Shown here: piece by piece, positions 1-64,000 of the stretch
How positions within the stretch are numbered: position 1 is the first letter of the stretch
How the letters are laid out: every line of letters starts with the position of its first letter
NCBI RefSeq assembly: GCF_023115465.1
Contig: NZ_CP096034.1
Location: 2,666,001 to 2,730,000, forward strand
DNA: 64,000 bases
Direction: 5' to 3'
Origin: Gottfriedia acidiceleris
GTDB lineage: Bacteria; Bacillota; Bacilli; Bacillales; Bacillaceae_G
Made by a program: the position numbers and the translations under genes
Notes under the pieces: model-generated
The model's database searches: none
The model's input: the letters and a program-made list of their open reading frames with translations, nothing else
Told to the model about the DNA's origin: nothing

Positions 1-761
1 AATTCTCGCATACCTGGTGTATCGATGACCATTCCGCCAGATGGTAGGAAAAATAATTCGCGGTGTGTTGTTGTGTGTTTACCACGATCGTCACCTTCAC
101 GTACGTCCTGTGTTATTTGAATTACTTCACCGATTAGCGCGTTTAATAATGTAGATTTACCAACACCTGAAGAACCAAGTAAAGAAACAGTCTTCCCTTC
201 TGAAATGAGCTGTTTCAGTTCTTCAATCCCTTCTCCATTTGTACTATTTACAGAATAAATCGGTACACCAAATGCAATCTCTTCAACTGCTGCAATTTTG
301 GTTGGTAAGTCAGTGCATAAATCTTTTTTTGTTAAAACAATAATTGGATTTGCTCCACTATCATAGGCAACTAGTAAATAACGTTCTAATCTTCTTATAT
401 TAAAATCGTTATTTAATGCCATTACTAAAAACACGTAATCTATATTAGCAGCTACTATTTGTTCTTCAGTTTTTTCTCCTGCAGATTGCCTTGAGAATTG
501 ACTTATTCTCGGCAATACCTTTTGGATAATTGCTTTGTTTTCACCTTTTAATGGTTCGATTACAACCCAATCTCCAACGGATGGATAATCACTTTTTACT
601 TTTGCTTGGAATTGAAATTTCCCAGAAACTTCACCAGTTAGTTCAGTTTCTCCATCATGCAATTTATAAATTTGTCTTTGTTCTGAAATTACTCTTGCAA
701 CTACAGTATTTTGATCCTTTTCTCCGAACGTTTCGTTCCAACCTAATTGTTTTAAATTCAT
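1..761 (-). CDS. rsgA: Ribosome small-subunit-dependent GTPase A (RsgA/YjeQ family), partial
   Basis: The frame is open from 761 to the window edge, giving about 253 residues; the C-terminal part, where the family's zinc-binding domain lies, is outside the window. An N-terminal OB-fold-like region is followed by the circularly permuted G motifs typical of RsgA: TKKD (G4), then the P-loop GSSGVGKST, then DTPG (G3). The family acts late in 30S subunit maturation. The ATG at 761 has the ribosome site GGAGG just upstream (767-771), and this site can pair with an upstream segment, see the leader features at 763-860. The N-terminus resembles the second RsgA copy that some Bacillus carry rather than the prkC-linked one; that is an impression, not an alignment. 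Confidence 0.93.
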   Translation of the reverse strand, partial: MNLKQLGWNETFGEKDQNTVVARVISEQRQIYKLHDGETELTGEVSGKFQFQAKVKSDYPSVGDWVVIEPLKGENKAIIQKVLPRISQFSRQSAGEKTEEQIVAANIDYVFLVMALNNDFNIRRLERYLLVAYDSGANPIIVLTKKDLCTDLPTKIAAVEEIAFGVPIYSVNSTNGEGIEELKQLISEGKTVSLLGSSGVGKSTLLNALIGEVIQITQDVREGDDRGKHTTTHRELFFLPSGGMVIDTPGMRE

Positions 762-762
762 T

Positions 763-816
763 TTGTCCTCCAATTATATAAGGACAATAATGAAGATTTA
801 CTCCATTTTTTGTCCT
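763..816 (-). promoter_or_regulatory. Mutually exclusive hairpins masking the rsgA ribosome site
   Basis: On the transcript the order is AGGACAA (810-816), TTGTCCT (781-787), AGGACAA (763-769). The middle segment can pair with either flank over 7 bp. Pairing with the last segment buries the GGAGG of rsgA in a stem with an 11-nt loop. Pairing with the first leaves it free. The first segment lies inside the leader ORF at 798-860. The arrangement looks like translational attenuation; which state is repressive is inferred, not shown. Confidence 0.5.
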
Positions 817-860
817 CTATTATTTACCCTCTTCTGAACTAAATTAATTAACTTTCCCAT
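798..860 (-). CDS. Possible 20-residue leader peptide upstream of rsgA
   Basis: ATG at 860 to TAA at 798-800 encodes 20 residues, beginning MGKLINLVQK and ending GQKME. A GGAG at 869-872 sits 8 nt before the ATG, an ideal ribosome site. The last codons lie on the first arm of the alternative hairpins that cover the rsgA start, so ribosomes on this ORF would change which hairpin forms. No database family is recognised. It could be a chance ORF, but the ribosome site plus hairpin geometry favours a real leader. Confidence 0.5.
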   Translation of the reverse strand: MGKLINLVQKRVNNRGQKME

Positions 861-968
861 ATTCATCACTCCGTTTCATATATAGTACTTTTAGTATATC
901 CAAATTTTAGAAAATCGTCCATATGAATTGATTGAATATTAAAAAAGGACAAAACATTCTATTTTTAT

Positions 969-985
969 TTCGACATATTTTGACA
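969..985 (-). promoter_or_regulatory. Spo0A-box pair, distal
   Basis: TTCGACA at 969-975 is an exact reverse copy of the 0A box TGTCGAA. TTTGACA at 979-985 has one mismatch and lies exactly 10 bp on, the helical phasing of tandem 0A boxes. It lies about 460 bp from dtpT, so its target is unclear. Confidence 0.35.
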
Positions 986-1321
986 ATTCCCATTCTTTTG
1001 TTTAATTAAACTTTTATAATATTAAAGTAAAAAATAATAAAAACCCTTGAAATATTTCAAAAACTTATTATTATTTAAATATAGGTCTTTTTGTTTAGAC
1101 TGTACTAATACAGGTCAATCGACAAAGTCTAAAAATACTAGTTTAATAAGAAAAATCAGTATTGCAAGATTTGTCTGACAATATAAAAAACTTTACAGAA
1201 ATACGCTATTGTGTGTTATACTAAAATAGTAAATTGGTCCCAAGTTTTTTTGCGGATCTAGATAAAAAATTTAGTAGCATTGTTCTGTTGAAAAAAGTTA
1301 GAAATTTTTTTTAACTCAAAT

Positions 1322-1338
1322 TGTCGAAATTTGTTGAA
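1322..1338 (+). promoter_or_regulatory. Tandem Spo0A boxes at the dtpT promoter
   Basis: TGTCGAA at 1322-1328 matches the 0A box exactly. TGTTGAA at 1332-1338 has one mismatch and is 10 bp away in the same orientation. The pair overlaps the -35 region of the dtpT promoter, which would suit direct control by Spo0A~P during the transition to sporulation. Confidence 0.5.
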
Positions 1339-1360
1339 TTCGGAAATTATTTTTTATAGT
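1331..1360 (+). promoter_or_regulatory. Probable sigma-A promoter of dtpT
   Basis: TTGTTG (1331-1336), an 18-bp spacer and TATAGT (1355-1360), about 90 bp before the start codon. Confidence 0.45.
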
Positions 1361-1448
1361 AAATTGACAGAATAGTATATGAATTGACGACAATAAATAT
1401 TCATACAGAAAATTACACAAAATAGCACTAATGAGGGAGGAATTTTGA

Positions 1449-2843
1449 ATGAGCGTAGCAGCAAAACAAAACGTTTCATCAAACGAGCAAAATCAAAAAA
1501 CGAAACACCCACCTGGCCTTTACTTACTTTTTGCAACTGAGGCTTGGGAGCGCTTTAGTTATTATGGAATGCGTGCACTTTTAGTTCTTTACTTAACAAC
1601 TTCAGTAGTTCAAGGTGGACTAGGATTTAAAGATGCTTGGGCACTACAACTTTATGGATTATTTACTGGATTAGTATATTTCACTCCAATCATTGGTGGT
1701 TGGATTACAGATAATTTCCTTGCAAAGCGTGCTGCGATAACACTTGGTGGTATTATTATGGCAGCTGGTAATATCGCATTATTCGGTATTCATTCTTCAA
1801 CAGGTTTATATCTTGGTTTAATTTTAATGATTATCGGTAATGGTTTCTTCAAGCCAAACATTTCAACAATTGTTGGTGAACTTTATGAAGGAGATGACCC
1901 ACGTCGTGATGGTGCATTCACAATCTTCTACATGGGTATCAACTTAGGTGCATTCTTTGCTCCACTTGTTACTGGTTACTTAGCACAAACTTTATTTATG
2001 TCAAAAAATGCTGCTGGCGATGATTTATTCGGTTACCGTTATGGTTTCTTAGCAGCTGCAATCGGTATGATTATTGGTCAAATTATTTTCAACTTATTAG
2101 CATCAAAATATCTTGGTGACTTAGGTACAAAACCTAATGCAAAAGTTGTGAAAGAGGGTAACAGCGCTTCAGTTAAGGATATCCCTCTTACTAAAAAAGA
2201 AAAACAACGTACTACTGTTATCTTTATCTTAGCTGCATTCGTAGTATTTTTCTGGGCTGGATTTGAACAAGCTGGTTCATCATTAACACTTTATACTGAG
2301 CGTTTCTTAGATCTTAAAGTTGGAAGCTTCAATGTACCATCTGCATGGTTCCAATCTGTTAACCCATTATTCATTATGCTTTTCGCTCCTGTTCTTTCTA
2401 TGATCTGGATTAAAATGGCAAGAAATGGTAAAAACATTAGCGTTCCTGCGAAAATGGCAATGGGTCTTATCCTATTAGGTGTTGGTTTCGCATTCACAAT
2501 TATGGCAGTTATGAAAACAGGTTCTGATCCAAATCATATTACTGTAAAAGCAAACATGTTATTCATGGTTATGACATATTTCTTCCATACAATTGCTGAA
2601 TTAGTACTTTCACCAGTTGGGTTATCAGCAGTATCTCGTTATGCACCTGCTAAACTTGCTTCATTATTAATGGGTGTATGGTTATCATCAAGTTTCATTG
2701 CAAACTTAGTTGGTGGTCAATTAGCTGCATTTACAACAACTCTTGGAATGTTACAAGTATTCTTAGCAGTAGGTGGAGCAGCAATCGTTGCAGGTTTAAT
2801 CTTACTTGCTTTATCACCAAAACTTGCAAAAATGTTAGACTAA
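1449..2843 (+). CDS. dtpT: Proton-dependent oligopeptide transporter (POT/PTR2 family)
   Basis: The 464-residue membrane protein belongs to the POT branch of the major facilitator superfamily and imports di- and tripeptides with protons across the cytoplasmic membrane. The ExxER signature lies at residues 31-35, followed by FSYYG at 36-40. The second PTR2 signature, FYMGINLGAFFAPL, is near residue 160. About 12-14 hydrophobic helices can be seen across the full length, matching the family. The ATG at 1449 follows GGGAGGAA. It stands alone between its own promoter and a strong terminator at 2856-2886. Tandem Spo0A-like boxes at the promoter suggest growth-phase control. Family assignment is secure; substrate range is inferred. 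Confidence 0.95.
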   Translation: MSVAAKQNVSSNEQNQKTKHPPGLYLLFATEAWERFSYYGMRALLVLYLTTSVVQGGLGFKDAWALQLYGLFTGLVYFTPIIGGWITDNFLAKRAAITLGGIIMAAGNIALFGIHSSTGLYLGLILMIIGNGFFKPNISTIVGELYEGDDPRRDGAFTIFYMGINLGAFFAPLVTGYLAQTLFMSKNAAGDDLFGYRYGFLAAAIGMIIGQIIFNLLASKYLGDLGTKPNAKVVKEGNSASVKDIPLTKKEKQRTTVIFILAAFVVFFWAGFEQAGSSLTLYTERFLDLKVGSFNVPSAWFQSVNPLFIMLFAPVLSMIWIKMARNGKNISVPAKMAMGLILLGVGFAFTIMAVMKTGSDPNHITVKANMLFMVMTYFFHTIAELVLSPVGLSAVSRYAPAKLASLLMGVWLSSSFIANLVGGQLAAFTTTLGMLQVFLAVGGAAIVAGLILLALSPKLAKMLD

Positions 2844-2855
2844 TTACAAAATTAA

Positions 2856-2886
2856 AAGAACTCGATATGATCGAGTTCTTTTTTTA
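2856..2886 (+). terminator. Rho-independent terminator after dtpT
   Basis: An 11-bp perfect stem (AAGAACTCGAT with ATCGAGTTCTT, 3-nt loop) precedes a T run. A-rich sequence on the other side lets it also serve dut on the minus strand. Confidence 0.9.
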
Positions 2887-2897
2887 TTTCTGCATTT

Positions 2898-3347
2898 TTA
2901 TTTGCCAGTACTTCCAAAACCACTAACTCGTTCTTCCCCTGCGAAATCATCATCAGCTAATAAGAACTTTTGGAAAACAGCTTGTCCAATTCTCTCACCT
3001 TTTTGAATGATCACAGGCTCCTTCGAAACATTTATTAATTGCATCATGATATGGCCATCGTTTGAAGGATTGCTATAGTAGTCTGAATCAATAACCCCTA
3101 CCCCATTTCCTTTCATTAAACCTTTCTTTAACGGTGTAGACGAGCGTACAAATAATGCTAAAAATTCGTCTTTTTGCATATACGCTTTTAATCCTGTACC
3201 AACAAGTTTGATCTCGTTTGGATTTATAATTGTCTCTTCAATACATTCGATATCATATCCAGCTGCATGAGTAGTTGCTCTTTTTGGTAGATTCACTCCA
3301 CAATTTTCGAATCCTTTTGCTATTTCAAAACCTCTTATTTTTTCCAA
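2898..3347 (-). CDS. dut: dUTP diphosphatase (trimeric dUTPase family)
   Basis: This hydrolyses dUTP to dUMP and pyrophosphate, keeping uracil out of DNA and feeding thymidylate synthesis. All five motifs of the homotrimeric family are visible in order in the 149 residues: AGYDIE (about 29-34), RSSTPLKKG (about 67-75), GVIDSDYYSNPSNDG (about 83-97), KGERIGQAVF, and C-terminal RVSGFGSTG. A TTG start at 3347 is chosen because AAAGGGTG lies 6 nt upstream; the in-frame GTG 9 nt earlier overlaps that ribosome site. The copy resembles the YncF/YosS type of Bacillus. It is a single gene. Confidence 0.93.
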   Translation of the reverse strand: MEKIRGFEIAKGFENCGVNLPKRATTHAAGYDIECIEETIINPNEIKLVGTGLKAYMQKDEFLALFVRSSTPLKKGLMKGNGVGVIDSDYYSNPSNDGHIMMQLINVSKEPVIIQKGERIGQAVFQKFLLADDDFAGEERVSGFGSTGK

Positions 3348-3429
3348 AACTTTCACCCTTTACCATTTAATCCATTTCTAGTGTAACATAGATATTTTCA
3401 TAATGATAAAATTATTATAGAACGTAAAA

Positions 3430-3461
3430 AAGAGGCTGTCTTTCTAAACAGACAGCCTCTT
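3430..3461 (-). terminator. Terminator of the double-GNAT gene
   Basis: An 11-bp perfect stem (GAGGCTGTC core) is followed on the minus strand by a run of T. Confidence 0.85.
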
Positions 3462-3466
3462 ACAAA

Positions 3467-4291
3467 TTATTGACTAATTTTATAATAATCTTGAGTGTTA
3501 TATTGTCTAAATCCACAATCGATATATAATTTCTTCGCGTTACTATTTTCTAGGGCAACTTCTAAATGAATTTCGTTTCCAATCTCGTTTTCTTTTTGAA
3601 TGGTTTGGAGTAATGCATTTTTTCCATATCCCCTACCTTGGTATTCTGGAAGTATTGCAAATCCATAAATCCAACTCTCATTATTTTCTCGTAGCAAACT
3701 CATTTTACCAATTTTTTCATCATTTACTTCTATTATAAATAAATCACGATCTGGTTCATTTAAAATACGTTGATTGTACTTCTTTGCATCACTATTTTCA
3801 AATCCAAAACATACAACATCTAAATTTGAAATAAATGCGAAATCTAATTGCTCTGCTTTCGTGAATTTAACGATTGGTGTAAATTCTTTTACCACTTGGT
3901 TTTTCCAAACCATTTGATATTCAGAAAATGAATAGTTACATTTATTTTGATTTCGAATAAATCCTTTCGCTGATGCTGAAGCTTCAGGAGCATTTAATAA
4001 AATGGTAGTGGTAGGAGCTATTGAATTAAGTGCTTCATTTAACAAACTAGAAAAAATTCCTTTTCGTCGATAATCTGGATGAACCATACCGCAGATTTCA
4101 ACTTTTTCTCCAAAGTAGTAAGTCGCTAAAAATCCAACTAATTGATTTTCTTCATAGTGAAAGAAATCTTCTTTTATATCTTTTCTTCGATTTCTTAACA
4201 TTTCCCAGTTTAACTTTAAAGTTATTTCATCAAATTTTTCACATGTTTCTTGTAGTATGTTAATTTCGTTTAATTGTTTTTCTGTCATCAT
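3467..4291 (-). CDS. Tandem GNAT-fold N-acetyltransferase
   Basis: Two GNAT modules can be recognised in about 274 residues. The N-terminal one has the acetyl-CoA loop VHPDYRRKGIFSSLL near residue 75. The C-terminal one has LPEYQGRGYGKNALL near residue 215, where R/QxxGxG/A is the motif A signature. The second domain looks the more canonical. The acceptor substrate cannot be told from sequence. Start M at 4291 is preferred because AAGGTGG lies 5 nt upstream; a GTG three codons earlier is possible. It is monocistronic, with a terminator right after the stop. Confidence 0.85.
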   Translation of the reverse strand: MMTEKQLNEINILQETCEKFDEITLKLNWEMLRNRRKDIKEDFFHYEENQLVGFLATYYFGEKVEICGMVHPDYRRKGIFSSLLNEALNSIAPTTTILLNAPEASASAKGFIRNQNKCNYSFSEYQMVWKNQVVKEFTPIVKFTKAEQLDFAFISNLDVVCFGFENSDAKKYNQRILNEPDRDLFIIEVNDEKIGKMSLLRENNESWIYGFAILPEYQGRGYGKNALLQTIQKENEIGNEIHLEVALENSNAKKLYIDCGFRQYNTQDYYKISQ

Positions 4292-4384
4292 ATTTTCCAC
4301 CTTCTTACACTACTTCGCTTAGTCCCTTTAGAGTTATTCAGCAAAAAAGCATTTCTTCCTTTATTGAGATTCCATTAATCGAAA

Positions 4385-5449
4385 TCAATTACTATTTATT
4401 TCTTCAAGAAGTAGATCAAGTGCATAACTTTGATTCGATGATTTCATTTTGGTAATGAAAAAGTCCTTTTTAGTTTGAAGTTCTTCTATTGATTCTTGAA
4501 GTGATTTTTTCGTTAAATCCTCTTCTTCCAGCATTAATGCAAAGCCTTTTTCTTTAAAAGAATTTGCATTTACTATTTGGTCTCCCCTACTTTGATTTTT
4601 CGTAAGTGGGATGATTAACATCGGTTTATGTAACGCTAAAAATTCAAATATAGCATTTGACCCACCTCTTGTGAGAATCATTTGAGATGCGGCCAATACA
4701 TCTGCTAGCTCGTCGTGTACATATTCAAATTGCTTATATCCTTGAATATTTTTTAAACTTTCATCAACATTTCCTTTTCCACATAGATGGACAATCTGGT
4801 ACTTTTTCGTTAGATCTTGTAATGATTCTCTAACAGTTTCATTGATTTTTTTTGCTCCTAAACTTCCACCCATAATTGTTAATATTGGTATATAGCTTTT
4901 AAAATTAAGGAATTGTAAGCCCTTTTGCCTTGAGCCATTTAATAGTTCTTTTCTTATAGGTGAACCAATAACTGTTGTTTTATTTTTTGGAAAATAATTT
5001 TTTGCTTCTTCAAATGACGTAAAAATTTTTGTAGCAAATCGCTGAGAAATTTTATTTGCAAGTCCTGGGGTCATATCACTTTCATGAATAAAAATTGGAA
5101 TTTTCAATGTGCTAGCAGCAATGATTACTGGTACAGAAACAAAGCCACCCTTTGAAAAAACTAAACTTGGCTTAATTTTTTTTAATACTTTTCTGGCGTC
5201 AAGACAGCCTTTTATTACTCGAAACAGGTCAATAATATTTTCAAAATCTATATATCGTCTTAATTTTCCGCTTGAAATCCCGTAATAAGGTAATTCAATT
5301 TTATTTATTAGTTCCTTTTCAATTCCTTTTTTTGATCCAATATAATGGATATCCCAATCATTTTTATTTAATTCATTTATAATGGCGATATTTGGTGTTA
5401 CATGCCCCGCAGAGCCCCCACCGGTAAATACTATTGTTTTCTTAGACAT
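4385..5449 (-). CDS. murG: MurG-type UDP-GlcNAc glycosyltransferase, orphan copy
   Basis: At 354 residues this matches the usual MurG length. It has the N-terminal glycine-rich loop GGGSAGHVTPN (about residues 10-20), the HESDMTPGLANK segment (about 122-133), MGGSLGAKKINE at the C-terminal domain, and TRGGSNAIFEFLAL, the UDP-GlcNAc-binding signature. MurG transfers GlcNAc to undecaprenyl-pyrophosphoryl-MurNAc-pentapeptide (lipid I to lipid II) at the inner face of the membrane. No other dcw genes are nearby, so this is probably a second, dispersed copy, as some Bacillus carry. Whether it acts in vegetative wall, cortex or another glycolipid pathway is unknown. Confidence 0.88.
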   Translation of the reverse strand: MSKKTIVFTGGGSAGHVTPNIAIINELNKNDWDIHYIGSKKGIEKELINKIELPYYGISSGKLRRYIDFENIIDLFRVIKGCLDARKVLKKIKPSLVFSKGGFVSVPVIIAASTLKIPIFIHESDMTPGLANKISQRFATKIFTSFEEAKNYFPKNKTTVIGSPIRKELLNGSRQKGLQFLNFKSYIPILTIMGGSLGAKKINETVRESLQDLTKKYQIVHLCGKGNVDESLKNIQGYKQFEYVHDELADVLAASQMILTRGGSNAIFEFLALHKPMLIIPLTKNQSRGDQIVNANSFKEKGFALMLEEEDLTKKSLQESIEELQTKKDFFITKMKSSNQSYALDLLLEEINSN

Positions 5450-5808
5450 ATTAACTCCAATCTATTTTCTTTTTCAATTCCCAAATTTTTAAAGTCCATA
5501 CTGGGACCAAAATAGCCTACTATAATATTTTAATCTCCCAAAAATTTTAACTCTCTATTTTTTCTCAATTTTATATCTTTATGTACCTTCATAGCTAAAA
5601 AATGCATAATTAGGCAAAGTATTCCCTTCATAAATTCACCAAATCAGAGTGTATTTCCTTTAAAAAGTAAAAATGCATTACTTCTTTTTTTAGAAGTAAT
5701 GCATTTTCTCTGTTGTAAAATATGTGTACCTTACACCATGTTCACTGGCTAAATGTATCGAATGGATAGCGACTTCGCTCCAAAATCAATAAAATAAATC
5801 AAACGAGC
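5450..5808. other. Intergenic region between murG and the histidine-rich gene
   Basis: This AT-rich region of about 360 bp has no credible ORF. The only structure seen is the strong hairpin at 5670-5707. Confidence 0.5.
5670..5707 (-). terminator. Strong hairpin terminator
   Basis: A 16-bp perfect stem (AAAATGCATTACTTCT and its complement) with a 6-nt loop. On the minus strand it is followed by TTTTTACTTTTT, about 100 nt after the stop of the histidine-rich gene. Confidence 0.75.
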
Positions 5809-6648
5809 CTATCTTTTATCGTTAGGATCTACTTCAAACCATTCAGACATCGATAAGTTGGTAGTAGAGTCTTCCCAATCATCAATTGATAAATCAGAAA
5901 AATCCGTTTCTAATAATTGTTCAGATGTCTTCTTTTCATTAGAGACGTTACCATGATTGTTATGTTGGTGTTGTTCTTCATTATGATTTGTAAAATCATA
6001 AGTTAATTCCGAATAATTTTTTTCATTAAAACTAGTTAATCCAGTTACTAGACCGCTCGATTTACTTTCGTCCATTGTACTTGCAGAATACTGGTTTATA
6101 TTTTCTATATTTTGATTATTATACTTTTTCCTATTAGCTACTCTTGAGTTATGCTGCTTTTCCTCAAAAAGGTCTTGATGCTCTTGTTGTTGATGGTCTT
6201 CATGCTTATGATGTTCATGATTTTCATGATGCTCTTTATGACCTTCGTGCTTTGGTTCAAAAATACTTGCTGAAAATTCCTCCACATTATGTATTAGATT
6301 TTCAGCCCAATTAGGATGATCAGGATGGTGTTCATGACCTTTTTGATGCTTTTGATGTCTGTTTTGCTCATCATGTTCATGATGCTCGTTATGCTGGTGA
6401 TTTCCTTTATTATGATCTATATTGTGATGTGAGTTTAATTCATTTTCACTGTTAATCATGGATAGTGTAGTTTTTAATTCTTTTTCTATATTCACAATTT
6501 GATGGTCAAAATTATGTAATTGCTTTTTAATTTCTTCCATATGAGACTCTATTTCATCTATTCTTTTGTTAACCTTATGCAAATTTTTTTGATGTTCATT
6601 TTTTTTCAAATCAAATTGCTCTAATAATTTATCAAATGAAAGATCCAT
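5809..6648 (-). CDS. Histidine-rich protein with N-terminal coiled coil, function unknown
   Basis: This 279-residue protein is not recognised as a known family. Residues 1 to about 60 are charged and heptad-like (MDLSFDKLLEQFDLKK onward), consistent with a coiled coil. Residues from about 75 to 160 are extremely rich in His, Glu, Lys and Gln with many HEH, HHEH and HKH patterns. The C-terminal 100 residues are acidic and Ser/Thr/Asn-rich. No signal peptide or membrane helix is seen, so it should be cytosolic or in the spore. Start M at 6648 follows TAGGTGAG; a GTG three codons upstream lacks a ribosome site. Metal binding or a spore-coat or crust role is plausible but unproven. Confidence 0.7.
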   Translation of the reverse strand: MDLSFDKLLEQFDLKKNEHQKNLHKVNKRIDEIESHMEEIKKQLHNFDHQIVNIEKELKTTLSMINSENELNSHHNIDHNKGNHQHNEHHEHDEQNRHQKHQKGHEHHPDHPNWAENLIHNVEEFSASIFEPKHEGHKEHHENHEHHKHEDHQQQEHQDLFEEKQHNSRVANRKKYNNQNIENINQYSASTMDESKSSGLVTGLTSFNEKNYSELTYDFTNHNEEQHQHNNHGNVSNEKKTSEQLLETDFSDLSIDDWEDSTTNLSMSEWFEVDPNDKR

Positions 6649-6750
6649 TTTTCTCACCTATTTCGTTTTTTAATATTATGTGTAAATCCACTGTATCCAA
6701 ATCCTATTTAATGTAAAATTAACATTAATCGTAGTTGAATTTGTAAAATA

Positions 6751-6777
6751 CAAAAGGGACTCCTTTTAGAAGTCCCA
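6751..6777 (-). terminator. Terminator of the acyl-CoA operon
   Basis: GGGACT/AGTCCC-based hairpin followed on the minus strand by TTTTGTATTTT, just after the stop of the last MaoC gene. Confidence 0.75.
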
Positions 6778-6790
6778 ATTAGAAACAGTA

Positions 6791-7195
6791 TCATTCATAT
6801 AATTTAAATAAAATTTTACCAGTAATAACCGTTACATCGTTCTGATTCTTTGCATTTACTTTAAAATGTAGTATATTTTCATCGACTTTATCAAGTGTTG
6901 AATTCAATGTGATGACATCATTTAGGAATACCATATTTTTGAATCTTATAGAGTAATTTTCAATAAAGCCAACTTCTAAAAAATCTGAAAAAAGCTTTGC
7001 TAAATTACCCATTGTCCACATGCCATGTGCAATAATTCCAGGTAAACCAGCCTTCTTTGCTTCCTCATCAATTGTATGAATAGGATTATAATCCCCTGAT
7101 GCTCCTGCGTATTTTATTAAATCAATTCGAGATACTGGTTCAAGTACGACAGGTTTCATCGAGTCGCCAATTTGTAAATCTAATAATACCGTCAT
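6791..7195 (-). CDS. MaoC-like hot-dog dehydratase
   Basis: The 134-residue protein has the R-hydratase/MaoC signature GDYNPIHTIDEEAKKAG at about residues 33-49, with the catalytic Asp/His pair in DYNPIH. Family members hydrate enoyl-CoAs or dehydrate 3-hydroxyacyl-CoAs with R stereochemistry. Its start overlaps the stop of the preceding MaoC-N gene by 4 bp, which implies translational coupling and suggests a heterodimeric enzyme, like split MaoC pairs (HadAB-type). It is the last gene of the eight-gene unit that begins at 12972. Confidence 0.85.
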   Translation of the reverse strand: MTVLLDLQIGDSMKPVVLEPVSRIDLIKYAGASGDYNPIHTIDEEAKKAGLPGIIAHGMWTMGNLAKLFSDFLEVGFIENYSIRFKNMVFLNDVITLNSTLDKVDENILHFKVNAKNQNDVTVITGKILFKLYE

Positions 7196-7641
7196 ACCGT
7201 TAACACCTTCCTAACCTCTTCAGTTATAATAACAACTGATTTAGTCGTAAAAATAATATTGCCTGCTTGATCTTCTCCGTTATCTGACAGTACTAGAAAC
7301 CCCATAAAGCCATGTCCACCACGTTTTTCATAATAGTCTTTTATCTCTGTATAACAATTAATGGTTTCACCAATTAAAAGTGGCCTTTTATATTCAAATG
7401 TTTGCTCACCATGAATTAGCCCAACATTAGGTAGGTTAAAATTCTCTATCTTCCCATAGTCAAATACTCTAGGAAATGTTGTTGGAGCAATATTTTGTCC
7501 ATATCTAGATTGTTTTCCGTATTCTTCATCAACATAAATCGGATGTAAATCCCCAATTGCTTCAGCAAATTTTTTCACAGCACTACTTTCTACAGTATTT
7601 TTTACTGATTTAGAGCGTTTACCAATAAACGATTTAAACAT
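7192..7641 (-). CDS. MaoC N-terminal-type hot-dog protein, partner of the next gene
   Basis: A protein of about 149 residues with the FAS1/MaoC-N dehydratase fold: AEAIGDLHPIYVDEEYGKQSRYG near residues 28-50, then a central RPLLIGETI strand. In such pairs one subunit carries the substrate tunnel and the other the catalytic residues. Start M at 7641 follows GAGGTGAA; the in-frame GTG three codons upstream lies in that ribosome site. The stop overlaps the start of the catalytic MaoC gene. An acyl-CoA hydratase role is inferred from family and operon. Confidence 0.8.
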   Translation of the reverse strand: MFKSFIGKRSKSVKNTVESSAVKKFAEAIGDLHPIYVDEEYGKQSRYGQNIAPTTFPRVFDYGKIENFNLPNVGLIHGEQTFEYKRPLLIGETINCYTEIKDYYEKRGGHGFMGFLVLSDNGEDQAGNIIFTTKSVVIITEEVRKVLTV

Positions 7642-7658
7642 TAAATTCACCTCATTTT

Positions 7659-8417
7659 TTAAGCTTTAGGTCCACCTGCAACATATAAAACTTGCCCATT
7701 TACATAGGAAGACTTTTCATCAGCAAAGAAAGCAACTGCATTTGCAATATCCTCTGGTTTACCTGTTCTTCCTGCTGGTATCTGACTTAAACTTGCCTCA
7801 ACAAGCTGCTCAAAAGTAATACCGATTCGATTTGCTGTTTCCTTCGTCATTTCAGTTTCGATAAACCCTGGTGCTACAGCGTTAGAAGTGATTCCATATT
7901 TACCAAGTTCAATTGCAAGGGTTTTCGTTAGACCTTGCAAACCAGCTTTTGCAGTTGCATAGTTTGATTGACCACGGTTCCCAAGCGCCGATGTTGAAGA
8001 AATATTAATGATTCTTCCATATTTTTGTTTTACCATAAAGGCTTGTGCAGCACGTACAACATTAAAAGAACCTTTTAAGTGAACATCCATAACAGTATCC
8101 CAATCTGAATCTGTCATTTTAAATAATAAATTATCGCGAATAACACCGGCATTATTGACTACAATATCTATTGAACCAAATGTATCATGTACTTCTTTCA
8201 TAGCAGCTTCAACTTCATTGGAATTTGTAACGTTTGCAACTTTAGTGTATATTTCATACTGCTTAAATTCTGAAGCAGTGTGTGAAAGTGCTTCTTCGTT
8301 CACGTCAATAATCGCTACTTTTGCTCCTTCTTTTGCAAATAATTCGACAATTCCCTTGCCGATTCCTCTACTACCACCTGTTACAAAGGCTACTCTACCT
8401 TCAAATCTTCCGACCAT
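7659..8417 (-). CDS. Short-chain dehydrogenase, FabG-like 3-oxoacyl reductase type
   Basis: A classical SDR of about 252 residues: the NAD(P)-binding TGGSRGIG near the N-terminus, NNAG, a Ser-Tyr-Lys triad in INISST then SNYATAKAG, and a C-terminal YVNGQVLYVAGG. The substrate is probably a 3-hydroxy- or 3-oxoacyl-CoA, given the MaoC, crotonase and dehydrogenase neighbours. Start M at 8417 is chosen because GGGAGAGAG lies 4 nt upstream; an ATG five codons earlier has no good ribosome site. There are short gaps to the genes on both sides. Confidence 0.88.
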   Translation of the reverse strand: MVGRFEGRVAFVTGGSRGIGKGIVELFAKEGAKVAIIDVNEEALSHTASEFKQYEIYTKVANVTNSNEVEAAMKEVHDTFGSIDIVVNNAGVIRDNLLFKMTDSDWDTVMDVHLKGSFNVVRAAQAFMVKQKYGRIINISSTSALGNRGQSNYATAKAGLQGLTKTLAIELGKYGITSNAVAPGFIETEMTKETANRIGITFEQLVEASLSQIPAGRTGKPEDIANAVAFFADEKSSYVNGQVLYVAGGPKA

Positions 8418-8435
8418 ATATCTCTCTCCCATCTT

Positions 8436-9614
8436 TTAAACGTATTGTCCTAATTTAACATGTCCTTTTAGTAAATTACGTGAAATAATTAAGCGTTGAA
8501 TTTCATCAGTTCCGTCGTATATTCTCCATAATCTTGCTTCACGGTACCATCTTTCAATTGGTAGTTCTTTTGTATATCCGATTCCACCATGAATTTGAAG
8601 GACGCGGTCAACAACTCGATTTCCCATATTCGAACCATATAGTTTCGCCATTGATGCTAAATGTCTATTGTCTTCTCCTTGATCGAGTGTATATGCTGCA
8701 TTTAACACGAGCCATTTGGCAGCTTCTATTTCAACAGCCGAATCCGCTATTTGCCATTGTATAGCTTGTCGTTCGGCAATTGGTTTTCCGAATGTTTCCC
8801 TTTCTTTTGAATAGTCAATAGCCATTTGTAATAAACGTTCAGCTGCTCCAACTGCTGTGGCCCCAACAATCCATCTTGCAAATCCAATCCATTCAAGTCC
8901 TAAATTGTAGCCACCATTTAATTCACCTAAAATATTTTCTTCAGGCACACGGACATTATCAAATACTAAACCAGCTGGTCCCCATTCGCCCATAGTATGG
9001 ATAAATTCGGATTTCCAACCCATTTCCCGGTCGACTATAAAACAAGTTACCCCATCTCTTCCACCAGTTTTTTGATGTCTTTCTTTGTCCGTAATTGCAA
9101 TGACCATTACAAAATCCGCTTCATTTCCTCCTGTAATAAATGTTTTCTCACCATTTAATACCCATTCATTCCCATCCCTTCTAGCGGTCATTTTAATGTT
9201 TTGAGTATCAGAGCCGGCATTCGGTTCGGTCATTGCAAAGCATGATTTTTTATCACCATTTATTGTAGGAATAAGGTATTTCTTTTTTTGTTCTTCGTTA
9301 CAATAAAATAAAATATTATCCGCATAACCACCAAATTTAAAAGGAACGAATGTTTTTGAAATTTCCATATAAATAATTGCTAACATCATTTGGCCTAAAT
9401 CAGCACCGCCATATTCAGTAGGTGTATTAATTCCCCAAAAACCAGCTTTTTTTGCTTTCAATTGAAGTTCCTTTTCAACTGCAGGATCTAAGCTTGGTCT
9501 ACCTTCACGCTCATTTCTAAGTACTTCATTTTCTAAAGGGATTAATTCTTTTTCAACAAATTTTCGAATTGTTTTTTGAATCATTTTTTGTTCGTCAGTG
9601 AGGCGTAAATGCAT
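8436..9614 (-). CDS. Acyl-CoA dehydrogenase
   Basis: A 392-residue flavoenzyme that introduces a 2,3 double bond into acyl-CoA and passes electrons to ETF. CFAMTEPNAGSD (about 130-141) is the first acyl-CoA dehydrogenase signature, and QIHGGIGYTKELPIERWYREARLWRIYDGTDEIQ near the C-terminus is the second region (given here as contiguous motifs QIHGGIGY and IYDGTDEIQ). At the position where short- and medium-chain enzymes have the catalytic Glu (YEGT), this protein has Asp (YDGT), so chain length or reaction may differ. ATG at 9614 follows CGGGGGA. It lies mid-operon. Confidence 0.92.
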   Translation of the reverse strand: MHLRLTDEQKMIQKTIRKFVEKELIPLENEVLRNEREGRPSLDPAVEKELQLKAKKAGFWGINTPTEYGGADLGQMMLAIIYMEISKTFVPFKFGGYADNILFYCNEEQKKKYLIPTINGDKKSCFAMTEPNAGSDTQNIKMTARRDGNEWVLNGEKTFITGGNEADFVMVIAITDKERHQKTGGRDGVTCFIVDREMGWKSEFIHTMGEWGPAGLVFDNVRVPEENILGELNGGYNLGLEWIGFARWIVGATAVGAAERLLQMAIDYSKERETFGKPIAERQAIQWQIADSAVEIEAAKWLVLNAAYTLDQGEDNRHLASMAKLYGSNMGNRVVDRVLQIHGGIGYTKELPIERWYREARLWRIYDGTDEIQRLIISRNLLKGHVKLGQYV

Positions 9615-9666
9615 TTAAGTTTCCCCCGTTTCGATCTGAATCAAAGTTTTTCATATCAAAAATTCA

Positions 9667-10647
9667 TTATTTTCTAGGCTCTAAAATCACTTTTCCAACA
9701 GTTTTTCTTGATTGCATTATCGTATGGACATTGGCTGCTTCACTTAATGGAAATACCTCTCCAATCGTAATCTTTAATTTTCCTTCAGCTAAATAAGTAA
9801 ATAACTCTTCTAAGCTTTGTTTAATTAATGCTTTTTTTCTCAAAAGAGGAGGTAAGAAAAACCCAATTACTGATTGATTTTTTGCCATTAATGAAGATGG
9901 GTAGAACTTACTTTGCAAACCACTTGCTACACCATAAATAACTAATCTTCCGAAGTAAGCTAAGCAATTTAGCGTTTTGTAAAAAACATCGCCACCTGCC
10001 ATCTCTAATGCAACATCTACACCTTTTCCATTTGTAGCTTCAAGTACTTTTTGTTCCCAGCCTTCTTCTGTATAATTGATTAATACATCAGCGCCCATCT
10101 CTTTTGCTAGCTGTAATTTTTCGTCTGTACTTGCTGTAGCGATTACTTTACCGGCTCCAAAAAGCTTCGCTAATTGCACTGCTAAAGTACCTAGACCACC
10201 AGCTGCGGCATGAACTAAAACGGTTTCTCCTGGTTCTAACATACCCATTGTTTTTAAGATATGATAAGCACTTAATCCTTGGACGGGTAATGCAGCGGCT
10301 AGTTTAAAATCCATTTCGTTCGGTAATGGAATGATTGACCGCTCATCTGTCAGGGCAAAATCTGAGTATCCACCACATTCCAACATTGAAACAACTCGAT
10401 CACCAATTTTTACTGAGGTAACCTCATCTCCAATTTCCACTACGACACCAGCAACTTCAGCACCAGGTACATACGGCAAAGTAGTTTTGACTACATATTG
10501 ATTTTCTCTACGGGCTGTATCAGCATAATTAACACCTGCTGCATGCACTTCAATTAATACTTCTTTCCCCTTTGGTACTGGTCTTTCAAGTTCGACCTTT
10601 TCTAATACCTCAGGACCACCAAATTGTTTAAATTGAATTGATTGCAT
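9667..10647 (-). CDS. Zinc-independent MDR oxidoreductase (quinone oxidoreductase type)
   Basis: A 326-residue medium-chain dehydrogenase/reductase. The N-terminal GroES-like domain starts with FKQFGGPEVLEKV and has GVNYAD and PGAEVAGVV. The NAD(P)H-binding motif AAAGGLGTLAVQLAK is near residue 145. The cysteine and histidine ligands of zinc alcohol dehydrogenases are absent, so it fits the Qor/enoyl reductase branch that reduces quinones or 2-enoyl substrates with NADPH. In this operon a 2-enoyl-CoA or enone reduction is conceivable. ATG at 10647 follows AAAGGAAG. Confidence 0.85.
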   Translation of the reverse strand: MQSIQFKQFGGPEVLEKVELERPVPKGKEVLIEVHAAGVNYADTARRENQYVVKTTLPYVPGAEVAGVVVEIGDEVTSVKIGDRVVSMLECGGYSDFALTDERSIIPLPNEMDFKLAAALPVQGLSAYHILKTMGMLEPGETVLVHAAAGGLGTLAVQLAKLFGAGKVIATASTDEKLQLAKEMGADVLINYTEEGWEQKVLEATNGKGVDVALEMAGGDVFYKTLNCLAYFGRLVIYGVASGLQSKFYPSSLMAKNQSVIGFFLPPLLRKKALIKQSLEELFTYLAEGKLKITIGEVFPLSEAANVHTIMQSRKTVGKVILEPRK

Positions 10648-10668
10648 CGTAAACTTCCTTTCAGTTTT

Positions 10669-11448
10669 TTATTTATTAGTAAAAATCGCTTTTCTTTTTT
10701 CTTTAAATGCAGCAACACCTTCTTGATGGTCTTCAGTTGCTACCATTAATGGCTGTGTAATTCTTTCAAGTTCTAGCATTTCATCTAAGGTTGATGTAAA
10801 AGATTGATTAATTAATTTTTTCATCATCCCATTTGCTTTTCCAGGACCTGCGGCTATTTTATTTGCAAATTTTACTGTTTCTTCAGCCAAGTTTTCAGGT
10901 GCTACTAGTTTGTTAATCATACCTAGCTGATCCATTCTTTCAGCAGGAACTGGCTCTGCAGTAAAGAAAAACTGTTTTGCTAAATATGGACCGATTAATC
11001 TTGGTAGGAAATAAGAACCGCCTCCATCAGAGATTAATCCCACTTGAGAGAAGCTTAATGCAAATTTACTATCGTCTGCAGCGATAATTAAATCACATGC
11101 TAAAGCCAAGTTAAAACCAGCACCAGCTGCAAAACCATGAACTGAAGCAATTACAGGCTTTTCGATTTCACGAATCGTTTTAATAACTGTATTTAGGATT
11201 CCTATATGCTCATATACTGCATTTGGCGTGACGTTTCCCATCGTTTTAACATCTCCACCAGCTGAAAATGAACGACCTGCACCATTTAGTACAATTGCTT
11301 TAATTTCCGGATTCAGTTTTGCTTCATTAAGCGCTTCAGTAATTCCATTCAACATGTCAAAACTAAAAGAATTTAGACTTTCGGGCCTATTAAGTGTTAA
11401 AGTTAATATCCGCTCTTTAACGTCTACTAATAAATGTTGTTTACTCAT
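10669..11448 (-). CDS. Crotonase-superfamily enoyl-CoA hydratase/isomerase
   Basis: A 259-residue crotonase: the oxyanion-hole segment GAGRSFSAGGDVK near residue 55 and AGAGFNLALACDLIIAA near 107 are present. The two catalytic glutamates of canonical enoyl-CoA hydratase appear to be replaced (FNL where CEL is usual, and FSQVG where PEILLG is usual). Instead it has LISDGGGSYFLPRL, typical of PaaG/isomerase-like members with an Asp base. It is therefore more likely a double-bond isomerase than a hydratase. That reading rests on eye alignment. ATG at 11448 follows AAGGAGTG. Confidence 0.85.
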   Translation of the reverse strand: MSKQHLLVDVKERILTLTLNRPESLNSFSFDMLNGITEALNEAKLNPEIKAIVLNGAGRSFSAGGDVKTMGNVTPNAVYEHIGILNTVIKTIREIEKPVIASVHGFAAGAGFNLALACDLIIAADDSKFALSFSQVGLISDGGGSYFLPRLIGPYLAKQFFFTAEPVPAERMDQLGMINKLVAPENLAEETVKFANKIAAGPGKANGMMKKLINQSFTSTLDEMLELERITQPLMVATEDHQEGVAAFKEKRKAIFTNK

Positions 11449-11472
11449 TTATTACACTCCTTTTATACGTAT

Positions 11473-12540
11473 CTAGTTAACTGCTATTTCATTGGCAATC
11501 CTAATCAGATTTTCTGCGAATTGGTCAAACTTTGCAAAACGCTGATCACTTGTTTGACCCGCTTTAAATCGGTAGAAGATTTGTTGAACAATTACTGCTA
11601 ATTTAAAATAAGCGAAAGCCATGTAGTAATTTATGTTAGCTAAATCTCTACCACTTTTCTTTGCATATGACTCAATAAATTGATTTCTTGTCATAAATCC
11701 TTCTTGAATCGTAACAGGTGGCTTACCTAATCCAAATTTTAATAAATCCGGATCATCATTTTGAATCCAATAGCATAAAGCGACACCTAAATCAGCTAAT
11801 GGATCACCGATTGTTGCCATTTCCCAATCAAACAGTCCAGTCATTTCTTTTAAATCATGACTAAACATCGAATTATTCAATTTAAAATCATAATGAATGA
11901 TTGATGACTGATGATTTTTTGGTACATAATTGTTTAACCAACTCATTAGTCGGTCAACCTCGGAAATTTCACTAGTTTTTGCCCTATTATAACGTCCAAT
12001 CCAGCCATTAACTTGTCTTTCCATAAAATTCTCAGGTTTTGTTATGTCTAGGAGTTTTGTTTTTGTATAATCTATGGAGTGTAACTCAACCAGCTTATTT
12101 ACCATTACAGTAGATAATCTTTTACGATCTTCAATTGTTACGTTTAAATGTGGGGGAAATAATGACTCAAATACTTCACCATTTTTTCTTTCCATCATGA
12201 AAAATGGACTACCTACAATTTCTTCATTTTCAGAATATAAAATGGGCTTAGGTGCAGCCGAAAAGTGTGGATGTATTTCTGATAAAATCCGAAATTCTCT
12301 TTTCATATCGTGTGCTTTTGGAGCAACTGGGCCAAGTGGCGGCCGTCTTAACACAACCTCCCATTCCCCAATTTTTAGTAAATAGGTTAAGTTTGAATGC
12401 CCAGCTGAGAACTGACGAATCGTTAATTCTCCATCTGGAAGATCATCAATATTTCTTTCTAAAAATTTATGTAAAGCTTGAGGATTTAACTCTTCACCTT
12501 TGCGAACATTAATCGTTTCTAATTCTATTTTTTCAGCCAT
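11473..12540 (-). CDS. ACAD10/11-type aminoglycoside-phosphotransferase-fold kinase
   Basis: A 355-residue protein with the APH kinase fold: YLLKIGEWEVVLRRPPLGP (nucleotide-binding lobe), IIHYDFKLNNSMF (catalytic loop, Asp and Asn) and FDWEMATIGDPLADLG (metal-binding Asp). The DWE..T.GDPLAD pattern is that of the kinase domain fused to dehydrogenases in ACAD10/11 and of bacterial LvaA-like kinases, which phosphorylate 4-hydroxyacyl-CoA. The usual Gly before the catalytic Asp is Tyr here. The matching dehydrogenase is encoded separately at 16273-17511. ATG at 12540 follows AAGGAGGGG. Confidence 0.85.
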   Translation of the reverse strand: MAEKIELETINVRKGEELNPQALHKFLERNIDDLPDGELTIRQFSAGHSNLTYLLKIGEWEVVLRRPPLGPVAPKAHDMKREFRILSEIHPHFSAAPKPILYSENEEIVGSPFFMMERKNGEVFESLFPPHLNVTIEDRKRLSTVMVNKLVELHSIDYTKTKLLDITKPENFMERQVNGWIGRYNRAKTSEISEVDRLMSWLNNYVPKNHQSSIIHYDFKLNNSMFSHDLKEMTGLFDWEMATIGDPLADLGVALCYWIQNDDPDLLKFGLGKPPVTIQEGFMTRNQFIESYAKKSGRDLANINYYMAFAYFKLAVIVQQIFYRFKAGQTSDQRFAKFDQFAENLIRIANEIAVN

Positions 12541-12570
12541 ATTACCCCTCCTTCACTTTGAAAATTCAGT

Positions 12571-12972
12571 TTATTTAACAACTAAATGCCTTTCTAACTG
12601 TTCTCTAAATAACTCAGGAAGTATTTCACTACGCTGTTCTTTAAAATTAAAAAATACGATGATCGCATTACCTTTGGCAACCATCTGATTTGTCTCTTCA
12701 CAACGAATTTCATGCTCGAGATGAAAGCTTTTGGTTCCTATTTTTGAAATATAGGTCGATACTGATAATTTTTGATTAAAGTGACCTTGATTCACAAAAT
12801 CACATTTCGTAGATGCTAGAATAAACTTCCAATCATCTAGATTCATTGAATAGCCAAGAGATTGGAAGAATTTAATTCGCGCTTCTTCTAAATAAATAAA
12901 GTAACTAGTATTGTTTATATGACCTAATGCATCGGTTTCACAAAATCTAGGGGTAACGGTGAATTTTTCCAT
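12571..12972 (-). CDS. 4HBT-type acyl-CoA thioesterase
   Basis: A protein of about 133 residues with the 4-hydroxybenzoyl-CoA thioesterase hot-dog signature ETDALGHINN (about residues 12-21), followed by YFIYLEEARIKFF. These enzymes hydrolyse acyl-CoAs to free acid and CoA; here it could relieve CoA trapping. Start M at 12972 follows AGGTAGG; a TTG seven codons upstream is less likely. It is the first gene of the eight-gene unit, and the operator at 13011-13028 lies 39 bp upstream. Confidence 0.85.
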   Translation of the reverse strand: MEKFTVTPRFCETDALGHINNTSYFIYLEEARIKFFQSLGYSMNLDDWKFILASTKCDFVNQGHFNQKLSVSTYISKIGTKSFHLEHEIRCEETNQMVAKGNAIIVFFNFKEQRSEILPELFREQLERHLVVK

Positions 12973-13010
12973 AAAACAACCTACCTTTATCAATTATTTT
13001 GTATTTACCA

Positions 13011-13028
13011 ATACTAACTGGTCGGTAT
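13011..13028. promoter_or_regulatory. TetR-type operator, copy 1
   Basis: ATACTAACTGGTCGGTAT is an 8-2-8 imperfect palindrome. It matches the copy at 19200-19217 at 16 of 18 positions, differing only at the two central bases. Each copy sits upstream of one of the two acyl-CoA gene units, and a TetR gene lies between them. The minus strand contains TAGTAT inside the site, a possible -10 element. Confidence 0.75.
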
Positions 13029-13051
13029 GTAAAGGCGAAGGAGACAAGTGA

Positions 13052-13621
13052 TTAATCCCCTACTTTAATCCCTTTTAAGATCATTTCTTGGAATGACTTC
13101 GCGATTTCAAATGCATTTTTTTGTCCCTCTGCGTTATACCATTCATAACTCCAGTTCATAACACCTAAAATACCGAATGAAACGATTGGTACGTCTATAT
13201 CTGACCTTAAATCACCATTTTTTATTCCTTCATTAAGAAGTTTCTCAATATTAAATCTGTATAAATCTCTTTTTGCTTTAATTTCTGTTAAACTTTCAGG
13301 ATTTAAATGTCTCATTTCACGATAAAATACCTTTGCACTTGGACCTTGCCTTTTAATGTCCATTAAGCTTAAATAAATGACTTCAAATAGCTTATCTGAA
13401 AAGCTTTTCTTTGAATCATTAATAACTTCTTCCTGCTCATTTAATACTTCATCAATAAATTGAAGGTGAATTTCCATAAGAAGCTGTTCTTTGCTTGTAT
13501 AATAGTAGTAAAAAGTTCCTTTTGTCACTCCAATCGATTCGACGATATCTTGAATAGATGTACTCGTAAATCCTTTTTTATCAAATAGCTGTATAGAGTG
13601 TTCCTTAATTTTTTGTTTCAT
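13052..13621 (-). CDS. TetR/AcrR-family transcriptional regulator of the acyl-CoA block
   Basis: A protein of about 189 residues. The N-terminal helix-turn-helix is clear: FTSTSIQDIVESIGVTKG then TFYYYYTSKEQLL, the TetR recognition region. The C-terminal ligand domain (about 55-189) is less conserved, as usual. Members such as FadR of B. subtilis bind acyl-CoAs and release lipid-degradation promoters. The twin palindromes at 13011 and 19200 are the obvious targets. Start M at 13621 follows GAGGACATCTA; a TTG five codons upstream has no ribosome site. It lies 183 bp downstream of the ligase gene, so it may have its own promoter. Confidence 0.9.
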   Translation of the reverse strand: MKQKIKEHSIQLFDKKGFTSTSIQDIVESIGVTKGTFYYYYTSKEQLLMEIHLQFIDEVLNEQEEVINDSKKSFSDKLFEVIYLSLMDIKRQGPSAKVFYREMRHLNPESLTEIKAKRDLYRFNIEKLLNEGIKNGDLRSDIDVPIVSFGILGVMNWSYEWYNAEGQKNAFEIAKSFQEMILKGIKVGD

Positions 13622-13803
13622 TAGATGTCCTCGCAATCTTAAAAATTCAATAGAATTATATCATAGTACAAGGAAGTCTTTATCATAATCCAATTTTTTC
13701 ATGTTAATAAATAAGTATGTGTGGTTGGTTTCCACTGCATGATCCTCGCTTAAAGCTTTTGTAATTGTAGGATATAAGAATTTCAACAATATCCAATCTT
13801 CCA

Positions 13804-15426
13804 TTACCCTAAATAAATAGAGCTTTCTTCTTCTCTAATAGCTCTTCTTAATATTTTGCCAACATTGGTTTTTGGTAGTTCTTTTCGGAATTCGATTATT
13901 CGTGGAACTTTATAAGTCGCTAAATGATTTTTGCAGTATTCCTTCATTTCTTCTAATGTAATATGTTTATCTTCTTTAAGGACAATCACTGCTTTAACTG
14001 TTTCACCTCTATAAGAGTCGGGTACCCCTATTACAACAGCCTCTTTTACGTATGGGTGCTCATAAATTACTTCTTCTATTTCACGAGGATACACATTATA
14101 GCCACTTGCTATAATCATATCCTTTTTTCGATCTAAAATTGAGACATATCCATCTTCATCGACGCTCGCAATATCACCAGTATATAACCATCCGTCTCTA
14201 ATTGTATTTGCCGTTTCTTCTGGCAAATTCCAATAGCCTTTCATCACTTGAGGTCCTTTAATAATTAATTCACCAATTTCACCTACTGGAACTTCGTCTA
14301 ATCCGCTAGCTAAGTCAACGATTTTTGAATCAGTAGATGGATAAGGGATTCCCACGGTACCAGGCTTTCTTGCTGCAAATGCCGGATTACTATGAGTAGT
14401 TGGGGATGCTTCAGATAATCCGTAGCCTTCTAAAATAGTAGCACCTGTCTTTTTTTCAAATTGCTTCATTAGTTCTACTGGCATCGGTGCACTTCCACTA
14501 TTGCAAAGCTTTATTGCATCGATCCCATATTGTTCAGACTCAGGATGATTGATTAAGGCAATATACATTGTTGGAACGCCTGGAAATAGTGTAGGTTGTT
14601 CATTTTTTATCGTATTTAAAACTTCTTCTATTTCAAAACGTGGTAGGATGATCATTTCGTTTGCCATGAATACACTTAGATTAATACATACTGTCATTCC
14701 ATAAACATGAAAAAACGGTATAATAGATAAGACTCGCTCACAACCAGGATTGAATGCGCCTTTAAAAAATTCGCTTTGCTGCATTATATTTGCATATAGA
14801 TTTCGGTGGGTTAGCATTACGCCTTTTGAACGGCCAGTAGTTCCACCAGTGTATTGAAGAATTGCAACATCTTCATGAGAATCAATCGGGACTGGTTTCA
14901 CTTCTTGATTTCCGCTTTGCAAAAAGCTTCCAAATGATATTCCTTTGTCATAAATCTCTTCTGTACCAGTTAAATTTACTAGGATAATTTTCCGTAAATT
15001 TGTTTCTTCAATTAATGGTTTGACGGTAGGGTACAAACTGTTTAATACAACAATTGTTTGAGTTCCTGAGTCATTTAATAATTCCTTTAGTTCCCTTTCA
15101 ACCGACATTGGATTTATTTGGGTTACGATTCCACCTACAGTTAGAATTCCATAATATGAAATAACATATTGTGGACAATTTGGAAGCATGATTGCAACAC
15201 GGTCACCTTTTTGAATACCATCTTTTTGTAAAGCAGAGGCAAATCTCTTTACTGCCAATTGTACTTCTTTATAAGTGTTTTTTTTACCATAAAATGATAA
15301 ACAAGAATGATTAGGATAGTTCTCAACAGTTTCGTTAAACATTTCTGGAATTGATTTTGCCGGAATAGATAGTTCTTTTGCAATATATTCAGGATAGTGA
15401 GCTAACCAAACTTTATTTATTGTCAT
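13804..15426 (-). CDS. Long-chain acyl-CoA synthetase (AMP-forming)
   Basis: A 540-residue ANL-superfamily ligase that activates a carboxylic acid with ATP and CoA. The P-loop-like YTGGTTGRSKGVMLTHRN (about 190-207), GYGLSEASP (about 330) and GWLYTGDIASVDEDGY with DRKKDMII (hinge) are all present, and the C-terminal KTNVGKILRR carries the catalytic Lys. Start M at 15426 follows GGGGAG; an upstream in-frame ATG would add 14 residues without a ribosome site. It is the last enzyme gene of the first unit. The true substrate may be the unusual acid that this block degrades. Confidence 0.92.
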   Translation of the reverse strand: MTINKVWLAHYPEYIAKELSIPAKSIPEMFNETVENYPNHSCLSFYGKKNTYKEVQLAVKRFASALQKDGIQKGDRVAIMLPNCPQYVISYYGILTVGGIVTQINPMSVERELKELLNDSGTQTIVVLNSLYPTVKPLIEETNLRKIILVNLTGTEEIYDKGISFGSFLQSGNQEVKPVPIDSHEDVAILQYTGGTTGRSKGVMLTHRNLYANIMQQSEFFKGAFNPGCERVLSIIPFFHVYGMTVCINLSVFMANEMIILPRFEIEEVLNTIKNEQPTLFPGVPTMYIALINHPESEQYGIDAIKLCNSGSAPMPVELMKQFEKKTGATILEGYGLSEASPTTHSNPAFAARKPGTVGIPYPSTDSKIVDLASGLDEVPVGEIGELIIKGPQVMKGYWNLPEETANTIRDGWLYTGDIASVDEDGYVSILDRKKDMIIASGYNVYPREIEEVIYEHPYVKEAVVIGVPDSYRGETVKAVIVLKEDKHITLEEMKEYCKNHLATYKVPRIIEFRKELPKTNVGKILRRAIREEESSIYLG

Positions 15427-15486
15427 ACATAACTCCCCATTTCTGATCATGAATATTGTTTTAAACAACTTTTCAAACCTACTAGA

Positions 15487-16239
15487 TTAGAATAGTAATC
15501 CTCCACCATCAACTGATAACGTAGCTCCAGTCACGAACGATGCTTCATCAGATGCTAAAAATAGTGCAGCTGATGCGATTTCATCTGGAGACCCTATTCT
15601 ACCAAGTGCATTTGCACGGGATAAAATCGGCCACTTTCTTTCATCATTTTTCCATTCCTTAATAATATTTGTATCAATTATTCCTGGAGCAATGGCATTC
15701 ACTCGAATATTATATTTTCCGTATTCTAACGCTGCATTTTGCGTTAATAATATTACTCCACCTTTAGATGCATTGTATGCACTTACATATTTCTTTCCTT
15801 TTAAGCCTAGCAAACTAGCTGTATTGATTATCACACCGTTGCCAGATTTTTTAAGCTCAGGAATTGCGTATTTTATGCCTAGAAATACACTTTTTAGATT
15901 AATTTCGATTACTTGATCCCATTCCTCTTCCGCTAAGTCTACACTTCTTACTTCGGAGTTTCCTATTCCAGCATTGTTAAACAAAATATCAATTCTACCA
16001 AAATGTTCTACAGCTCGCTTCATCAAATTTTGAATGCTTTTGCTTTTTGCAACATTCGTTTTAATGAAAATAGCTTCTTGATTTTTTTCTTTTATAACAC
16101 CTAACGTTTCTTCGCCAGTAACTTCATTAATGTCTGCTATAACAATTTTTGCTCCCTCTTTTGCGAAGCGGATAGCAGTAGCACGCCCGATCCCACTACC
16201 TCCTCCTGTAATAACTGCGACTTTATCTTTTAGTCTCAT
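15487..16239 (-). CDS. Short-chain dehydrogenase/reductase
   Basis: A 250-residue classical SDR: TGGGSGIG near residue 11, NNAG near 90, the catalytic Ser in NTASLLG, Tyr-Lys in YNASKGG and a C-terminal DGGGLLF. It probably oxidises a hydroxyacyl-CoA with NAD(P), judging from its neighbours. ATG at 16239 follows GAGAGGATCGAT. It is part of the 19114-13804 unit. Confidence 0.87.
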   Translation of the reverse strand: MRLKDKVAVITGGGSGIGRATAIRFAKEGAKIVIADINEVTGEETLGVIKEKNQEAIFIKTNVAKSKSIQNLMKRAVEHFGRIDILFNNAGIGNSEVRSVDLAEEEWDQVIEINLKSVFLGIKYAIPELKKSGNGVIINTASLLGLKGKKYVSAYNASKGGVILLTQNAALEYGKYNIRVNAIAPGIIDTNIIKEWKNDERKWPILSRANALGRIGSPDEIASAALFLASDEASFVTGATLSVDGGGLLF

Positions 16240-16272
16240 ATCGATCCTCTCTCAAACTTAATTTAATTTGAA

Positions 16273-17511
16273 TTAATTTTTTATTGTCGAGAAGTTTTTT
16301 TCTGTAGTATGTTTTTTTAATTCTAATCTTGCTAACTGCGCTCGATGTACTTCATCTGGACCATCAGCTAATCTTAGCGTTCTGGCATTTGCCCATTGAG
16401 CAGCTAACGTATAATCATCAGATACACCTGCAGCGCCAAAGGCTTGAATAGCGCGGTCAATTACTCGTAAAGCCATTGAAGGTGCGACCACTTTTATCAT
16501 TGCAATTTCTGCTTTCGCCTCTTTATTACCAACAGTGTCCATCATATATGCGGCCTTTAAAGTTAGTAATCTAGCTTGCTCAATTTCGATTCTTGAATTA
16601 GCAATCCATTCTTGAACTACGCCTTGATTTGCGATTGGCTTACCAAATGCAGCTCGATTTTGAACACGCTTACACATTTCTTCGAGTGCTCGTTCGGCAG
16701 CACCAATCAATCTCATACAATGGTGGATGCGACCTGGACCAAGTCTACCTTGTGCAATCGCAAATCCTTTCCCCTCTCCCCATAAAATATTACTTGCAGG
16801 AACTTTTACATTTGTAAACGTAATTTCTGCATGTCCATGCGGTGCATGATCATAACCGAATACTGGTAATACCCTTTCGATTTTTACTCCAGGTGTATTT
16901 AACGGGACTAGAATCATAGATTGCTGTTCATACTTAGGTGCATCCGGGTTCGTTTTACCCATAAATATTGCAATTTTACATCTAGGATCCCCCGCTCCAG
17001 ATGACCACCATTTCCGACCATTGATGATATAATAATTACCTTCTTTTTTGATACTCGCTTCAATATTTGTTGCATCAGAAGAAGCGACCTCAGGTTCGGT
17101 CATTGAAAAGCAAGAGCGAATTTCACCATTTAAAAGTGGTACTAACCAATTTTCCTTTTGTTCTTTCGTACCATATCTTTCTAAAACTTCCATATTCCCT
17201 GTATCTGGTGCACTACAATTAAACACTTCTGGTCCAATCATAGATCGTCCCATAATTTCGCATAATGGAGCGTATTCTAAATTCGTTAACCCTGCTCCTA
17301 GGTCACTTTCAGGTAAAAATAAATTCCATAATCCTGCTTGTTTTGCTTTTTGTTTTAATTCTTCCATAACCTGCGGTACATCACTCCACCGAGTTTCTTG
17401 AGCATTTAACTGCTGCTCATATATTCGCTCATTAGGATAAACATAAGTTTCCATAAATTTTGTTAATTTTAATTGAAGCTCCTTACTTTTTTCCGTATAT
17501 AAAAAATCCAT
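16273..17511 (-). CDS. ACAD10/11-like acyl-CoA dehydrogenase
   Basis: The 412-residue protein aligns by eye with the dehydrogenase part of ACAD11: [47 protein letters not shown], and the C-terminal [12 protein letters not shown]. In the ACAD10/11 system the kinase part phosphorylates a 4-hydroxyacyl-CoA and the dehydrogenase part drives loss of phosphate and rearrangement so that beta-oxidation can continue. Here the kinase (11473-12540) and dehydrogenase are separate genes in two units sharing an operator. ATG at 17511 follows AAAGGGATGATTGA. The split-pathway role is inferred. Confidence 0.9.
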
Positions 17512-17553
17512 TCAATCATCCCTTTCAAGTTACAGTGTTTTATAGAAAAATAT

Positions 17554-18303
17554 TTAAATAGTTTCCTTTGAATAATTGACATGAACTACGCTTTCACCAT
17601 CTACAAATATTGGTACAACATTAAAAATACTTTTACTAGAAACAAATTTTAATTCCTCTTCAAATCCATAGCGAATTAACATTTTACCAACATTCGATTC
17701 AGCTAAAATATCATTACATTTTGCTTTCAACCCCAAATAAAAATAATGGGCAGACTTAGCTGCATCGGATAAATTGAAAGGACATGATTCATTTACTAAG
17801 CAATCAATAAAATAACCTGCTCCATAAAAATCTTCCAAATTAAATTGTCCTGAAGATCCCGAACATACTAAAATAACAGACTCATCTTTGTAGGATTGTC
17901 TTAAGTGATTTGCAACTGCATTTGCATTTAAAATTGATGCAGCGTATACTTTTTTTGCATTTTGAGAATTTTTTAACGCCACTGTTCCATTCGTTGTTGA
18001 TAATACGATTGACTTTTCAGAAACAATTTTCTTTAATGTTAATGGATTAGGGGATAGAAAACCTTCAATTGTATTCCCTTCATATTCCCCTATTAATAGA
18101 TATTCTTTGTCCAAATTTTTATTTGTGAAAAGAACTGCCTCTTGTCCATTCATAACAGGTATGACCTCTTTTGCACCAAAGGCTAATGCCGCTGTAATTG
18201 TGGAAGTAGCAAGCAATACATCAAAGACGACTACTATCTTTTCATCGTTTAGTTTTTGATCATCAATTTCTTCTTTTTTCATCAAAAGATGAAGTTTGCC
18301 CAT
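17554..18303 (-). CDS. ComB-family (2-phosphosulfolactate phosphatase-like) protein
   Basis: A 249-residue protein with the ComB family blocks: VVVFDVLLATSTITAALAFGA (given as DVLLATSTI), GEYEGNTIEGFLSPNP, STTNGTVALK and CSGSSGQFNLEDFYGAG. Known members remove phosphate from 2-phosphosulfolactate in coenzyme M or spore sulfolactate synthesis. The Arg of the usual DVLRATST block is Leu here. Its place among acyl-CoA genes, between an SDR and the ACAD11-like dehydrogenase, is not explained by sulfolactate metabolism; a phosphatase acting on a phosphorylated acyl intermediate is a speculative alternative. ATG at 18303 follows AAGGAG. Confidence 0.8.
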   Translation of the reverse strand: MGKLHLLMKKEEIDDQKLNDEKIVVVFDVLLATSTITAALAFGAKEVIPVMNGQEAVLFTNKNLDKEYLLIGEYEGNTIEGFLSPNPLTLKKIVSEKSIVLSTTNGTVALKNSQNAKKVYAASILNANAVANHLRQSYKDESVILVCSGSSGQFNLEDFYGAGYFIDCLVNESCPFNLSDAAKSAHYFYLGLKAKCNDILAESNVGKMLIRYGFEEELKFVSSKSIFNVVPIFVDGESVVHVNYSKETI

Positions 18304-18340
18304 TTACAAAACTCCTTTTTTGATTATGATGTTTCAATCA

Positions 18341-19114
18341 TTAAACGATCGATGTTCCACCATCAACAACTAGAATAGACCCAGTCACATAATTCGAAGC
18401 TGGCGCTGCTAAAAATAAAGCCGCACCTTTTAATTCGTCTTCATTTCCAAATTTCTTAAGTGGTATAGATTCTAATATTTCATTTGTTCCGTGGGAAATA
18501 ACATCTTTAGACATTTTTGTCGGGAAAAATCCAGGAGCTAATGCATTGACATAAATGCCACTTGGACCCCATTTCGCAGCTAAATCTTTTGTAAAACTGA
18601 TCACTGCACCTTTACTTGCACTATAACCAACAGCATTCATTACGTCTGGATTCGTTCCCACTAAGCCAGCAATAGAAGCAATATTTATAATTTTTCCAGA
18701 TTTTTGTGCTAACATGATTTTCCCTACTGCTTGAGACATTAAAAACGTACCGGTTACATTAACATTCATTACTTTATTCCATGCCTCTAATGGCATTTCT
18801 TCAGCTGGTGCTCCCCATGAAGCACCACTATTGTTTACTAAAATATCAATTCGGCCAAAACTATCCTTCGTTTCGTCAACTACTCTTTGTACATCCTCTT
18901 TCTTTGTTACATCACACTTCAATGCGAAAGATTCTACTCCTAAACTTTTCAATTCTTCACTAATTTCCTGGCATGCTTCCACATTTCGAGAACAAAGTAC
19001 TACATTTGCACCTGCTTCAGCGAATCCTTTCGCAATTTGTTCACCAAGACCTCGTCCACCACCAGTTACAATAGCTACTTTCCCAGTTAAATCAAATAAC
19101 TCTTTTACGTGCAT
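18341..19114 (-). CDS. Short-chain dehydrogenase/reductase, first gene of the acyl-CoA block
   Basis: A 257-residue SDR: TGGGRGLG at about residues 17-24, NNSG near 96, the catalytic Ser in IASIAGLVG, Tyr-Lys in YSASKGA and VVDGG near the C-terminus. It resembles gluconate-5-dehydrogenase or RhlG-like SDRs, but the operon points to a hydroxyacyl substrate. ATG at 19114 follows TTAGGAGGATTTGAA. The operator at 19200-19217 lies about 86 bp upstream. Confidence 0.87.
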   Translation of the reverse strand: MHVKELFDLTGKVAIVTGGGRGLGEQIAKGFAEAGANVVLCSRNVEACQEISEELKSLGVESFALKCDVTKKEDVQRVVDETKDSFGRIDILVNNSGASWGAPAEEMPLEAWNKVMNVNVTGTFLMSQAVGKIMLAQKSGKIINIASIAGLVGTNPDVMNAVGYSASKGAVISFTKDLAAKWGPSGIYVNALAPGFFPTKMSKDVISHGTNEILESIPLKKFGNEDELKGAALFLAAPASNYVTGSILVVDGGTSIV

Positions 19115-19199
19115 TTCAAATCCTCCTAAAATTAGTATTTATTTCATAAAGCCCCTATCTTTGCTCAAAACTATCATTTCATTTTAAACAAACGTCTAG

Positions 19200-19217
19200 A
19201 TACTAACCAGTCGGTAT
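19200..19217. promoter_or_regulatory. TetR-type operator, copy 2
   Basis: ATACTAACCAGTCGGTAT, an 8-2-8 imperfect palindrome nearly identical to 13011-13028, lies before the five-gene acyl-CoA unit. Confidence 0.75.
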
Positions 19218-19457
19218 GTTTGTTAATTAGATAATACAAGAAAAATTCTGAATATTCAATATTAAATGTTATTTATTTTTTTATGTTACTTTTTATCCAT
19301 ATTCAAATTGACTAGATTATTTGCTTACTATTTTACTTTTAGTTAGAATACATATTTTGAAATATAACTTTTTTAAACTACTATTTCTAGTAAAATCTAA
19401 CAACAAAAAAACGTTGAAGTGTTTAAACTAATAAATTATTGAACCTCCTTCATTTAT

Positions 19458-19557
19458 ACGGCTCCTTTTGTTTGTAGCTCTACAATTGGCTTAATTAGAA
19501 TTTTTTATCCCGATTATTAGTTCCAATTGCAACCTACAATAAGCAAAAAGGAGCCGT
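19458..19557. repeat. 100-bp inverted repeat with 5-bp flanking direct repeats (MITE-like)
   Basis: The ends ACGGCTCCTTTTG and the complement of CAAAAAGGAGCCGT pair, and similarity continues inward for about 30 bp to ACAATTGG/CCAATTG. TTTAT occurs immediately on both sides (19453-19457 and 19558-19562), as a target duplication would. No transposase is encoded. A large bidirectional hairpin is the alternative reading. Confidence 0.45.
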
Positions 19558-19649
19558 TTTATTCATTATGAAGTACTATATTATTCAAATAAATTTTTCA
19601 CTATTTAATCTGTTTACTTTGCTGGTTGTGGGCAGTATCATACTAAAGT

Positions 19650-20915
19650 TTATTTGGATTCATTATCGTTTAATGGTGGATTCGATGTGGTATTTGAATT
19701 TGGTTTGCTGTTATACGTGAAAGTGTAAAGAAGAAGAATGAGGATTAGTATACTTGCTAAAATATCTTGAATGTAAAAACTCGTTTTGTGATTTGCCCAA
19801 AGTGTTTTGCTAGAGCCTATTTTTTGTTTCGATTCATGAATATATTTTTTTACATCTGGATGGTACGGATAGATTTGTTGGATTCCTTCGAATTTTGACA
19901 GAGCATCTTTGTAATAGCCGGCCCAGTAAAAAGTTAACCCTTCTTTGAACAATTTATCAGTTCGGCTTTTTGTATCATGTACGTCAGCTTTATTGACAAC
20001 TTTCTTCAACGTGTTCACAGGTACCGCAAAATGAAATCCTTGCACTTCTTGATCATTTACCATATCTCCTCGAAAGGTGAGTAAGCCAATCAATTGTCCT
20101 TTGTTGTTGATGATGGGTCCTCCACTATTTCCATGGGTAGATGCTGCATTTATTTGAAGGACCGGACTACCTGCTAATGTAGTTTTTGAGATTGCTGAGA
20201 TTTGCCCTTTATTCATCGTGGGGATAACATAACTATGCATGGAAAGTAATTCAGAATCTGCTGCAGCTGGGTAGCCAATCACCCAAATATTGTCTTGATC
20301 TTGAATAGAATCACTGTTTCCAAGGGGAATCGTAGGATAGTTGGAGCCATCGATTTTTAAAAGTGCCACATCTTTTCCATGATCGGTTGGTTGTTGATAC
20401 CTTTTGACGACTGCGCTAAAAGGATCATCTACTGTCGGTAAGTACACGTCGACGCCTTTTTGGAAAATTTCGTAACTAGTATACTTTTTTAAGTACGCAT
20501 CTGTGTATTTGTGCGTCCAATTATTTTCCGTAGCAACATCATCCACAAGAATTGAAAATGCCTCAGAAACAATATCATGATCGGACAATTGATGAGAATA
20601 AACGAGAACATGTGCGTTTGTCACAATATAGCCGTCCGGATTAATGATTGCGCCAGATCCAAAACCGTCCAGTTCAGTTTTATAATCCCATTTCTTTAAT
20701 ACACTCGTTACGCGTTTATCATCTAAAGGAATCGTCCATTTCACAATCGCATAATCAACAATTCGAACTACCGCTGGCTTTGTCGTTTCAGCTAATTGTT
20801 GAGGTTTTAGTATGTAAGGGGCAGATGGTTTCGTCGAAGTGAGCACAAACGATGTAACGATTAAGATCGCCAATACAATACAAAATGGAATGGTCACGAA
20901 TGCCTTTTTTTTCAT
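19650..20915 (-). CDS. Membrane-anchored trypsin-like serine protease (S1C type) with C-terminal membrane helix
   Basis: A protein of about 421 residues. An N-terminal membrane helix (about 5-25) anchors an extracytoplasmic protease domain with the catalytic His in VTNAHVL, Asp in GKDVALLKIDG and Ser in HGNSGGPIINNKG. No PDZ domain follows. Instead there is a TPR-like stretch (YKDALSKFEGIQQIYPYHPD) and a second hydrophobic segment, ILASILILILLLYTF, near the C-terminus, so both ends are in the membrane. Start M at 20915 has AAAGGA 8 nt upstream; in-frame ATGs further up add unconvincing sequence. Two sampled 60-base lines are 42 and 47 percent GC, against 32 percent in a neighbour line, hinting at transfer. 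Confidence 0.85.
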   Translation of the reverse strand: MKKKAFVTIPFCIVLAILIVTSFVLTSTKPSAPYILKPQQLAETTKPAVVRIVDYAIVKWTIPLDDKRVTSVLKKWDYKTELDGFGSGAIINPDGYIVTNAHVLVYSHQLSDHDIVSEAFSILVDDVATENNWTHKYTDAYLKKYTSYEIFQKGVDVYLPTVDDPFSAVVKRYQQPTDHGKDVALLKIDGSNYPTIPLGNSDSIQDQDNIWVIGYPAAADSELLSMHSYVIPTMNKGQISAISKTTLAGSPVLQINAASTHGNSGGPIINNKGQLIGLLTFRGDMVNDQEVQGFHFAVPVNTLKKVVNKADVHDTKSRTDKLFKEGLTFYWAGYYKDALSKFEGIQQIYPYHPDVKKYIHESKQKIGSSKTLWANHKTSFYIQDILASILILILLLYTFTYNSKPNSNTTSNPPLNDNESK

Positions 20916-21230
20916 TCCAAACATCCTTTCATTTGTTTTGCTTACGATCATCTCCCAATAGGAAGTACATACACTAAAGCAAAAAAATGACATAACACCC
21001 TTACTCATCCTTGCACATTTTTCCCATTGGATTCATTCCACAAATAAACTAAATTAGTTAGTTTATTTTCTTTTTCTTTAATGCAAAAGAAAAAGCCGCA
21101 TTTATGCAGCTTAAACCCTTTTACTATTGTATGGGAATTAAATATAAAAAAGATTTATTTATTGAAATTTCTTCAATAATCAATCCTTCCTTTGTAAAAA
21201 TACGCTAATTCAAATGTTATTTTTTGAAAA
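20916..21230. other. Intergenic region upstream of the S1C protease
   Basis: No gene seen. It contains the palindrome at 21043-21067 and a weak imperfect hairpin near 21092-21112. Confidence 0.5.
21043..21067. promoter_or_regulatory. 25-bp palindrome upstream of the S1C protease
   Basis: Perfect 10-bp arms AATAAACTAA and TTAGTTTATT with a 5-bp centre, about 130-150 bp before the protease start. It is operator-like; no dedicated regulator is adjacent. Confidence 0.45.
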
Positions 21231-21548
21231 TTAAGGGATCGTTATTAAGTCTACATTTAGTAACCATTTATCGATTGCTGATTTAGGATAGTAAAACTCA
21301 GAGCCAATTTTTATATGAGGAAGTTCACTTGAATAACCACCGTCTCCATCATCTAACTCAGTTAGTTTGTGAATTTCCTCTTTACTTAAACCTAAATAAT
21401 CAACTAATTCCGTCTGTGTTAATAGTTGATGCTGTACAGCTCGACTCGTTGTAGCTTTTGTCCCTAATCCATTAGAAATCTTCCAACTTCCAATTATGAT
21501 ACATACCCCTAAAAGAAAAATTGATATAGCTACTAAATAATTTTTCAT
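21231..21548 (-). CDS. Membrane-tethered excisionase-type HTH protein
   Basis: A 105-residue protein. Residues about 4-24 (YLVAISIFLLGVCIIIGSW) form one membrane helix. Residues about 45-100 match the helix-turn-helix_17/excisionase pattern: LTQTELVDYLGLSKEEIHKL, then LPHIKIGSEFYYPKSAIDKWL. In soluble members this fold binds DNA; here it is fixed to the membrane, with an acidic insertion (DDGDGG) between the halves. Start M at 21548 follows GAGGTGAACAG. It stands alone, and its target and topology are unknown. Confidence 0.75.
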   Translation of the reverse strand: MKNYLVAISIFLLGVCIIIGSWKISNGLGTKATTSRAVQHQLLTQTELVDYLGLSKEEIHKLTELDDGDGGYSSELPHIKIGSEFYYPKSAIDKWLLNVDLITIP

Positions 21549-21628
21549 CTGTTCACCTCTGTTCATTTAATTCAACATAGGTACACATTACCCTTTTTAA
21601 TAAAGCAAAGGTCTAACGTTTAAAAATA

Positions 21629-22114
21629 TTATTCTTCCTTTTCACATAAAGGCAAAACAGTAGAATTTTTGATTTCTCTTAAAGCTAAACTTGTTTGAAT
21701 TCTTGTAATTCCGAGTTGATTTAACTTCCGAATAAAGTTCTCCAATTCCTTTCGTTCTCTGTTCGCAACTTTTAAAAGATAGTCATACTCTCCTGTTAAT
21801 AAGTGGCACTCTAAAACTTGAGGCATGGATTTTAATTGCTTCTCTAACACGTCTAATTTATCAGCTTGATGGATATTTGTGTTGATAAAAATAAAACAAA
21901 GTAAGTCAAAACCTAGCTTTTCTTGATTTAAAATTGCAACTTGCCGATCGATGTATCCTTCATTTTCTAAACGTTTAACTCTCGCATGTGTAGCAGGTGG
22001 TGACAGGTTCACATGTCGCGCTAGTTCCGTATTACTTATTTGGCTTTCCTTTTGTAACTTATCTAAAATTTTAAGGTCTACTTCATCTAACACTTTATTT
22101 CCTTGATATTCCAC
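21629..22114 (-). CDS. Lrp/AsnC-family transcriptional regulator
   Basis: A 161-residue regulator. The N-terminal winged HTH spans about residues 9-60 (LDEVDLKILDKLQKESQIS, TELARHVNLSPPATHARVKRLE), followed by a RAM/AsnC ligand domain with LTGEYDYLLKV. Such proteins bind amino acids and form octamers on AT-rich DNA. It is divergent from an EamA exporter gene, with a 30-bp palindrome between them, so it very likely controls that exporter and itself. Confidence 0.92.
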   Translation of the reverse strand: MEYQGNKVLDEVDLKILDKLQKESQISNTELARHVNLSPPATHARVKRLENEGYIDRQVAILNQEKLGFDLLCFIFINTNIHQADKLDVLEKQLKSMPQVLECHLLTGEYDYLLKVANRERKELENFIRKLNQLGITRIQTSLALREIKNSTVLPLCEKEE

Positions 22115-22207
22115 TATTATCTACTCCCTTTCAATTATTCGGAAAAAAGTTTGAATTCAACATATAAAATGAATTATATTCTTTGAAATGATAAATTTAA
22201 TTAATAT

Positions 22208-22237
22208 TATTTTGTATTTATAACATTATACAAAATA
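22208..22237. promoter_or_regulatory. Probable Lrp-type operator between the regulator and EamA exporter
   Basis: Perfect 10-bp arms TATTTTGTAT and ATACAAAATA are separated by 10 bp, centred in the divergent promoter region. Confidence 0.6.
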
Positions 22238-22342
22238 TTATACGGTAAAATAAACAATTATGTTAAACTATTTAAAAAACAGTAAGATATCACTGTGTAA
22301 AGTCTTTTAAACCTTAAGAACAATGAATTAGGGAGGTTACAT

Positions 22343-23266
22343 ATGCCAATCTTTTATATACTGTTGTTATTATTAACAAGTTTGTTATGGGGAGGGAATT
22401 TTGTCGTTGGAAAATCCCTTGTTGGTCATGCTTCTCCAATAACCTTAACAACTTTAAGATGGGGAATAGCAATTATTTTATTATTACCAATAGTATGGTG
22501 GAAAGAAAAGAAGATTTTACCTCCACGTAAAGCTATTCTTCCATTAATGATGATGGGAGTTACAGGTGTTGTTCTATTTAATCTTTTTCAATTTATGGCA
22601 TTAGAAAAGACATCTGCAACGAATGTTGGGTTAATTTCGACCTTAAATACAATTTCCATTGCTTTATTTTCATCATTGTTTTTAAAAGAAAGAATAAACT
22701 TTTTACAAATATTTTCGATGATTATTTCGTTCTTTGGCGTTATTCTTGTGCTTTCAAAAGGAGATATGAATCTACTATTCTCAATGAAATTAAATTTAGG
22801 AGATTTATGGATGGTCATTGCCGTATGCATATGGGGAATCTATTCAGTATGTAGTAGATGGGCAACAAGGCTTATATCGCCTATGATGTCTACTCTATAC
22901 TCAGGGATATTTGGATTCATTGTAATCCTCCCTTTTAATCTCACAGATTTTACGCTTGTAAAAATGAATGGCTCATTTATATTTTCAATTTTATATACTG
23001 GCATTATTTCAACTGTCTTATGTATGCTCTTTTGGAATATAGGTGTCCAAAAAATTGGCGCAACTTCAGCCGGTATTTTCCTAAACTTCAATCCCATTTT
23101 CACAGCCATTTTAGCGTTTTTCATATTAAATGAAAAAATGACATGGATTCAAGGACTTGGGAGCATAATTGTTATATTAGGTAGTTTCTTGTTTACTTAC
23201 TTTAAAACAATAGGAATGTCTAAAAACAAACTGACTGTAAAAGAAGCAATGAAATCTCCAGCTTAA
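22343..23266 (+). CDS. EamA-family (DMT superfamily) metabolite exporter
   Basis: A 307-residue membrane protein with ten predicted helices in two EamA repeats. The first begins LLLLTSLLWGGNFVVGK and the second near LGDLWMVIAVCIWGIYSV; each has the typical LW/G-rich start. Members export amino acids or other small metabolites. ATG at 22343 follows AGGGAGGTTAC. The divergent Lrp-type regulator suggests an amino acid substrate. A terminator follows at 23396-23440. Confidence 0.9.
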   Translation: MPIFYILLLLLTSLLWGGNFVVGKSLVGHASPITLTTLRWGIAIILLLPIVWWKEKKILPPRKAILPLMMMGVTGVVLFNLFQFMALEKTSATNVGLISTLNTISIALFSSLFLKERINFLQIFSMIISFFGVILVLSKGDMNLLFSMKLNLGDLWMVIAVCIWGIYSVCSRWATRLISPMMSTLYSGIFGFIVILPFNLTDFTLVKMNGSFIFSILYTGIISTVLCMLFWNIGVQKIGATSAGIFLNFNPIFTAILAFFILNEKMTWIQGLGSIIVILGSFLFTYFKTIGMSKNKLTVKEAMKSPA

Positions 23267-23395
23267 AGTTTGATCTGTTGTAGGTTAAAGTGATCTAACT
23301 AAAAATAGATTGGTAGTAAAACTGTTTTGTTTATTATGATGGGAAGATTGTTCATCCAAAGTATATCGGTTAATTGAATTAACAAATATAAAAAT

Positions 23396-23440
23396 AGCCT
23401 GTATCAACGATTAATTGGTAATCTTAGATACAGGCTTTTT
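23396..23440 (+). terminator. Terminator downstream of the EamA gene
   Basis: A 10-bp stem AGCCTGTATC/GATACAGGCT with a 21-nt loop precedes TTTTT. Confidence 0.8.
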
Positions 23441-23656
23441 CTATTATTCTTGTTTTCTATAAGGTATACTTATAATCTGATGAAAGATTAGTTCCAATTA
23501 GACGATCTGTGAGAGATACTAATAATTCACTACAAATTTGAATGCTATATAGTATATTATTGCAGTTTTATTCTATAAATTAAAACCATAACTATTGGGT
23601 GCTAATCCCTTCCCCCTGATTTACTTACATAAATAGGGAAACGGTGTCTTTTTTAA

Positions 23657-23696
23657 TGTTAGTTGAAATAGTAATCACATTCTTATTCAACTAACA
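23657..23696. repeat. Inverted repeat, TGTTAGTTGAA arms
   Basis: Perfect 11-bp arms with an 18-nt spacer. The TTAGTTG core recurs at 23757-23771, 24818-24828 and 25949-25963. Confidence 0.6.
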
Positions 23697-23756
23697 TGCA
23701 ATTTAGTATAAGAAAAAAATCCAATAAATAGCCGTTCAGTTGTTCAAATTTTACAA

Positions 23757-23771
23757 TGCGTTAGTTGCATA
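23757..23771 (+). repeat. Dispersed repeat TGCGTTAGTTGCATA, copy 1
   Basis: Identical over 15 bp to 25949-25963; the first 11 bp recur inverted at 24818-24828. Confidence 0.55.
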
Positions 23772-23845
23772 AGTTAGTATAAACTTTGTAAAAAAATTCA
23801 ATTTGAGCAGGATCAGTATCAATAACAAATTAAAATTGAGGTAAC

Positions 23846-24091
23846 TTATTGATCGAATAACACTATGAATAGTATTAATAAGACTATCCCAATAGGTATC
23901 GAAATTAACAATTGTTTCCACTTTTCATAATTAATAATAACTACTATTATGGATACTAATTCTAATATCCATAGAGAAACTCTTTCACTGATATTCAATG
24001 AATCTGGGAAATATATAGCAGTTATTAATAAAAGTATAGCCCAAAAAATTGAATATTTAATAATACTTAAAGCTAATTTATAGTGCACCAT
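23846..24091 (-). CDS. Small membrane protein, function unknown
   Basis: 81 residues with about three hydrophobic helices (IIKYSIFWAILLLITAIYF, the LWILELVSIIVVII region and SIPIGIVLLILFIVLF near the C-terminus). ATG at 24091 has AAGGA 7 nt upstream. No family recognised. A short dispersed repeat lies about 75 bp beyond its stop. Confidence 0.65.
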   Translation of the reverse strand: MVHYKLALSIIKYSIFWAILLLITAIYFPDSLNISERVSLWILELVSIIVVIINYEKWKQLLISIPIGIVLLILFIVLFDQ

Positions 24092-24203
24092 AATCCATTC
24101 CTTATTTACTATTTTTTATGAACATTATCATATATCTTTGTATTAATTTTATAGTACTAGACTCGGAGATTCTTATTTAATGGTTCAGTCGGATTTTTAA
24201 AAA

Positions 24204-24479
24204 TTAATTCTTAATCCATGTTAGCATACGTAAAATAAGAAACGGTTCTAACCAAGTAATCAATAAAAACATGATAAAAAACGAAGATACAGCAAAAAAC
24301 TTAGTGTTCCCTCTTTCTCTTTTGGAAATTGCTATAAAGCTACATATCGCCCCGAATAATAAAGATAAAAAACCAATTAAAGCAATAAGTTCGTTGAAGC
24401 CAGGAATTACATAAATTATTCCAAACAAAGCCAATCCAACAATTAATAATATTATCGAAAACGCACTGAAATTTTTCAT
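24204..24479 (-). CDS. Small membrane protein, function unknown
   Basis: 91 residues with three hydrophobic segments (about 5-27, 32-52 and 62-85), joined by a short basic loop SKRERGN near residue 52. ATG at 24479 follows AAAGAGGTGAAAAT, a good ribosome site. It has no recognised family and is separated from its neighbours by AT-rich DNA, so it is probably monocistronic. Confidence 0.7.
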   Translation of the reverse strand: MKNFSAFSIILLIVGLALFGIIYVIPGFNELIALIGFLSLLFGAICSFIAISKRERGNTKFFAVSSFFIMFLLITWLEPFLILRMLTWIKN

Positions 24480-24644
24480 ATTTTCACCTCTTTTAATATC
24501 ATTAATTTTTTAGGCTCGCTACTTAATATTTTAACATATATTTCCATTTTTTTGTTATCTTATTGAACTATCCTGCCATTTTGTTGAATAAAATAAGGAG
24601 CCTGTCCACTCCCAAAATGAAAAACGACTACATAAGCAATCCGA

Positions 24645-24741
24645 TTTTACATCTGAAAACAATATTTTACATCTGAAAACAATATTTTTCATCTAAAACA
24701 ATATTTTTCATCTAAAACAATATTTTTCATCTAAAACAATA
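24645..24741. repeat. Five-copy tandem repeat of 19-20 bp
   Basis: Two units of TTTTACATCTGAAAACAATA (24645-24684) are followed by three of TTTTTCATCTAAAACAATA (24685-24741). The two subtypes differ at three places. The units are contiguous without spacers. Confidence 0.9.
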
Positions 24742-24817
24742 TGTATATTTTTTGAAACACTAAACTTCCACTTAGTTTTAGAAAGAATATCGACTTTTTA
24801 TCCGTTTATTTTATATT

Positions 24818-24828
24818 CAACTAACGCA
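24818..24828 (-). repeat. Dispersed repeat TGCGTTAGTTG, inverted copy
   Basis: CAACTAACGCA on the plus strand, the reverse of the core shared with 23757 and 25949. Confidence 0.5.
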
Positions 24829-25027
24829 TTCTACTTAAAAATATAAGGTTAATAACATAAATCCCTTACGCAGATTAATTTGCTTTCGTTCAATTACAAT
24901 AAAAATATATTTAAATGTCCTCTTTTTGAAGACATTCATTGCTCTATTCTTGTTTAACTCACAAGTTAATTGGAAATTACTGAAAAACTGTATGGTACTT
25001 AGTGTATAATAACAATGAGGTGTTTAT

Positions 25028-25195
25028 ATGAGTAAAGCTAAAGCTAAAGGCGGTACAGGTAGAGGTACAGATAAGAAGGGTTGGAATAGGTGGCAAGCTA
25101 GTGCAAAAAAAGCAAAGAATGCGAAGCCATATGTAAGCAAAGGTACTAAAAATAAGGGAAATTCCAAAACAACTAATAATAATTCAAATGGCTAA
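25028..25195 (+). CDS. Small basic protein, DUF3934-like
   Basis: 55 residues starting MSKAKAKGGTGRGTDKKG and continuing with WNRWQASAKKAKNAKPYVSK; rich in Lys and Gly. The start and core match my recollection of the DUF3934 family of short Bacillus proteins of unknown role. ATG at 25028 follows GAGGTG with 5 nt spacing, and a terminator follows at 25283-25315. It may bind nucleic acid given its charge, but no evidence beyond that exists here. Confidence 0.75.
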   Translation: MSKAKAKGGTGRGTDKKGWNRWQASAKKAKNAKPYVSKGTKNKGNSKTTNNNSNG

Positions 25196-25282
25196 TTATA
25201 TTCGATAATTATATGTATCTTCATTTTATATGGTCTTTAATACGTTAAACCATTTTCTTTACCAAGATCCACGTTAAATAGT

Positions 25283-25315
25283 ACCCTTATTCTTTTTGAA
25301 AATAAGGGTTTTTTA
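25283..25315 (+). terminator. Terminator after the small basic gene
   Basis: A 9-bp stem ACCCTTATT/AATAAGGGT followed by TTTTTT. Confidence 0.85.
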
Positions 25316-25328
25316 ATTTAAAAGACAT

Positions 25329-25371
25329 AAAAAGAGTCGGATTCTACTTTATAGATTCCGACTCTTTTTTT
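25329..25371 (-). terminator. Terminator of cspA
   Basis: A 16-bp stem with one mismatch (AAAGAGTCGGA core) flanked by A and T runs on both sides, so probably bidirectional. Confidence 0.85.
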
Positions 25372-25374
25372 CAA

Positions 25375-25575
25375 TTAAGCCTTTTTAACATTAGTTGCTT
25401 GTGGCCCGCGTTGACCTTGTTCTACTTCAAACGTAACAGCTTGACCTTCATCTAATGATTTAAATCCATCAGTTTGAATAGCTGAGAAATGTACGAATAC
25501 ATCATCACCATTTTCACGCTCAATAAATCCAAATCCTTTTTCTGCATTAAACCATTTTACTTTACCATGTTCCAT
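25375..25575 (-). CDS. csp: Cold shock protein
   Basis: A 66-residue single cold-shock domain. RNP1 is KGFGFIE at about 13-19 and RNP2 is VFVHFSAI at about 26-33. It has the usual start [15 protein letters not shown] and ending [10 protein letters not shown]. It binds single-stranded RNA/DNA as an RNA chaperone in the cytoplasm. ATG at 25575 follows GGGAGG. A small GTGTG/CACAC hairpin lies directly before the ribosome site and may tune translation. Confidence 0.95.
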
Positions 25576-25590
25576 TTTTGTAACCTCCCA

Positions 25591-25605
25591 GTGTGGCTAA
25601 CACAC
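25591..25605 (-). promoter_or_regulatory. Hairpin next to the csp ribosome site
   Basis: A 5-bp stem GTGTG/CACAC with a 5-nt loop ends 3 nt before GGGAGG. Short, so only suggestive of structure-based control. Confidence 0.3.
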
Positions 25606-25995
25606 ATTGTAATAGCCCAATTTTAACAATATAGTTATGAATTATCAAATTTTCATCAAAAAAAAAATAAAATAACTGAGTAATATGGTTAATTTAAAGT
25701 CGATTATTGTATAACTAACTCTTGCAATATTGTAAAAGAGAGTCTCCCTTTTTTTCTCCAAATTACTAATTGTTTGCTCTAATTCCTTGATTTTTTTATT
25801 AGAAATAAAAAAATTATTTGCTGCATATAATCTTACTTCTTAAATAATTATAATTACGATAAATACTACTTCTACTCTCGAAACTAATACCTTTCTTCAA
25901 TATATATTTCACCTTTTATAGTAACAATCTCTAATTGAACTAAAGCAGTGCGTTAGTTGCATAGTAAACTAAAATTTTCTATTGGCTTCTTCCTA
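25606..25995. other. Intergenic region upstream of csp
   Basis: AT-rich, no ORF supported. It contains repeat copy 2 (25949-25963). Confidence 0.5.
25949..25963 (+). repeat. Dispersed repeat TGCGTTAGTTGCATA, copy 2
   Basis: 15-bp exact match to 23757-23771. Like copy 1 it lies just beyond the stop of a minus-strand small membrane protein gene. Confidence 0.55.
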
Positions 25996-26463
25996 CTAAA
26001 GTTGATGGTAAACAAGTGAAATAACGAGTGCAATTATCGGTAGAACAAAACTAAATTTGATACTTTTCCAGTAAATTTTATTGAGTTTATTAAATTTCTC
26101 TGTGTAATCCGAATATGCAGCTTTGACCATTTCATAAACTTCTGTTTCAGTTTCATCATAACTTTTCTCATCTCTTTTATTTATAAACTGCTCAAGCTTT
26201 GGGAAAAGTACTTTGTTTATTTTTCGAGAGTTAGAAAAACGCCAAATTATTTGATATAGCCCAAACCCCAAATTCCATGCGAAAAACAAACTGATTAAAG
26301 CCTCAATAAAATCTGAGTTTAGATTTTTTCCGAACTCCTTAATAGCACCCATAATCAACATCAAAATGAAAGTAGTTAAAATAATATAGATGAACGCAGT
26401 TAACGGCTTTATTCGGTAGATTTTTTTTATATCTTCCAAAATTTCTGTTTTACTCTTCGTCAT
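25996..26463 (-). CDS. Membrane protein, function unknown
   Basis: About 155 residues: a short cytosolic N-terminus, two helices near 22-45 and 55-80, a charged central region (NKVLFPKLEQFINKRDEKSY, then ETETEVYEMVKAAYSDYTEK), and a C-terminal helix, FSFVLPIIALVISLVY. No family recognised. Start M at 26463 is taken because AAAGGG lies 10 nt upstream; earlier in-frame ATGs have no ribosome site. Confidence 0.65.
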   Translation of the reverse strand: MTKSKTEILEDIKKIYRIKPLTAFIYIILTTFILMLIMGAIKEFGKNLNSDFIEALISLFFAWNLGFGLYQIIWRFSNSRKINKVLFPKLEQFINKRDEKSYDETETEVYEMVKAAYSDYTEKFNKLNKIYWKSIKFSFVLPIIALVISLVYHQL

Positions 26464-26979
26464 TAAATTCATTCCCTTTAGATTTATATACAGCATAATG
26501 GAATGCACTATTTAAAGAATTGATTCTGTTGCATTTCCCTTGATCCACTATAAATTATACCTAATTAATCGTTATTTGTAATTTGGGGAAATTTTGCCCT
26601 TTTCAGTAGATTTTCAAATTATTTTTATTCAAATAATGTGCCATTATGTTAAATAGATCAGAGCCTTGATAATTATTTTTATATTACAAACAACCACAAA
26701 GATGAGAGTTACTACCTAAAGGATTTTTAAACAAAGTAAAGAATAATTAAAGTAGTAGAAAATTATTGAATTGACGTTTTTAATTGAAATTTGAATTTCA
26801 ACTCTAAATTTAGGTATAAAGTATCAAAAAATTTAAAACGATGACACGTTAATCAGATATAGAATCACTATACTTGGATTTTTCTAGGATAGCTTCATTC
26901 CCAACTATTACAAGTTCTTCTTTTTTAAGTATTCAATGAATCAATTGAATAATATTGACAGGTCATAGGGAGGTAAAGG
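26464..26979. other. Intergenic region upstream of the MFS exporter
   Basis: No gene seen. Two palindromes occur: TTGAAATT-TG-AATTTCAA at 26783-26800 and the operator-like one at 26930-26951. Confidence 0.5.
26930..26951. promoter_or_regulatory. Operator-like palindrome before the MFS exporter
   Basis: Perfect 8-bp arms TATTCAAT and ATTGAATA with a 6-bp centre, 28 bp before the start codon. No regulator gene is adjacent. Confidence 0.45.
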
Positions 26980-28494
26980 ATGAAAGAAAATAACAAGACT
27001 CTTATTTTAATAGGTCTAATGATTGGAGTCATCTTCTCAGAGCTTGATGAGACAGTCGTTTCAACAGCTATGCCAACAATTATTAGGGATTTAGGAGGTT
27101 TAGCGCTTTACGGTTGGGTTGGTGGAGTTTACATGCTTTCGATGACCTCCTTTATGGCAATACTCGGCAAACTTGCGGATTTATATGGACGAAAAAAAAT
27201 ATATTTATTTAGTATGGGATTATTTATGGCTGGCTCAATTATTAGTGGTACAGCTCATTCTATGGAAGTCCTTTTAATTGGTCGTGGAATTCAAGGAATT
27301 GGTGCTGGAGGGTTAATGCCACTTGCGATGGTCATTTTCGGAGACAGTTTCCCAGTTGAACAGCGTGCTAAGCTACAAGGTATTTTCGGAGCTGTTATGT
27401 TTATACCTCAACTACTTGGACCGCTCATTGGAGGATATTTTGTACAGCATATATCATGGCACTGGATCTTCTTAGTAAATATTCCAGTAGGAGTTTTAGC
27501 TGCAATTTTATTAGCTTTAGGATTAAATGAATCGAAAGTAGACAAAAAAATCAATATCGACTGGTTTGGTGGGATTTTACTAGTTACCACATTAATCAGT
27601 TATCTGCTTACTCCTGTACTTCATCAAACAGAAGGATATGCATGGAGTGATCCTAAAATGATCGGTTTACTAATTTTAGGAACTATTTTACTTGGATTAT
27701 TTATATTTGTAGAGTCAAAAGCAAAAGAACCAATTATTCCATTACACTTATTTAAAAATAGAAACTTTGTTGTCATTTCGGCTCTAGTATTTGTATTTGT
27801 TCTTGCGATAATGGGCTCACTTTCATCTTTCCCCTTCTTTTCACAAAATGTACTCGGTTTAACACCTACTGAATCTGGTTATTTAAATTTACCAATTATG
27901 GTTGGTGCGATGGGTGCAAGTGTAGTTGCTGGTCGAGTAATGAATAAATTCTCTTATCGAAATATTTACGGTGTTTCATTTATTATACCCATGATCGGTT
28001 TCTATTTACTTACAGGTATTACCGCTCACACTTCAATTATTACATTCGTAATTTATTTCATTATTCTTGGACTTGGATTCGGTGCACTATTTAACAATGC
28101 ATTAATTGTTCAAGAATCAGTTGAAAAGGTAAATGTAGGGATTGCTCAATCGGCCGTTATGTTATTTCAATCCATTGGTATGACGATTGGCTTTAGTTTA
28201 TTTGGTTCTCTATTAGCCTCTAAAATTACATCAGGAATGAAATCATTAGCTGGAAGTCTTACCGTAGATCAAATGCTACAATTAAAAAATGTACAAAATG
28301 GTATGATTCCATCCAATCTTGATCCGAACTTACTTGAAAAAGTAAAAACAGTCTTTTCTTATGCATTCCAGGATTTATATTGGGTATCTTTCGTGCTTGC
28401 TATTTTAACATTTTTAATTTGTTGGGGTCTGAAAAAGGAAATTTTAATAAAGAAAGATGAAGCAAGTGAAGTAAAAGAAGTAAATTCAATCTAA
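26980..28494 (+). CDS. DHA2-family MFS drug exporter (EmrB/QacA type)
   Basis: A 504-residue transporter with about 14 helices. Motif A is LGKLADLYGRKK near residue 62, the acidic D/E in TM1 (SELDETVVSTAMPTI) is the QacA/EmrB signature, and motif C is in the LGPLIGGYF region near 145. It would expel cationic or hydrophobic drugs by proton antiport. ATG at 26980 follows AGGGAGGTAAAGG. A nearby palindrome suggests repressor control. It ends at a terminator shared with the convergent HAD gene. Confidence 0.92.
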   Translation: MKENNKTLILIGLMIGVIFSELDETVVSTAMPTIIRDLGGLALYGWVGGVYMLSMTSFMAILGKLADLYGRKKIYLFSMGLFMAGSIISGTAHSMEVLLIGRGIQGIGAGGLMPLAMVIFGDSFPVEQRAKLQGIFGAVMFIPQLLGPLIGGYFVQHISWHWIFLVNIPVGVLAAILLALGLNESKVDKKINIDWFGGILLVTTLISYLLTPVLHQTEGYAWSDPKMIGLLILGTILLGLFIFVESKAKEPIIPLHLFKNRNFVVISALVFVFVLAIMGSLSSFPFFSQNVLGLTPTESGYLNLPIMVGAMGASVVAGRVMNKFSYRNIYGVSFIIPMIGFYLLTGITAHTSIITFVIYFIILGLGFGALFNNALIVQESVEKVNVGIAQSAVMLFQSIGMTIGFSLFGSLLASKITSGMKSLAGSLTVDQMLQLKNVQNGMIPSNLDPNLLEKVKTVFSYAFQDLYWVSFVLAILTFLICWGLKKEILIKKDEASEVKEVNSI

Positions 28495-28496
28495 TT

Positions 28497-28530
28497 AAAA
28501 AAACCATTCCATTTTTTTGGAATGGTTTTA
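28497..28530. terminator. Bidirectional terminator between MFS and HAD genes
   Basis: A 10-bp stem AAACCATTCC/GGAATGGTTT with A and T runs on both sides, between convergent genes. Confidence 0.85.
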
Positions 28531-28546
28531 CTATTTTTAGTCGATA

Positions 28547-29203
28547 TTATTTGTTTGTTATATGCTTAATTACATCTTCTAAAGATTTTTCTGCCATCGA
28601 TGATAATCTTAAACTATGGTTCTCAAACTCTAAATGTGATGTAACTCGATTCGGAACAATTACACAGTGTAATCCTGCTTTCGTTGCAGCGATTAATCCA
28701 TTCAACGAATCTTCAAATGCGATAGCCTCTGATGCTTGAACTCCAATTTCCTCAATTGCTTTTAAATATAATTCCGGATCTGGTTTAACTTTCTTTACAT
28801 CACCCTTCGTCTTAATTACTGAAAAGTATTCATAAATATTTAATTTTTTTAAGAAGCTTTCTACCCACTGTCTTGATGAGCTAGATGCCAAAGCGATTTG
28901 TAATCCAGCATTTTTTGCTGAAATTAAATAGTCTTCTACGCTTTCTCTTAATGCGGGCTCGAGGAGTTTCACATCAACTAGCTCTTTTGCCATTTGTTCG
29001 ATCAGCTCTTTTTCAATAGGTTCTTTTAAATTTGAATTAATAAAATCGAATAAAATTTCATCACTTGTTCCTACAACTTCTGAAAACTTTTGAAGCGTTA
29101 ACTCCACTTCATACCGATGTAGTACTTCCTTATATGCTTCGAACCATACAGACTCAGTATCGACAATTAGACCATCAAAATCAAAAATTACAGCTTTAAT
29201 CAT
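28547..29203 (-). CDS. HAD-superfamily hydrolase, beta-phosphoglucomutase-like
   Basis: A 218-residue HAD subfamily IA enzyme: motif I DFDGLIVDTE (about 8-17), motif II ALASSSSRQWV near 105, motif III Lys in KKVKPDPELY and motif IV FEDSLNG near 167. The cap is inserted after motif I. The DFDGLIVDTE form is shared with YhcW-like and beta-phosphoglucomutase-like phosphatases. Substrate unknown; probably a sugar phosphate. ATG at 29203 follows AAGGAGAAATGGG. Confidence 0.9.
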   Translation of the reverse strand: MIKAVIFDFDGLIVDTESVWFEAYKEVLHRYEVELTLQKFSEVVGTSDEILFDFINSNLKEPIEKELIEQMAKELVDVKLLEPALRESVEDYLISAKNAGLQIALASSSSRQWVESFLKKLNIYEYFSVIKTKGDVKKVKPDPELYLKAIEEIGVQASEAIAFEDSLNGLIAATKAGLHCVIVPNRVTSHLEFENHSLRLSSMAEKSLEDVIKHITNK

Positions 29204-29248
29204 CCCATTTCTCCTTTTCCTTAATTAGACAATTTTACTATATTATGG

Positions 29249-29818
29249 TTATTTTAGTTTCATATTGTACGTTTTATTTAGCCAATCAGGTTTAATGAGA
29301 GAAAATACGTTTAAATTATGAGACTCATCCCCTTGAACTAAATAGCCTCTCAGTAATCCTTCTTTTTGAAACCCTAATTTCTCTACTAAAGTAGATGAGG
29401 CTATATTATCTGGAAAAATAGAAGCTCCAATTCGATATAGTCCTAGTTTATTAAAGCAATATGATGTAATTTCCTTAATTGCTTCTGACATATATCCTTT
29501 TCTCCAATATTCAGGTAATAGATCATATCCAATTTCCGTTCTTCTAGCGTGTAAGACTAGATTATTTAAACCAATTGTCCCGATTAATTTTTTTGATTCT
29601 TTTTCAACTATTCCAAAGCGCATTCCTTGTTGATTTTGAAATCTAGTTTGAAAGGAATCTATCATTTTAACCGCTTGATCTTTTTCAGTAAAGGGGTCCA
29701 TACCATAGTATTTAATTACCTCCTCATTTGAAAAGATGGAAAAAATCTCATCAACATTTTTTTGTGTAATTTGCACTAAAGATAATCTTTCTGTTTCTAA
29801 AATTGGAAAATCCATCAT
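29249..29818 (-). CDS. RimJ/RimL-type GNAT N-acetyltransferase
   Basis: A 189-residue protein starting with the family opening ETERLSLVQIT. LLPEYWRKGYMSEAIKEI (about 105-122) contains the acetyl-CoA pyrophosphate loop, and NIASSTLVEKLGFQKEGLLRGY is the typical C-terminal block. RimJ/L-like enzymes acetylate protein N-termini, but many homologues act on small molecules. A ribosome site AAGGGG precedes two adjacent ATGs at 29818. Confidence 0.88.
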   Translation of the reverse strand: MMDFPILETERLSLVQITQKNVDEIFSIFSNEEVIKYYGMDPFTEKDQAVKMIDSFQTRFQNQQGMRFGIVEKESKKLIGTIGLNNLVLHARRTEIGYDLLPEYWRKGYMSEAIKEITSYCFNKLGLYRIGASIFPDNIASSTLVEKLGFQKEGLLRGYLVQGDESHNLNVFSLIKPDWLNKTYNMKLK

Positions 29819-30075
29819 GTTACCCCTTTCTTATACGTCGAATAATCTCATAAAATCAGTTTGTTTATTTGAAGTACCTTATTTTACCATATATCATGAT
29901 TTAATTTTCTTAATTTTTATTCGATTATTTCTTATTCATTTATATCTAATTCCTCATGAAAATCATTCTGTACAAAAGTATCCTTTTTTTTGTATTATCC
30001 AAAAGTTGGGAATAATCCATTTTCACAGAAATAGAAATAAATAGACTCATTTCATTCATAAGGGAGAACAGTTAC

Positions 30076-31280
30076 ATGAACAATCCATTAAAAGTGAATC
30101 CACAGCATTTTTACAAAGACCCATATTCGTATTTTAGTAACGCTAGAAAAATAAGTCCTATGCTTTATACGGAGCTATTTCAGAGAACTGGAGGCTAGTA
30201 ACAGGCTATAGAGAAGCAGAAATCATGCTAAAAGACCCCCGTTTTATAAAAGAAGCAACCAAAGTCACTCCACCTGAACAAATACCTGAAAGTGTTATGC
30301 CTGCAATTGCGATAAATCGAAAAATGATGTTATTTCGAGATGCTCCTGATCATACAAGACTGAGAAATCTCGTGAACAAAGCATTTTCTCCAAGAATGGT
30401 TGAAAATTTACGAACATCGGTAAATGAAATTGCTGATTATTTAATTGCAAATATGAAAGGAAAATTTACCCACGAACTAATACGTGATTTTTCATATTTA
30501 CTACCTGTATTTGTCATAACTGACCTATTGGGTGTTCCTAAAGAAGATCGGGATTTGTTCCGCGATTGGTCCGATGCATTTATTAAATTTATTGATTTTA
30601 ATACGACTATGGAGGATTTAGAAATAGTTTCAAAAGATCTTCTTGATGCTTCAAATTATTTCAGAAATCTTATATCTAAAAGAAGAATTGAACCTAAAGA
30701 GGACTTAATTAGTAATTTAATTTTTGCAGAGGAATCTGGTGATAAATTAAGTGAAGACGAAATGATCGCAAGTTGTCTTCTTTTATTAATAGCCGGTCAT
30801 GAAACTACTGTTAATTTAATCACGAATGGTTATTATTTATTATTAAAACATCCTGAGCAATTTGAGCTATTAAAAAATGATTTAACGTTAATCCCTTCAG
30901 CTATTGAAGAAGTATTAAGATACGAATCACCTGTTATTTTTACATCAAGGTGGGCTAGAGAAGACTTTGAGTTCGCTGGAAATTCGATTAAAAAGGGCGA
31001 TTACTTTATGGTTTCATTAGGTGGAGCTAATTACGATCCAACAGTCACAATTAATCCTGAAACATTTGATATCACCCGGAAAAATATAAAACATTTATCA
31101 TTTTCATCCGGCCCACATTTCTGCTTAGGTGCCCCTCTTGCTAGATTAGAAGGACAAATTGCACTTGAAAAACTGATTAGACATTTAGTGAATCCAGTTC
31201 TAATTGAGGAGCCAACTCGCCGTAAAAATGTTGCATTTCGAGGGTTTAAAAGCTTAAAGATTCAGGCAAGTATTCAGTAA
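30076..31280 (+). pseudogene. Cytochrome P450, frameshifted near 30166
   Basis: From ATG 30076 (ribosome site AAGGGAG) one frame encodes MNNPLKVNPQHFYKDPYSYF and continues to ISPMLY, then hits a stop. The frame ending at 31280 encodes YGAISENWRLVTGY onward. Removing one TA from CTTTATAC at about 30164-30171 joins them into a 400-residue P450 with no other defect. Hallmarks after the break are intact: AGHETTVNLI (I-helix), EEVLR (ExxR) and FSSGPHFCLGAPLARLEG (heme Cys). The soluble bacterial type resembles CYP107/CYP109-like enzymes. A restart at the ATG at 30225 would lack the N-terminal strands. Recent inactivation or a sequencing error are both possible. Confidence 0.85.
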
Positions 31281-31369
31281 AGTTTCTAGCAAATTATGTA
31301 CTTTTCCAGATAGAAATTAAATTTTAATTTTCTAAGTTGTAGTAATGAAAATAATACAATATATAACAT

Positions 31370-31404
31370 AAAAAAGAGCATCTTGATCTCGATGCTCTTT
31401 TTTA
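31370..31404. terminator. Terminator after the P450
   Basis: Stem AAAGAGCATC/GATGCTCTTT with A and T runs; also faces the convergent MocR gene. Confidence 0.85.
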
Positions 31405-31457
31405 CTGTTCAAAATCCTTCATTAAAAGGGACCAAAGAAATAAAGTTCTAAATGAAT

Positions 31458-32879
31458 TCACATTTGGCTTATTTGTAGTAAAATATTTAATCCTTTTTTT
31501 AAATCTTCTAACGAAGCGTAGGCATAAGAAAGACGAATATGGTGTAAATCTCTTGGTTCATAAATATAACCTGGATTGATCAATATATTTTCTTTAAGTA
31601 ATTTTAAAAATAAAGTCTTATTTACAATCGGATTATGAAATCTGAGCCATATGTAGAAACCACCTTCCGACTTTTTCCATGAAGCTATTTTTTTAAATTC
31701 CTTTTCTAAAATTTCTTCTACATAATTAGCTCTTCTTTGCAATTGTTCACGAAGGTTTATAAGATGCTTTTCGTATAGACCGTTTGAGATCCAATGTGAG
31801 ACGATTTCTTGCGAAAAGGCACTTGAACCATAATCTGTTTGCATTTTAATATCAGCTAATCGTTCAATTACAGGTGAAGGTGCAACAACCCAACCAATTC
31901 TTAATCCTGGACTTAGTGTTTTGGATACACTTCCTATATAAAGAACTAGTCCTGAAGTATCAAACGATTTTATAGCAGGTGTTGATGATTCAAAAAGCAA
32001 TTCGTGATAGACATCATCTTCAATAATCGGAATTTGTAGCTCTTTGCATGTATTAAATAGATTTTGCTTCTCTTCCAACGACCAATTATAGCCCGTTGGA
32101 TTGTTTAGTGTTGGCACACAGTAGAATAAAGATTGCTTCTTCCCTTTATGTGCCCGTAAATTATCTTTTAAGTGATATTCCCTTGATACTGAAATCATTC
32201 GCATACCATTTGATTGAAAGGGATGTACTGAATTTAAATACGAAAATTGTTCTTGAAATAAAATGGATCCCTCTTCCAATAATCCAACTGCAATTAATTG
32301 AAGTGCTTGAAGTGCACCCGAAACAATTAAAATATTCTCTGGTGCTGATTCAATACCACGTTTTTTTAAATAATTACATAAAATTCCTCGGAGCTTTTCA
32401 CTTCCTTGCGGAGATGAATAGCCAATTGCTTTGGAATCAAGTGAGATCTTTCTTAACGAATCTTCTATTTGTTTAGTTGGTAGTAATTCAGGTGATAATT
32501 CACCTGTTCCAAGTCGTATGATATGATCCATTTGCTCGTATTCATTTATGAGTTGAATCGTATGGTAGTTTGGTTTATGAATACTTGATTCAATATGTCT
32601 CTGCCAATTTGGTTGATATTTGCTCAAAAGTACGTTCCAAGAATTGTTAGCCACATAAACCCCTGAACCCATTTTGGATTCGATCAAACCATCTGCCCTT
32701 AATTCATCAAGTGCAAGTTGTACGGTACTACGATTCACATTAAATTGCGTTGCTAGTTGACGCTGTGTTGGAATCTTTGTGCCAACAGACCAATCACCTC
32801 GTTCAATACGAGATTTTATCCAATCTACAATTTGCTCTTGCACAGTCAAATGAGAATCACGATTTGGTTTCCATTTCAT
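31458..32879 (-). CDS. MocR-type (GntR/aminotransferase) transcriptional regulator
   Basis: A 473-residue fusion. Residues about 10-75 form a GntR winged HTH (WSVGTKIPTQRQLATQFNVN, STVQLALDELRADGLIE). After a linker, a fold-type I aminotransferase domain follows with the PLP lysine in SVSKTLSPGLRIGW and EDDVYHELLF near 270. MocR proteins use PLP as a cofactor to sense amines or amino acids. The divergent LysE exporter, with a 26-bp palindrome between, is the likely target. ATG at 32879 follows GGGGGAGTTAG. Confidence 0.92.
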   Translation of the reverse strand: MKWKPNRDSHLTVQEQIVDWIKSRIERGDWSVGTKIPTQRQLATQFNVNRSTVQLALDELRADGLIESKMGSGVYVANNSWNVLLSKYQPNWQRHIESSIHKPNYHTIQLINEYEQMDHIIRLGTGELSPELLPTKQIEDSLRKISLDSKAIGYSSPQGSEKLRGILCNYLKKRGIESAPENILIVSGALQALQLIAVGLLEEGSILFQEQFSYLNSVHPFQSNGMRMISVSREYHLKDNLRAHKGKKQSLFYCVPTLNNPTGYNWSLEEKQNLFNTCKELQIPIIEDDVYHELLFESSTPAIKSFDTSGLVLYIGSVSKTLSPGLRIGWVVAPSPVIERLADIKMQTDYGSSAFSQEIVSHWISNGLYEKHLINLREQLQRRANYVEEILEKEFKKIASWKKSEGGFYIWLRFHNPIVNKTLFLKLLKENILINPGYIYEPRDLHHIRLSYAYASLEDLKKGLNILLQISQM

Positions 32880-32893
32880 CTAACTCCCCCTAA

Positions 32894-32919
32894 ATTGGAT
32901 GGATATAAAACCATCCAAT
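32894..32919. promoter_or_regulatory. Operator-like palindrome between the MocR and LysE genes
   Basis: Perfect 9-bp arms ATTGGATGG and CCATCCAAT with an 8-bp centre, 15 bp before the MocR start. Confidence 0.6.
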
Positions 32920-32977
32920 TGGTTGTTTTCTTTTAGTTTTATCATAGTACGATTGTAATTGAAAGGGAGTTGATTTG

Positions 32978-33583
32978 ATGGAAGCCATTATTCATGGTCT
33001 AGTCTTAGCATTCGGACTTATTTTACCTTTAGGGGTACAGAATGTATTTGTATTTTCACAAGGTGCCACACAACCAAAACTAATTCGGGCGCTTCCAGCG
33101 ACTTTTACTGCTGCTGTATGCGATACTTTTTTAATTCTTTTAGCTGTTTTTGGACTTTCCACGATCGTTCTACAATTTGAATGGCTAAAAATTAGCTTGA
33201 TGATTGCTGGCATTTTGTTTTTAGTATACATGGGGTATGTTATTTGGAAATCTAAACCTGTAGCAAATGAATCGAAGAACAGTGCATTACCTAGCCGACA
33301 GCAAATCATTTTTGCTTTATCAGTTTCCTTATTAAACCCCCATGCAATCTTAGATACAGTAGGTGTAATTGGAACAAGTGCATTAAAATATGTCGGTAAG
33401 GAGCAAGTTTTCTTTACGATCGCATGTATTACAGTATCTTGGATTTGGTTTTTTGGATTAACGGTCGCAGGCTCAGTCATGAAGAAGGTAGATAGTACAG
33501 GAGGTTTAATGAATTTATTCAACAAATTCTCCGCCTTGTTTATTTGGGGAACGGCTATTTATCTTTTAATTGGATTAACTTAA
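32978..33583 (+). CDS. LysE/ArgO-family amino acid exporter
   Basis: A protein of about 201 residues with five to six helices. The N-terminus GLVLAFGLILPLGVQNVFVF has the G-P-x-x-x-N/Q-like LysE signature, and NPHAILDTVG near residue 122 is typical. Members export basic amino acids. ATG at 32978 has AAAGGGAG 8 nt upstream; a TTG one codon earlier is possible. It is divergent from the MocR gene. Confidence 0.9.
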   Translation: MEAIIHGLVLAFGLILPLGVQNVFVFSQGATQPKLIRALPATFTAAVCDTFLILLAVFGLSTIVLQFEWLKISLMIAGILFLVYMGYVIWKSKPVANESKNSALPSRQQIIFALSVSLLNPHAILDTVGVIGTSALKYVGKEQVFFTIACITVSWIWFFGLTVAGSVMKKVDSTGGLMNLFNKFSALFIWGTAIYLLIGLT

Positions 33584-33670
33584 TGTAGATTATAGGATGA
33601 TCAAATCATGATCATCCTTTATTACTAGTGGAACTTAAGCATTGAGTAGTTGATAAAGCTATTTTTAAAA

Positions 33671-33856
33671 TTATCTTTTTTCAATAGGTTTAGCAAAAAT
33701 AATAGATATTAAAAATTCAATAAATCCACCGCTAATAGAACCGGCAAATGCTGAGTTCATTTCGCCATGAAATAGGAATACTCTAACTAAAAAATACGAT
33801 ATTGCAAAAGAAAATGCGTATATCAAATAGAAATAAATGCTCTTTTTAGAAATCAT
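33671..33856 (-). CDS. Small membrane protein, function unknown
   Basis: 61 residues with two helices (IYFYLIYAFSFAISYFLVRV and GSISGGFIEFLISIIFA) and a basic C-terminus. ATG at 33856 follows GAGGATTAG. No family recognised. It sits between lysE and ileS with no obvious partner. Confidence 0.6.
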   Translation of the reverse strand: MISKKSIYFYLIYAFSFAISYFLVRVFLFHGEMNSAFAGSISGGFIEFLISIIFAKPIEKR

Positions 33857-33965
33857 CTAATCCTCGTTAAATCATTCTATACTAATTAATTCAACAGCTA
33901 TTTTAATAAACCTTTAAACTATTGAATTAAAAAATAGGAGCTCTTGCCCACGTCATTTAAGAAGT

Positions 33966-34004
33966 AAAATGACAGACTAAAATCTTGTTATTAGTCTGTC
34001 ATTT
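33966..34004 (-). terminator. Terminator of ileS
   Basis: A 14-bp perfect stem (AAATGACAGACTAA) with a 10-nt loop, directly after the ileS stop on the minus strand. Confidence 0.85.
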
Positions 34005-34020
34005 CAATTTAAGTATTCAA

Positions 34021-37000
34021 TTAATTAGAAGCAACTAATTCAATTTCGGACTGATAATTACCAACTTTAATTTCTTTTCCATTCACTTCATTCTTAACAA
34101 CTAGTTTTCTCATTAATAAGTTTTCCTCAAGCATTCCTTTAAACTTTTCAATGATTTCAATAAACTCTGGATTAGCTGTTATTCCAATGTCTACGCGCAT
34201 ATTAATTGGTAGATTTAATTCTTTTCGGTATTCTTGAATAGATCTGATTAATTCTCTTACAGTACCTTCGTGGATAAGATCTTCTGTTAGTAATGTGTCG
34301 AGGGTCACTGTATATTCGCCATTCGTCGCTGATGCAAAGCCTTCTCTTCCGCTTTTTTCAACTAAAATATCTTGTGCGTCGACTTTTACAGTTTCCCCTG
34401 ATTCAATTAATACATTAACGTACCCACTCTCAATCACTTTTTTTGCATCTTCATTTGTTAATGATTGAAGTGATTTATTGACTAAATTTGAAAGCTTTCC
34501 AAATTTTGCTCCTGATTTTTTAAAATCCAGTTTCATTTTTAAGATTGAAAACTCATTTTCGTTGTTTACTTGTTGGAATTTTTTTACGTTTAGCTCATCT
34601 AAAACAATTTCTTTATATGACTCCCAATTGATCTCCTCATTGTTACTAACTAAAGTTAAACTAGCTAGTGGCTGTTTGATCTTTAATGAATTTGCATTTC
34701 GGATGCTTCTTCCAAGTTCCACAACTTTTAAAACTGCATCCATTTCCTTTTCAAGCAGAACATCGATTAATGTTTCATCGCAAACTGGAAAATCAGATAA
34801 ATGGACGCTTTGTTTTGTTAAATTAAAATAAACATCTTCCGCTAAGAATGGTGTAAATGGTGCTAATAATTGACTTACTTTTGTTAATACTTCAAACAGT
34901 GTATAGTAAGCCGCTGCCTTCTCTTCATTCATTCCACTTGACCAGAATCGTTCTCTTGATCTTCTTACATACCAATTGCTTACTTCATCTACTAGTTTAG
35001 CGATGTCTCTTGCAGCATTTGTAAATTGATAATCCTCTAAATTTTTCGTTACATTTTTGATTGTGCTATGCAAACGAGAAATGATCCATTTATCCAATGT
35101 ACTTGATTGATACTCATATTGTTTTTTTGCATTAAATCCATCTAAATTTGCATATAAACTGTAAAAACTATACACATTGTCGAATGTATCGATGAGTTTC
35201 GACTTCGCCTCTTGAACGACTCTTTCAGAAAAACGCTTCGGGTTCCAAGGCGCACTATCTACTAATAATGCCCATCTTAATGAATCAGCACCATATTTTT
35301 GAATTAATTCTACTGGATCAAGTGCATTCCCTTTACTTTTAGACATTTTTTGTCCATTTTCATCTAATACATGGCCTAGAGATAATACTCGTTTATACGG
35401 TACTTTCCCGGTAAATAAAGTAGATACTGCAAGTAAACTATAGAACCAACCTCTCGTTTGATCAATACCTTCAATGACGACATCTGCTGGGAATTGTTTT
35501 GTAAATTTCTCATTATTTTCAAAAGGATAATGATACTGGGCAAATGGCATCGACCCACTATCGAACCAGACATCAATCACTTCAGGTGTTCTTTTCATAT
35601 TCCCTTTACAATTTGGACAGTTAAGAGTAACTTCATCAACAAAAGGTTTGTGCAGTTCAATTGAGTTGTCAATTTCTTCAACCGAATGGTTACATAATTC
35701 ATTTATACTTTTTGGTGCTAATTGATGATTACATGAATCACATTCCCAAACATTTAATGGGGTGCCCCAATATCTTTTTCGGCTAATATTCCAATCAACC
35801 ATTTGTTCTAAAAAATTACCGAATCGACCATATTTTATATGATCTGGATGCCATGTTACTTCTTCATTATTTTTAATAAACTGTTCCTTTAATGCGGTCG
35901 TTTTAATAAACCAACTTTCATTCGCATAATAGAGTAAAGGTGAATCACAACGCCAACAATGCGGATAGCTGTGCTCATATTTTTCTTTACTAAATAATAA
36001 TTCATTTTCGGCTAAATACCTTACTATATCTACATCACACTCTTTAACAAAACGACCTTGAAAATTAGGTACTTCATCAGTATATTGGCCCTTTTCATTT
36101 ACTACATTTACAAACGATAACCCATTTTCTTGGACAACCTTATAGTCATCTTCACCGTATGCAGGTGCGATATGAACAATTCCAGTACCACTACCTTCAG
36201 TTACAAAATCTGCTTTCACAACTTTATGACCAACTTCAACTTTTACGAAATGAAATGGTGGTAAATAACTAATACCGATTAGTTCTGCCCCGAGAAATTC
36301 AGATAAAATGACGTATTCAGCTTTTAATACTTTATCTAATAATGCCTTAGCAAGAATATATACTTCTTCACCTTTTTTAGCACGAACATATTCCATTGTA
36401 GGATTTACAGCTAACGCTACATTAGCAGGAAGTGTCCACGGAGTTGTCGTCCATCCAAGGAAATAGACATTTTCTTCATCTTGCAATTTAAACTTAACGG
36501 TTGCAGATAAATCTTTAACGTCTTTATATCCTTGCGCTACTTCATGTGAACTTAGTGATGTTTGACAGCTAGGGCAATAAGGTGAGACACGATGGCCTTT
36601 TACTAGTAAACCTTTTTCATGGATTGTACCTAGGATATTCCATACACTTTCGATATAAGAATTATCCAATGTTACATATGGGTCATCCATATCCACCCAA
36701 TATCCTAACTGTTCAGTAAAATCTCGCCATTGTTTCTCGTAAGTAAAAACACTTTCTTTACATTTATCAAGGAAAGCTTTTACTCCATAACGTTCAATTT
36801 CTGCCTTACCTGAAATGCCTAACATCTTTTCAACGCCGAGTTCAACTGGTAAACCATGAGTATCCCATCCAGCTTTACGAACAACTTGGAAACCAGCCAT
36901 TGTTTTATATCTAGCTACCACATCTTTTATAGTACGACCTAATGCATGACCAACGTGTGGTAGTCCATTTGCAGTTGGGGGACCTTCATAAAAAACAAAT

Positions 37001-37116
37001 GATTCATTATGTTCTCTTTGTTCAACTGATTTAATAAAAGTATTTTCTTTAGACCAATGTTCACTAATCCTTTTTTCACGATTTTGAACAGATTCTTTCA
37101 TGTTTTCTTTTTTCAT
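34021..37116 (-). CDS. ileS: Isoleucyl-tRNA synthetase, type 2 (eukaryote-like)
   Basis: A 1031-residue class I synthetase charging tRNA-Ile. The HIGH-equivalent is HVGH at about 53-56 in [21 protein letters not shown] is exact in [10 protein letters not shown], and the editing CP1 domain with [14 protein letters not shown] lies between. The sequence around HIGH and the length place it with IleRS2, the form that is often insensitive to mupirocin; that property is family knowledge, not shown here. Bacillus with IleRS2 often also have a dcw-linked IleRS1. It is preceded by a T-box leader with an ATC specifier. ATG at 37116 has AGAGG 8 nt upstream. Confidence 0.95.
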
Positions 37117-37140
37117 ATGATATCGCCTCTCTTATTTTTT

Positions 37141-37429
37141 TAAAGCACACAAAAACCCGCCCCTATAACAAGGGACGGGTTTAACCGCGATACCACCCTA
37201 ATTCTATTGAAAACATTCCGCTCTTCAATAGCACTTTAGTCACGTACAATCATACGCGTTCCTTTTAACGGTAGACACCCGTTCAAACTTACTTATGTTT
37301 TCAGTTTGACTTCTCGGAGAGGATCTTCATTTAAGTACTATTCACCGGATTTCAGCTTCCCCGGCTCTCTGTATAACAGTAACAAAAATTACTTTTCTCG
37401 TCATTGAATTCATTTGTGTGCTTTAATTG
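37141..37429 (-). promoter_or_regulatory. T-box riboswitch of ileS (Ile)
   Basis: The transcript has a long stem I, the T-box core AGGGTGGTATCGCGG (37185-37199) and a terminator with arms AAACCCGTCCC/GGGGCGGGTTT ending in TTTTT (about 37153-37182). The proposed specifier is ATC at 37322-37324 in GAAGATCCTC, matching Ile. Uncharged tRNA-Ile would favour the antiterminator. The same GAA-codon layout is seen in the glyS leader. Confidence 0.93.
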
Positions 37430-37435
37430 TTATTT

Positions 37436-37464
37436 ATTATATCCACCGACTACTAAAAAGTCAA
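37436..37464 (-). promoter_or_regulatory. Sigma-A promoter of the ileS T-box
   Basis: TTGACT (37459-37464), a 17-bp spacer and a perfect TATAAT (37436-37441). Confidence 0.85.
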
Positions 37465-37727
37465 AGTTTTCTTAAATTTTTTTTACTTAACTTAAATTCA
37501 TATGCCAATGGAGATAATAAATGGCAATGTTAATGATCTTTTTAGTAAAATATCTTTTCTGCAACTAAAGAAAGAAAAGCAGAATTATATCTCTTATTAT
37601 ATTTTTGTTTTATTTCCTTACTACTTTTGTTAATCGTTAAACTTTCTCATAAATTTTTTAAAAACTAATGAAGAATATTGTGTTAAACTGATTTTGGTGA
37701 AAATTAACGAGAAAAAGGGGTGCCGAA
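37465..37727. other. Divergent promoter region of ileS and corA
   Basis: AT-rich, no gene. The corA promoter is not clear by eye. Confidence 0.4.
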
Positions 37728-38669
37728 ATGATCAAAACGATGGCTGTATACAAGGACGGAACCCATGCGTTTGATGTATCAATAAAAGAATTAAATTCCG
37801 AACAAATTGATTGGGTTTGGGTCGATATTGGAAAACCTGAAAAAGAAGAAATTGACCTATTGAAAACTCATTTCCACTTCGATGAAATAGCAATTAAGCA
37901 TTGTGTAAGTTATAAAGAAAGACCGAAAATGGATTATTACGATGGCTATCGTTTTATCATCCTACAATCATTGCAGGAGAACATGCAACAAGATGAAATT
38001 GATCTCTTTTTATCCCACAAGTACATCGTTTCATTTTGTTGGGAGGAATCAAATGCGATACAAATTGTGTGGAACAAACTAAAAGGATTAAAAAGTACAA
38101 AAGGAATAAAACCAGAACGAATCCTGTATCATATTTGTGATGAAATTGTTGATAAATTCTTTCCTATCGTCCAAAAAATTGAAGATGACATCGAAGAGAT
38201 TGATGAATTAGGATCAAATTCCGATCTAAGCATGATCGATGGAATTAAAACACAATTAAGTAAGTTATCAAAGGTAAGAAAAACAGTTAAACCAACAAAA
38301 GATTTAATTTATCGTATATTAAATTCAACACACGTTGAAATTGACAAAGAAACGACAAAGAAATTACGAATCGTCTACGAACACTTAGTAAAATTATTAG
38401 ATGACATTGCAGATAACAGGGAAATGGCAAATGACATCAGAGAAAGTTATATTTCAACGAACTCACACAAAATGAATAAAACGATGAAAATGTTAACATC
38501 GGTCTCGATAGTGTTCATGCCACTAACATTCATCGTAGGTGTATATGGTATGAATTTTGTTCACATCCCTGAGCTTCAATTAAAATATGGTTATTATTAC
38601 TGTTGGGTAATCATGCTAATCATGGTGTTCGGATTAGTGATGTGGTTCAAGAAAAAAGATTGGTTCTAA
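37728..38669 (+). CDS. corA: CorA-type magnesium/divalent cation transporter
   Basis: A 313-residue protein with a large N-terminal cytoplasmic funnel domain and two C-terminal helices. The first helix ends with the YGMNF signature (about 282-286), the selectivity motif, and the second (YYYCWVIMLIMVFGLVMWF) is followed by KKKDWF. Pentameric channels of this family admit Mg2+ or Co2+ across the cytoplasmic membrane. ATG at 37728 follows GGGGTGCC. Monocistronic, with a terminator at 38744-38782. Confidence 0.93.
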   Translation: MIKTMAVYKDGTHAFDVSIKELNSEQIDWVWVDIGKPEKEEIDLLKTHFHFDEIAIKHCVSYKERPKMDYYDGYRFIILQSLQENMQQDEIDLFLSHKYIVSFCWEESNAIQIVWNKLKGLKSTKGIKPERILYHICDEIVDKFFPIVQKIEDDIEEIDELGSNSDLSMIDGIKTQLSKLSKVRKTVKPTKDLIYRILNSTHVEIDKETTKKLRIVYEHLVKLLDDIADNREMANDIRESYISTNSHKMNKTMKMLTSVSIVFMPLTFIVGVYGMNFVHIPELQLKYGYYYCWVIMLIMVFGLVMWFKKKDWF

Positions 38670-38743
38670 ACTATTGGTTATAAAAAACTATCTACTTCAA
38701 AATTTTTCTTTTTGCATATAAACTATTAAAAAACTATCCAACA

Positions 38744-38782
38744 AAAATAAGATGATCTCTGTATAGAGGTCATCTATTTTTA
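38744..38782 (+). terminator. Terminator of corA
   Basis: An imperfect stem around GATGATCTC/GAGGTCATC followed by TATTTTTATT. Confidence 0.7.
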
Positions 38783-38815
38783 TTCTATTCATACCTTCGT
38801 ACTTAGTTTTTTATT

Positions 38816-39064
38816 TTAAAATTTCAATGAATCTGCTGTTTTTTCAAACATAACACTTTGATCAATTAAACCACAAGTTCCACATTGAACTAAATATTCT
38901 GGACCTTTATATGGAACAAAAAATGGATCTAGCCCACTTGAAACGTATTCTTCTATTTCAACATCTCCGCTTTGTGCATTTAATTTAACTGCTTTTGGGT
39001 TTTGTTCGATTAAATAAAATCTACTTTTGTTTGTTTTACAACGTGGACATGCTAATTTATGCAT
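38816..39064 (-). CDS. Small zinc-ribbon protein, function unknown
   Basis: 82 residues with two CxxC knuckles: CPRC at about 6-9 and CGTCG at about 63-67, consistent with a single Zn ribbon. The middle is acidic and contains FFVPYKGPEYLVQ. No specific family is recognised. ATG at 39064 follows GAGGTGAAAAT. It lies 62 bp upstream of nothing it clearly partners; the NETI gene before it may be co-transcribed. Confidence 0.75.
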   Translation of the reverse strand: MHKLACPRCKTNKSRFYLIEQNPKAVKLNAQSGDVEIEEYVSSGLDPFFVPYKGPEYLVQCGTCGLIDQSVMFEKTADSLKF

Positions 39065-39126
39065 ATTTTCACCTCATTTTATTCATATAAGGTTACTATT
39101 CCATTAGATTATTATATTTATTCATA

Positions 39127-39321
39127 TTAATTTGTATTTAATTTGCCTTCAAATACAATCTTTCTCCCAGTCGGTTCAATTTCTACCTTTCCATTAACCA
39201 TTTGTTCTGAAAATATTGGGACTTCCATTCTTTTAACTGGTTTATAGCCTTCTCTTTCCATTCTTTCTAAGCAATCATTAATTGTTTCATTTTCAAAGAC
39301 TTCAAATTTTTTCTTACTCAT
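39127..39321 (-). CDS. NETI-motif protein
   Basis: 64 residues with [17 protein letters not shown] at about 6-22, the hallmark of the NETI family of short Firmicutes proteins, followed by [13 protein letters not shown]. Role unknown. ATG at 39321 has the ribosome site GTAGGAAAATAG upstream. It is followed, same strand, by the zinc-ribbon gene after 62 bp. Confidence 0.85.
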
Positions 39322-39388
39322 CTATTTTCCTACTTTCTACTATTGTTAATTCTATCTAAACTTGATCGAATTCAAATCAAAATATAGT

Positions 39389-39419
39389 AAAAAACCTTAC
39401 TTTCATTTGAGAGTAAGGT
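39389..39419 (-). terminator. Terminator of the Bax-inhibitor-like gene
   Basis: Stem ACCTTACT/AGTAAGGT with a 10-nt loop, followed on the minus strand by TTTTTT. Confidence 0.8.
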
Positions 39420-39437
39420 CTGACTGACTAAAATTAT

Positions 39438-40160
39438 TTAATCGCGAAGCCTCGATAGGAATCGAAGTGCTTCAATATAAACCCAAATGACTGTTACTAA
39501 TAAACCAAAAGCACAATACCACTCGAACTCTTTTGGTGCACCTTGTCTAACACTTGTCGTAATTAGATCAAAATCCAAGAATAGATTTAATGAAGCAATA
39601 ACAAGTATCGCTAAACTAACAAATATTCCTATTGGACCAGATTGATGGATATATGGAATTGGAACATGGAAAAGTTGAAGGACCATCGTTAGTAAATAAA
39701 AGATAAACACTCCGATTGTTAAACCGAAAACAATTGATCTAAAACGGTGCGTTACTTTAACAAGTCCAGTAGCATAACAAATTAATGTTCCTGCTATAAT
39801 GGCAATTGTTAATAGAACCGCTTGAAGGACAATCATTCCATATGTTGCTTCGTAAACTGCTGAAATATTACCGATTAGAATCCCTTCAACTGCTGCATAA
39901 ATAGGTGTAGTAATCGGCGCAATTCTAGGAGAAAAAGATGTTACTAACCCAATAATGAATGCAACGATTAAACATCCAATAAACACTTTAGAATTAAGTG
40001 TTCCTGTAGCTGTTAGATAAAATGAGTATCCTGCTGTTGCGATTAGTAAGATTAATGCAATCATTGTTTTACCAATTGTCCCACCAATCGTCATCGCTTT
40101 AGCAGCATGCCTTGATTTGGTTAATCGATCAGAATTTAAGATAGGATTTGAACTCCTCAT
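39438..40160 (-). CDS. Bax inhibitor-1/YccA-like membrane protein
   Basis: A 240-residue protein with seven hydrophobic segments and the N-terminal RSSNPILN opening common to the YccA-like actinobacterial/Firmicute group. GPIGIFVSLAILVIASLNLFLDFDLI near residue 175 carries the conserved acidic residues (LDFDLI) of the pH-sensing Asp pair in BI-1 relatives. Function in bacteria is unclear; calcium leak has been shown for a Bacillus relative. ATG at 40160 follows AAGGAGGAG. Confidence 0.85.
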   Translation of the reverse strand: MRSSNPILNSDRLTKSRHAAKAMTIGGTIGKTMIALILLIATAGYSFYLTATGTLNSKVFIGCLIVAFIIGLVTSFSPRIAPITTPIYAAVEGILIGNISAVYEATYGMIVLQAVLLTIAIIAGTLICYATGLVKVTHRFRSIVFGLTIGVFIFYLLTMVLQLFHVPIPYIHQSGPIGIFVSLAILVIASLNLFLDFDLITTSVRQGAPKEFEWYCAFGLLVTVIWVYIEALRFLSRLRD

Positions 40161-40247
40161 TTAAACTCCTCCTTTATTTTATACTTTTATTTTACCATTT
40201 TTAGTAAATTTCTTAAACTTTAAACAAGCTTTAGTAAAATATATGAA

Positions 40248-40275
40248 AAAAGATGTCCAAAAGGACACCTTATTT
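40248..40275 (-). terminator. Terminator of glyS
   Basis: Stem GGTGTCC/GGACATC with a TTTT loop, followed on the minus strand by TTTTTT. Confidence 0.8.
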
Positions 40276-40287
40276 TAAAAAACTAAA

Positions 40288-41673
40288 TTAAAATTTAATT
40301 TTATTAGCTAAAAATGATTGTAATTCACTTATTGCCACACGAGTTTGCTCCATAGTATCACGGTCACGAACAGTTACTTTTCCATCTTCAATTGATTCGA
40401 AGTCGTACGTAATACAGAAAGGAGTACCGATTTCATCTTGACGTCTATAACGTTTACCAATTGAACCAGTTTCATCAAAATCAACATTGAAATCTTCTGC
40501 TAATGAAGCAAATACTTCTTGTGCATTTTCTGATAATTTTTTTGATAATGGTAAAATCGCTGCCTTATATGGTGCTAATGCAGGATGTAGACGCATTACT
40601 GTACGAGATGTACCATCTTCTAATGCCTCTTCTTCATAAGCATCAATTAAAAATGCTAATGTAACACGGTCTGCACCTAATGATGGCTCGATACAATATG
40701 GAACGTATTTTTCATTTGTAATTGGATCATGATAGGTGAAATCTTCTGTTGAATATTCCATATGTTGTTTTAAATCATAATCTGTACGAGACGCAATGCC
40801 CCATAATTCGCCCCAACCAAATGGGAATTTATATTCAAAGTCAGTTGTCGCGTTACTATAGTGTGATAATTCATCCGCACTATGCTCACGTAAACGAAGA
40901 TTTTCTTCTTTCATACCTAAAGCTAAAAGCCATTTATTAGCAGTTTCTTTCCAATAAGAATACCACTCTAACTCTTCACCTGGTTTACAGAAGAATTCAA
41001 GCTCCATTTGTTCAAATTCACGAGTACGGAACGTGAAATTTCCTGGTGTAATTTCGTTACGGAAGCTTTTACCAATTTGAGCAATACCAAATGGTACTTT
41101 CTTTCTCATTGTACGTTGAACATTTTTGAAGTTTACAAAAATACCTTGTGCTGTTTCTGGACGTAAGAAAATTTCATTCGTACTCGACTCAGTAACACCT
41201 TGGAATGTTTTAAACATTAGGTTAAATTGACGAATATCTGTAAAATCATGGCTACCACAATCAGGACAAGCAATTTTATGTTCCTCAATCAATTTAGCCA
41301 TTTCTGAAAATGGAAGACCATCAACGATAATTTCCATCCCTTTTTCTTCAAGTGCATTTTCGATTAATTTATCTGCACGATGACGAGCTTTACAATTTTT
41401 GCAATCAATCATTGGATCATTAAAGTTACCAATATGACCTGAAGCTTCCCATGTACGTGGATTCATTAAGATTGCAGCATCTAGTCCAACATTATATGGA
41501 CTTTGTTGAACAAACTTTTTCCACCAAGCTTTTTTCACATTGTTTTTTAATTCAACACCTAGTGGACCATAATCCCACGTATTTGCTAAACCACCGTAAA
41601 TTTCAGATCCTGGAAATACAAATCCTCTGTGTTTAGCATGACTTACTACGACATCCATCGATTTTTCTGACAT
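40288..41673 (-). CDS. glyS: Glycyl-tRNA synthetase, single-chain dimeric type
   Basis: A 461-residue class II synthetase of the alpha2 kind, unlike the GlyQ/GlyS tetramer of B. subtilis. Motif 2 is [25 protein letters not shown] (core FRNEI and [10 protein letters not shown]) and motif 3 is in [14 protein letters not shown] zinc site is suggested by CKNC and CPDC in the N-terminal half. Start M at 41673 has GGAGG 8 nt upstream; the TTG five codons earlier overlaps the ribosome site. It is controlled by a T-box leader with a GGC specifier. Confidence 0.95.
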
Positions 41674-41726
41674 TTCATTTACCTCCAATTTTCAATTGTT
41701 TTTTGAAAATGCAAGAATGAAATAAA

Positions 41727-41946
41727 AAAGCTCTCATCCTTAGGCATTTTCTGCCTAGGGACGAGAGCTGTATACGCACCCGCGGTTCCACCCTAGTTGA
41801 CAATTAAAAAAATTGTCCACTTTAAAAATTAACTCAGGAATGCCTTTCGCTAAAGGTTTTGATTGAGCTCACACCATCCTCAATTCGCTAGACAAAATAA
41901 TCTTTAGGTACTTCTTTCCGTCAACGTTATATGTAATAAATAATAT
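41727..41946 (-). promoter_or_regulatory. T-box riboswitch of glyS (Gly)
   Basis: The T-box core AGGGTGGAACCGCGG is at 41780-41794. The terminator has a long stem starting AGCTCTC/GAGAGCT (41729-41769) and ends in TTTTTTATT. The proposed specifier is GGC at 41842-41844 in GAAAGGCATTCC. The region before the T-box core is short, as in glycine T-boxes that lack stems II and IIA/B. Confidence 0.93.
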
Positions 41947-41952
41947 GTTGTT

Positions 41953-41982
41953 ATTTTAACAAAGTGACAATGATTAAGTCAA
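41953..41982 (-). promoter_or_regulatory. Sigma-A promoter of the glyS T-box
   Basis: TTGACT (41977-41982), an 18-bp spacer and TAAAAT (41953-41958). Confidence 0.75.
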
Positions 41983-42143
41983 ATATTATTATGAACAATT
42001 TTAATAAAAAAATACCGTGAAATTTTTGAATATTTTTGGAAAGCTAACATGTAAAGATAAAACCTTTACAGTATGAGCATTACTTGGTATGATAGAAAAG
42101 TTGTTTTATTTATATACTATACTATCAGAAGGGAGTGCTAGTT

Positions 42144-42572
42144 TTGAGTAGCAGCATTTTTTTAAAGAAAAAGAAACGTTCAGCAGTATTGCTTGATAAA
42201 CATCATTCCATTCGTTTATTAAAGACAAACAAAAAGCGAATCGTAAACAAAAGAAACAATAAAATAAAAGGGTTCGAACAATTACTTGTTAAAGAATTAA
42301 ACGAGGAAATGATTTCAACTTCAAACAGTACGGTAAATGAAATTTCTGAAAATGTAAATACAGTAGTGATCGAAGGACTTCCAGTAACATTTCTTCTAAA
42401 GCTTGGAAAAGAGTTTTTCTCAGATTTAGAAGCAGTGAAGTACTATTATAATAGTAAACATGAAGATTTTTACAAGAATCGTAGTTTACTAGAGGAATCA
42501 CTTCAATCTTCAATTAACAATGCGTCAAGTGAAGAACAATTAAAAGTTTCGGAATTTATTTCTAATAAATAA
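42144..42572 (+). CDS. Protein of unknown function with basic N-terminus
   Basis: About 142 residues. The first 40 are very basic (SIFLKKKKRSAVLLDKHHS onward); the rest is acidic and mixed, with LPVTFLLKLGKEFFSDLEAV near residue 75. No membrane helix or known motif. The TTG start at 42144 is preferred: GGGAG lies 8 nt upstream, while the in-frame GTG at 42135 abuts it. Monocistronic, with its own terminator. Probably a genus-restricted gene. Confidence 0.65.
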   Translation: MSSSIFLKKKKRSAVLLDKHHSIRLLKTNKKRIVNKRNNKIKGFEQLLVKELNEEMISTSNSTVNEISENVNTVVIEGLPVTFLLKLGKEFFSDLEAVKYYYNSKHEDFYKNRSLLEESLQSSINNASSEEQLKVSEFISNK

Positions 42573-42583
42573 TAATTATTAAT

Positions 42584-42614
42584 GAGGGAATCCATATGGG
42601 GTTCCCTCTTTTAT
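42584..42614 (+). terminator. Terminator after 42572
   Basis: Stem GAGGGAA/TTCCCTC with an 11-nt loop, then TTTTATTTT. Confidence 0.85.
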
Positions 42615-42766
42615 TTTCGATGAGAAAATCATATATAGACCGACTGAACTGCAAATAAACCTTAGAGAGTTCTGCCAAATATCTTTAAAAAAGTCTGAAA
42701 AATAGACTTGAAATGATTAGTGCCTCCTAGATCCCCCCCTCTCTGTATACCACACTCGTTCACATC

Positions 42767-42826
42767 AAAAAAAGGATGATCACATGTCAGTTGACCCGAC
42801 TCATGATACATCCCCTTTTCGTTTAC
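42767..42826 (-). terminator. Probable terminator of the liv operon
   Basis: Imperfect stem with GGATG and CATG blocks on the minus strand, followed by TTTTTTT, just beyond the livF stop. Confidence 0.55.
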
Positions 42827-42833
42827 AGATTCA

Positions 42834-43541
42834 TTAAGCTAAATAAGCTTTTTTCACTTCTTCATTATTCATTAATGTCTTACCTTCACCAACCATTTGG
42901 ATCTCACCAGTTTGAATTACATACCCGCGGTGAGCAATTTGTAATGCTTGGTATGCGTTTTGTTCGACTAATAAGATTGTCATTCCTTGTTTGTTTAGTT
43001 GCTCAATAATTTCAAATATTTGTTCAACGATAATTGGAGCAAGACCCATAGATGGTTCATCTAGCATTAGCAATGATGGTCCCATCATCAGTCCTCTACC
43101 AATTGCTAGCATTTGTTGTTCTCCTCCACTCATCGTACCGCCTTTTTGGCTTAAACGCTCTTTCAGTCTTGGAAAATAATCAAATACCATTTCCATGCGT
43201 GCAGCGATTAGTTTTTTATCTTTAACGGAGAAAGCACCCATCTCTAAATTTTCTTTTACACTTAATTTAGAAAAAATTCTTCTTCCTTCTGGTACATGTG
43301 CGATTCCTTTTAAGGCAATTTCATGAGATTGTAGCTTTATAATTTCTTCACCTTTATAAATGAGCGTTCCAGATTTTGGTTTAACTTGGCCACAAATCGT
43401 TTTTAGAGTAGTAGATTTTCCAGCACCGTTACTTCCAATTAACGTTACAATTTCACCTTCATTTACTTCAATGTTAATATTTTTCAGTGCTTGAATACCA
43501 CCGTAAAAAGAGTTAATATCTTTTAATTGTAATAGCGTCAT
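42834..43541 (-). CDS. livF: Branched-chain amino acid ABC transporter ATPase LivF
   Basis: A 235-residue ABC ATPase: Walker A GSNGAGKST (about 37-45), Q-loop, signature MSGGEQQMLAIGRGL and Walker B LLMLDEPSMGLAP. The opening YGGIQALKNIN and the length fit LivF rather than LivG. With LivG it powers uptake of Leu/Ile/Val through LivHM. Last gene of livKHMGF; 18 bp after livG. Confidence 0.94.
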   Translation of the reverse strand: MTLLQLKDINSFYGGIQALKNINIEVNEGEIVTLIGSNGAGKSTTLKTICGQVKPKSGTLIYKGEEIIKLQSHEIALKGIAHVPEGRRIFSKLSVKENLEMGAFSVKDKKLIAARMEMVFDYFPRLKERLSQKGGTMSGGEQQMLAIGRGLMMGPSLLMLDEPSMGLAPIIVEQIFEIIEQLNKQGMTILLVEQNAYQALQIAHRGYVIQTGEIQMVGEGKTLMNNEEVKKAYLA

Positions 43542-43559
43542 CTTTTCGTACTCCTTTCA

Positions 43560-44330
43560 CTATGCAGTAGTCACTGCACTTTTTCCTAAATATGCTTCAA
43601 TTACTTTTTGATTATTTCTAATTTCAAGAGGTTTTCCTTCTGCAATTTTTTCGCCATGATCAAGGACAAATAAATACTCGGATATTTCCATAACAAGCTT
43701 CATATCATGCTCGATTAAGACGATTGTTAAGTTAAGGTCATCTCTCATTTGATAGATTAAATTAGTCAATTCTTTCGTTTCTTTCGGATTCATCCCTGCA
43801 GCTGGCTCATCTAAAAGTAAGATTCTTGGTTGAGATGCTAATGCACGCGCGATTTCAAGTCGTCTTTGTGCACCGTATGATAGACTCGATGCTTCCTCAT
43901 TATAAACCTCAGCCAATCCGACGTATTCTAACCATTTATATGCCTCTTTCATCGCCGATTGTTCTGCTTTTTTAAATTTAGGTAAATGGAAGATTGTTGA
44001 AAAAACACCATACTTTAAATGCTGATGCATTCCTACCATGACATTTTCTAATGCTGTCATACTATTAAATAAACGAATATTTTGGAATGTACGCGCGATC
44101 CCTTTTTTATTAACAGTATGTGGCTTTAGCCCTACTAAACTCTCATTTCCTAGCAAAATTTCACCACTACTAGGAGTGTACACACCTGTAATCATATTAA
44201 AAAATGTTGTTTTTCCAGCTCCATTTGGTCCAATTACCGCTGTAATTGAGCCTTCTTTAATTTCAATATTTACATTATTTACAGCAGTTAAACCGCCAAA
44301 GCTTTTCGTTAAATTCGTTGTTTTTAACAT
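43560..44330 (-). CDS. livG: Branched-chain amino acid ABC transporter ATPase LivG
   Basis: A 256-residue ABC ATPase: Walker A GPNGAGKTT (about 33-41), KKGIARTFQNIRLF (LivG-typical Q-loop region), signature LSYGAQRRLEIARAL, Walker B ILLLDEPAAGMNP, H-loop IEHDM. The longer insertion after the Q-loop is characteristic of LivG. 16 bp after livM. Confidence 0.94.
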   Translation of the reverse strand: MLKTTNLTKSFGGLTAVNNVNIEIKEGSITAVIGPNGAGKTTFFNMITGVYTPSSGEILLGNESLVGLKPHTVNKKGIARTFQNIRLFNSMTALENVMVGMHQHLKYGVFSTIFHLPKFKKAEQSAMKEAYKWLEYVGLAEVYNEEASSLSYGAQRRLEIARALASQPRILLLDEPAAGMNPKETKELTNLIYQMRDDLNLTIVLIEHDMKLVMEISEYLFVLDHGEKIAEGKPLEIRNNQKVIEAYLGKSAVTTA

Positions 44331-44346
44331 TTGATAACCTCCCCTC

Positions 44347-45615
44347 TTAAAATGAAACTGTGCGTGTTTTTTCTTCGACGACAGTTTGATCTACGACGTC
44401 TTCTTTTGGAACAACCTTATTTTTGGCAGGCAATAATCCTTTTGGCCTAAAAATTGCTGCAAGTACTAAAATAAGTCCGAAAATCATACGTTGCATTTTA
44501 GAAGGCGATAGAGCCGGTGGTAAATTAATAACTCCATCTAATGTTAATTGGTTTAAATAGTTTGTTACCTCTGTTAATACTTGTAAATTTAAGATTGTTA
44601 CAAGTGTAGCTCCAAGGATAACACCTGGAACACTACCCATTCCGCCTAAAATAACCATTACCAAGATCGTAATAGACTCAAGTAATGTAAAGCTTGTTGG
44701 GTCAATAAACATTTGCTTAGCAGAGAATACTACTCCCATCATACCTGAGAAAGAAGCACCGATTGCAAATGCTATTAATTTCGTACGTACTAAGTGAATA
44801 CCTGAAGCTTGTGCAGCGATTTCATTCTCACGTACCGCCTTCCAAGAACGTCCAAGCTTCGAATCTTGTAATCTAGTAACAGCTAAAATGACGATTGCTA
44901 AAACAACTAACACGACATAATAAAATTGTCCTGAATTATCAATCTCTAAACCAAAAATAGTAGGAGCAGGAATCGAAGAAATACCTTGTGCCCCTCCAGT
45001 AATATTTACTGGTTTATCTAAGTTATTAAATACAATTCGAATAATTTCTCCAAATCCTAGTGTTACAATTGCTAAATAATCACCTTTTACACGAAGTACT
45101 GGAATACCTAATAATACACCTGCAATTGCAGCGATAATTCCACCGATTATAATAAATACCCAGAATGAGTTTCCTGAAAACGGAAGGAAATCAAAATGTA
45201 AGAAATTCGTAACTTGTTTAGTTGAGAAAATTGCATAAGTATATGAACCGATTGCAAAGAAGGCAACGAATCCTAAATCTAATAGACCCGCTAAACCAAC
45301 TACTACATTTAATCCAAGTGCCATTGCAACATAGATTCCAACTAAAGTCGCTACACCCATATATGATTCAAATGCTGTACCTTGTGATGCAACATAAGGC
45401 ATAATCACCGTTAAAACTAGGATTCCAATGCTCCATTTTAATTTGACTGGAAAATTAGTTTTATATAATAAGTAAAGTGAGAACAAGATTAATAGAAATG
45501 CCGTTACGGATTCTTGCAAAAAGTATAATCCTAATGATGTAACAACGAGATAAGCACCTAAGAAAATACCTTGTAGTTTATTTGATTGTTTTAACCCATT
45601 TAATAAGCTCTTCAT
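44347..45615 (-). CDS. livM: Branched-chain amino acid ABC permease LivM
   Basis: A 422-residue membrane protein with about ten helices. The conserved AMALGLNVVVGLAGLLDLGFVAFFAIG block and the C-terminal GGMGSVPGVILGA EAA-like loop identify it as LivM. It pairs with LivH to form the channel. The N-terminal 80 residues carry extra helices relative to shorter LivMs. It is 9 bp after livH; the C-terminal tail (KNKVVPKEDVVDQTVVEEKT) is charged. Confidence 0.93.
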   Translation of the reverse strand: MKSLLNGLKQSNKLQGIFLGAYLVVTSLGLYFLQESVTAFLLILFSLYLLYKTNFPVKLKWSIGILVLTVIMPYVASQGTAFESYMGVATLVGIYVAMALGLNVVVGLAGLLDLGFVAFFAIGSYTYAIFSTKQVTNFLHFDFLPFSGNSFWVFIIIGGIIAAIAGVLLGIPVLRVKGDYLAIVTLGFGEIIRIVFNNLDKPVNITGGAQGISSIPAPTIFGLEIDNSGQFYYVVLVVLAIVILAVTRLQDSKLGRSWKAVRENEIAAQASGIHLVRTKLIAFAIGASFSGMMGVVFSAKQMFIDPTSFTLLESITILVMVILGGMGSVPGVILGATLVTILNLQVLTEVTNYLNQLTLDGVINLPPALSPSKMQRMIFGLILVLAAIFRPKGLLPAKNKVVPKEDVVDQTVVEEKTRTVSF

Positions 45616-45624
45616 CTAATTCAC

Positions 45625-46608
45625 CTACACTTTCTCAGCTACAGGTTTACCTAATAAACCTTCTGGCTTGAATATTAGAACTAGAATTAAAATTCCAAAT
45701 GCAACAACATCTTTATATTCTGATGGGAAAATACCATGTGTTAAAGTTGATAAATTTGTTGCTGCAAACACTTCGATGACACCGATCAATAAACCGCCAA
45801 ACATTGCACCACGAATATTTCCGATTCCACCTAATACTGCAGCTGTAAATGCTTTTAGGCCTAAAATAAAACCGATATATGGGTCAATTGTGCTGTACTG
45901 TAATGCAAATAATACGCCAGTTGCACCACCTAATCCAGAACCTAAAAAGAATGTTAAAGAGATGACTTTGTTAACGTTTACTGACATTAATGATGCAGTT
46001 TCACGATCCTGTGCAACTGCACGCATTGCTGTACCCCATTTTGTTTTATTGATGAAGTAATCTAATGAAATCATCATTACAACTGCAACGACTAAAATAA
46101 TGATTGATGCTGATTTAATTTGTGCATTTCCAAATGAAGAAAGAATTGAGCTAGTTTTAATTTGGTGTTGTCCAGAAAATAGTGATGGGCCAGTAATAAT
46201 GTAATTTCCTTCTTTTAATTCAGCAATAAAACGTACAATATCTTGTAGTAAAAATGAAATACCGATTGCTGTAATTAATGTAATTAACTTTGGTGCTTTT
46301 CGCAATGGACGATACGCAACTCTTTCAATCCCCATTCCTAGGAAACCAGTTGCTAATGAAGCTACTATTAAAACAATTGCTAACACGATAATTGCAGGTA
46401 AACTACTTAATAAACCTAAACCAGTAAATGTAATTAATACAGCAGTACCAATAAACGCACCTACCATAAATATTTCTCCATGTGCAAAATTGATTAGTTC
46501 CAATATCCCATAAACCATCGTGTAACCGAGTGCTACAATTGCATATACTGCTCCTAAAACAAGACCGTCTATTAGAACTTGAGGTAGTGTTTGAATTACT
46601 TCATTCAT
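45625..46608 (-). CDS. livH: Branched-chain amino acid ABC permease LivH
   Basis: A 327-residue permease with eight or more helices. GAVYAIVALGYTMVYGILELINFAHGEIFMVGA (core GYTMVYGI and NFAHGE) and AAVLGGIGNIRGAMFGG are LivH hallmarks. Start follows AGGAGGTC. It is separated from livK by 141 bp containing a terminator, so it is read partly by read-through or from its own promoter. Confidence 0.94.
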   Translation of the reverse strand: MNEVIQTLPQVLIDGLVLGAVYAIVALGYTMVYGILELINFAHGEIFMVGAFIGTAVLITFTGLGLLSSLPAIIVLAIVLIVASLATGFLGMGIERVAYRPLRKAPKLITLITAIGISFLLQDIVRFIAELKEGNYIITGPSLFSGQHQIKTSSILSSFGNAQIKSASIIILVVAVVMMISLDYFINKTKWGTAMRAVAQDRETASLMSVNVNKVISLTFFLGSGLGGATGVLFALQYSTIDPYIGFILGLKAFTAAVLGGIGNIRGAMFGGLLIGVIEVFAATNLSTLTHGIFPSEYKDVVAFGILILVLIFKPEGLLGKPVAEKV

Positions 46609-46683
46609 GTATAAGACCTCCTATAAATAATGTAGTATATTTACTATTAACTTCCAAAATTTTACAATTTTTTCATCTTATTG

Positions 46684-46724
46684 AGAGAAAAAGAGTATCA
46701 CATTTTACAGGATACTCTTTTCTT
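46684..46724 (-). terminator. Internal terminator between livK and livH
   Basis: A 10-bp stem AAAGAGTATC/GATACTCTTT with an 11-nt loop followed by TTTTCTCTC. Partial termination here would give more binding protein than permease. Confidence 0.7.
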
Positions 46725-46749
46725 TAAGACTGGTAGAGTTTGTTTCTAA

Positions 46750-47931
46750 TTATGGTTTAGTAACTTCGCCTTCTTGAGTACCAGGGTATTTAGCTTCTTT
46801 AAACGTATAAATAAATACTTTCGCGTATTTGTTGTCCCCTTTATCGTCGAAGCCCACCTTCGTTACTACACCATCATAATCTTGAATTGCACGTACTGCT
46901 TTTTCAACTTGTTCACGTGTTGGCGTTTTTCCTTTATTATCGTTGATCGCATTTTTTAATCCTTCTAATAAAACGCCAGCAGAATCATAACCGTAAGATG
47001 AGAACGATTCAATGTTTTTATTAAATTTAGCTTTATACGCGTCAGCAAAAGCTTTACCTTTATCAGTTTTTAACGTATCACCAGCTACTGAAGTATAGTA
47101 GAAGTTTTTAACAGCATCTCCAGCAATATCAACTAAACCTGAAGAGTCCATTCCATCTCCACCCATGAATGGGATGTTTAATCCTTTTTCACGAGCTTGT
47201 TTTAATAAAATTCCACCTTCAGCATAAAGTCCACCGAAGAATACTAAATCAGGCTTTTTCGCAATTGCGTTGTTTAGTACTCCGTTAAAGTCTTTATCTC
47301 CGATTGAGATCCCTTCTTCACCTAAAATTTTAGCGCCTAATTTCTCAGCAGCAGCTTTGAATTCATTAGCTAAACCAGTTCCGTAAGGTGTTTTATCTTG
47401 AATGATAAAAATATTTTTTGCTTTTAAAGTATTAACAGCGAAATTTGCACCTGCAGGACCTTGGAAGTCATCACGAGCACAAATTCGGTTAACGACTCCT
47501 AATCCACGATCAGTTACTTCATTTGCAGTATTTGAAGGAGATACCATTACAATATGGTCTTTCTCATACTTTACAGAAGAAGGAATTGCTACACCAGAGT
47601 TTAAGTGTCCTACAACACCAAGGATTTTATTGTCTGCAGCTAACTGCTCAGCATTTGCTACACCTTTTTTTGGATCCCCTTGGTCATCATAAGGTACAAG
47701 CTTTAAATCAAAGCCTAATTTTTTGAAAGCTGCTTTTTGATCCTCTAAAGCAAGCTGAGCTCCAAGTTTAATGGAATCACCTAAAATTGCATTATTACCA
47801 GATAATGGTGTATTTGTCGCAATTTTAATGACCTGGTTCCCATCCTTTGAACTATTACTACCACAGCCTGCTAAAATACCCGCAGTTAATGATACTGATG
47901 CTAAAATTGCAAATCCCTTCTTAAAAACCAT
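46750..47931 (-). CDS. livK: Branched-chain amino acid-binding lipoprotein LivK
   Basis: A 393-residue Leu/Ile/Val-binding type I periplasmic-binding fold protein. The N-terminus MVFKKGFAILASVSLTAGI ends with the lipobox LAGC (Cys about residue 23), so it is anchored outside the membrane. IATNTPLSGNNAILG is the characteristic first strand and ligand loop. ATG at 47931 follows AAGGGGGCG. First gene of the unit; the upstream promoter carries CodY-like and Spo0A-like sites. Confidence 0.94.
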   Translation of the reverse strand: MVFKKGFAILASVSLTAGILAGCGSNSSKDGNQVIKIATNTPLSGNNAILGDSIKLGAQLALEDQKAAFKKLGFDLKLVPYDDQGDPKKGVANAEQLAADNKILGVVGHLNSGVAIPSSVKYEKDHIVMVSPSNTANEVTDRGLGVVNRICARDDFQGPAGANFAVNTLKAKNIFIIQDKTPYGTGLANEFKAAAEKLGAKILGEEGISIGDKDFNGVLNNAIAKKPDLVFFGGLYAEGGILLKQAREKGLNIPFMGGDGMDSSGLVDIAGDAVKNFYYTSVAGDTLKTDKGKAFADAYKAKFNKNIESFSSYGYDSAGVLLEGLKNAINDNKGKTPTREQVEKAVRAIQDYDGVVTKVGFDDKGDNKYAKVFIYTFKEAKYPGTQEGEVTKP

Positions 47932-47952
47932 ATGTACGCCCCCTTAAAAACC

Positions 47953-47967
47953 TATTTTTTGAAAATT
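47953..47967 (-). promoter_or_regulatory. CodY-like site in the livK leader
   Basis: AATTTTCAAAAAATA on the minus strand matches the CodY consensus AATTTTCWGAAAATT at 13 of 15 positions, just downstream of the promoter at 47984-48012, where it could block transcription when branched-chain amino acids are plentiful. Confidence 0.5.
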
Positions 47968-47983
47968 TAAAATTCTTAAGAAA

Positions 47984-48012
47984 ATAGTAAGCTATATTTT
48001 TTCGTTAGACAA
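47984..48012 (-). promoter_or_regulatory. Probable sigma-A promoter of livK
   Basis: TTGTCT (48007-48012), a 17-bp spacer and TACTAT (47984-47989). Confidence 0.6.
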
Positions 48013-48032
48013 GTTCTTTCGATTCAAAATAT

Positions 48033-48050
48033 TTCGACAATTATGTCGAT
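48033..48050. promoter_or_regulatory. Spo0A-like boxes upstream of livK
   Basis: An exact reverse box TTCGACA (48033-48039) and TGTCGAT (48044-48050, one mismatch) face each other just upstream of the -35. Another exact reverse box is at 48192-48198 and a one-mismatch box overlaps the -35 at 48005-48011. Confidence 0.4.
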
Positions 48051-48198
48051 TCGTTGTTATTTTAGGTAATTATTCCCATTAATAACCAATTTTCCTTATT
48101 TCAAAATATAAAATTAAAGGATTTTAATATAGTTTACTAGGTTAATCTTAAAAATATATTTTCCTAGTATCATTTTACATTTCCCGACAAATTCGACA

Positions 48199-48230
48199 AA
48201 AAAACCTATTCCAAAAAGCTTGGAATAGGC
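48199..48230 (-). terminator. Terminator of parEC
   Basis: Stem CCTATTCC/GGAATAGG followed on the minus strand by TTTTTTT. Confidence 0.85.
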
Positions 48231-48235
48231 CTAAT

Positions 48236-50668
48236 TTAACTATTTTCTTCTTTTTTATATCGAATGATCGTCTTTATTTCACCAGAATCATCTGTATCCA
48301 TAACAAATGATCCATTACTAAATTGATCACTATTTCTTAAATCAGTTGGGTCAACCGTCTCAAATTGGCCAGATTTACTTAATAAAGCAAACATATCATT
48401 TTCATTTATTGCGTATACCCCAATTAACAAATGAGGATTATTTTTTAAATCTCGTATTACTTTAACACCTCGTGTACCTCTAGAACTTTGAGGGATCGTA
48501 TCGAGTTTCATTTTTTTAATTGCCCCTCGATGTGTTGCACAGAATATTTCTTTCACTTCATTACTAATTGTGTCTGCAGAAACAACAAAATCATGATCCT
48601 TTAAGTTAATTCCTTTAACCCCACCAGCTCTTAAGCCTTGAATACTAATCTCATCAACATTAAATAACAATGTGTATCCTGAACTTGTAGCCAATAACAC
48701 TTGATCAGTTTCTGAAGTGACACCAGCAAAAATTAAGGAATCATCAGACTTAATTGACATACCGACAAGTGGTTTAGAATATCGTTGTACTTTTAATTGT
48801 TGTATACTTGTACGTTTTACAACACCATTTTTAGTGACAAATAAAATGTAATCTTTATTTTCTTCAAAATTATTTACGACCGTAGCAGAAAGAATTGCTT
48901 CATCTCGTTCAATAGGAATAATATTAGCAACATGTTGCCCCATATCTTTCCATCTAATATCCTGCATTTCATGTATTGGTAAATATAAATAGTTACCTTT
49001 TGACGTAAATAATAGTAGTGTATCTGTCGTTGTACTTTCAATTTGATAAATTAAACGGTCGCCTTCTTTCATACCGTAATCTTTACCATTCGAAGCTGAA
49101 TAAGATCTTGGACTTGTTCGTTTAACGTATCCTTCACTTGTAACGGTGACTATGACATCTTCTTGAGCGATTATATCTTCCCTAGAAATTTTAATTTCTT
49201 CGATCTCTTCTTGAATTGTTGAACGTCTGTCGTCTGCATATTTTAACTTAATTTTCTTTAAGTCTGTTTTGATAACTGACAATAATTTTGCTTCACTGTT
49301 TAAAATTGCTTCAAGCTGTTTGATCTTTTTATCTAATTCATCTGCTTCTTCTTGTAAAGCAGTAATATCAGTATTTGTTAAACGATATAACTGTAACATA
49401 ACAATCGCTTCAGCTTGTTGTTCAGTAAACTCAAATTGAGCGATTAACTTATCTTTTGCATCGCGTTTATCATTTGCAGAACGGATTGTTGTAATCACTT
49501 CATCTAAAATCGATAAGGCCTTCATTAAACCTTCTACAACATGTTGGCGAGCTTTTGCTTTTCTTAAATCAAAATTTGAACGATTTGTAATGACTTCTTT
49601 TTGATGTTCAATATAAGCATCTAGAATTGCCGGTAATGACATCTGTTTTGGTGTACGATTATAAATCGCAACCATATTGAAGTTATACGGTATTTGAAGC
49701 TCAGTATTTTTATATAAATAATTTAAAATTGCTTCGTTATTTGCATCTTTTTTCAGTTCAATGACAATTCGTAGTCCTGTACGATCTGTTTCATCACGTA
49801 CTTCCGTAATTCCATCAACTTTTCGATCAAGACGAACCTCGTCCATTTTCTTTACTAAATTCGCTTTATTCACTTCTGAAGGAATTTCTGTAATGATTAA
49901 TGCCTGTTTTCCACCACGTAAATCCTCGGTATGGACACGGCTTCGAATAATGATTTTTCCTTTACCTGTTTCATAAGCTTTCTTAATGCCATCTACACCT
50001 TGAATGATCCCTCCAGTAGCAAAATCGGGACCATGGATTACGGTCATTAATTCATCTACTGTACAGTTTTTATTTTCAATGCGCATAATCGTCGCATCGA
50101 TTACTTCTCCAAGGTGGTGCGAAGGTATTTCAGTTGCATATCCAGCAGAGATTCCTGTACTACCGTTAACTAATAAATTTGGGAACATTGATGGTAGAAC
50201 AACTGGCTCCATACTCGTATCGTCAAAGTTCGGCACAAAATCTACTGTTTCTTTATCAATATCTCTCAATAGTTCACTTGCTATTGCTGATAATCTAGCT
50301 TCCGTATAACGCATAGCCGCTGGAGGGTCTCCATCAATACTACCGTTATTTCCATGCATCTGAATTAATACATTTCTTAATTTCCAATCTTGACTTAGTC
50401 GTACCATCGCATCATAAACAGAAGTATCACCATGAGGATGGTAATTACCAATTACATTTCCGACTGTTTTTGCAGATTTACGGTAAGGCTTTTCTTGCGT
50501 GTTTCCTTCAACGTGCATTGAATACAAAATACGGCGTTGAACTGGCTTTAACCCGTCACGAGCATCAGGTAATGCTCGTTCTTGAATAATATATTTACTA
50601 TATCGACCAAAGCGGTCACCTATTATGTCTTCTAAAGGGATATTATATAATTTTTCCGATGATTGCAT
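48236..50668 (-). CDS. parC: DNA topoisomerase IV subunit A
   Basis: An 810-residue type IIA topoisomerase A subunit. The catalytic Tyr lies in AMRYTEARLS near residue 120, after the helix GDTSVYDAMVRLSQ that contains the quinolone-resistance region (Ser/Thr at GDTSV and Asp at VYDA). The C-terminal beta-pinwheel has repeated TSSGYTLLF-like blades. It decatenates daughter chromosomes together with ParE. ATG shares one base with the parE stop (TGATG), implying coupling. The lack of a clear GyrA box fits ParC. Confidence 0.96.
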   Translation of the reverse strand: MQSSEKLYNIPLEDIIGDRFGRYSKYIIQERALPDARDGLKPVQRRILYSMHVEGNTQEKPYRKSAKTVGNVIGNYHPHGDTSVYDAMVRLSQDWKLRNVLIQMHGNNGSIDGDPPAAMRYTEARLSAIASELLRDIDKETVDFVPNFDDTSMEPVVLPSMFPNLLVNGSTGISAGYATEIPSHHLGEVIDATIMRIENKNCTVDELMTVIHGPDFATGGIIQGVDGIKKAYETGKGKIIIRSRVHTEDLRGGKQALIITEIPSEVNKANLVKKMDEVRLDRKVDGITEVRDETDRTGLRIVIELKKDANNEAILNYLYKNTELQIPYNFNMVAIYNRTPKQMSLPAILDAYIEHQKEVITNRSNFDLRKAKARQHVVEGLMKALSILDEVITTIRSANDKRDAKDKLIAQFEFTEQQAEAIVMLQLYRLTNTDITALQEEADELDKKIKQLEAILNSEAKLLSVIKTDLKKIKLKYADDRRSTIQEEIEEIKISREDIIAQEDVIVTVTSEGYVKRTSPRSYSASNGKDYGMKEGDRLIYQIESTTTDTLLLFTSKGNYLYLPIHEMQDIRWKDMGQHVANIIPIERDEAILSATVVNNFEENKDYILFVTKNGVVKRTSIQQLKVQRYSKPLVGMSIKSDDSLIFAGVTSETDQVLLATSSGYTLLFNVDEISIQGLRAGGVKGINLKDHDFVVSADTISNEVKEIFCATHRGAIKKMKLDTIPQSSRGTRGVKVIRDLKNNPHLLIGVYAINENDMFALLSKSGQFETVDPTDLRNSDQFSNGSFVMDTDDSGEIKTIIRYKKEENS

Positions 50669-52641
50669 CAGACATCGCTCCCTTCTGATTCTACTTCAAC
50701 TTGCTCATTGTTTAAAATTTTATCCTCTTCATCTAAATCAAATACTACATTTGATTCAATCCACTTTCGTCTAGGTTCAACTTTATCACCCATTAAAGTA
50801 GTTACACGACGATCCGCTCTTGCAGAGTCATCAATTTTTACACGAATAAGCGTTCTAGTTTCTGGATCCATGGTTGTTTCCCAAAGTTGGTCAGCATTCA
50901 TCTCACCAAGTCCTTTATAACGCTGAATCATATACCCTTTACCGACTTTTTTGATTGCATCTTGTAAGTCTACTTCTGACCATGCGTATTCGATTACTTC
51001 TTTTTTTCCAGAACCTTTACTCACTTTGAATAACGGAGGTAGGGCAATATAAACTTTACCAGCCTCTACTAATGGTTTCATATAACGGTAAAAGAATGTT
51101 AATAAAAGTACTTGAATATGCGCTCCATCTGTATCAGCATCGGTCATAATAACGATTTTGTCATAGTTAACATCTTCAAGATCAAAATCACTACCGACCC
51201 CTGCACCAATCGCATGAATTATCGTATTAATCTCTTCATTTTTCATTATGTCAGCAAGTTTTGCCTTTTCAGTATTGATAACCTTACCACGTAAAGGTAA
51301 GATTGCTTGGAAACGTCGATCACGACCTTGTTTCGCACTTCCACCAGCTGAATCACCCTCAACTAGGTATAATTCATTTTTCTGGGGGTTACGTGACTGT
51401 GCAGGTGTGAGCTTACCGCTTAATGAAGTTTCTGATCGTTTTCTCTTTTTACCACTTCTTGCTTCCTCACGTGCTTTTCTTGCAGCTTCTCTAGCTTGAA
51501 AAGCTTTTATTGATTTCTTAACTAATGAAGTTGCAATGTCTGGATTCTCTTCCAGGAAATAAGCTAATTGATCTGAAACAACTGAGTCAACAGCTGATCT
51601 TGCTTCACTAGTACCTAATTTCCCTTTTGTTTGTCCTTCAAATTGAAGCAGCTCTTCAGGAATTCGTACAGATACAATTGCAGCTAATCCCTCACGAATA
51701 TCCGCTCCATCTAGATTTTTATCTTTTTCTTTTAAGAGACTTACTTTTCTTGCATATTCATTAAATGCTCTTGTTAAAGCGGTTTTTGCACCAACTTCGT
51801 GTGTACCACCATCTTTTGTACGAACATTATTTACGAAAGAAAGCATCGTTTCCGAATAGCCATCATTAAATTGGAATGAAAATTCAACTTCAATTTTATT
51901 TTGTAATCCATCAAAGAATACTACAGGATGTAATGCTTCTTTTTCTTCGTTTAAATACGATACAAATGCTTCGATACCGTTTTCATAATAAAACTCTTCA
52001 AACGCATCATGCCGTTCATCTTTAATTGTAATTTTTAAACCTTTTAATAAAAATGCTGACTCTCTAAGTCTTTCACATAAAGTATCAAAGTTGAAATTTG
52101 TCGTGCTAAAAATGGTTGGATCTGGTTTAAAATGGATCGTCGTACCAGTTCGTCTTGTCTTACCAACGATTTCTAATGAAGTTACTGCTTTACCTCCATC
52201 TTCAAAACGTTGCTTGTAAATTGTTCCTTCACGGTGAATTTCTACTGTTAACCATTCTGATAAAGCATTAACTACTGATGCACCAACACCATGTAGACCA
52301 CCACTTGTTTTGTAGCCGCCCTGTCCAAATTTACCACCTGCGTGTAATACAGTTAAAATAATTTCTGGAGTTGGTTTTCCCATTTTGTGCATTCCAGTAG
52401 GCATCCCACGACCATGGTCTTTTACGCTTAAGCTATTATCTTTATGAATAACCACATCTATTTGAGTCCCGTGACCAGCTAATGCTTCATCCACAGAGTT
52501 ATCTACGATTTCATAAACTAAATGGTGCAGACCTCTACTATCTGTGCTGCCAATATACATTCCAGGTCGTTTACGTACAGCTTCTAAACCTTCTAGTACC
52601 TGTATCGCATCTTCGTTATATGTTGTTTCATTCTTAGCCAA
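50668..52641 (-). CDS. parE: DNA topoisomerase IV subunit B
   Basis: A GHKL ATPase/TOPRIM protein of about 657 residues. VRKRPGMYIGST and EIVDNSVDEALAG form the ATP site, GGLHGVGASVVNALS follows, and the TOPRIM motifs are LVEGDSAGGSAKQGRDR and MTDADTDGAHI. It hydrolyses ATP to drive strand passage with ParC. The TTG start at 52641 has AAGGAG 8 nt upstream and gives MAKNETTYNEDA, which matches the B. subtilis start; the ATG two codons earlier is too close to the ribosome site. Confidence 0.96.
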   Translation of the reverse strand: MAKNETTYNEDAIQVLEGLEAVRKRPGMYIGSTDSRGLHHLVYEIVDNSVDEALAGHGTQIDVVIHKDNSLSVKDHGRGMPTGMHKMGKPTPEIILTVLHAGGKFGQGGYKTSGGLHGVGASVVNALSEWLTVEIHREGTIYKQRFEDGGKAVTSLEIVGKTRRTGTTIHFKPDPTIFSTTNFNFDTLCERLRESAFLLKGLKITIKDERHDAFEEFYYENGIEAFVSYLNEEKEALHPVVFFDGLQNKIEVEFSFQFNDGYSETMLSFVNNVRTKDGGTHEVGAKTALTRAFNEYARKVSLLKEKDKNLDGADIREGLAAIVSVRIPEELLQFEGQTKGKLGTSEARSAVDSVVSDQLAYFLEENPDIATSLVKKSIKAFQAREAARKAREEARSGKKRKRSETSLSGKLTPAQSRNPQKNELYLVEGDSAGGSAKQGRDRRFQAILPLRGKVINTEKAKLADIMKNEEINTIIHAIGAGVGSDFDLEDVNYDKIVIMTDADTDGAHIQVLLLTFFYRYMKPLVEAGKVYIALPPLFKVSKGSGKKEVIEYAWSEVDLQDAIKKVGKGYMIQRYKGLGEMNADQLWETTMDPETRTLIRVKIDDSARADRRVTTLMGDKVEPRRKWIESNVVFDLDEEDKILNNEQVEVESEGSDV

Positions 52642-52959
52642 CACCATTTCTCCTTTCTAACTAAACACTCTCATAAGAACATCTGTTCCATTATATCATA
52701 TAAGAAATAAAATGTTTCTTCTAATCGTTCATGTTAATGGTTTTTTTCCTAACTTACAAGTCGAACATGAAAAAAAAAATCGGACAAGTTCATAAAAAGC
52801 TGGAATTTAGAATCAAGAAAATGCAGGTTTAATGTTGTAATTTGATAAATTAACTTACAAAATTCAATTTTTACAGATCGTGCAAAATGCATTTTAATTG
52901 CTTTTCTAAATTGATACATATGTAAAATTACTCGCTAACTCTATTCTCGATCTTCCGTT

Positions 52960-52986
52960 AAAAAAACTCACTGATTAACAGTGAGC
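52960..52986 (-). terminator. Terminator downstream of yneT or of a small RNA
   Basis: Stem CTCACTG/CAGTGAG with a 5-nt loop, followed on the minus strand by TTTTTTT. Confidence 0.75.
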
Positions 52987-53028
52987 CAGATTTTAAAACA
53001 AATTTAAAAATTTAATTTACAGACTGAT

Positions 53029-53041
53029 TGAAAGCGCTTGA
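53029..53041. promoter_or_regulatory. CcpA cre-like site
   Basis: TGAAAGCGCTTGA agrees with the core of the cre consensus (TGAAARCGYTWNCW) except near the end. It is also within a TGAAAG/CTTTCA palindrome to 53047. It lies about 390 bp upstream of parE and downstream of yneT. Confidence 0.35.
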
Positions 53042-53163
53042 CTTTCAAAGCACGAAGGGAAGTTTTAAAACAAATTACCTTTAGCGGTGATGAGCATCCC
53101 AGCCTAGGTTAAGCAACAAAGAAAACGAGCGTCTGAAGTGAAACAGTGAGCTTTTTTAACGGC

Positions 53164-53574
53164 CTATCTTGTCATTGCATGCTCAACTTTAATACAACGA
53201 TCCATAATGACCGTTTTACCATTTTCCTTTAACAATTGATATGCTTCTTCGTTTTCGATGCCAAGCTGTGCAAAGAAAACATCGCAATCAATTTTTAGAA
53301 ACTCTTCTGCTACAGGTAATAGGTGTTCAGGTCTTCTAAATACATTTACAATATCAATTTTTTCATTTATTTCTGTTAAACTCGCTACTGCTTTTTCTCC
53401 CAATACAGTATCAACTGTTGGGTTTACTGGAATAATTTTATATCCAGCATCTTGCATTGCCTTACTTACCATATAAGATGTTTTAGACGGGTCCCCTGAT
53501 AATCCAACAACTGCAATTACTTTACTTGATTTTAAAATCTTGCCAATTTCTTCTCTTGATGGGTATTTACTCAT
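53164..53574 (-). CDS. yneT: CoA-binding domain protein (YneT-like)
   Basis: A 136-residue single Rossmann CoA-binding domain: VIAVVGLSGDPSKTSY (about 18-33) is the nucleotide loop, followed by GYKIIPVNP and VNVFRRPEHL. The small stand-alone family is related to the CoA-binding domain of succinyl-CoA synthetase and some acetyltransferases. Precise role unknown. As in B. subtilis it lies next to parE. ATG at 53574 has a ribosome site at AAAGGGTG upstream. Confidence 0.88.
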   Translation of the reverse strand: MSKYPSREEIGKILKSSKVIAVVGLSGDPSKTSYMVSKAMQDAGYKIIPVNPTVDTVLGEKAVASLTEINEKIDIVNVFRRPEHLLPVAEEFLKIDCDVFFAQLGIENEEAYQLLKENGKTVIMDRCIKVEHAMTR

Positions 53575-53600
53575 TTGCTAATCACCCTTTCTGTTTGCAT

Positions 53601-53640
53601 AAATAAGCGAAAAGATTAACTTTTCGCTTATTTTTTATTC
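53601..53640. terminator. Terminator after htrA
   Basis: A 14-bp perfect stem AAATAAGCGAAAAG with a 5-nt loop; T-rich on both exits. Confidence 0.8.
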
Positions 53641-53674
53641 TTTTATCATATTTCCTAAGTCAATTGCCTGTCAA

Positions 53675-54871
53675 TCATTGACTAGAAGCTAATGTTAAAG
53701 TTGAATTAGTTAACTTTCCATCACGGTAATAAGTAATCTTTAATTTATCACCAACTTTTTTGTGTGAATATAGGTATTCTCTGACAGAAATTACGTCACT
53801 TACTGGTTTGTCATCAAGTGCAACGATAACATCTAATTGTTTCATTCCAACTTTCGCAGCAGGAGTGTTTGGATCAACATGTGTAACAACTGCACCTTTA
53901 GTTACTGAACCAGGTAATTTTAATGTTTCTTCAATATTAAATTGTGGTATTTCATCAAGTGATTTTAAGCCTACACCCATTACAGGTCGAGTCACTTCAC
54001 CAAATTTTTCGATTTGGTCTAAAGCTGGTTTTGCAATATTCATTGGAATTGCAAATCCAATACCTTCAACAGCTTGTTCGGCAATTTTACTTGAATTAAT
54101 CCCGATTACTTCACCTTTTGCATTGATTAAAGCACCACCACTATTACCAGGATTAATCGCTGCATCTGTTTGTATTACTTGAGTTTGGTAATCTGCAACT
54201 CCATCTCCATCGATATCTTGTGGTATTTCACGAGCTTTACTACTTACAATTCCTTGTGTTACAGTGCTTTCTAAAAATCCAAGTGGATTTCCAATTGCAA
54301 TAGCAGTTTCACCTACATTTATTTTTTCTGAATCACCTAATTTAGCGATATTCGTAACATATTTTGCATCAATTGCTACTACAGCTAAATCTAATAATTC
54401 ATCTGTTCCAACAAGTTTAGCATCAATTAATTGACCATCTGCCATTTTGACTTTTAATTGTTTTGCACCAGCAACAACGTGGTTATTTGTCGCTACTAAA
54501 GCTTTATTTCCTACTTTTTTATAAACGACACCTGAACCAGATCCAGCTTCTTCAGTTTCCATTGAAAATGGATTTGATGATTGATAATTATTAACTCCTA
54601 CTACAAATTTGCGAGCATTTTGGATCGTAGTTGTTAAATCTTCACGTGATACATTAATAACTTGTGTTGGTACAGTATTCGTATCATTATTTGATAAGTT
54701 TGCAGGTTTATTTGTTAAGTTAAAAATATCTGGGGATACGATTGAGATCGTTACAGCCCCAATTATAGCTCCAATAAAGCCTGTAACAAGTGGATATCCT
54801 CCACGTCTACTTCTCTTTTGTCTTTTATGATTATTTTCATCATATAAATCTGTTTCATCATAATATCCCAT
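53675..54871 (-). CDS. htrA: HtrA/DegP-like membrane-anchored serine protease
   Basis: 398 residues: a basic N-terminus (KRQKRSRRGG), one membrane helix (about 24-48), then the extracytoplasmic protease with catalytic His in TNNHVVAG, Asp in LLDLAVVAID and Ser in NPGNSGGALI, and a C-terminal PDZ domain (about 295-390, MGVGLKSL onward). It degrades or refolds misfolded exported proteins. It follows the kinase gene by 81 bp in the same direction as the two-component genes, suggesting control by that system. ATG at 54871 has a good ribosome site, GGAGGAAT. Confidence 0.94.
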   Translation of the reverse strand: MGYYDETDLYDENNHKRQKRSRRGGYPLVTGFIGAIIGAVTISIVSPDIFNLTNKPANLSNNDTNTVPTQVINVSREDLTTTIQNARKFVVGVNNYQSSNPFSMETEEAGSGSGVVYKKVGNKALVATNNHVVAGAKQLKVKMADGQLIDAKLVGTDELLDLAVVAIDAKYVTNIAKLGDSEKINVGETAIAIGNPLGFLESTVTQGIVSSKAREIPQDIDGDGVADYQTQVIQTDAAINPGNSGGALINAKGEVIGINSSKIAEQAVEGIGFAIPMNIAKPALDQIEKFGEVTRPVMGVGLKSLDEIPQFNIEETLKLPGSVTKGAVVTHVDPNTPAAKVGMKQLDVIVALDDKPVSDVISVREYLYSHKKVGDKLKITYYRDGKLTNSTLTLASSQ

Positions 54872-54952
54872 AATTCATTCCTCCAATATGTAGGTATCTT
54901 TGATTGATATTAATTTAACCCACTCATGTGTATTTGCTGTGAACTTTTTGAT

Positions 54953-56743
54953 TTAATTTAAATATTTTTTTAAATTAAAAATAAATTCAACTCCATCTTC
55001 CTTATTATGAACTTTTATAGATGAATGATGTAAATCAAGGATTGTTTTTACGATTGCTAAACCTAAACCTGTTCCACCATTTTGTCTATTTCTAGATTCA
55101 TCAATTCGATAGAAGCGATCCCAAATTTTATCAATTTTATCAGCAGGGATTGGATTACCTTCATTAAAAATAGAGATATTTACATAATCCTCTTCATCAA
55201 ATAAATTCATTTTTATGACACTACCTGGGTTACCATAGTGGATTGCATTTGAAAGGATATTAATGATTACCTGTTCTATTTTTCTTTTTTCACCAATAAC
55301 GAGCGTATCCTCATCTAGATTAAAATTGAAATGACAATGATTATTACTATTTTCAAACATGCGAATAATCACATTTTCTATGCAATCCACAATTAAGAAA
55401 GGTTCACTTTTAAGTGTATATGTACCTGATTGAAGTTTGGAAAGTTCTAGCATATCGACAACTAACCCGTTCATCCGATCAACTTCTTTAAGGATTACAT
55501 CTGCATAATAACCATTTTTTTCAATATTTAATCCATCTTTTAAACCTTCTGCATAACTTTGCACGATACTCAGTGGCGTTTTCAGCTCATGGGATACGCC
55601 ACTAATAAACTCTTTTCTTATTTGTTCTAACTGTTTTTCTTTTTCAATATCCTTCATTAATTTAACATTTGCCTGCTGTAAATTTTCAATTGTACTAGCT
55701 AAATTCTCGGATAAAGAATTAATTGATTTGGATAATTGTCCAATTTCATCATCAGATTGAATATCAATTTTTTCATTAAAGTTTAACTTTGCTAATTGAT
55801 CTGTTACAGAATTCATTTTCAACAATGGCTTCGTAATCAATTTCGAATAGTAAAAAGAAACGATCACTATCAATAATAAGGCAATAATAAAAGCGTAAAT
55901 ATAAAAATCTTTTAAAACGTACATTGCTTCATTTACTGGTTGTAGTGATGTAATAGCAAAAATAACTTCTTTTGAACCATTACTAGTATTAATTGGGTAA
56001 ATAAAAACCTTATTTTCTAATCCATTTGCTCGGTCTAAGTAGCGATAAATTAAAGGAAAATCCTCCTCAGTATAGTTGGAAAAATCTTCATTACTCTTTG
56101 TCCAATCAGTTATTGCACCCATTAATGAGTTCATTTGAGCTGAATAGGTATATTGATTTGCAATTGGTAAATGTAAATTAACAACCTTCCCTTTAATTTC
56201 AATATTCACCATTTCCTGAAGACTATCATTCGTTGACAATTGAACCGTGTTAGACGGTTGATTTTCCTCTTGCCAAACACCCATATTCGTTTTTATATAG
56301 AGTGGGATAAAATAATCATCTTGAACATAACCTCGGATTGTAATCCTTGAATTTTCTTTAATATTAAGTCCTAAAATACTGTCTATTTGATCCGAATATA
56401 ATAGATTATTTAAAGGTACATATACCCTTTTTCCTTCATTCGTAAGAACGGTTAAATCAAAATTATTCTCAGCTTTTAGTACCCCTCTTTTATCTAAAAC
56501 TGCTAAAGTTGTATTGTATTTGGAATATAGTTTGGATAGTTCTTGTTGAAACTGATTGTTGTTAAATTTCCCCGCTTTATACCCTTTAGCAAATTGTGTT
56601 AGTTCTTCAGTTACAATATTTACTTTCTTATTCGTATAAAAAGATTGCATAAAGATTGATTGACTAACAAATACAATTAATAAAAAAATAACTAGTAATA
56701 ACGTAATGGATAAAAAAAGTTTACGGACTATACTATTTTTCAT
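54953..56743 (-). CDS. Membrane sensor histidine kinase
   Basis: 596 residues: TM1 about 8-30, an extracellular sensor of about 245 residues, TM2 about 278-300, a HAMP domain (KPLLKMNSVTDQLAKLNF), a HisKA with the phospho-His in GVSHELKTPL (His about residue 390), and a HATPase with N box NILSNAIHYGN, G1 DKIWDRFYRID and G2 GGTGLGLAIVKTI. It autophosphorylates and transfers to the response regulator, whose gene ends 3 bp upstream. The large extracellular domain and the htrA gene downstream suggest cell-envelope sensing. Confidence 0.93.
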   Translation of the reverse strand: MKNSIVRKLFLSITLLLVIFLLIVFVSQSIFMQSFYTNKKVNIVTEELTQFAKGYKAGKFNNNQFQQELSKLYSKYNTTLAVLDKRGVLKAENNFDLTVLTNEGKRVYVPLNNLLYSDQIDSILGLNIKENSRITIRGYVQDDYFIPLYIKTNMGVWQEENQPSNTVQLSTNDSLQEMVNIEIKGKVVNLHLPIANQYTYSAQMNSLMGAITDWTKSNEDFSNYTEEDFPLIYRYLDRANGLENKVFIYPINTSNGSKEVIFAITSLQPVNEAMYVLKDFYIYAFIIALLLIVIVSFYYSKLITKPLLKMNSVTDQLAKLNFNEKIDIQSDDEIGQLSKSINSLSENLASTIENLQQANVKLMKDIEKEKQLEQIRKEFISGVSHELKTPLSIVQSYAEGLKDGLNIEKNGYYADVILKEVDRMNGLVVDMLELSKLQSGTYTLKSEPFLIVDCIENVIIRMFENSNNHCHFNFNLDEDTLVIGEKRKIEQVIINILSNAIHYGNPGSVIKMNLFDEEDYVNISIFNEGNPIPADKIDKIWDRFYRIDESRNRQNGGTGLGLAIVKTILDLHHSSIKVHNKEDGVEFIFNLKKYLN

Positions 56744-56746
56744 TTT

Positions 56747-57421
56747 CTACTCCTCAAATTTATAGCCTACTCTAATAACTGTTGCTATATGCTTTGCTTT
56801 GTCTCCCAATTTATGTCTAAGTTTTTTTATATGTGTATCAACGGTTCTTCCATCACCAAAATAATCAAAGCCCCAAATATTATTTAATAATTGATCTCTA
56901 GTTAATACGATGCCTTTATTATCAATTAAATAACATAATAATTCGAACTCTTTATTCGTAAGTTGTAATAACTCATTATTAATTGAAGCTGTCCTTGAAG
57001 ATGTATTGATTGTAATTCCACAAATCGTTTTCGTTTCTTTATCGTCTTCTTTTAAATCAGCCGTTCTTCTAAGTACACTTTTTGCTTTTGCTACTAGAAT
57101 TTTAGGACTGAAAGGTTTTGTCACATATTCATCTGTTCCTATATCAAAACCAAGTAATTGATCTTCTTCTTCTGAACGAGCAGTGGTCATAATGATTGGT
57201 ATACTTGATTGCTCTCTAATTAGCTTACAAACTTCCCATCCATCTAATTTTGGTAGCATTAAATCTAGAATAATTAAATCTACTTGATTTTCGTTAAATT
57301 TCTTTATGCCTTGTTCACCATCTTCTGCTTCGATTACTGTAAATTGATCGTTTTCAAAATACTCTTTTACGATTTCTCTTAATCTTTTTTCATCTTCAAT
57401 GATTAAAACTGTCGGGTTCAT
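56747..57421 (-). CDS. OmpR-family response regulator
   Basis: 224 residues: a receiver domain with acidic pocket IEDE (about 8-11), phospho-acceptor Asp in LIILDLMLPKLDGW (about 53), Thr in MTTARS and Lys in YVTKPFSP. The C-terminal winged helix (about 128-222) has LTNKEFELLCYLIDNKG and RTVDTHIKKLRHKL. It is the first gene of the three-gene unit with the kinase and HtrA, resembling envelope-stress systems such as CssRS. ATG at 57421 has AAGGAAAAAAAT upstream. Confidence 0.94.
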   Translation of the reverse strand: MNPTVLIIEDEKRLREIVKEYFENDQFTVIEAEDGEQGIKKFNENQVDLIILDLMLPKLDGWEVCKLIREQSSIPIIMTTARSEEEDQLLGFDIGTDEYVTKPFSPKILVAKAKSVLRRTADLKEDDKETKTICGITINTSSRTASINNELLQLTNKEFELLCYLIDNKGIVLTRDQLLNNIWGFDYFGDGRTVDTHIKKLRHKLGDKAKHIATVIRVGYKFEE

Positions 57422-57597
57422 ATTTTTTTCCTTCCATTAAAATTGATCGATATAAGAACATTTACCTAAAATAAAATGTCCTTTGTTTCCTCATTTGAAT
57501 TAATATTCTAAAGCTACTATCTATATATTCGCTTAAAATTGTGATAAAATCATATGATACTGCACTAATTTATTATTGTTTGAAAAGGAGCTAGAAA

Positions 57598-58200
57598 ATG
57601 AGTTTGGTCATTATTGTACTAGCCTATTTAATCGGATCTGTACCGTTCGGTTTAGTAGTTGGAAAAATATTTTACGGAGTAGATATCCGTCAACACGGTA
57701 GTGGAAATCTTGGTGCCACAAATACATTCCGTACATTAGGTAAAAAAGCAGGTATTATTGTAACACTTGGAGATATTTTAAAAGGAACACTAGCAGCTTC
57801 ATTACCTGTATTATTCCATTATCATGGTATTCACCCTTTAATTATCGGTCTAGTTGCTGTAATTGGTCATATGTATCCAATATTTGCCGGTTTTAGAGGT
57901 GGTAAAGCGGTTGCAACCTCTGCAGGGATCTTATTATATGCATCGCCACTACTTTTTGTCTGCTTAATTATTATCTTCGCAATTAGTTTAAAAACAACAA
58001 AATACGTTTCACTTTCGTCAATGTTAACTGCTTTTTTAGGTACAATTTTAGCATTTATAATGGAATACACTGGACTAATTAAAGACAATGGGTACATAAT
58101 TACTTATATTTTGATCGTACTTACAATCTTTGTCGTATATAAACATCGTCCAAATATAAAAAGAATTAAAGACAAAACAGAACCAAAAGTAAAATTTTAA
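57598..58200 (+). CDS. plsY: Glycerol-3-phosphate acyltransferase PlsY
   Basis: A 200-residue membrane enzyme that acylates glycerol-3-phosphate with acyl-phosphate, the first step of phospholipid synthesis in Firmicutes. Five helices are predicted. The conserved motifs are [26 protein letters not shown] (motif 1) and [13 protein letters not shown] (motif 2). ATG at 57598 follows AAGGAGCTAGAAA. It is divergent from the response regulator gene and monocistronic, with a strong terminator. The neighbourhood is as in B. subtilis. Confidence 0.95.
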
Positions 58201-58214
58201 TAGTATGATAAGCT

Positions 58215-58263
58215 AAAGATTAGAGATTGAAGATTAATGATCTTCAATCTCTAATCTTTTTTA
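58215..58263 (+). terminator. Terminator of plsY
   Basis: A 19-bp perfect stem starting AAAGATTAGAGATTG, 7-nt loop, then TTTTTT. Confidence 0.9.
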
Positions 58264-58297
58264 ATCATGATCATTTTGCTTCTTTTATCCCTTAAGC

Positions 58298-58711
58298 CTA
58301 CACCATTGCCTTCTCATATGCTTCATACCAGTCAGGGAACATTTTCTTAAATTTAATCGGTCTAAATGTTTCTTTATGAACAAGGACATGTGTTGAATTT
58401 CCTATACAGCAAATATCGCCTTCTTCATTTATTATTTCATATTCATAGCTCACTTTAAGTGGTGTAAGTGCTTTTATTTTTGTTTTTACTTTAGCTGTCT
58501 GTCCATAACGTAGACTTTTCTTATATGAAACGTTCAAATCGATCACTGGAGAAATGACACCTTGTGATTCCATTTCTGCATAATTAAAACCCAAATCTTT
58601 TATTAATTGAGTACGTCCAATTTCAAACCACACTAAATAATTTGCATGGTACACAACTCCCATTGCATCTGTTTCTGCATATCTTACTTCAACTAATTTT
58701 TCTGATACCAC
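58298..58711 (-). CDS. yneP: 4HBT-type acyl-CoA thioesterase (YneP-like)
   Basis: A 137-residue hot-dog thioesterase with YAETDAMGVVYHANYLVWFE (about 10-29), where Asp is the catalytic residue of the 4HBT type. YbgC/YneP relatives hydrolyse short or branched acyl-CoAs. Location between plsY and spore genes resembles yneP of B. subtilis. The start is a GTG at 58711 with AAAGGTG somewhat far upstream; no better start is visible. Confidence 0.88.
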   Translation of the reverse strand: MVSEKLVEVRYAETDAMGVVYHANYLVWFEIGRTQLIKDLGFNYAEMESQGVISPVIDLNVSYKKSLRYGQTAKVKTKIKALTPLKVSYEYEIINEEGDICCIGNSTHVLVHKETFRPIKFKKMFPDWYEAYEKAMV

Positions 58712-58943
58712 AACGTTTCACACACCTTTATCACTTCTTATACATTACTAACTATCCTTAGTATAGGTCTGCACTAAGACTTAAACAAGCAATTTGAATC
58801 TAATTTAGGTCCACTTTTTTCAGGAAAAAACTAAGTCATTAAAAAATAATAATTGTTCTATTTTTTAACTTATCCTAAATGTTATAATTTTCTTAGAATA
58901 ATCTAATAATTTTCTAACATTAGAAATTAGGAGGTCGATCTTC

Positions 58944-59105
58944 TTGAAGGTTCTAGTGGGCTCAATCTTAATCATCCTTCTTTTTTTATTCGGAGTATGG
59001 CTTCTTCTTTCTCCAACATTTGAAAAAATTGGTGAGAAATCAGCTAAAGTAAAAAATATTTTAAAGGATAGGGAGGACAAAAATAGTGGAAATTCGTCCA
59101 AATGA
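58944..59105 (+). CDS. Small single-pass membrane protein upstream of the SPFH gene
   Basis: A 53-residue ORF starting with TTG at 58944, preceded by AGGAGG (58929-58934). It opens MKVLVGSILIILLFLFGVWL (one membrane helix), then a charged tail to GNSSK. Its stop overlaps the GTG start of the SPFH gene by 20 bp, so the two should be translationally coupled. No family is recognised; a partner for the SPFH protein is plausible. Confidence 0.7.
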   Translation: MKVLVGSILIILLFLFGVWLLLSPTFEKIGEKSAKVKNILKDREDKNSGNSSK

Positions 59106-59979
59106 AAAAAAGAATTCGTTTTTAAATCGTAAACTAATTGGAGGGATTATCGCCGGTATTGCACTTATCTTAATCGCAACAATTCCAACATTATTTATTG
59201 AAAAAATAACACCTGGTTATGTAGGAGTTGTCTATTCACCAAATGGAGGAATACAGAAAAATACATTATCACAAGGTTGGAATTTTGTTGGATTATTCGA
59301 TAAAGTAACAGAATATCCTGTCCGACTTCGTACTGTAGAATATAAAGATGTTGCATTGGCTACTTCAGACGGTAAAAGGATTGAAATGGATTTATCATAT
59401 ACATATAAAATTGATCCTTCTAAAGTAGTATCAATGTTTAACGAGTTTGGACCTGTATCTATCGAAGAAATTGAGGATACATATTTAAAGAAACGTTTAC
59501 AAGATGCAGCTCGAATTGCAGTATCAAAATACACAGTTTTACAATTATACGGTGAGAAATCAAGTAATGCCTCAGCTGACATTGAAACAATTTATAAAGA
59601 CGATGTAAAAGTACTTGGATTTTTTGTTGAAAATCTAACACTAGGAACGCCAAAACCCGATGTAAAAACGCAGGATGCAATTGATGCACGTGTTCAAGCT
59701 GCCCAAGAAAATGATCGTAAAAAAATTGAACTAGAAACAGCTAAAATTGAAGCAGAAAAGAAAAAAGTAGAAGCCAAGGCTGATGCTGATTCACAACTAA
59801 TCCGAGCACAAGGTCAAGCAAAAGCGAACCAAGTCATCCAACAAACGCTAACAAATGAATTAATTGAATACAAAAAAGCAGAGAAATGGGATGGAAAACT
59901 CCCTACTGTCTCAGGCAGTAACTCAAATATCATTCAATTCCCACTTGATCCAAATAACGATAAAGAAGCAAAAAAATAA
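59086..59979 (+). CDS. SPFH/prohibitin-family membrane scaffold protein
   Basis: 297 residues: one N-terminal membrane helix (about 15-38), an SPFH/PHB domain (about 45-210), then a long Lys/Glu/Ala coiled coil (KKIELETAKIEAEKKKVEAK) and a low-complexity tail. Stomatin/prohibitin-like proteins form rings or microdomains in the membrane. The GTG start at 59086 has AGGGAGG 10 nt upstream and overlaps the small membrane ORF. A terminator follows directly. Confidence 0.88.
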   Translation: MEIRPNEKKNSFLNRKLIGGIIAGIALILIATIPTLFIEKITPGYVGVVYSPNGGIQKNTLSQGWNFVGLFDKVTEYPVRLRTVEYKDVALATSDGKRIEMDLSYTYKIDPSKVVSMFNEFGPVSIEEIEDTYLKKRLQDAARIAVSKYTVLQLYGEKSSNASADIETIYKDDVKVLGFFVENLTLGTPKPDVKTQDAIDARVQAAQENDRKKIELETAKIEAEKKKVEAKADADSQLIRAQGQAKANQVIQQTLTNELIEYKKAEKWDGKLPTVSGSNSNIIQFPLDPNNDKEAKK

Positions 59980-59990
59980 GTATTTCTCCT

Positions 59991-60017
59991 AAAAACCTAG
60001 CTTTAGCTAGGTTTTTT
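59991..60017 (+). terminator. Terminator of the SPFH gene
   Basis: Stem AACCTAGC/GCTAGGTT with a 4-nt loop and TTTTTT. Confidence 0.9.
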
Positions 60018-60130
60018 ATGTTCAAAATTAATTTCAATTTGCTTTTCCACCTAACCTCTTCTAATCCAAACTCTTTGGCATATATTTAATAGAGACGAAT
60101 ATCTACGTTTAATGGAAGGAGATAAACTTG

Positions 60131-61414
60131 ATGCAAATTCATGTTGTAAAAAGTGGAGAAACAGTAATGAGTATTGCAGATTTTTATGGAGTTGAACGCC
60201 AAGCACTCATTAATTCAAATGCTCTTGTAGCTCCTTATAAAATAATAAAAGGTCAATCGCTTGTTGTACCAACTACAGGAAATGAATATTTTGTTCAACC
60301 TGGTGATAATTTATATGATTTAGCCTTAACCTATGGTGTAACATCAAGTCAAATTGCAACTTTAAGTGGAATTAGTCCGTATGCTTCATTACATGTCGGC
60401 CAAAAGCTACATCTTCCACCACGAAAAAAACGCAATATCGAATCTATTGGCTATTTACAACCTACTTCAAACCCAATTAGACCAGCACTTGAAGAAGCGG
60501 CTCGAACCGAAAGTAAGTTTTTAACCTATTTAGCACATTTTAGCTTTGATGCAAAAAGAGATGGTACACTAACTGAACCACCTCTTGGAAACATTCCTCA
60601 AATCGCAAGAGATAATCGTTGTATTTATATGATGGTTGTCTCTAATCTTGAAAATGGACAGTTTTCTACATCACTAGCAACCGATATATTACAAAGTCCA
60701 GCAGTTCAAGATAAACTGATCAATACAATTATAAGTACTGCTAATAAATATGGATTTAGAGAAGTAAATATAGACTTTGAAGACGTTGCTGCGAAAGATC
60801 GTGTAGCCTATATTAATTTTTTAAATAAAGTAAAATCAAGGCTGCCTCAAGGATTCATATTGAGTGCTACTTTAATCCCGAAAACAAGTTCAAACCAAAA
60901 AGGTAGATTTTACGAAGCTCATGATTATGCTAACATAGGTAAAGTTGTGGACTTTGTAGTAATCATGACATATGATTGGGGCTGGCAAGGCGGTCCTCCT
61001 ATGGCCGTATCACCGATCGATCAAGTTCGTAAAGTAATCAACTATGCAAAAACCGTAATTCCTGTACCAAAAATTGTCATGGGTCAAAATTTATATGGAT
61101 TTGACTGGAAAGTTCCATTTAAACAAGGTACTATGGCTAAAGCATTAAGTGCTGAAGCTGCTACAAATTTAGCAATTCAAATGACAAACGAAATCCTTTT
61201 TGATAACAAAGCGAAAGCACCTCATTTCCGATATACAGAATCAAATGGACAAAAACATGAAGTTTGGTTCGAAGATGCAAGATCAATTCAAGCCAAGTTT
61301 AACTTAATTAAAGAAGAAAATATACGAGGGATATCGTATTGGAAATTAGGATTACCATTTATTCAAAATTGGGAGCTTCTTGAAGCTAATTTTAATGTAG
61401 TTAAAAGAGCATAA
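60131..61414 (+). CDS. sleL: Spore cortex-lytic LysM/GH18 N-acetylglucosaminidase (SleL/YaaH)
   Basis: 427 residues: two N-terminal LysM modules (about 2-45, IHVVKSGETVMSIADFYGV, and 50-95, YFVQPGDNLYDLALTYGV) followed by a GH18 domain (about 110-427). The catalytic DxxDxDxE-type motif appears as VNIDFEDV near residue 218. SleL cleaves cortex muropeptides during germination and the length (about 430) matches. No signal peptide, as expected for an enzyme loaded into the spore from the mother cell. The ATG at 60131 has AAGGAG 9 nt upstream; a TTG one codon before is an alternative. Confidence 0.93.
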   Translation: MQIHVVKSGETVMSIADFYGVERQALINSNALVAPYKIIKGQSLVVPTTGNEYFVQPGDNLYDLALTYGVTSSQIATLSGISPYASLHVGQKLHLPPRKKRNIESIGYLQPTSNPIRPALEEAARTESKFLTYLAHFSFDAKRDGTLTEPPLGNIPQIARDNRCIYMMVVSNLENGQFSTSLATDILQSPAVQDKLINTIISTANKYGFREVNIDFEDVAAKDRVAYINFLNKVKSRLPQGFILSATLIPKTSSNQKGRFYEAHDYANIGKVVDFVVIMTYDWGWQGGPPMAVSPIDQVRKVINYAKTVIPVPKIVMGQNLYGFDWKVPFKQGTMAKALSAEAATNLAIQMTNEILFDNKAKAPHFRYTESNGQKHEVWFEDARSIQAKFNLIKEENIRGISYWKLGLPFIQNWELLEANFNVVKRA

Positions 61415-61417
61415 AGA

Positions 61418-61466
61418 AAAGCTAGGTATTTATGAGAAATACTCAAAATACCTAGCTTATTTTTTA
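61418..61466. terminator. Terminator between sleL and tlp
   Basis: Stem AAGCTAGGTATT/AATACCTAGCTT, then ATTTTTT; lies between convergent genes. Confidence 0.85.
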
Positions 61467-61467
61467 A

Positions 61468-61704
61468 TCAGTCATTTGTATTATTAAATGCTTGTTCGTC
61501 TCTTAATTCACTTTCTAATGCTGCGATAGATTCCTCGCGACGTTGATTTTTAGCTAATGCATTTTGACGATCTTGTTCATTTCCAAATTTCATTGAAGCC
61601 TCTGCTTCTTTCATATTTTCCTTCGTATTGTTTATATTATCTTGAATTTTTCTCGCATTATCACTACGATCATCTGGCTTTGGTGTATTTGTATATTCCA
61701 TCAT
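61468..61704 (-). CDS. tlp: Small acid-soluble spore protein Tlp
   Basis: 78 residues with the Tlp signature KPDDRSDNARKIQDNINNTK and EAEASMKFGNEQDRQ followed by AKNQRREESIAALESELRDE. It is a thioredoxin-like small spore protein made in the forespore under sigma-G. Convergent with sleL, next to sspN, as in B. subtilis where sspN and tlp form an operon. ATG at 61704 follows TTGGAGTGATTT. Confidence 0.93.
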   Translation of the reverse strand: MMEYTNTPKPDDRSDNARKIQDNINNTKENMKEAEASMKFGNEQDRQNALAKNQRREESIAALESELRDEQAFNNTND

Positions 61705-61744
61705 AAATCACTCCAATTTAAAATTTGTTTTTGTGTTTTGGATT

Positions 61745-61885
61745 TTACCCGTTATCTACAATAGGTTGCTTTCCAGTAGGATCTTTATACTGCATTTGTT
61801 TACCCTTATTCCCACCAGCTGCTTTGTTTTGAGTACCGATATGATTTGGTACAAAATCTTTAGGATGTTTTTTTGGATTTCCCAT
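61745..61885 (-). CDS. sspN: Small acid-soluble spore protein N
   Basis: A 46-residue protein starting [19 protein letters not shown] and ending QPIVDNG, matching the SspN family. ATG at 61885 follows CTAGGGGGCG. An open reading frame extends 40 codons upstream to 62005, but that part is an untranslated leader with no ribosome site. It is followed by tlp 41 bp downstream, probably co-transcribed in the forespore. Confidence 0.9.
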
Positions 61886-62029
61886 TTTATCGCCCCCTAG
61901 CGATAGTATGAGTTTTGTTGCTGTAAATATGTAAAAGGAAATTAAAAAATGACCAATTTTGATAACAAAAAAAGAAGGAAATAATTCCTTCTCTTGTATA
62001 AACAAAATTCGATTTTCAAAATGACTAAT

Positions 62030-62167
62030 TTACTCTGCTTTAGCTTTTCTTTCTAAACGTTCTTCTAGTCGATCATATATTTTATTCAAAGCTTCTTCAT
62101 CATTTAATAGAGAATTTTTATTTTCAAGAATTAATTCTTGAAACGATTTATGTCTTTTCTTTCTCAA
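62030..62167 (-). CDS. FbpB-family small basic protein
   Basis: 45 residues: MRKKRHKSFQELILENKNSL then LNDEEALNKIYDRLEERLERKAKAE. The pattern MRKKRH..F..L..ENK..LL.D...L..I..R.E.R matches the FbpB-like small basic proteins of Bacillus; in B. subtilis FbpB works with the iron-sparing FsrA RNA. The TTG start at 62167 has GAGGTG 8 nt upstream. No Fur box was recognised nearby, so iron control is not supported here. Confidence 0.78.
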   Translation of the reverse strand: MRKKRHKSFQELILENKNSLLNDEEALNKIYDRLEERLERKAKAE

Positions 62168-62239
62168 AATAATCACCTCTTCTTTTAATGTTAGTATTGC
62201 CAAAAAAAAGAGTTTTCTTACATTTTAGTAAATTTTTTC

Positions 62240-62791
62240 TTATTTTAAAAATGCATTTAATTGTTTTTCAGTTAATGGTCCAATTTGCTTAAAAACTACT
62301 TCCCCATTCGGATTAATAAAGTATGTAGTTGGTATTGAAATCACACCATATTTACGAAAATTATCACCGTTTTCATCAATTAAAATTCGATAATTCATAC
62401 TATTTTTATTAACAAAGTTCCTGATAAAATTTAAATCCTTTTTCTCGCCAATATAATCCGCAACACCGATCATTTCAATATCCTTATGCTTTTGATGGAA
62501 TTTCTCTAATGCTGGTATCTCGTCTTGACAAGGAGGGCACCAAGTAGCCCAGAAGTTTAAGATTACTTTCTTACCTTTGAATGACGACAAATTAACCTTC
62601 TTTTCATCTAAAGTCATCAATTGTATATCGGGTGCCTGCTGTCCAACTTGAACACCTAATTTTTGAATTGAAGCAATATAAGCATCATTATTATTACTGA
62701 CTTTTTTCTCTTCTTCTTTTTTCTCATATAATTGAAAAATTGAATATCCTAACGCTACTAAAAGAATCAGCAAAGGAATTACTTTTTTCAT
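62240..62791 (-). CDS. Membrane-anchored thiol-disulfide oxidoreductase (TlpA/ResA/YneN-like)
   Basis: 183 residues with a signal anchor (MKKVIPLLILLVALGYSIFQ) and an extracytoplasmic thioredoxin fold. The redox motif is WCPPC in NFWATWCPPCQDEIPAL (about residue 85), and the cis-Pro region is ISIPTTYFINPNGEV. TlpA/ResA-type reductants act in cytochrome c maturation or spore cortex synthesis. In B. subtilis yneN lies near citB in the same way. Start M at 62791 has GGGTG upstream; the ATG three codons earlier is less placed. Confidence 0.9.
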   Translation of the reverse strand: MKKVIPLLILLVALGYSIFQLYEKKEEEKKVSNNNDAYIASIQKLGVQVGQQAPDIQLMTLDEKKVNLSSFKGKKVILNFWATWCPPCQDEIPALEKFHQKHKDIEMIGVADYIGEKKDLNFIRNFVNKNSMNYRILIDENGDNFRKYGVISIPTTYFINPNGEVVFKQIGPLTEKQLNAFLK

Positions 62792-63087
62792 ACAAATCAC
62801 CCTTTTAATGAACTATCTCTATTTAACCATAATAAATACAAAAGTGGAACAAGCTCACATATGTTCCTTAGATAATATCTTCTGGATTATCTTTTATTTA
62901 TTATTTCCATTCAAATTATCTTAATTTAGTCCACTTTTTTTATATTTTTTACAGGAATGCCTTATTAATTCGTAAATTTTATATCCATTTAGTCCATTTT
63001 GTTTTAAGGCTGTTTTTATTTTGCGATTCCATCTTTTTAATTGTGATTCAACAATCTTAATTCGCAATACCATCTACCCAAAACAAA
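62792..63087. other. Intergenic region between the thioredoxin gene and aconitase
   Basis: Nothing beyond AT-rich sequence and a weak GGAACA/TGTTCC hairpin near 62853-62874. Confidence 0.4.
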
Positions 63088-63114
63088 AAAACACGGTCCA
63101 AAAGACCGTGTTTT
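63088..63114 (-). terminator. Terminator of aconitase
   Basis: Stem ACACGGTC/GACCGTGT with A and T runs on the two sides. Confidence 0.9.
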
Positions 63115-63124
63115 CTATATAAAA

Positions 63125-64000
63125 TTAATGAGTTACTTTAGAATTATTTAATTTATCACGTAATACCATTTGTAGTATACCACCATGACGGTAGTAGTCG
63201 ATTTCAACTTCACTGTCGAAACGAGCAACTACTTCAAATTCAACAGTTGTGCCGTCTTCTTTTGTTGCAGTTACTTTTACAAGATCACGTGGTTTAACAT
63301 TCTCATCTACATTAACAGCAAATACTTCTTTACCAGTTAATCCAAATGTTTCAGCATTTTCACCATCTTTAAATTGAAGTGGTAATACACCCATTAATAC
63401 TAAGTTACTTCTGTGAATACGCTCGAAGCTTTCAGCAAGAACTGTTTTTATACCTAACAGGTTTGTTCCTTTTGCAGCCCAGTCACGAGAACTTCCCATT
63501 CCGTAGTCATTTCCAGCTAAAATCATTAATCCAGTACCATCTTCTTTATAACGCATTGCTGCATCATAAATTGACATTACTTCGCCAGTTGGCCAGTAAG
63601 TAGTGTATCCACCTTCTGTACCTGGAGCAATTTGGTTACGGATACGGATATTAGCGAATGTACCACGCATCATTACATCGTGGTTACCACGACGAGAACC
63701 GTAAGAGTTAAAGTCTACAGGTTTAACACCTTTACTTTGTAGGTAAAGTCCTGCAGGAGTTGTTTTACCGATTGAACCAGCTGGTGAAATGTGGTCAGTT
63801 GTTACTGAATCACCGAATTTACCAACGATTTTTAAACCAGCTAATGGTTTAACTACGCCTGGCTCTTTTGATAATCCTTCAAAGAATGGAGGATTTGCGA
63901 TATAAGTTGATTCGCTATCCCATTTATATAATGAATCATCAGTTGTTTGAATTTCGTTCCAACGTTTGTTATCTTCAAATACTCTTTCGTATTCTTTTTT
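63125..64000 (-). CDS. acnA: Aconitate hydratase (C-terminal part)
   Basis: The frame is open from the window edge at 64000 to TAA at 63125, about 291 codons, so this is the C-terminal third of a protein of about 900 residues. Recognisable blocks are [51 protein letters not shown] and [21 protein letters not shown]; Ser and Arg in GSSRDW belong to the active site. It isomerises citrate and isocitrate in the TCA cycle and, without its iron-sulfur cluster, binds RNA in B. subtilis. In B. subtilis it is citB, with yneN and spore genes nearby as here. Confidence 0.96.

Follow-up and report, generated by a model that had tools for sequence, protein, structure and literature searches.

A putative ribosome-sensing leader upstream of an accessory RsgA-type GTPase gene in Gottfriedia and other Bacilli

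Introduction

Near the start of the window (the whole 64,000-nucleotide stretch of Gottfriedia acidiceleris DNA that was analysed), a short open reading frame (ORF) with its own ribosome-binding site lies ahead of a gene that encodes an RsgA-type GTPase. This arrangement raises the question of whether the leader controls the gene behind it and, if so, which condition it reads. A first-pass annotation had proposed that a leader peptide and two competing hairpins adjust the synthesis of RsgA to the supply of ribosomes. In the analysis presented here, this 5' leader is probably a ribosome-mediated translational attenuator, in which failure of early leader translation would turn the downstream gene (rsgA2) on. 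Its working in cells, its inducer and the role of RsgA2 are what we infer from sequence comparison and RNA modelling.

Identity of the downstream gene

The genome carries two full RsgA-type genes: the 348-aa window copy and a canonical copy, which is located after a gene that we take to be prkC and before a presumed rpe. The canonical type is present in 61/61 order genomes (E ≤ 1e-60), while the window's type is found in 221/397 order genomes and 187/398 class genomes (E ≤ 1e-40; the two samples of 397 and 398 partly overlap, with some genomes common to both). Based on this distribution, we class the window gene as an accessory RsgA paralogue, named RsgA2 here, and not as the housekeeping rsgA. 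The assignment to the RsgA family made in the first-pass annotation is supported, that to rsgA itself is not and, because the paralogue is accessory, control of general 30S maturation is not implied.

The RsgA GTPase domain is found in both copies (in RsgA2, PF03193 scores 187.2 bits with a cut-off of 30). The windowed part of RsgA2 matches TIGR00157 (122.3, cut-off 100), and the solved chains that match RsgA2 best are RsgA/EngC proteins. The N-terminal domain PF16745 was matched in the canonical copy only and not in RsgA2, a branch that the model may miss. RsgA2 shows 98% protein identity to its counterpart in G. luciferensis and 97% to that in G. acidiceleris. Family membership would suggest a role for RsgA2 in 30S maturation.

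Leader ORF and competing hairpins

The features of the locus are listed in Table 1; nothing within the annotated positions 763-872 had been misplaced. The leader stop codon is separated from the rsgA2 start by 36 nt. The leader ribosome site had been called ideal, and this description was too generous: GGAGTGAT is one G short of GGAGGTGAT, which makes it strong. Leader ribosome sites in other genera are of the same type (AAGGAGTGATG). When the 13 Gottfriedia leaders (that of the window and 12 others) were read for the nascent-chain arrest motifs IFVI and RLR, neither was present. A search of window positions 1-6000 with 4227 Rfam models (E up to 1) gave no match to the leader.

Table 1. Features of the rsgA2 leader and gene start (window positions)
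Feature	Positions	Strand	Remarks
Promoter-like TGGACG-N17-TATACT	893..921	-	predicted transcript start ~886, upstream of leader; 9/12 matches
Leader ribosome-binding site GGAGTGAT	865..872	-	identical across all 11 aligned sequences
Leader ORF MGKLINLVQKRVNNRGQKME	798..860	-	20 codons + stop; ATG 860, stop 800-798; 20 codons in 13/13 Gottfriedia leaders
Segment 1 AGGACAA	810..816	-	leader codons 15-17; mimics rsgA ribosome site
Segment 2 TTGTCCT (shared arm)	781..787	-	can pair with either segment 1 or segment 3
Segment 3 AGGACAA	763..769	-	overlaps rsgA SD GGAGG 771-767
Hairpin 1, predicted ON form	780..817	-	15 pairs, leader stop in loop; -15.0 kcal/mol
Hairpin 2, predicted OFF form	763..787	-	segment 2 with rsgA ribosome site; 7 pairs in fold; -8.1 kcal/mol
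rsgA2 ribosome site GGAGGACAA	763..771	-	SD GGAGG 771-767; contains segment 3 (769-763); GGAGGACA invariant in 13/13
rsgA2 (accessory RsgA-type GTPase), 5' part	3..761	-	start 761; runs off window; 348 aa in genome

The three segments are present as first described, with the middle one able to pair with either the leader or the rsgA2 ribosome site. The two resulting structures are predicted to be mutually exclusive: one takes in the end of the leader, the other blocks the rsgA2 site. Hairpin 1 is longer than had been noticed, with an additional arm formed by AATGGAG (807-801) and CTTCATT (795-789). With the last 16 nt (the rsgA SD) held fixed, a 7-nt triple of this kind arose in 7 of 20000 dinucleotide shuffles, and without this constraint in 12 of 5000. 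In the 4.69-Mb genome, a triple with the same letters and spacing limits occurs once, at this locus. The fold of positions 740-890 has a z-score of -2.12 (3/200 shuffles were equally good).

A transcript start downstream of 816, which the first-pass annotation had named as evidence against a switch, is not indicated by the sequence, as the promoter-like site precedes the leader. Six sites of that score were found against 5.2 expected, so that the site alone is no better than chance; its -10 part is kept in the aligned relatives and reads TATAAT in the most divergent leader discussed below (L013). No intrinsic terminator was detected within positions 700-1450 of the window and, therefore, a switch in this species would act on translation.

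Conservation among Gottfriedia leaders

Loss of conservation in related leaders was looked for in an alignment, as had been proposed, and was not found: the leader SD, the 20-codon leader and the pairable segments are all kept in ten aligned Gottfriedia-type homologues. The letters of segment 1 vary, with a G as first base in L011 and L012. In L013 (77% protein identity), segments 1 and 2 are both changed and the peptide is different (MSKFLILNLTYYLIEGHKVI), with the pairing retained. Conservation at the level of the peptide was considered for the window's clade and rejected on the basis of this L013 sequence.

In the 13 leaders, which are distinct in the alignment, the hairpin 1 partners can pair in 98.5% of 194 cells, versus 46.8-66.1% when the partners are slid; three cells are unpaired. 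Two of its pairs show two-sided changes, both in L013 and thus in one lineage. For hairpin 2, pairing is possible in 99.0% of 104 cells and 6/8 pairs never vary. No two-sided change in hairpin 2 was found among the 13 leaders and its 3' arm is the ribosome site, so covariation says little about this hairpin. Overall, the covariation that can be read from these sequences gives thin support for the hairpins.

Effect of ribosome position on the rsgA2 start

To model the switch, a ribosome footprint was masked codon by codon on the leader and the openness of the rsgA2 ribosome site was computed. For the window, the model gives an open site (0.79-0.93) when the leader is empty or carries a ribosome whose P site is within codons 1-10, and a closed one (0.15) once the P site has reached codons 11-20; the ribosome-free leader is itself modelled as open (0.87-0.93). 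Over three footprint sizes and two site definitions, the last open codon ranges from 9 to 11. Combining the widest footprint with the alternative site definition leaves the site half open (0.47) when the ribosome is at codon 20.

The step follows codon 9 or 10 in 13/13 Gottfriedia leaders, that of L013 being one codon earlier. L010 steps from a weaker open state, its free leader being mostly closed (0.26), and the free RNA is also modelled as less open in L012 (0.41) and L110 (0.25). Within the model, the outcome is set by the position of the ribosome on the leader.

Leader ORFs at other RsgA2 loci

A total of 227 RsgA2 upstream regions was reduced to 176 non-redundant loci by removing near-duplicates on the basis of shared 8-mers. 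L029 and L078 (little upstream DNA), two loci for which no start was found and one with <250 nt upstream were dropped. A leader was defined by an ATG, an SD energy ≤ -6.5 and a length of 9-32 codons; this rule was fixed after inspection of the data and shuffled sequences served as the control. "Bacilli" covers five named loci together with those found in the order and class to which the window's genome belongs.

By this rule, a leader ORF preceded by a ribosome site is present in 115/176 non-redundant loci versus 20.0 expected from shuffles. The Bacilli account for 100 of these (100/121, 12.3 expected) and the non-Bacilli loci for 15 (15/55, 7.7 expected). Two of the 21 Bacilli loci scored as lacking a leader (L153 and L173) do have one that is beyond the distance limit or ranked otherwise, and a looser rule finds leaders in 180/227 redundant loci. 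The same test found a leader ORF in 0/18 control genes of the window and in three canonical rsgA genes out of 30 (the best-scoring 30 of 61); 26 of these 30 genes have an upstream ORF no more than 60 nt away. RsgA2 leaders have a median length of 22 codons and are separated from the gene by up to 196 nt. The central proposal of the first-pass annotation, that the leader ORF forms a switch reading ribosome progress, is thus strengthened by conservation in relatives, by its wide occurrence upstream of this gene and by the modelled step.

The footprint model was also applied to the loci with a short gap (≤100 nt) between leader and gene. Opening of the SD with an early ribosome exceeded that with a late ribosome by at least 0.3 in 18/52 loci, versus 4.8% of gap shuffles; the opposite sign (≤ -0.3) was seen in 1/52, versus 11.7% of gap shuffles. 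The simple switch test was failed by 34/52 short-gap loci. At L100, a member of the window's own family, the site is modelled as closed throughout (0.11 or less). In a class that we label Brevibacillus-like by inference (L117, L119, L126, L137 and L198), the model shows no difference between early and late ribosomes and the device may be a different one. The leaders of L117, L119, L126 and L137 encode VTGILLS, VTGKILLS or VAGILLS peptides and show strong leader-end pairing. When 15 related loci were searched with Rfam, the sole match at gathering level was a purine riboswitch located outside the leader (L117 989-1090, minus strand).

A leader of this design (MAIVKMENLIINTGVFYL) is also found 30 nt upstream of an rsgA gene of Listeria monocytogenes (L235 1408-1464), with a hairpin at its stop codon. 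The Listeria site is modelled as open (0.70-0.82) with the P site at codons 1-8 and at 0.50 at codons 9-16, and it reopens at the last two codons; the fold of this leader is no better than that of shuffles (38/200).

Sequence patterns were sought in 104 leader-bearing loci, consisting of the 100 Bacilli loci and L034, L040, L065 and L084, which were added since a leader had already been seen there. This set probably includes a few spurious leaders (e.g. L099, L114, L132 and L227). An IV dipeptide occurs at residues 2-10 in 32/104 leaders (7.4 ± 2.6 in shuffles) and at residues 11-30 in 13/104 (9.2 in shuffles). The early dipeptide, of which L014, L016, L113, L121 and L235 give examples, is located where stalling would give the ON state. 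Its Ile codon is ATT in 33/36 pairs, versus 109/200 Ile codons of all leaders, and because of this strong codon bias the dipeptide may be at least partly an RNA element, perhaps AUUGU. ACAAT as a downstream partner is unconvincing (9/32, versus 5/32 for a control word).

Terminators in other lineages

An intrinsic terminator is found between leader and gene in 52 of the 104 leader-bearing loci, including 45 of the 52 loci whose gap is >100 nt. The first terminator found at each locus was tested; it contains GGGCTG in 21/52, as in ACCATGGGCTGTG, and where GGGCTG is missing a different hairpin may have been tested. CAGCC[CT] is present in 31/104 leaders and GGGCTG in 29/104 gaps, and the two occur together at 27/104 loci, versus 8.6 expected if they were independent. 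A QP dipeptide is frequent at residues 11-30 (27/104 leaders, 2.1 in shuffles) because the leader carries CAGCCC or CAGCCT. The longest complement between leader and terminator has a mean length of 5.8 nt, versus 4.4 in shuffles. In these lineages, the terminator would be unable to form if CACAGCCC paired with GGGCTGTG, and a ribosome that completes the leader would in turn block this pairing.

Modelled termination was higher with a late than with an early ribosome by at least 0.3 in 14/52 terminator loci (4.1% of leader shuffles) and lower by the same margin (≤ -0.3) in 0/52 (0.6% of leader shuffles); 38/52 failed the simple switch test. As the modelled change is upward in 14 loci and downward in none, complete translation of the leader appears to hold orthologous genes in the off state through two RNA devices with one logic. 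The sequences of orthologues in other Bacilli likewise appear to follow the same leader logic, using either translational structures or transcriptional ones (terminator and antiterminator).

Comparison with known attenuators

Leader-ORF attenuation as such is already known. As far as the searched open-access literature shows, three things are new here: that it serves an RsgA paralogue, that three segments mimic a ribosome site at this gene, and that two architectures share one logic across the Bacilli. No published description of an rsgA leader was found in that literature, in agreement with the first-pass annotation, which knew of none.

The logic had been described as erm-like in geometry and opposite in sense. 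In erm, the target site is freed when a ribosome occupies segment 1, and stalling involves an IFVI arrest motif, while in the model a ribosome on segment 1 closes the RsgA2 site and the RsgA2 leader has no arrest motif of the IFVI type. The contrast with erm is correct insofar as a ribosome on the arm shuts rsgA2. It does not extend to a ribosome that stalls short of the arm, with its P site no further than codon 10, which leaves the site open; therefore, "stall = ON" can equal the input of erm, vmlR and hflXr. The RsgA2 leader also differs in having three segments, compared with four in ermC. The likenesses to ermC (PMC10219788) are a leader ORF of about 20 codons and sequestration of the SD by alternative pairing.

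In a study of Bacillus subtilis vmlR, this gene is induced by stalling on a uORF of 3 codons and also, at 20°C and with no drug present, in a cshA mutant defective in assembly, an effect that the authors call pleiotropic (PMC9226507). The RsgA2 leader, as modelled, resembles the vmlR system described there in having a short uORF on which an early stall would shift competing RNA structures and induce a ribosome-directed factor. Further points of likeness are the occurrence of both transcriptional and translational layers and the induction of vmlR in the assembly-defect mutant. They differ in that, according to the same study, stalling at vmlR blocks an anti-antiterminator and the target is an ABCF protein, while the RsgA2 leader has 20 codons, would act in the window at the level of translation alone and precedes the gene for a GTPase of the RsgA type.

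The hflXr gene, encoding an HflX paralogue, has an attenuator with a 14-aa ORF (PMC6310831). Like rsgA2, hflXr (rli80 in Listeria) is an accessory paralogue of a ribosome-associated protein placed behind a leader ORF and alternative structures. In contrast, that paper describes hflXr control as transcriptional, with an RLR arrest motif and demonstrated resistance, while the RsgA2 leader lacks RLR and is known from its sequence. Finally, a Streptomyces study (PMC7157823) lists the RsgA/EngC paralogues SCO6149 and SCO5211 among pairs that are split in their response to tetracycline: the member activated by WblC responds, its partner does not. There, a ribosome-targeting drug thus acts on one RsgA paralogue of two, through a transcription factor, which makes it a possible parallel to RsgA2.

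Proposed mechanism and alternative explanations

In the attenuator that we favour, ribosomes that load at the strong leader site and translate the whole leader would hold hairpin 1 open. Segment 2 would then pair with the rsgA2 ribosome site and translation would be off. A stall within approximately the first ten codons, or lack of initiation, would allow hairpin 1 to form and leave the rsgA2 site free. The condition sensed would be failure of early leader translation, with ribosome-targeting antibiotics or other translation stress, including a shortage of initiating ribosomes, as the most likely candidate triggers.

Ribosome supply was the input originally proposed: when 30S subunits competent for initiation are scarce, hairpin 1 would persist and RsgA2 would rise as feedback on assembly. 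Such coupling is possible, given that the model shows an open site on a leader free of ribosomes (0.87-0.93), and it would fit with the RsgA-type GTPase domain of RsgA2, with the strong and conserved leader SD and with the induction of the vmlR attenuator in the cshA assembly-defect mutant (PMC9226507). Specificity for supply is another matter, as antibiotic stalling or starvation would act alike. Moreover, translation of rsgA2 also requires 30S initiation, the paralogue is accessory (221/397), the canonical rsgA (61/61) is generally without a leader (3/30, the best-scoring 30 of 61) and in some relatives the free RNA is modelled as less than open (0.26 in L010, 0.41 in L012 and 0.25 in L110). 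A dedicated supply gauge is therefore unlikely. Plain translational coupling, in which leader ribosomes would melt a structure at the rsgA2 site and so turn it on, is more improbable still: a stop codon 36 nt from the rsgA2 start would suit it, and L169, L149, L114 and L221 are modelled as more open with a late ribosome, but a ribosome at codons 11-20 closes the window's site in the model, the opposite sign is rare (1/52 short-gap loci at ≤ -0.3) and gaps reach 196 nt, often with a terminator.

The two readings that deny a switch altogether have very little probability. If the upstream ORF encoded a functional small protein and the hairpins were incidental, retention of 20 codons and a strong SD in 13 Gottfriedia leaders would be explained, but it is the pairing that is conserved and not the peptide (L013 has MSKFLILNLTYYLIEGHKVI, and other genera differ again). 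Slightly less probable even than this is chance or an unrelated RNA structure, to which the AT-rich sequence and the lack of covariation in hairpin 2 would lend themselves; the scarcity of the triple in shuffles (7/20000 and 12/5000), the conservation and the wide recurrence all speak against it.

Induction of RsgA2 by translation stress is favoured because the input logic is that of antibiotic attenuators and because vmlR, hflXr and the Streptomyces RsgA/EngC proteins provide precedents. The recurrence of the arrangement before a spare gene suggests that RsgA2 is part of a translation-stress response. A broader proposal, which we put forward tentatively and consider somewhat less likely than not to hold in full, is that RsgA2 is a stress-induced, 30S-side counterpart of HflXr (HflX itself being a GTPase) and of the ARE-ABCF proteins. 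It would be silenced by a sensor of early elongation, be made when ribosomes stall or 30S initiation fails, and act on blocked small subunits by clearing or repairing them. At orthologous genes, the sensor would have been rebuilt more than once, as an SD-mimic translational switch and as a terminator/antiterminator, with the same input logic, and RsgA2 would represent a widespread and undescribed stress gene of Bacillota, found also in Listeria. If true, the common and little-studied second RsgA of Bacillota would be a regulated stress factor and not a redundant assembly GTPase, and the small subunit would join the inducible ribosome-protection systems. The leader would then be a simple three-segment sensor, with expression set by one step in codon position. 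One logic over different RNA architectures would be comparative evidence for the purpose of the gene and would open the role of this second RsgA to direct tests.

Other observations

Plasmid carriage was examined because it could have pointed to mobile resistance. A match (E ≤ 1e-30) is present in 69 of 72,556 plasmid records; as all 69 matches have <60% identity and some records are 1.8-2.9 Mb in size, carriage gives no clear sign of this kind. On a plasmid of Lysinibacillus fusiformis (L236 1495-3017), rsgA is followed directly by a FosM-type fosfomycin resistance gene (fosM); by eye, no leader of the type described here was seen at this plasmid rsgA.

Elsewhere in the window, positions 4747-4921 (plus strand) match Rfam family RF02895 (Staphylococcus sRNA S414) with 54 bits, compared with a gathering score of 45. 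The match is antisense to an ORF (4385-5449) that is presumably MurG-like, and the family may simply overlap coding sequence.
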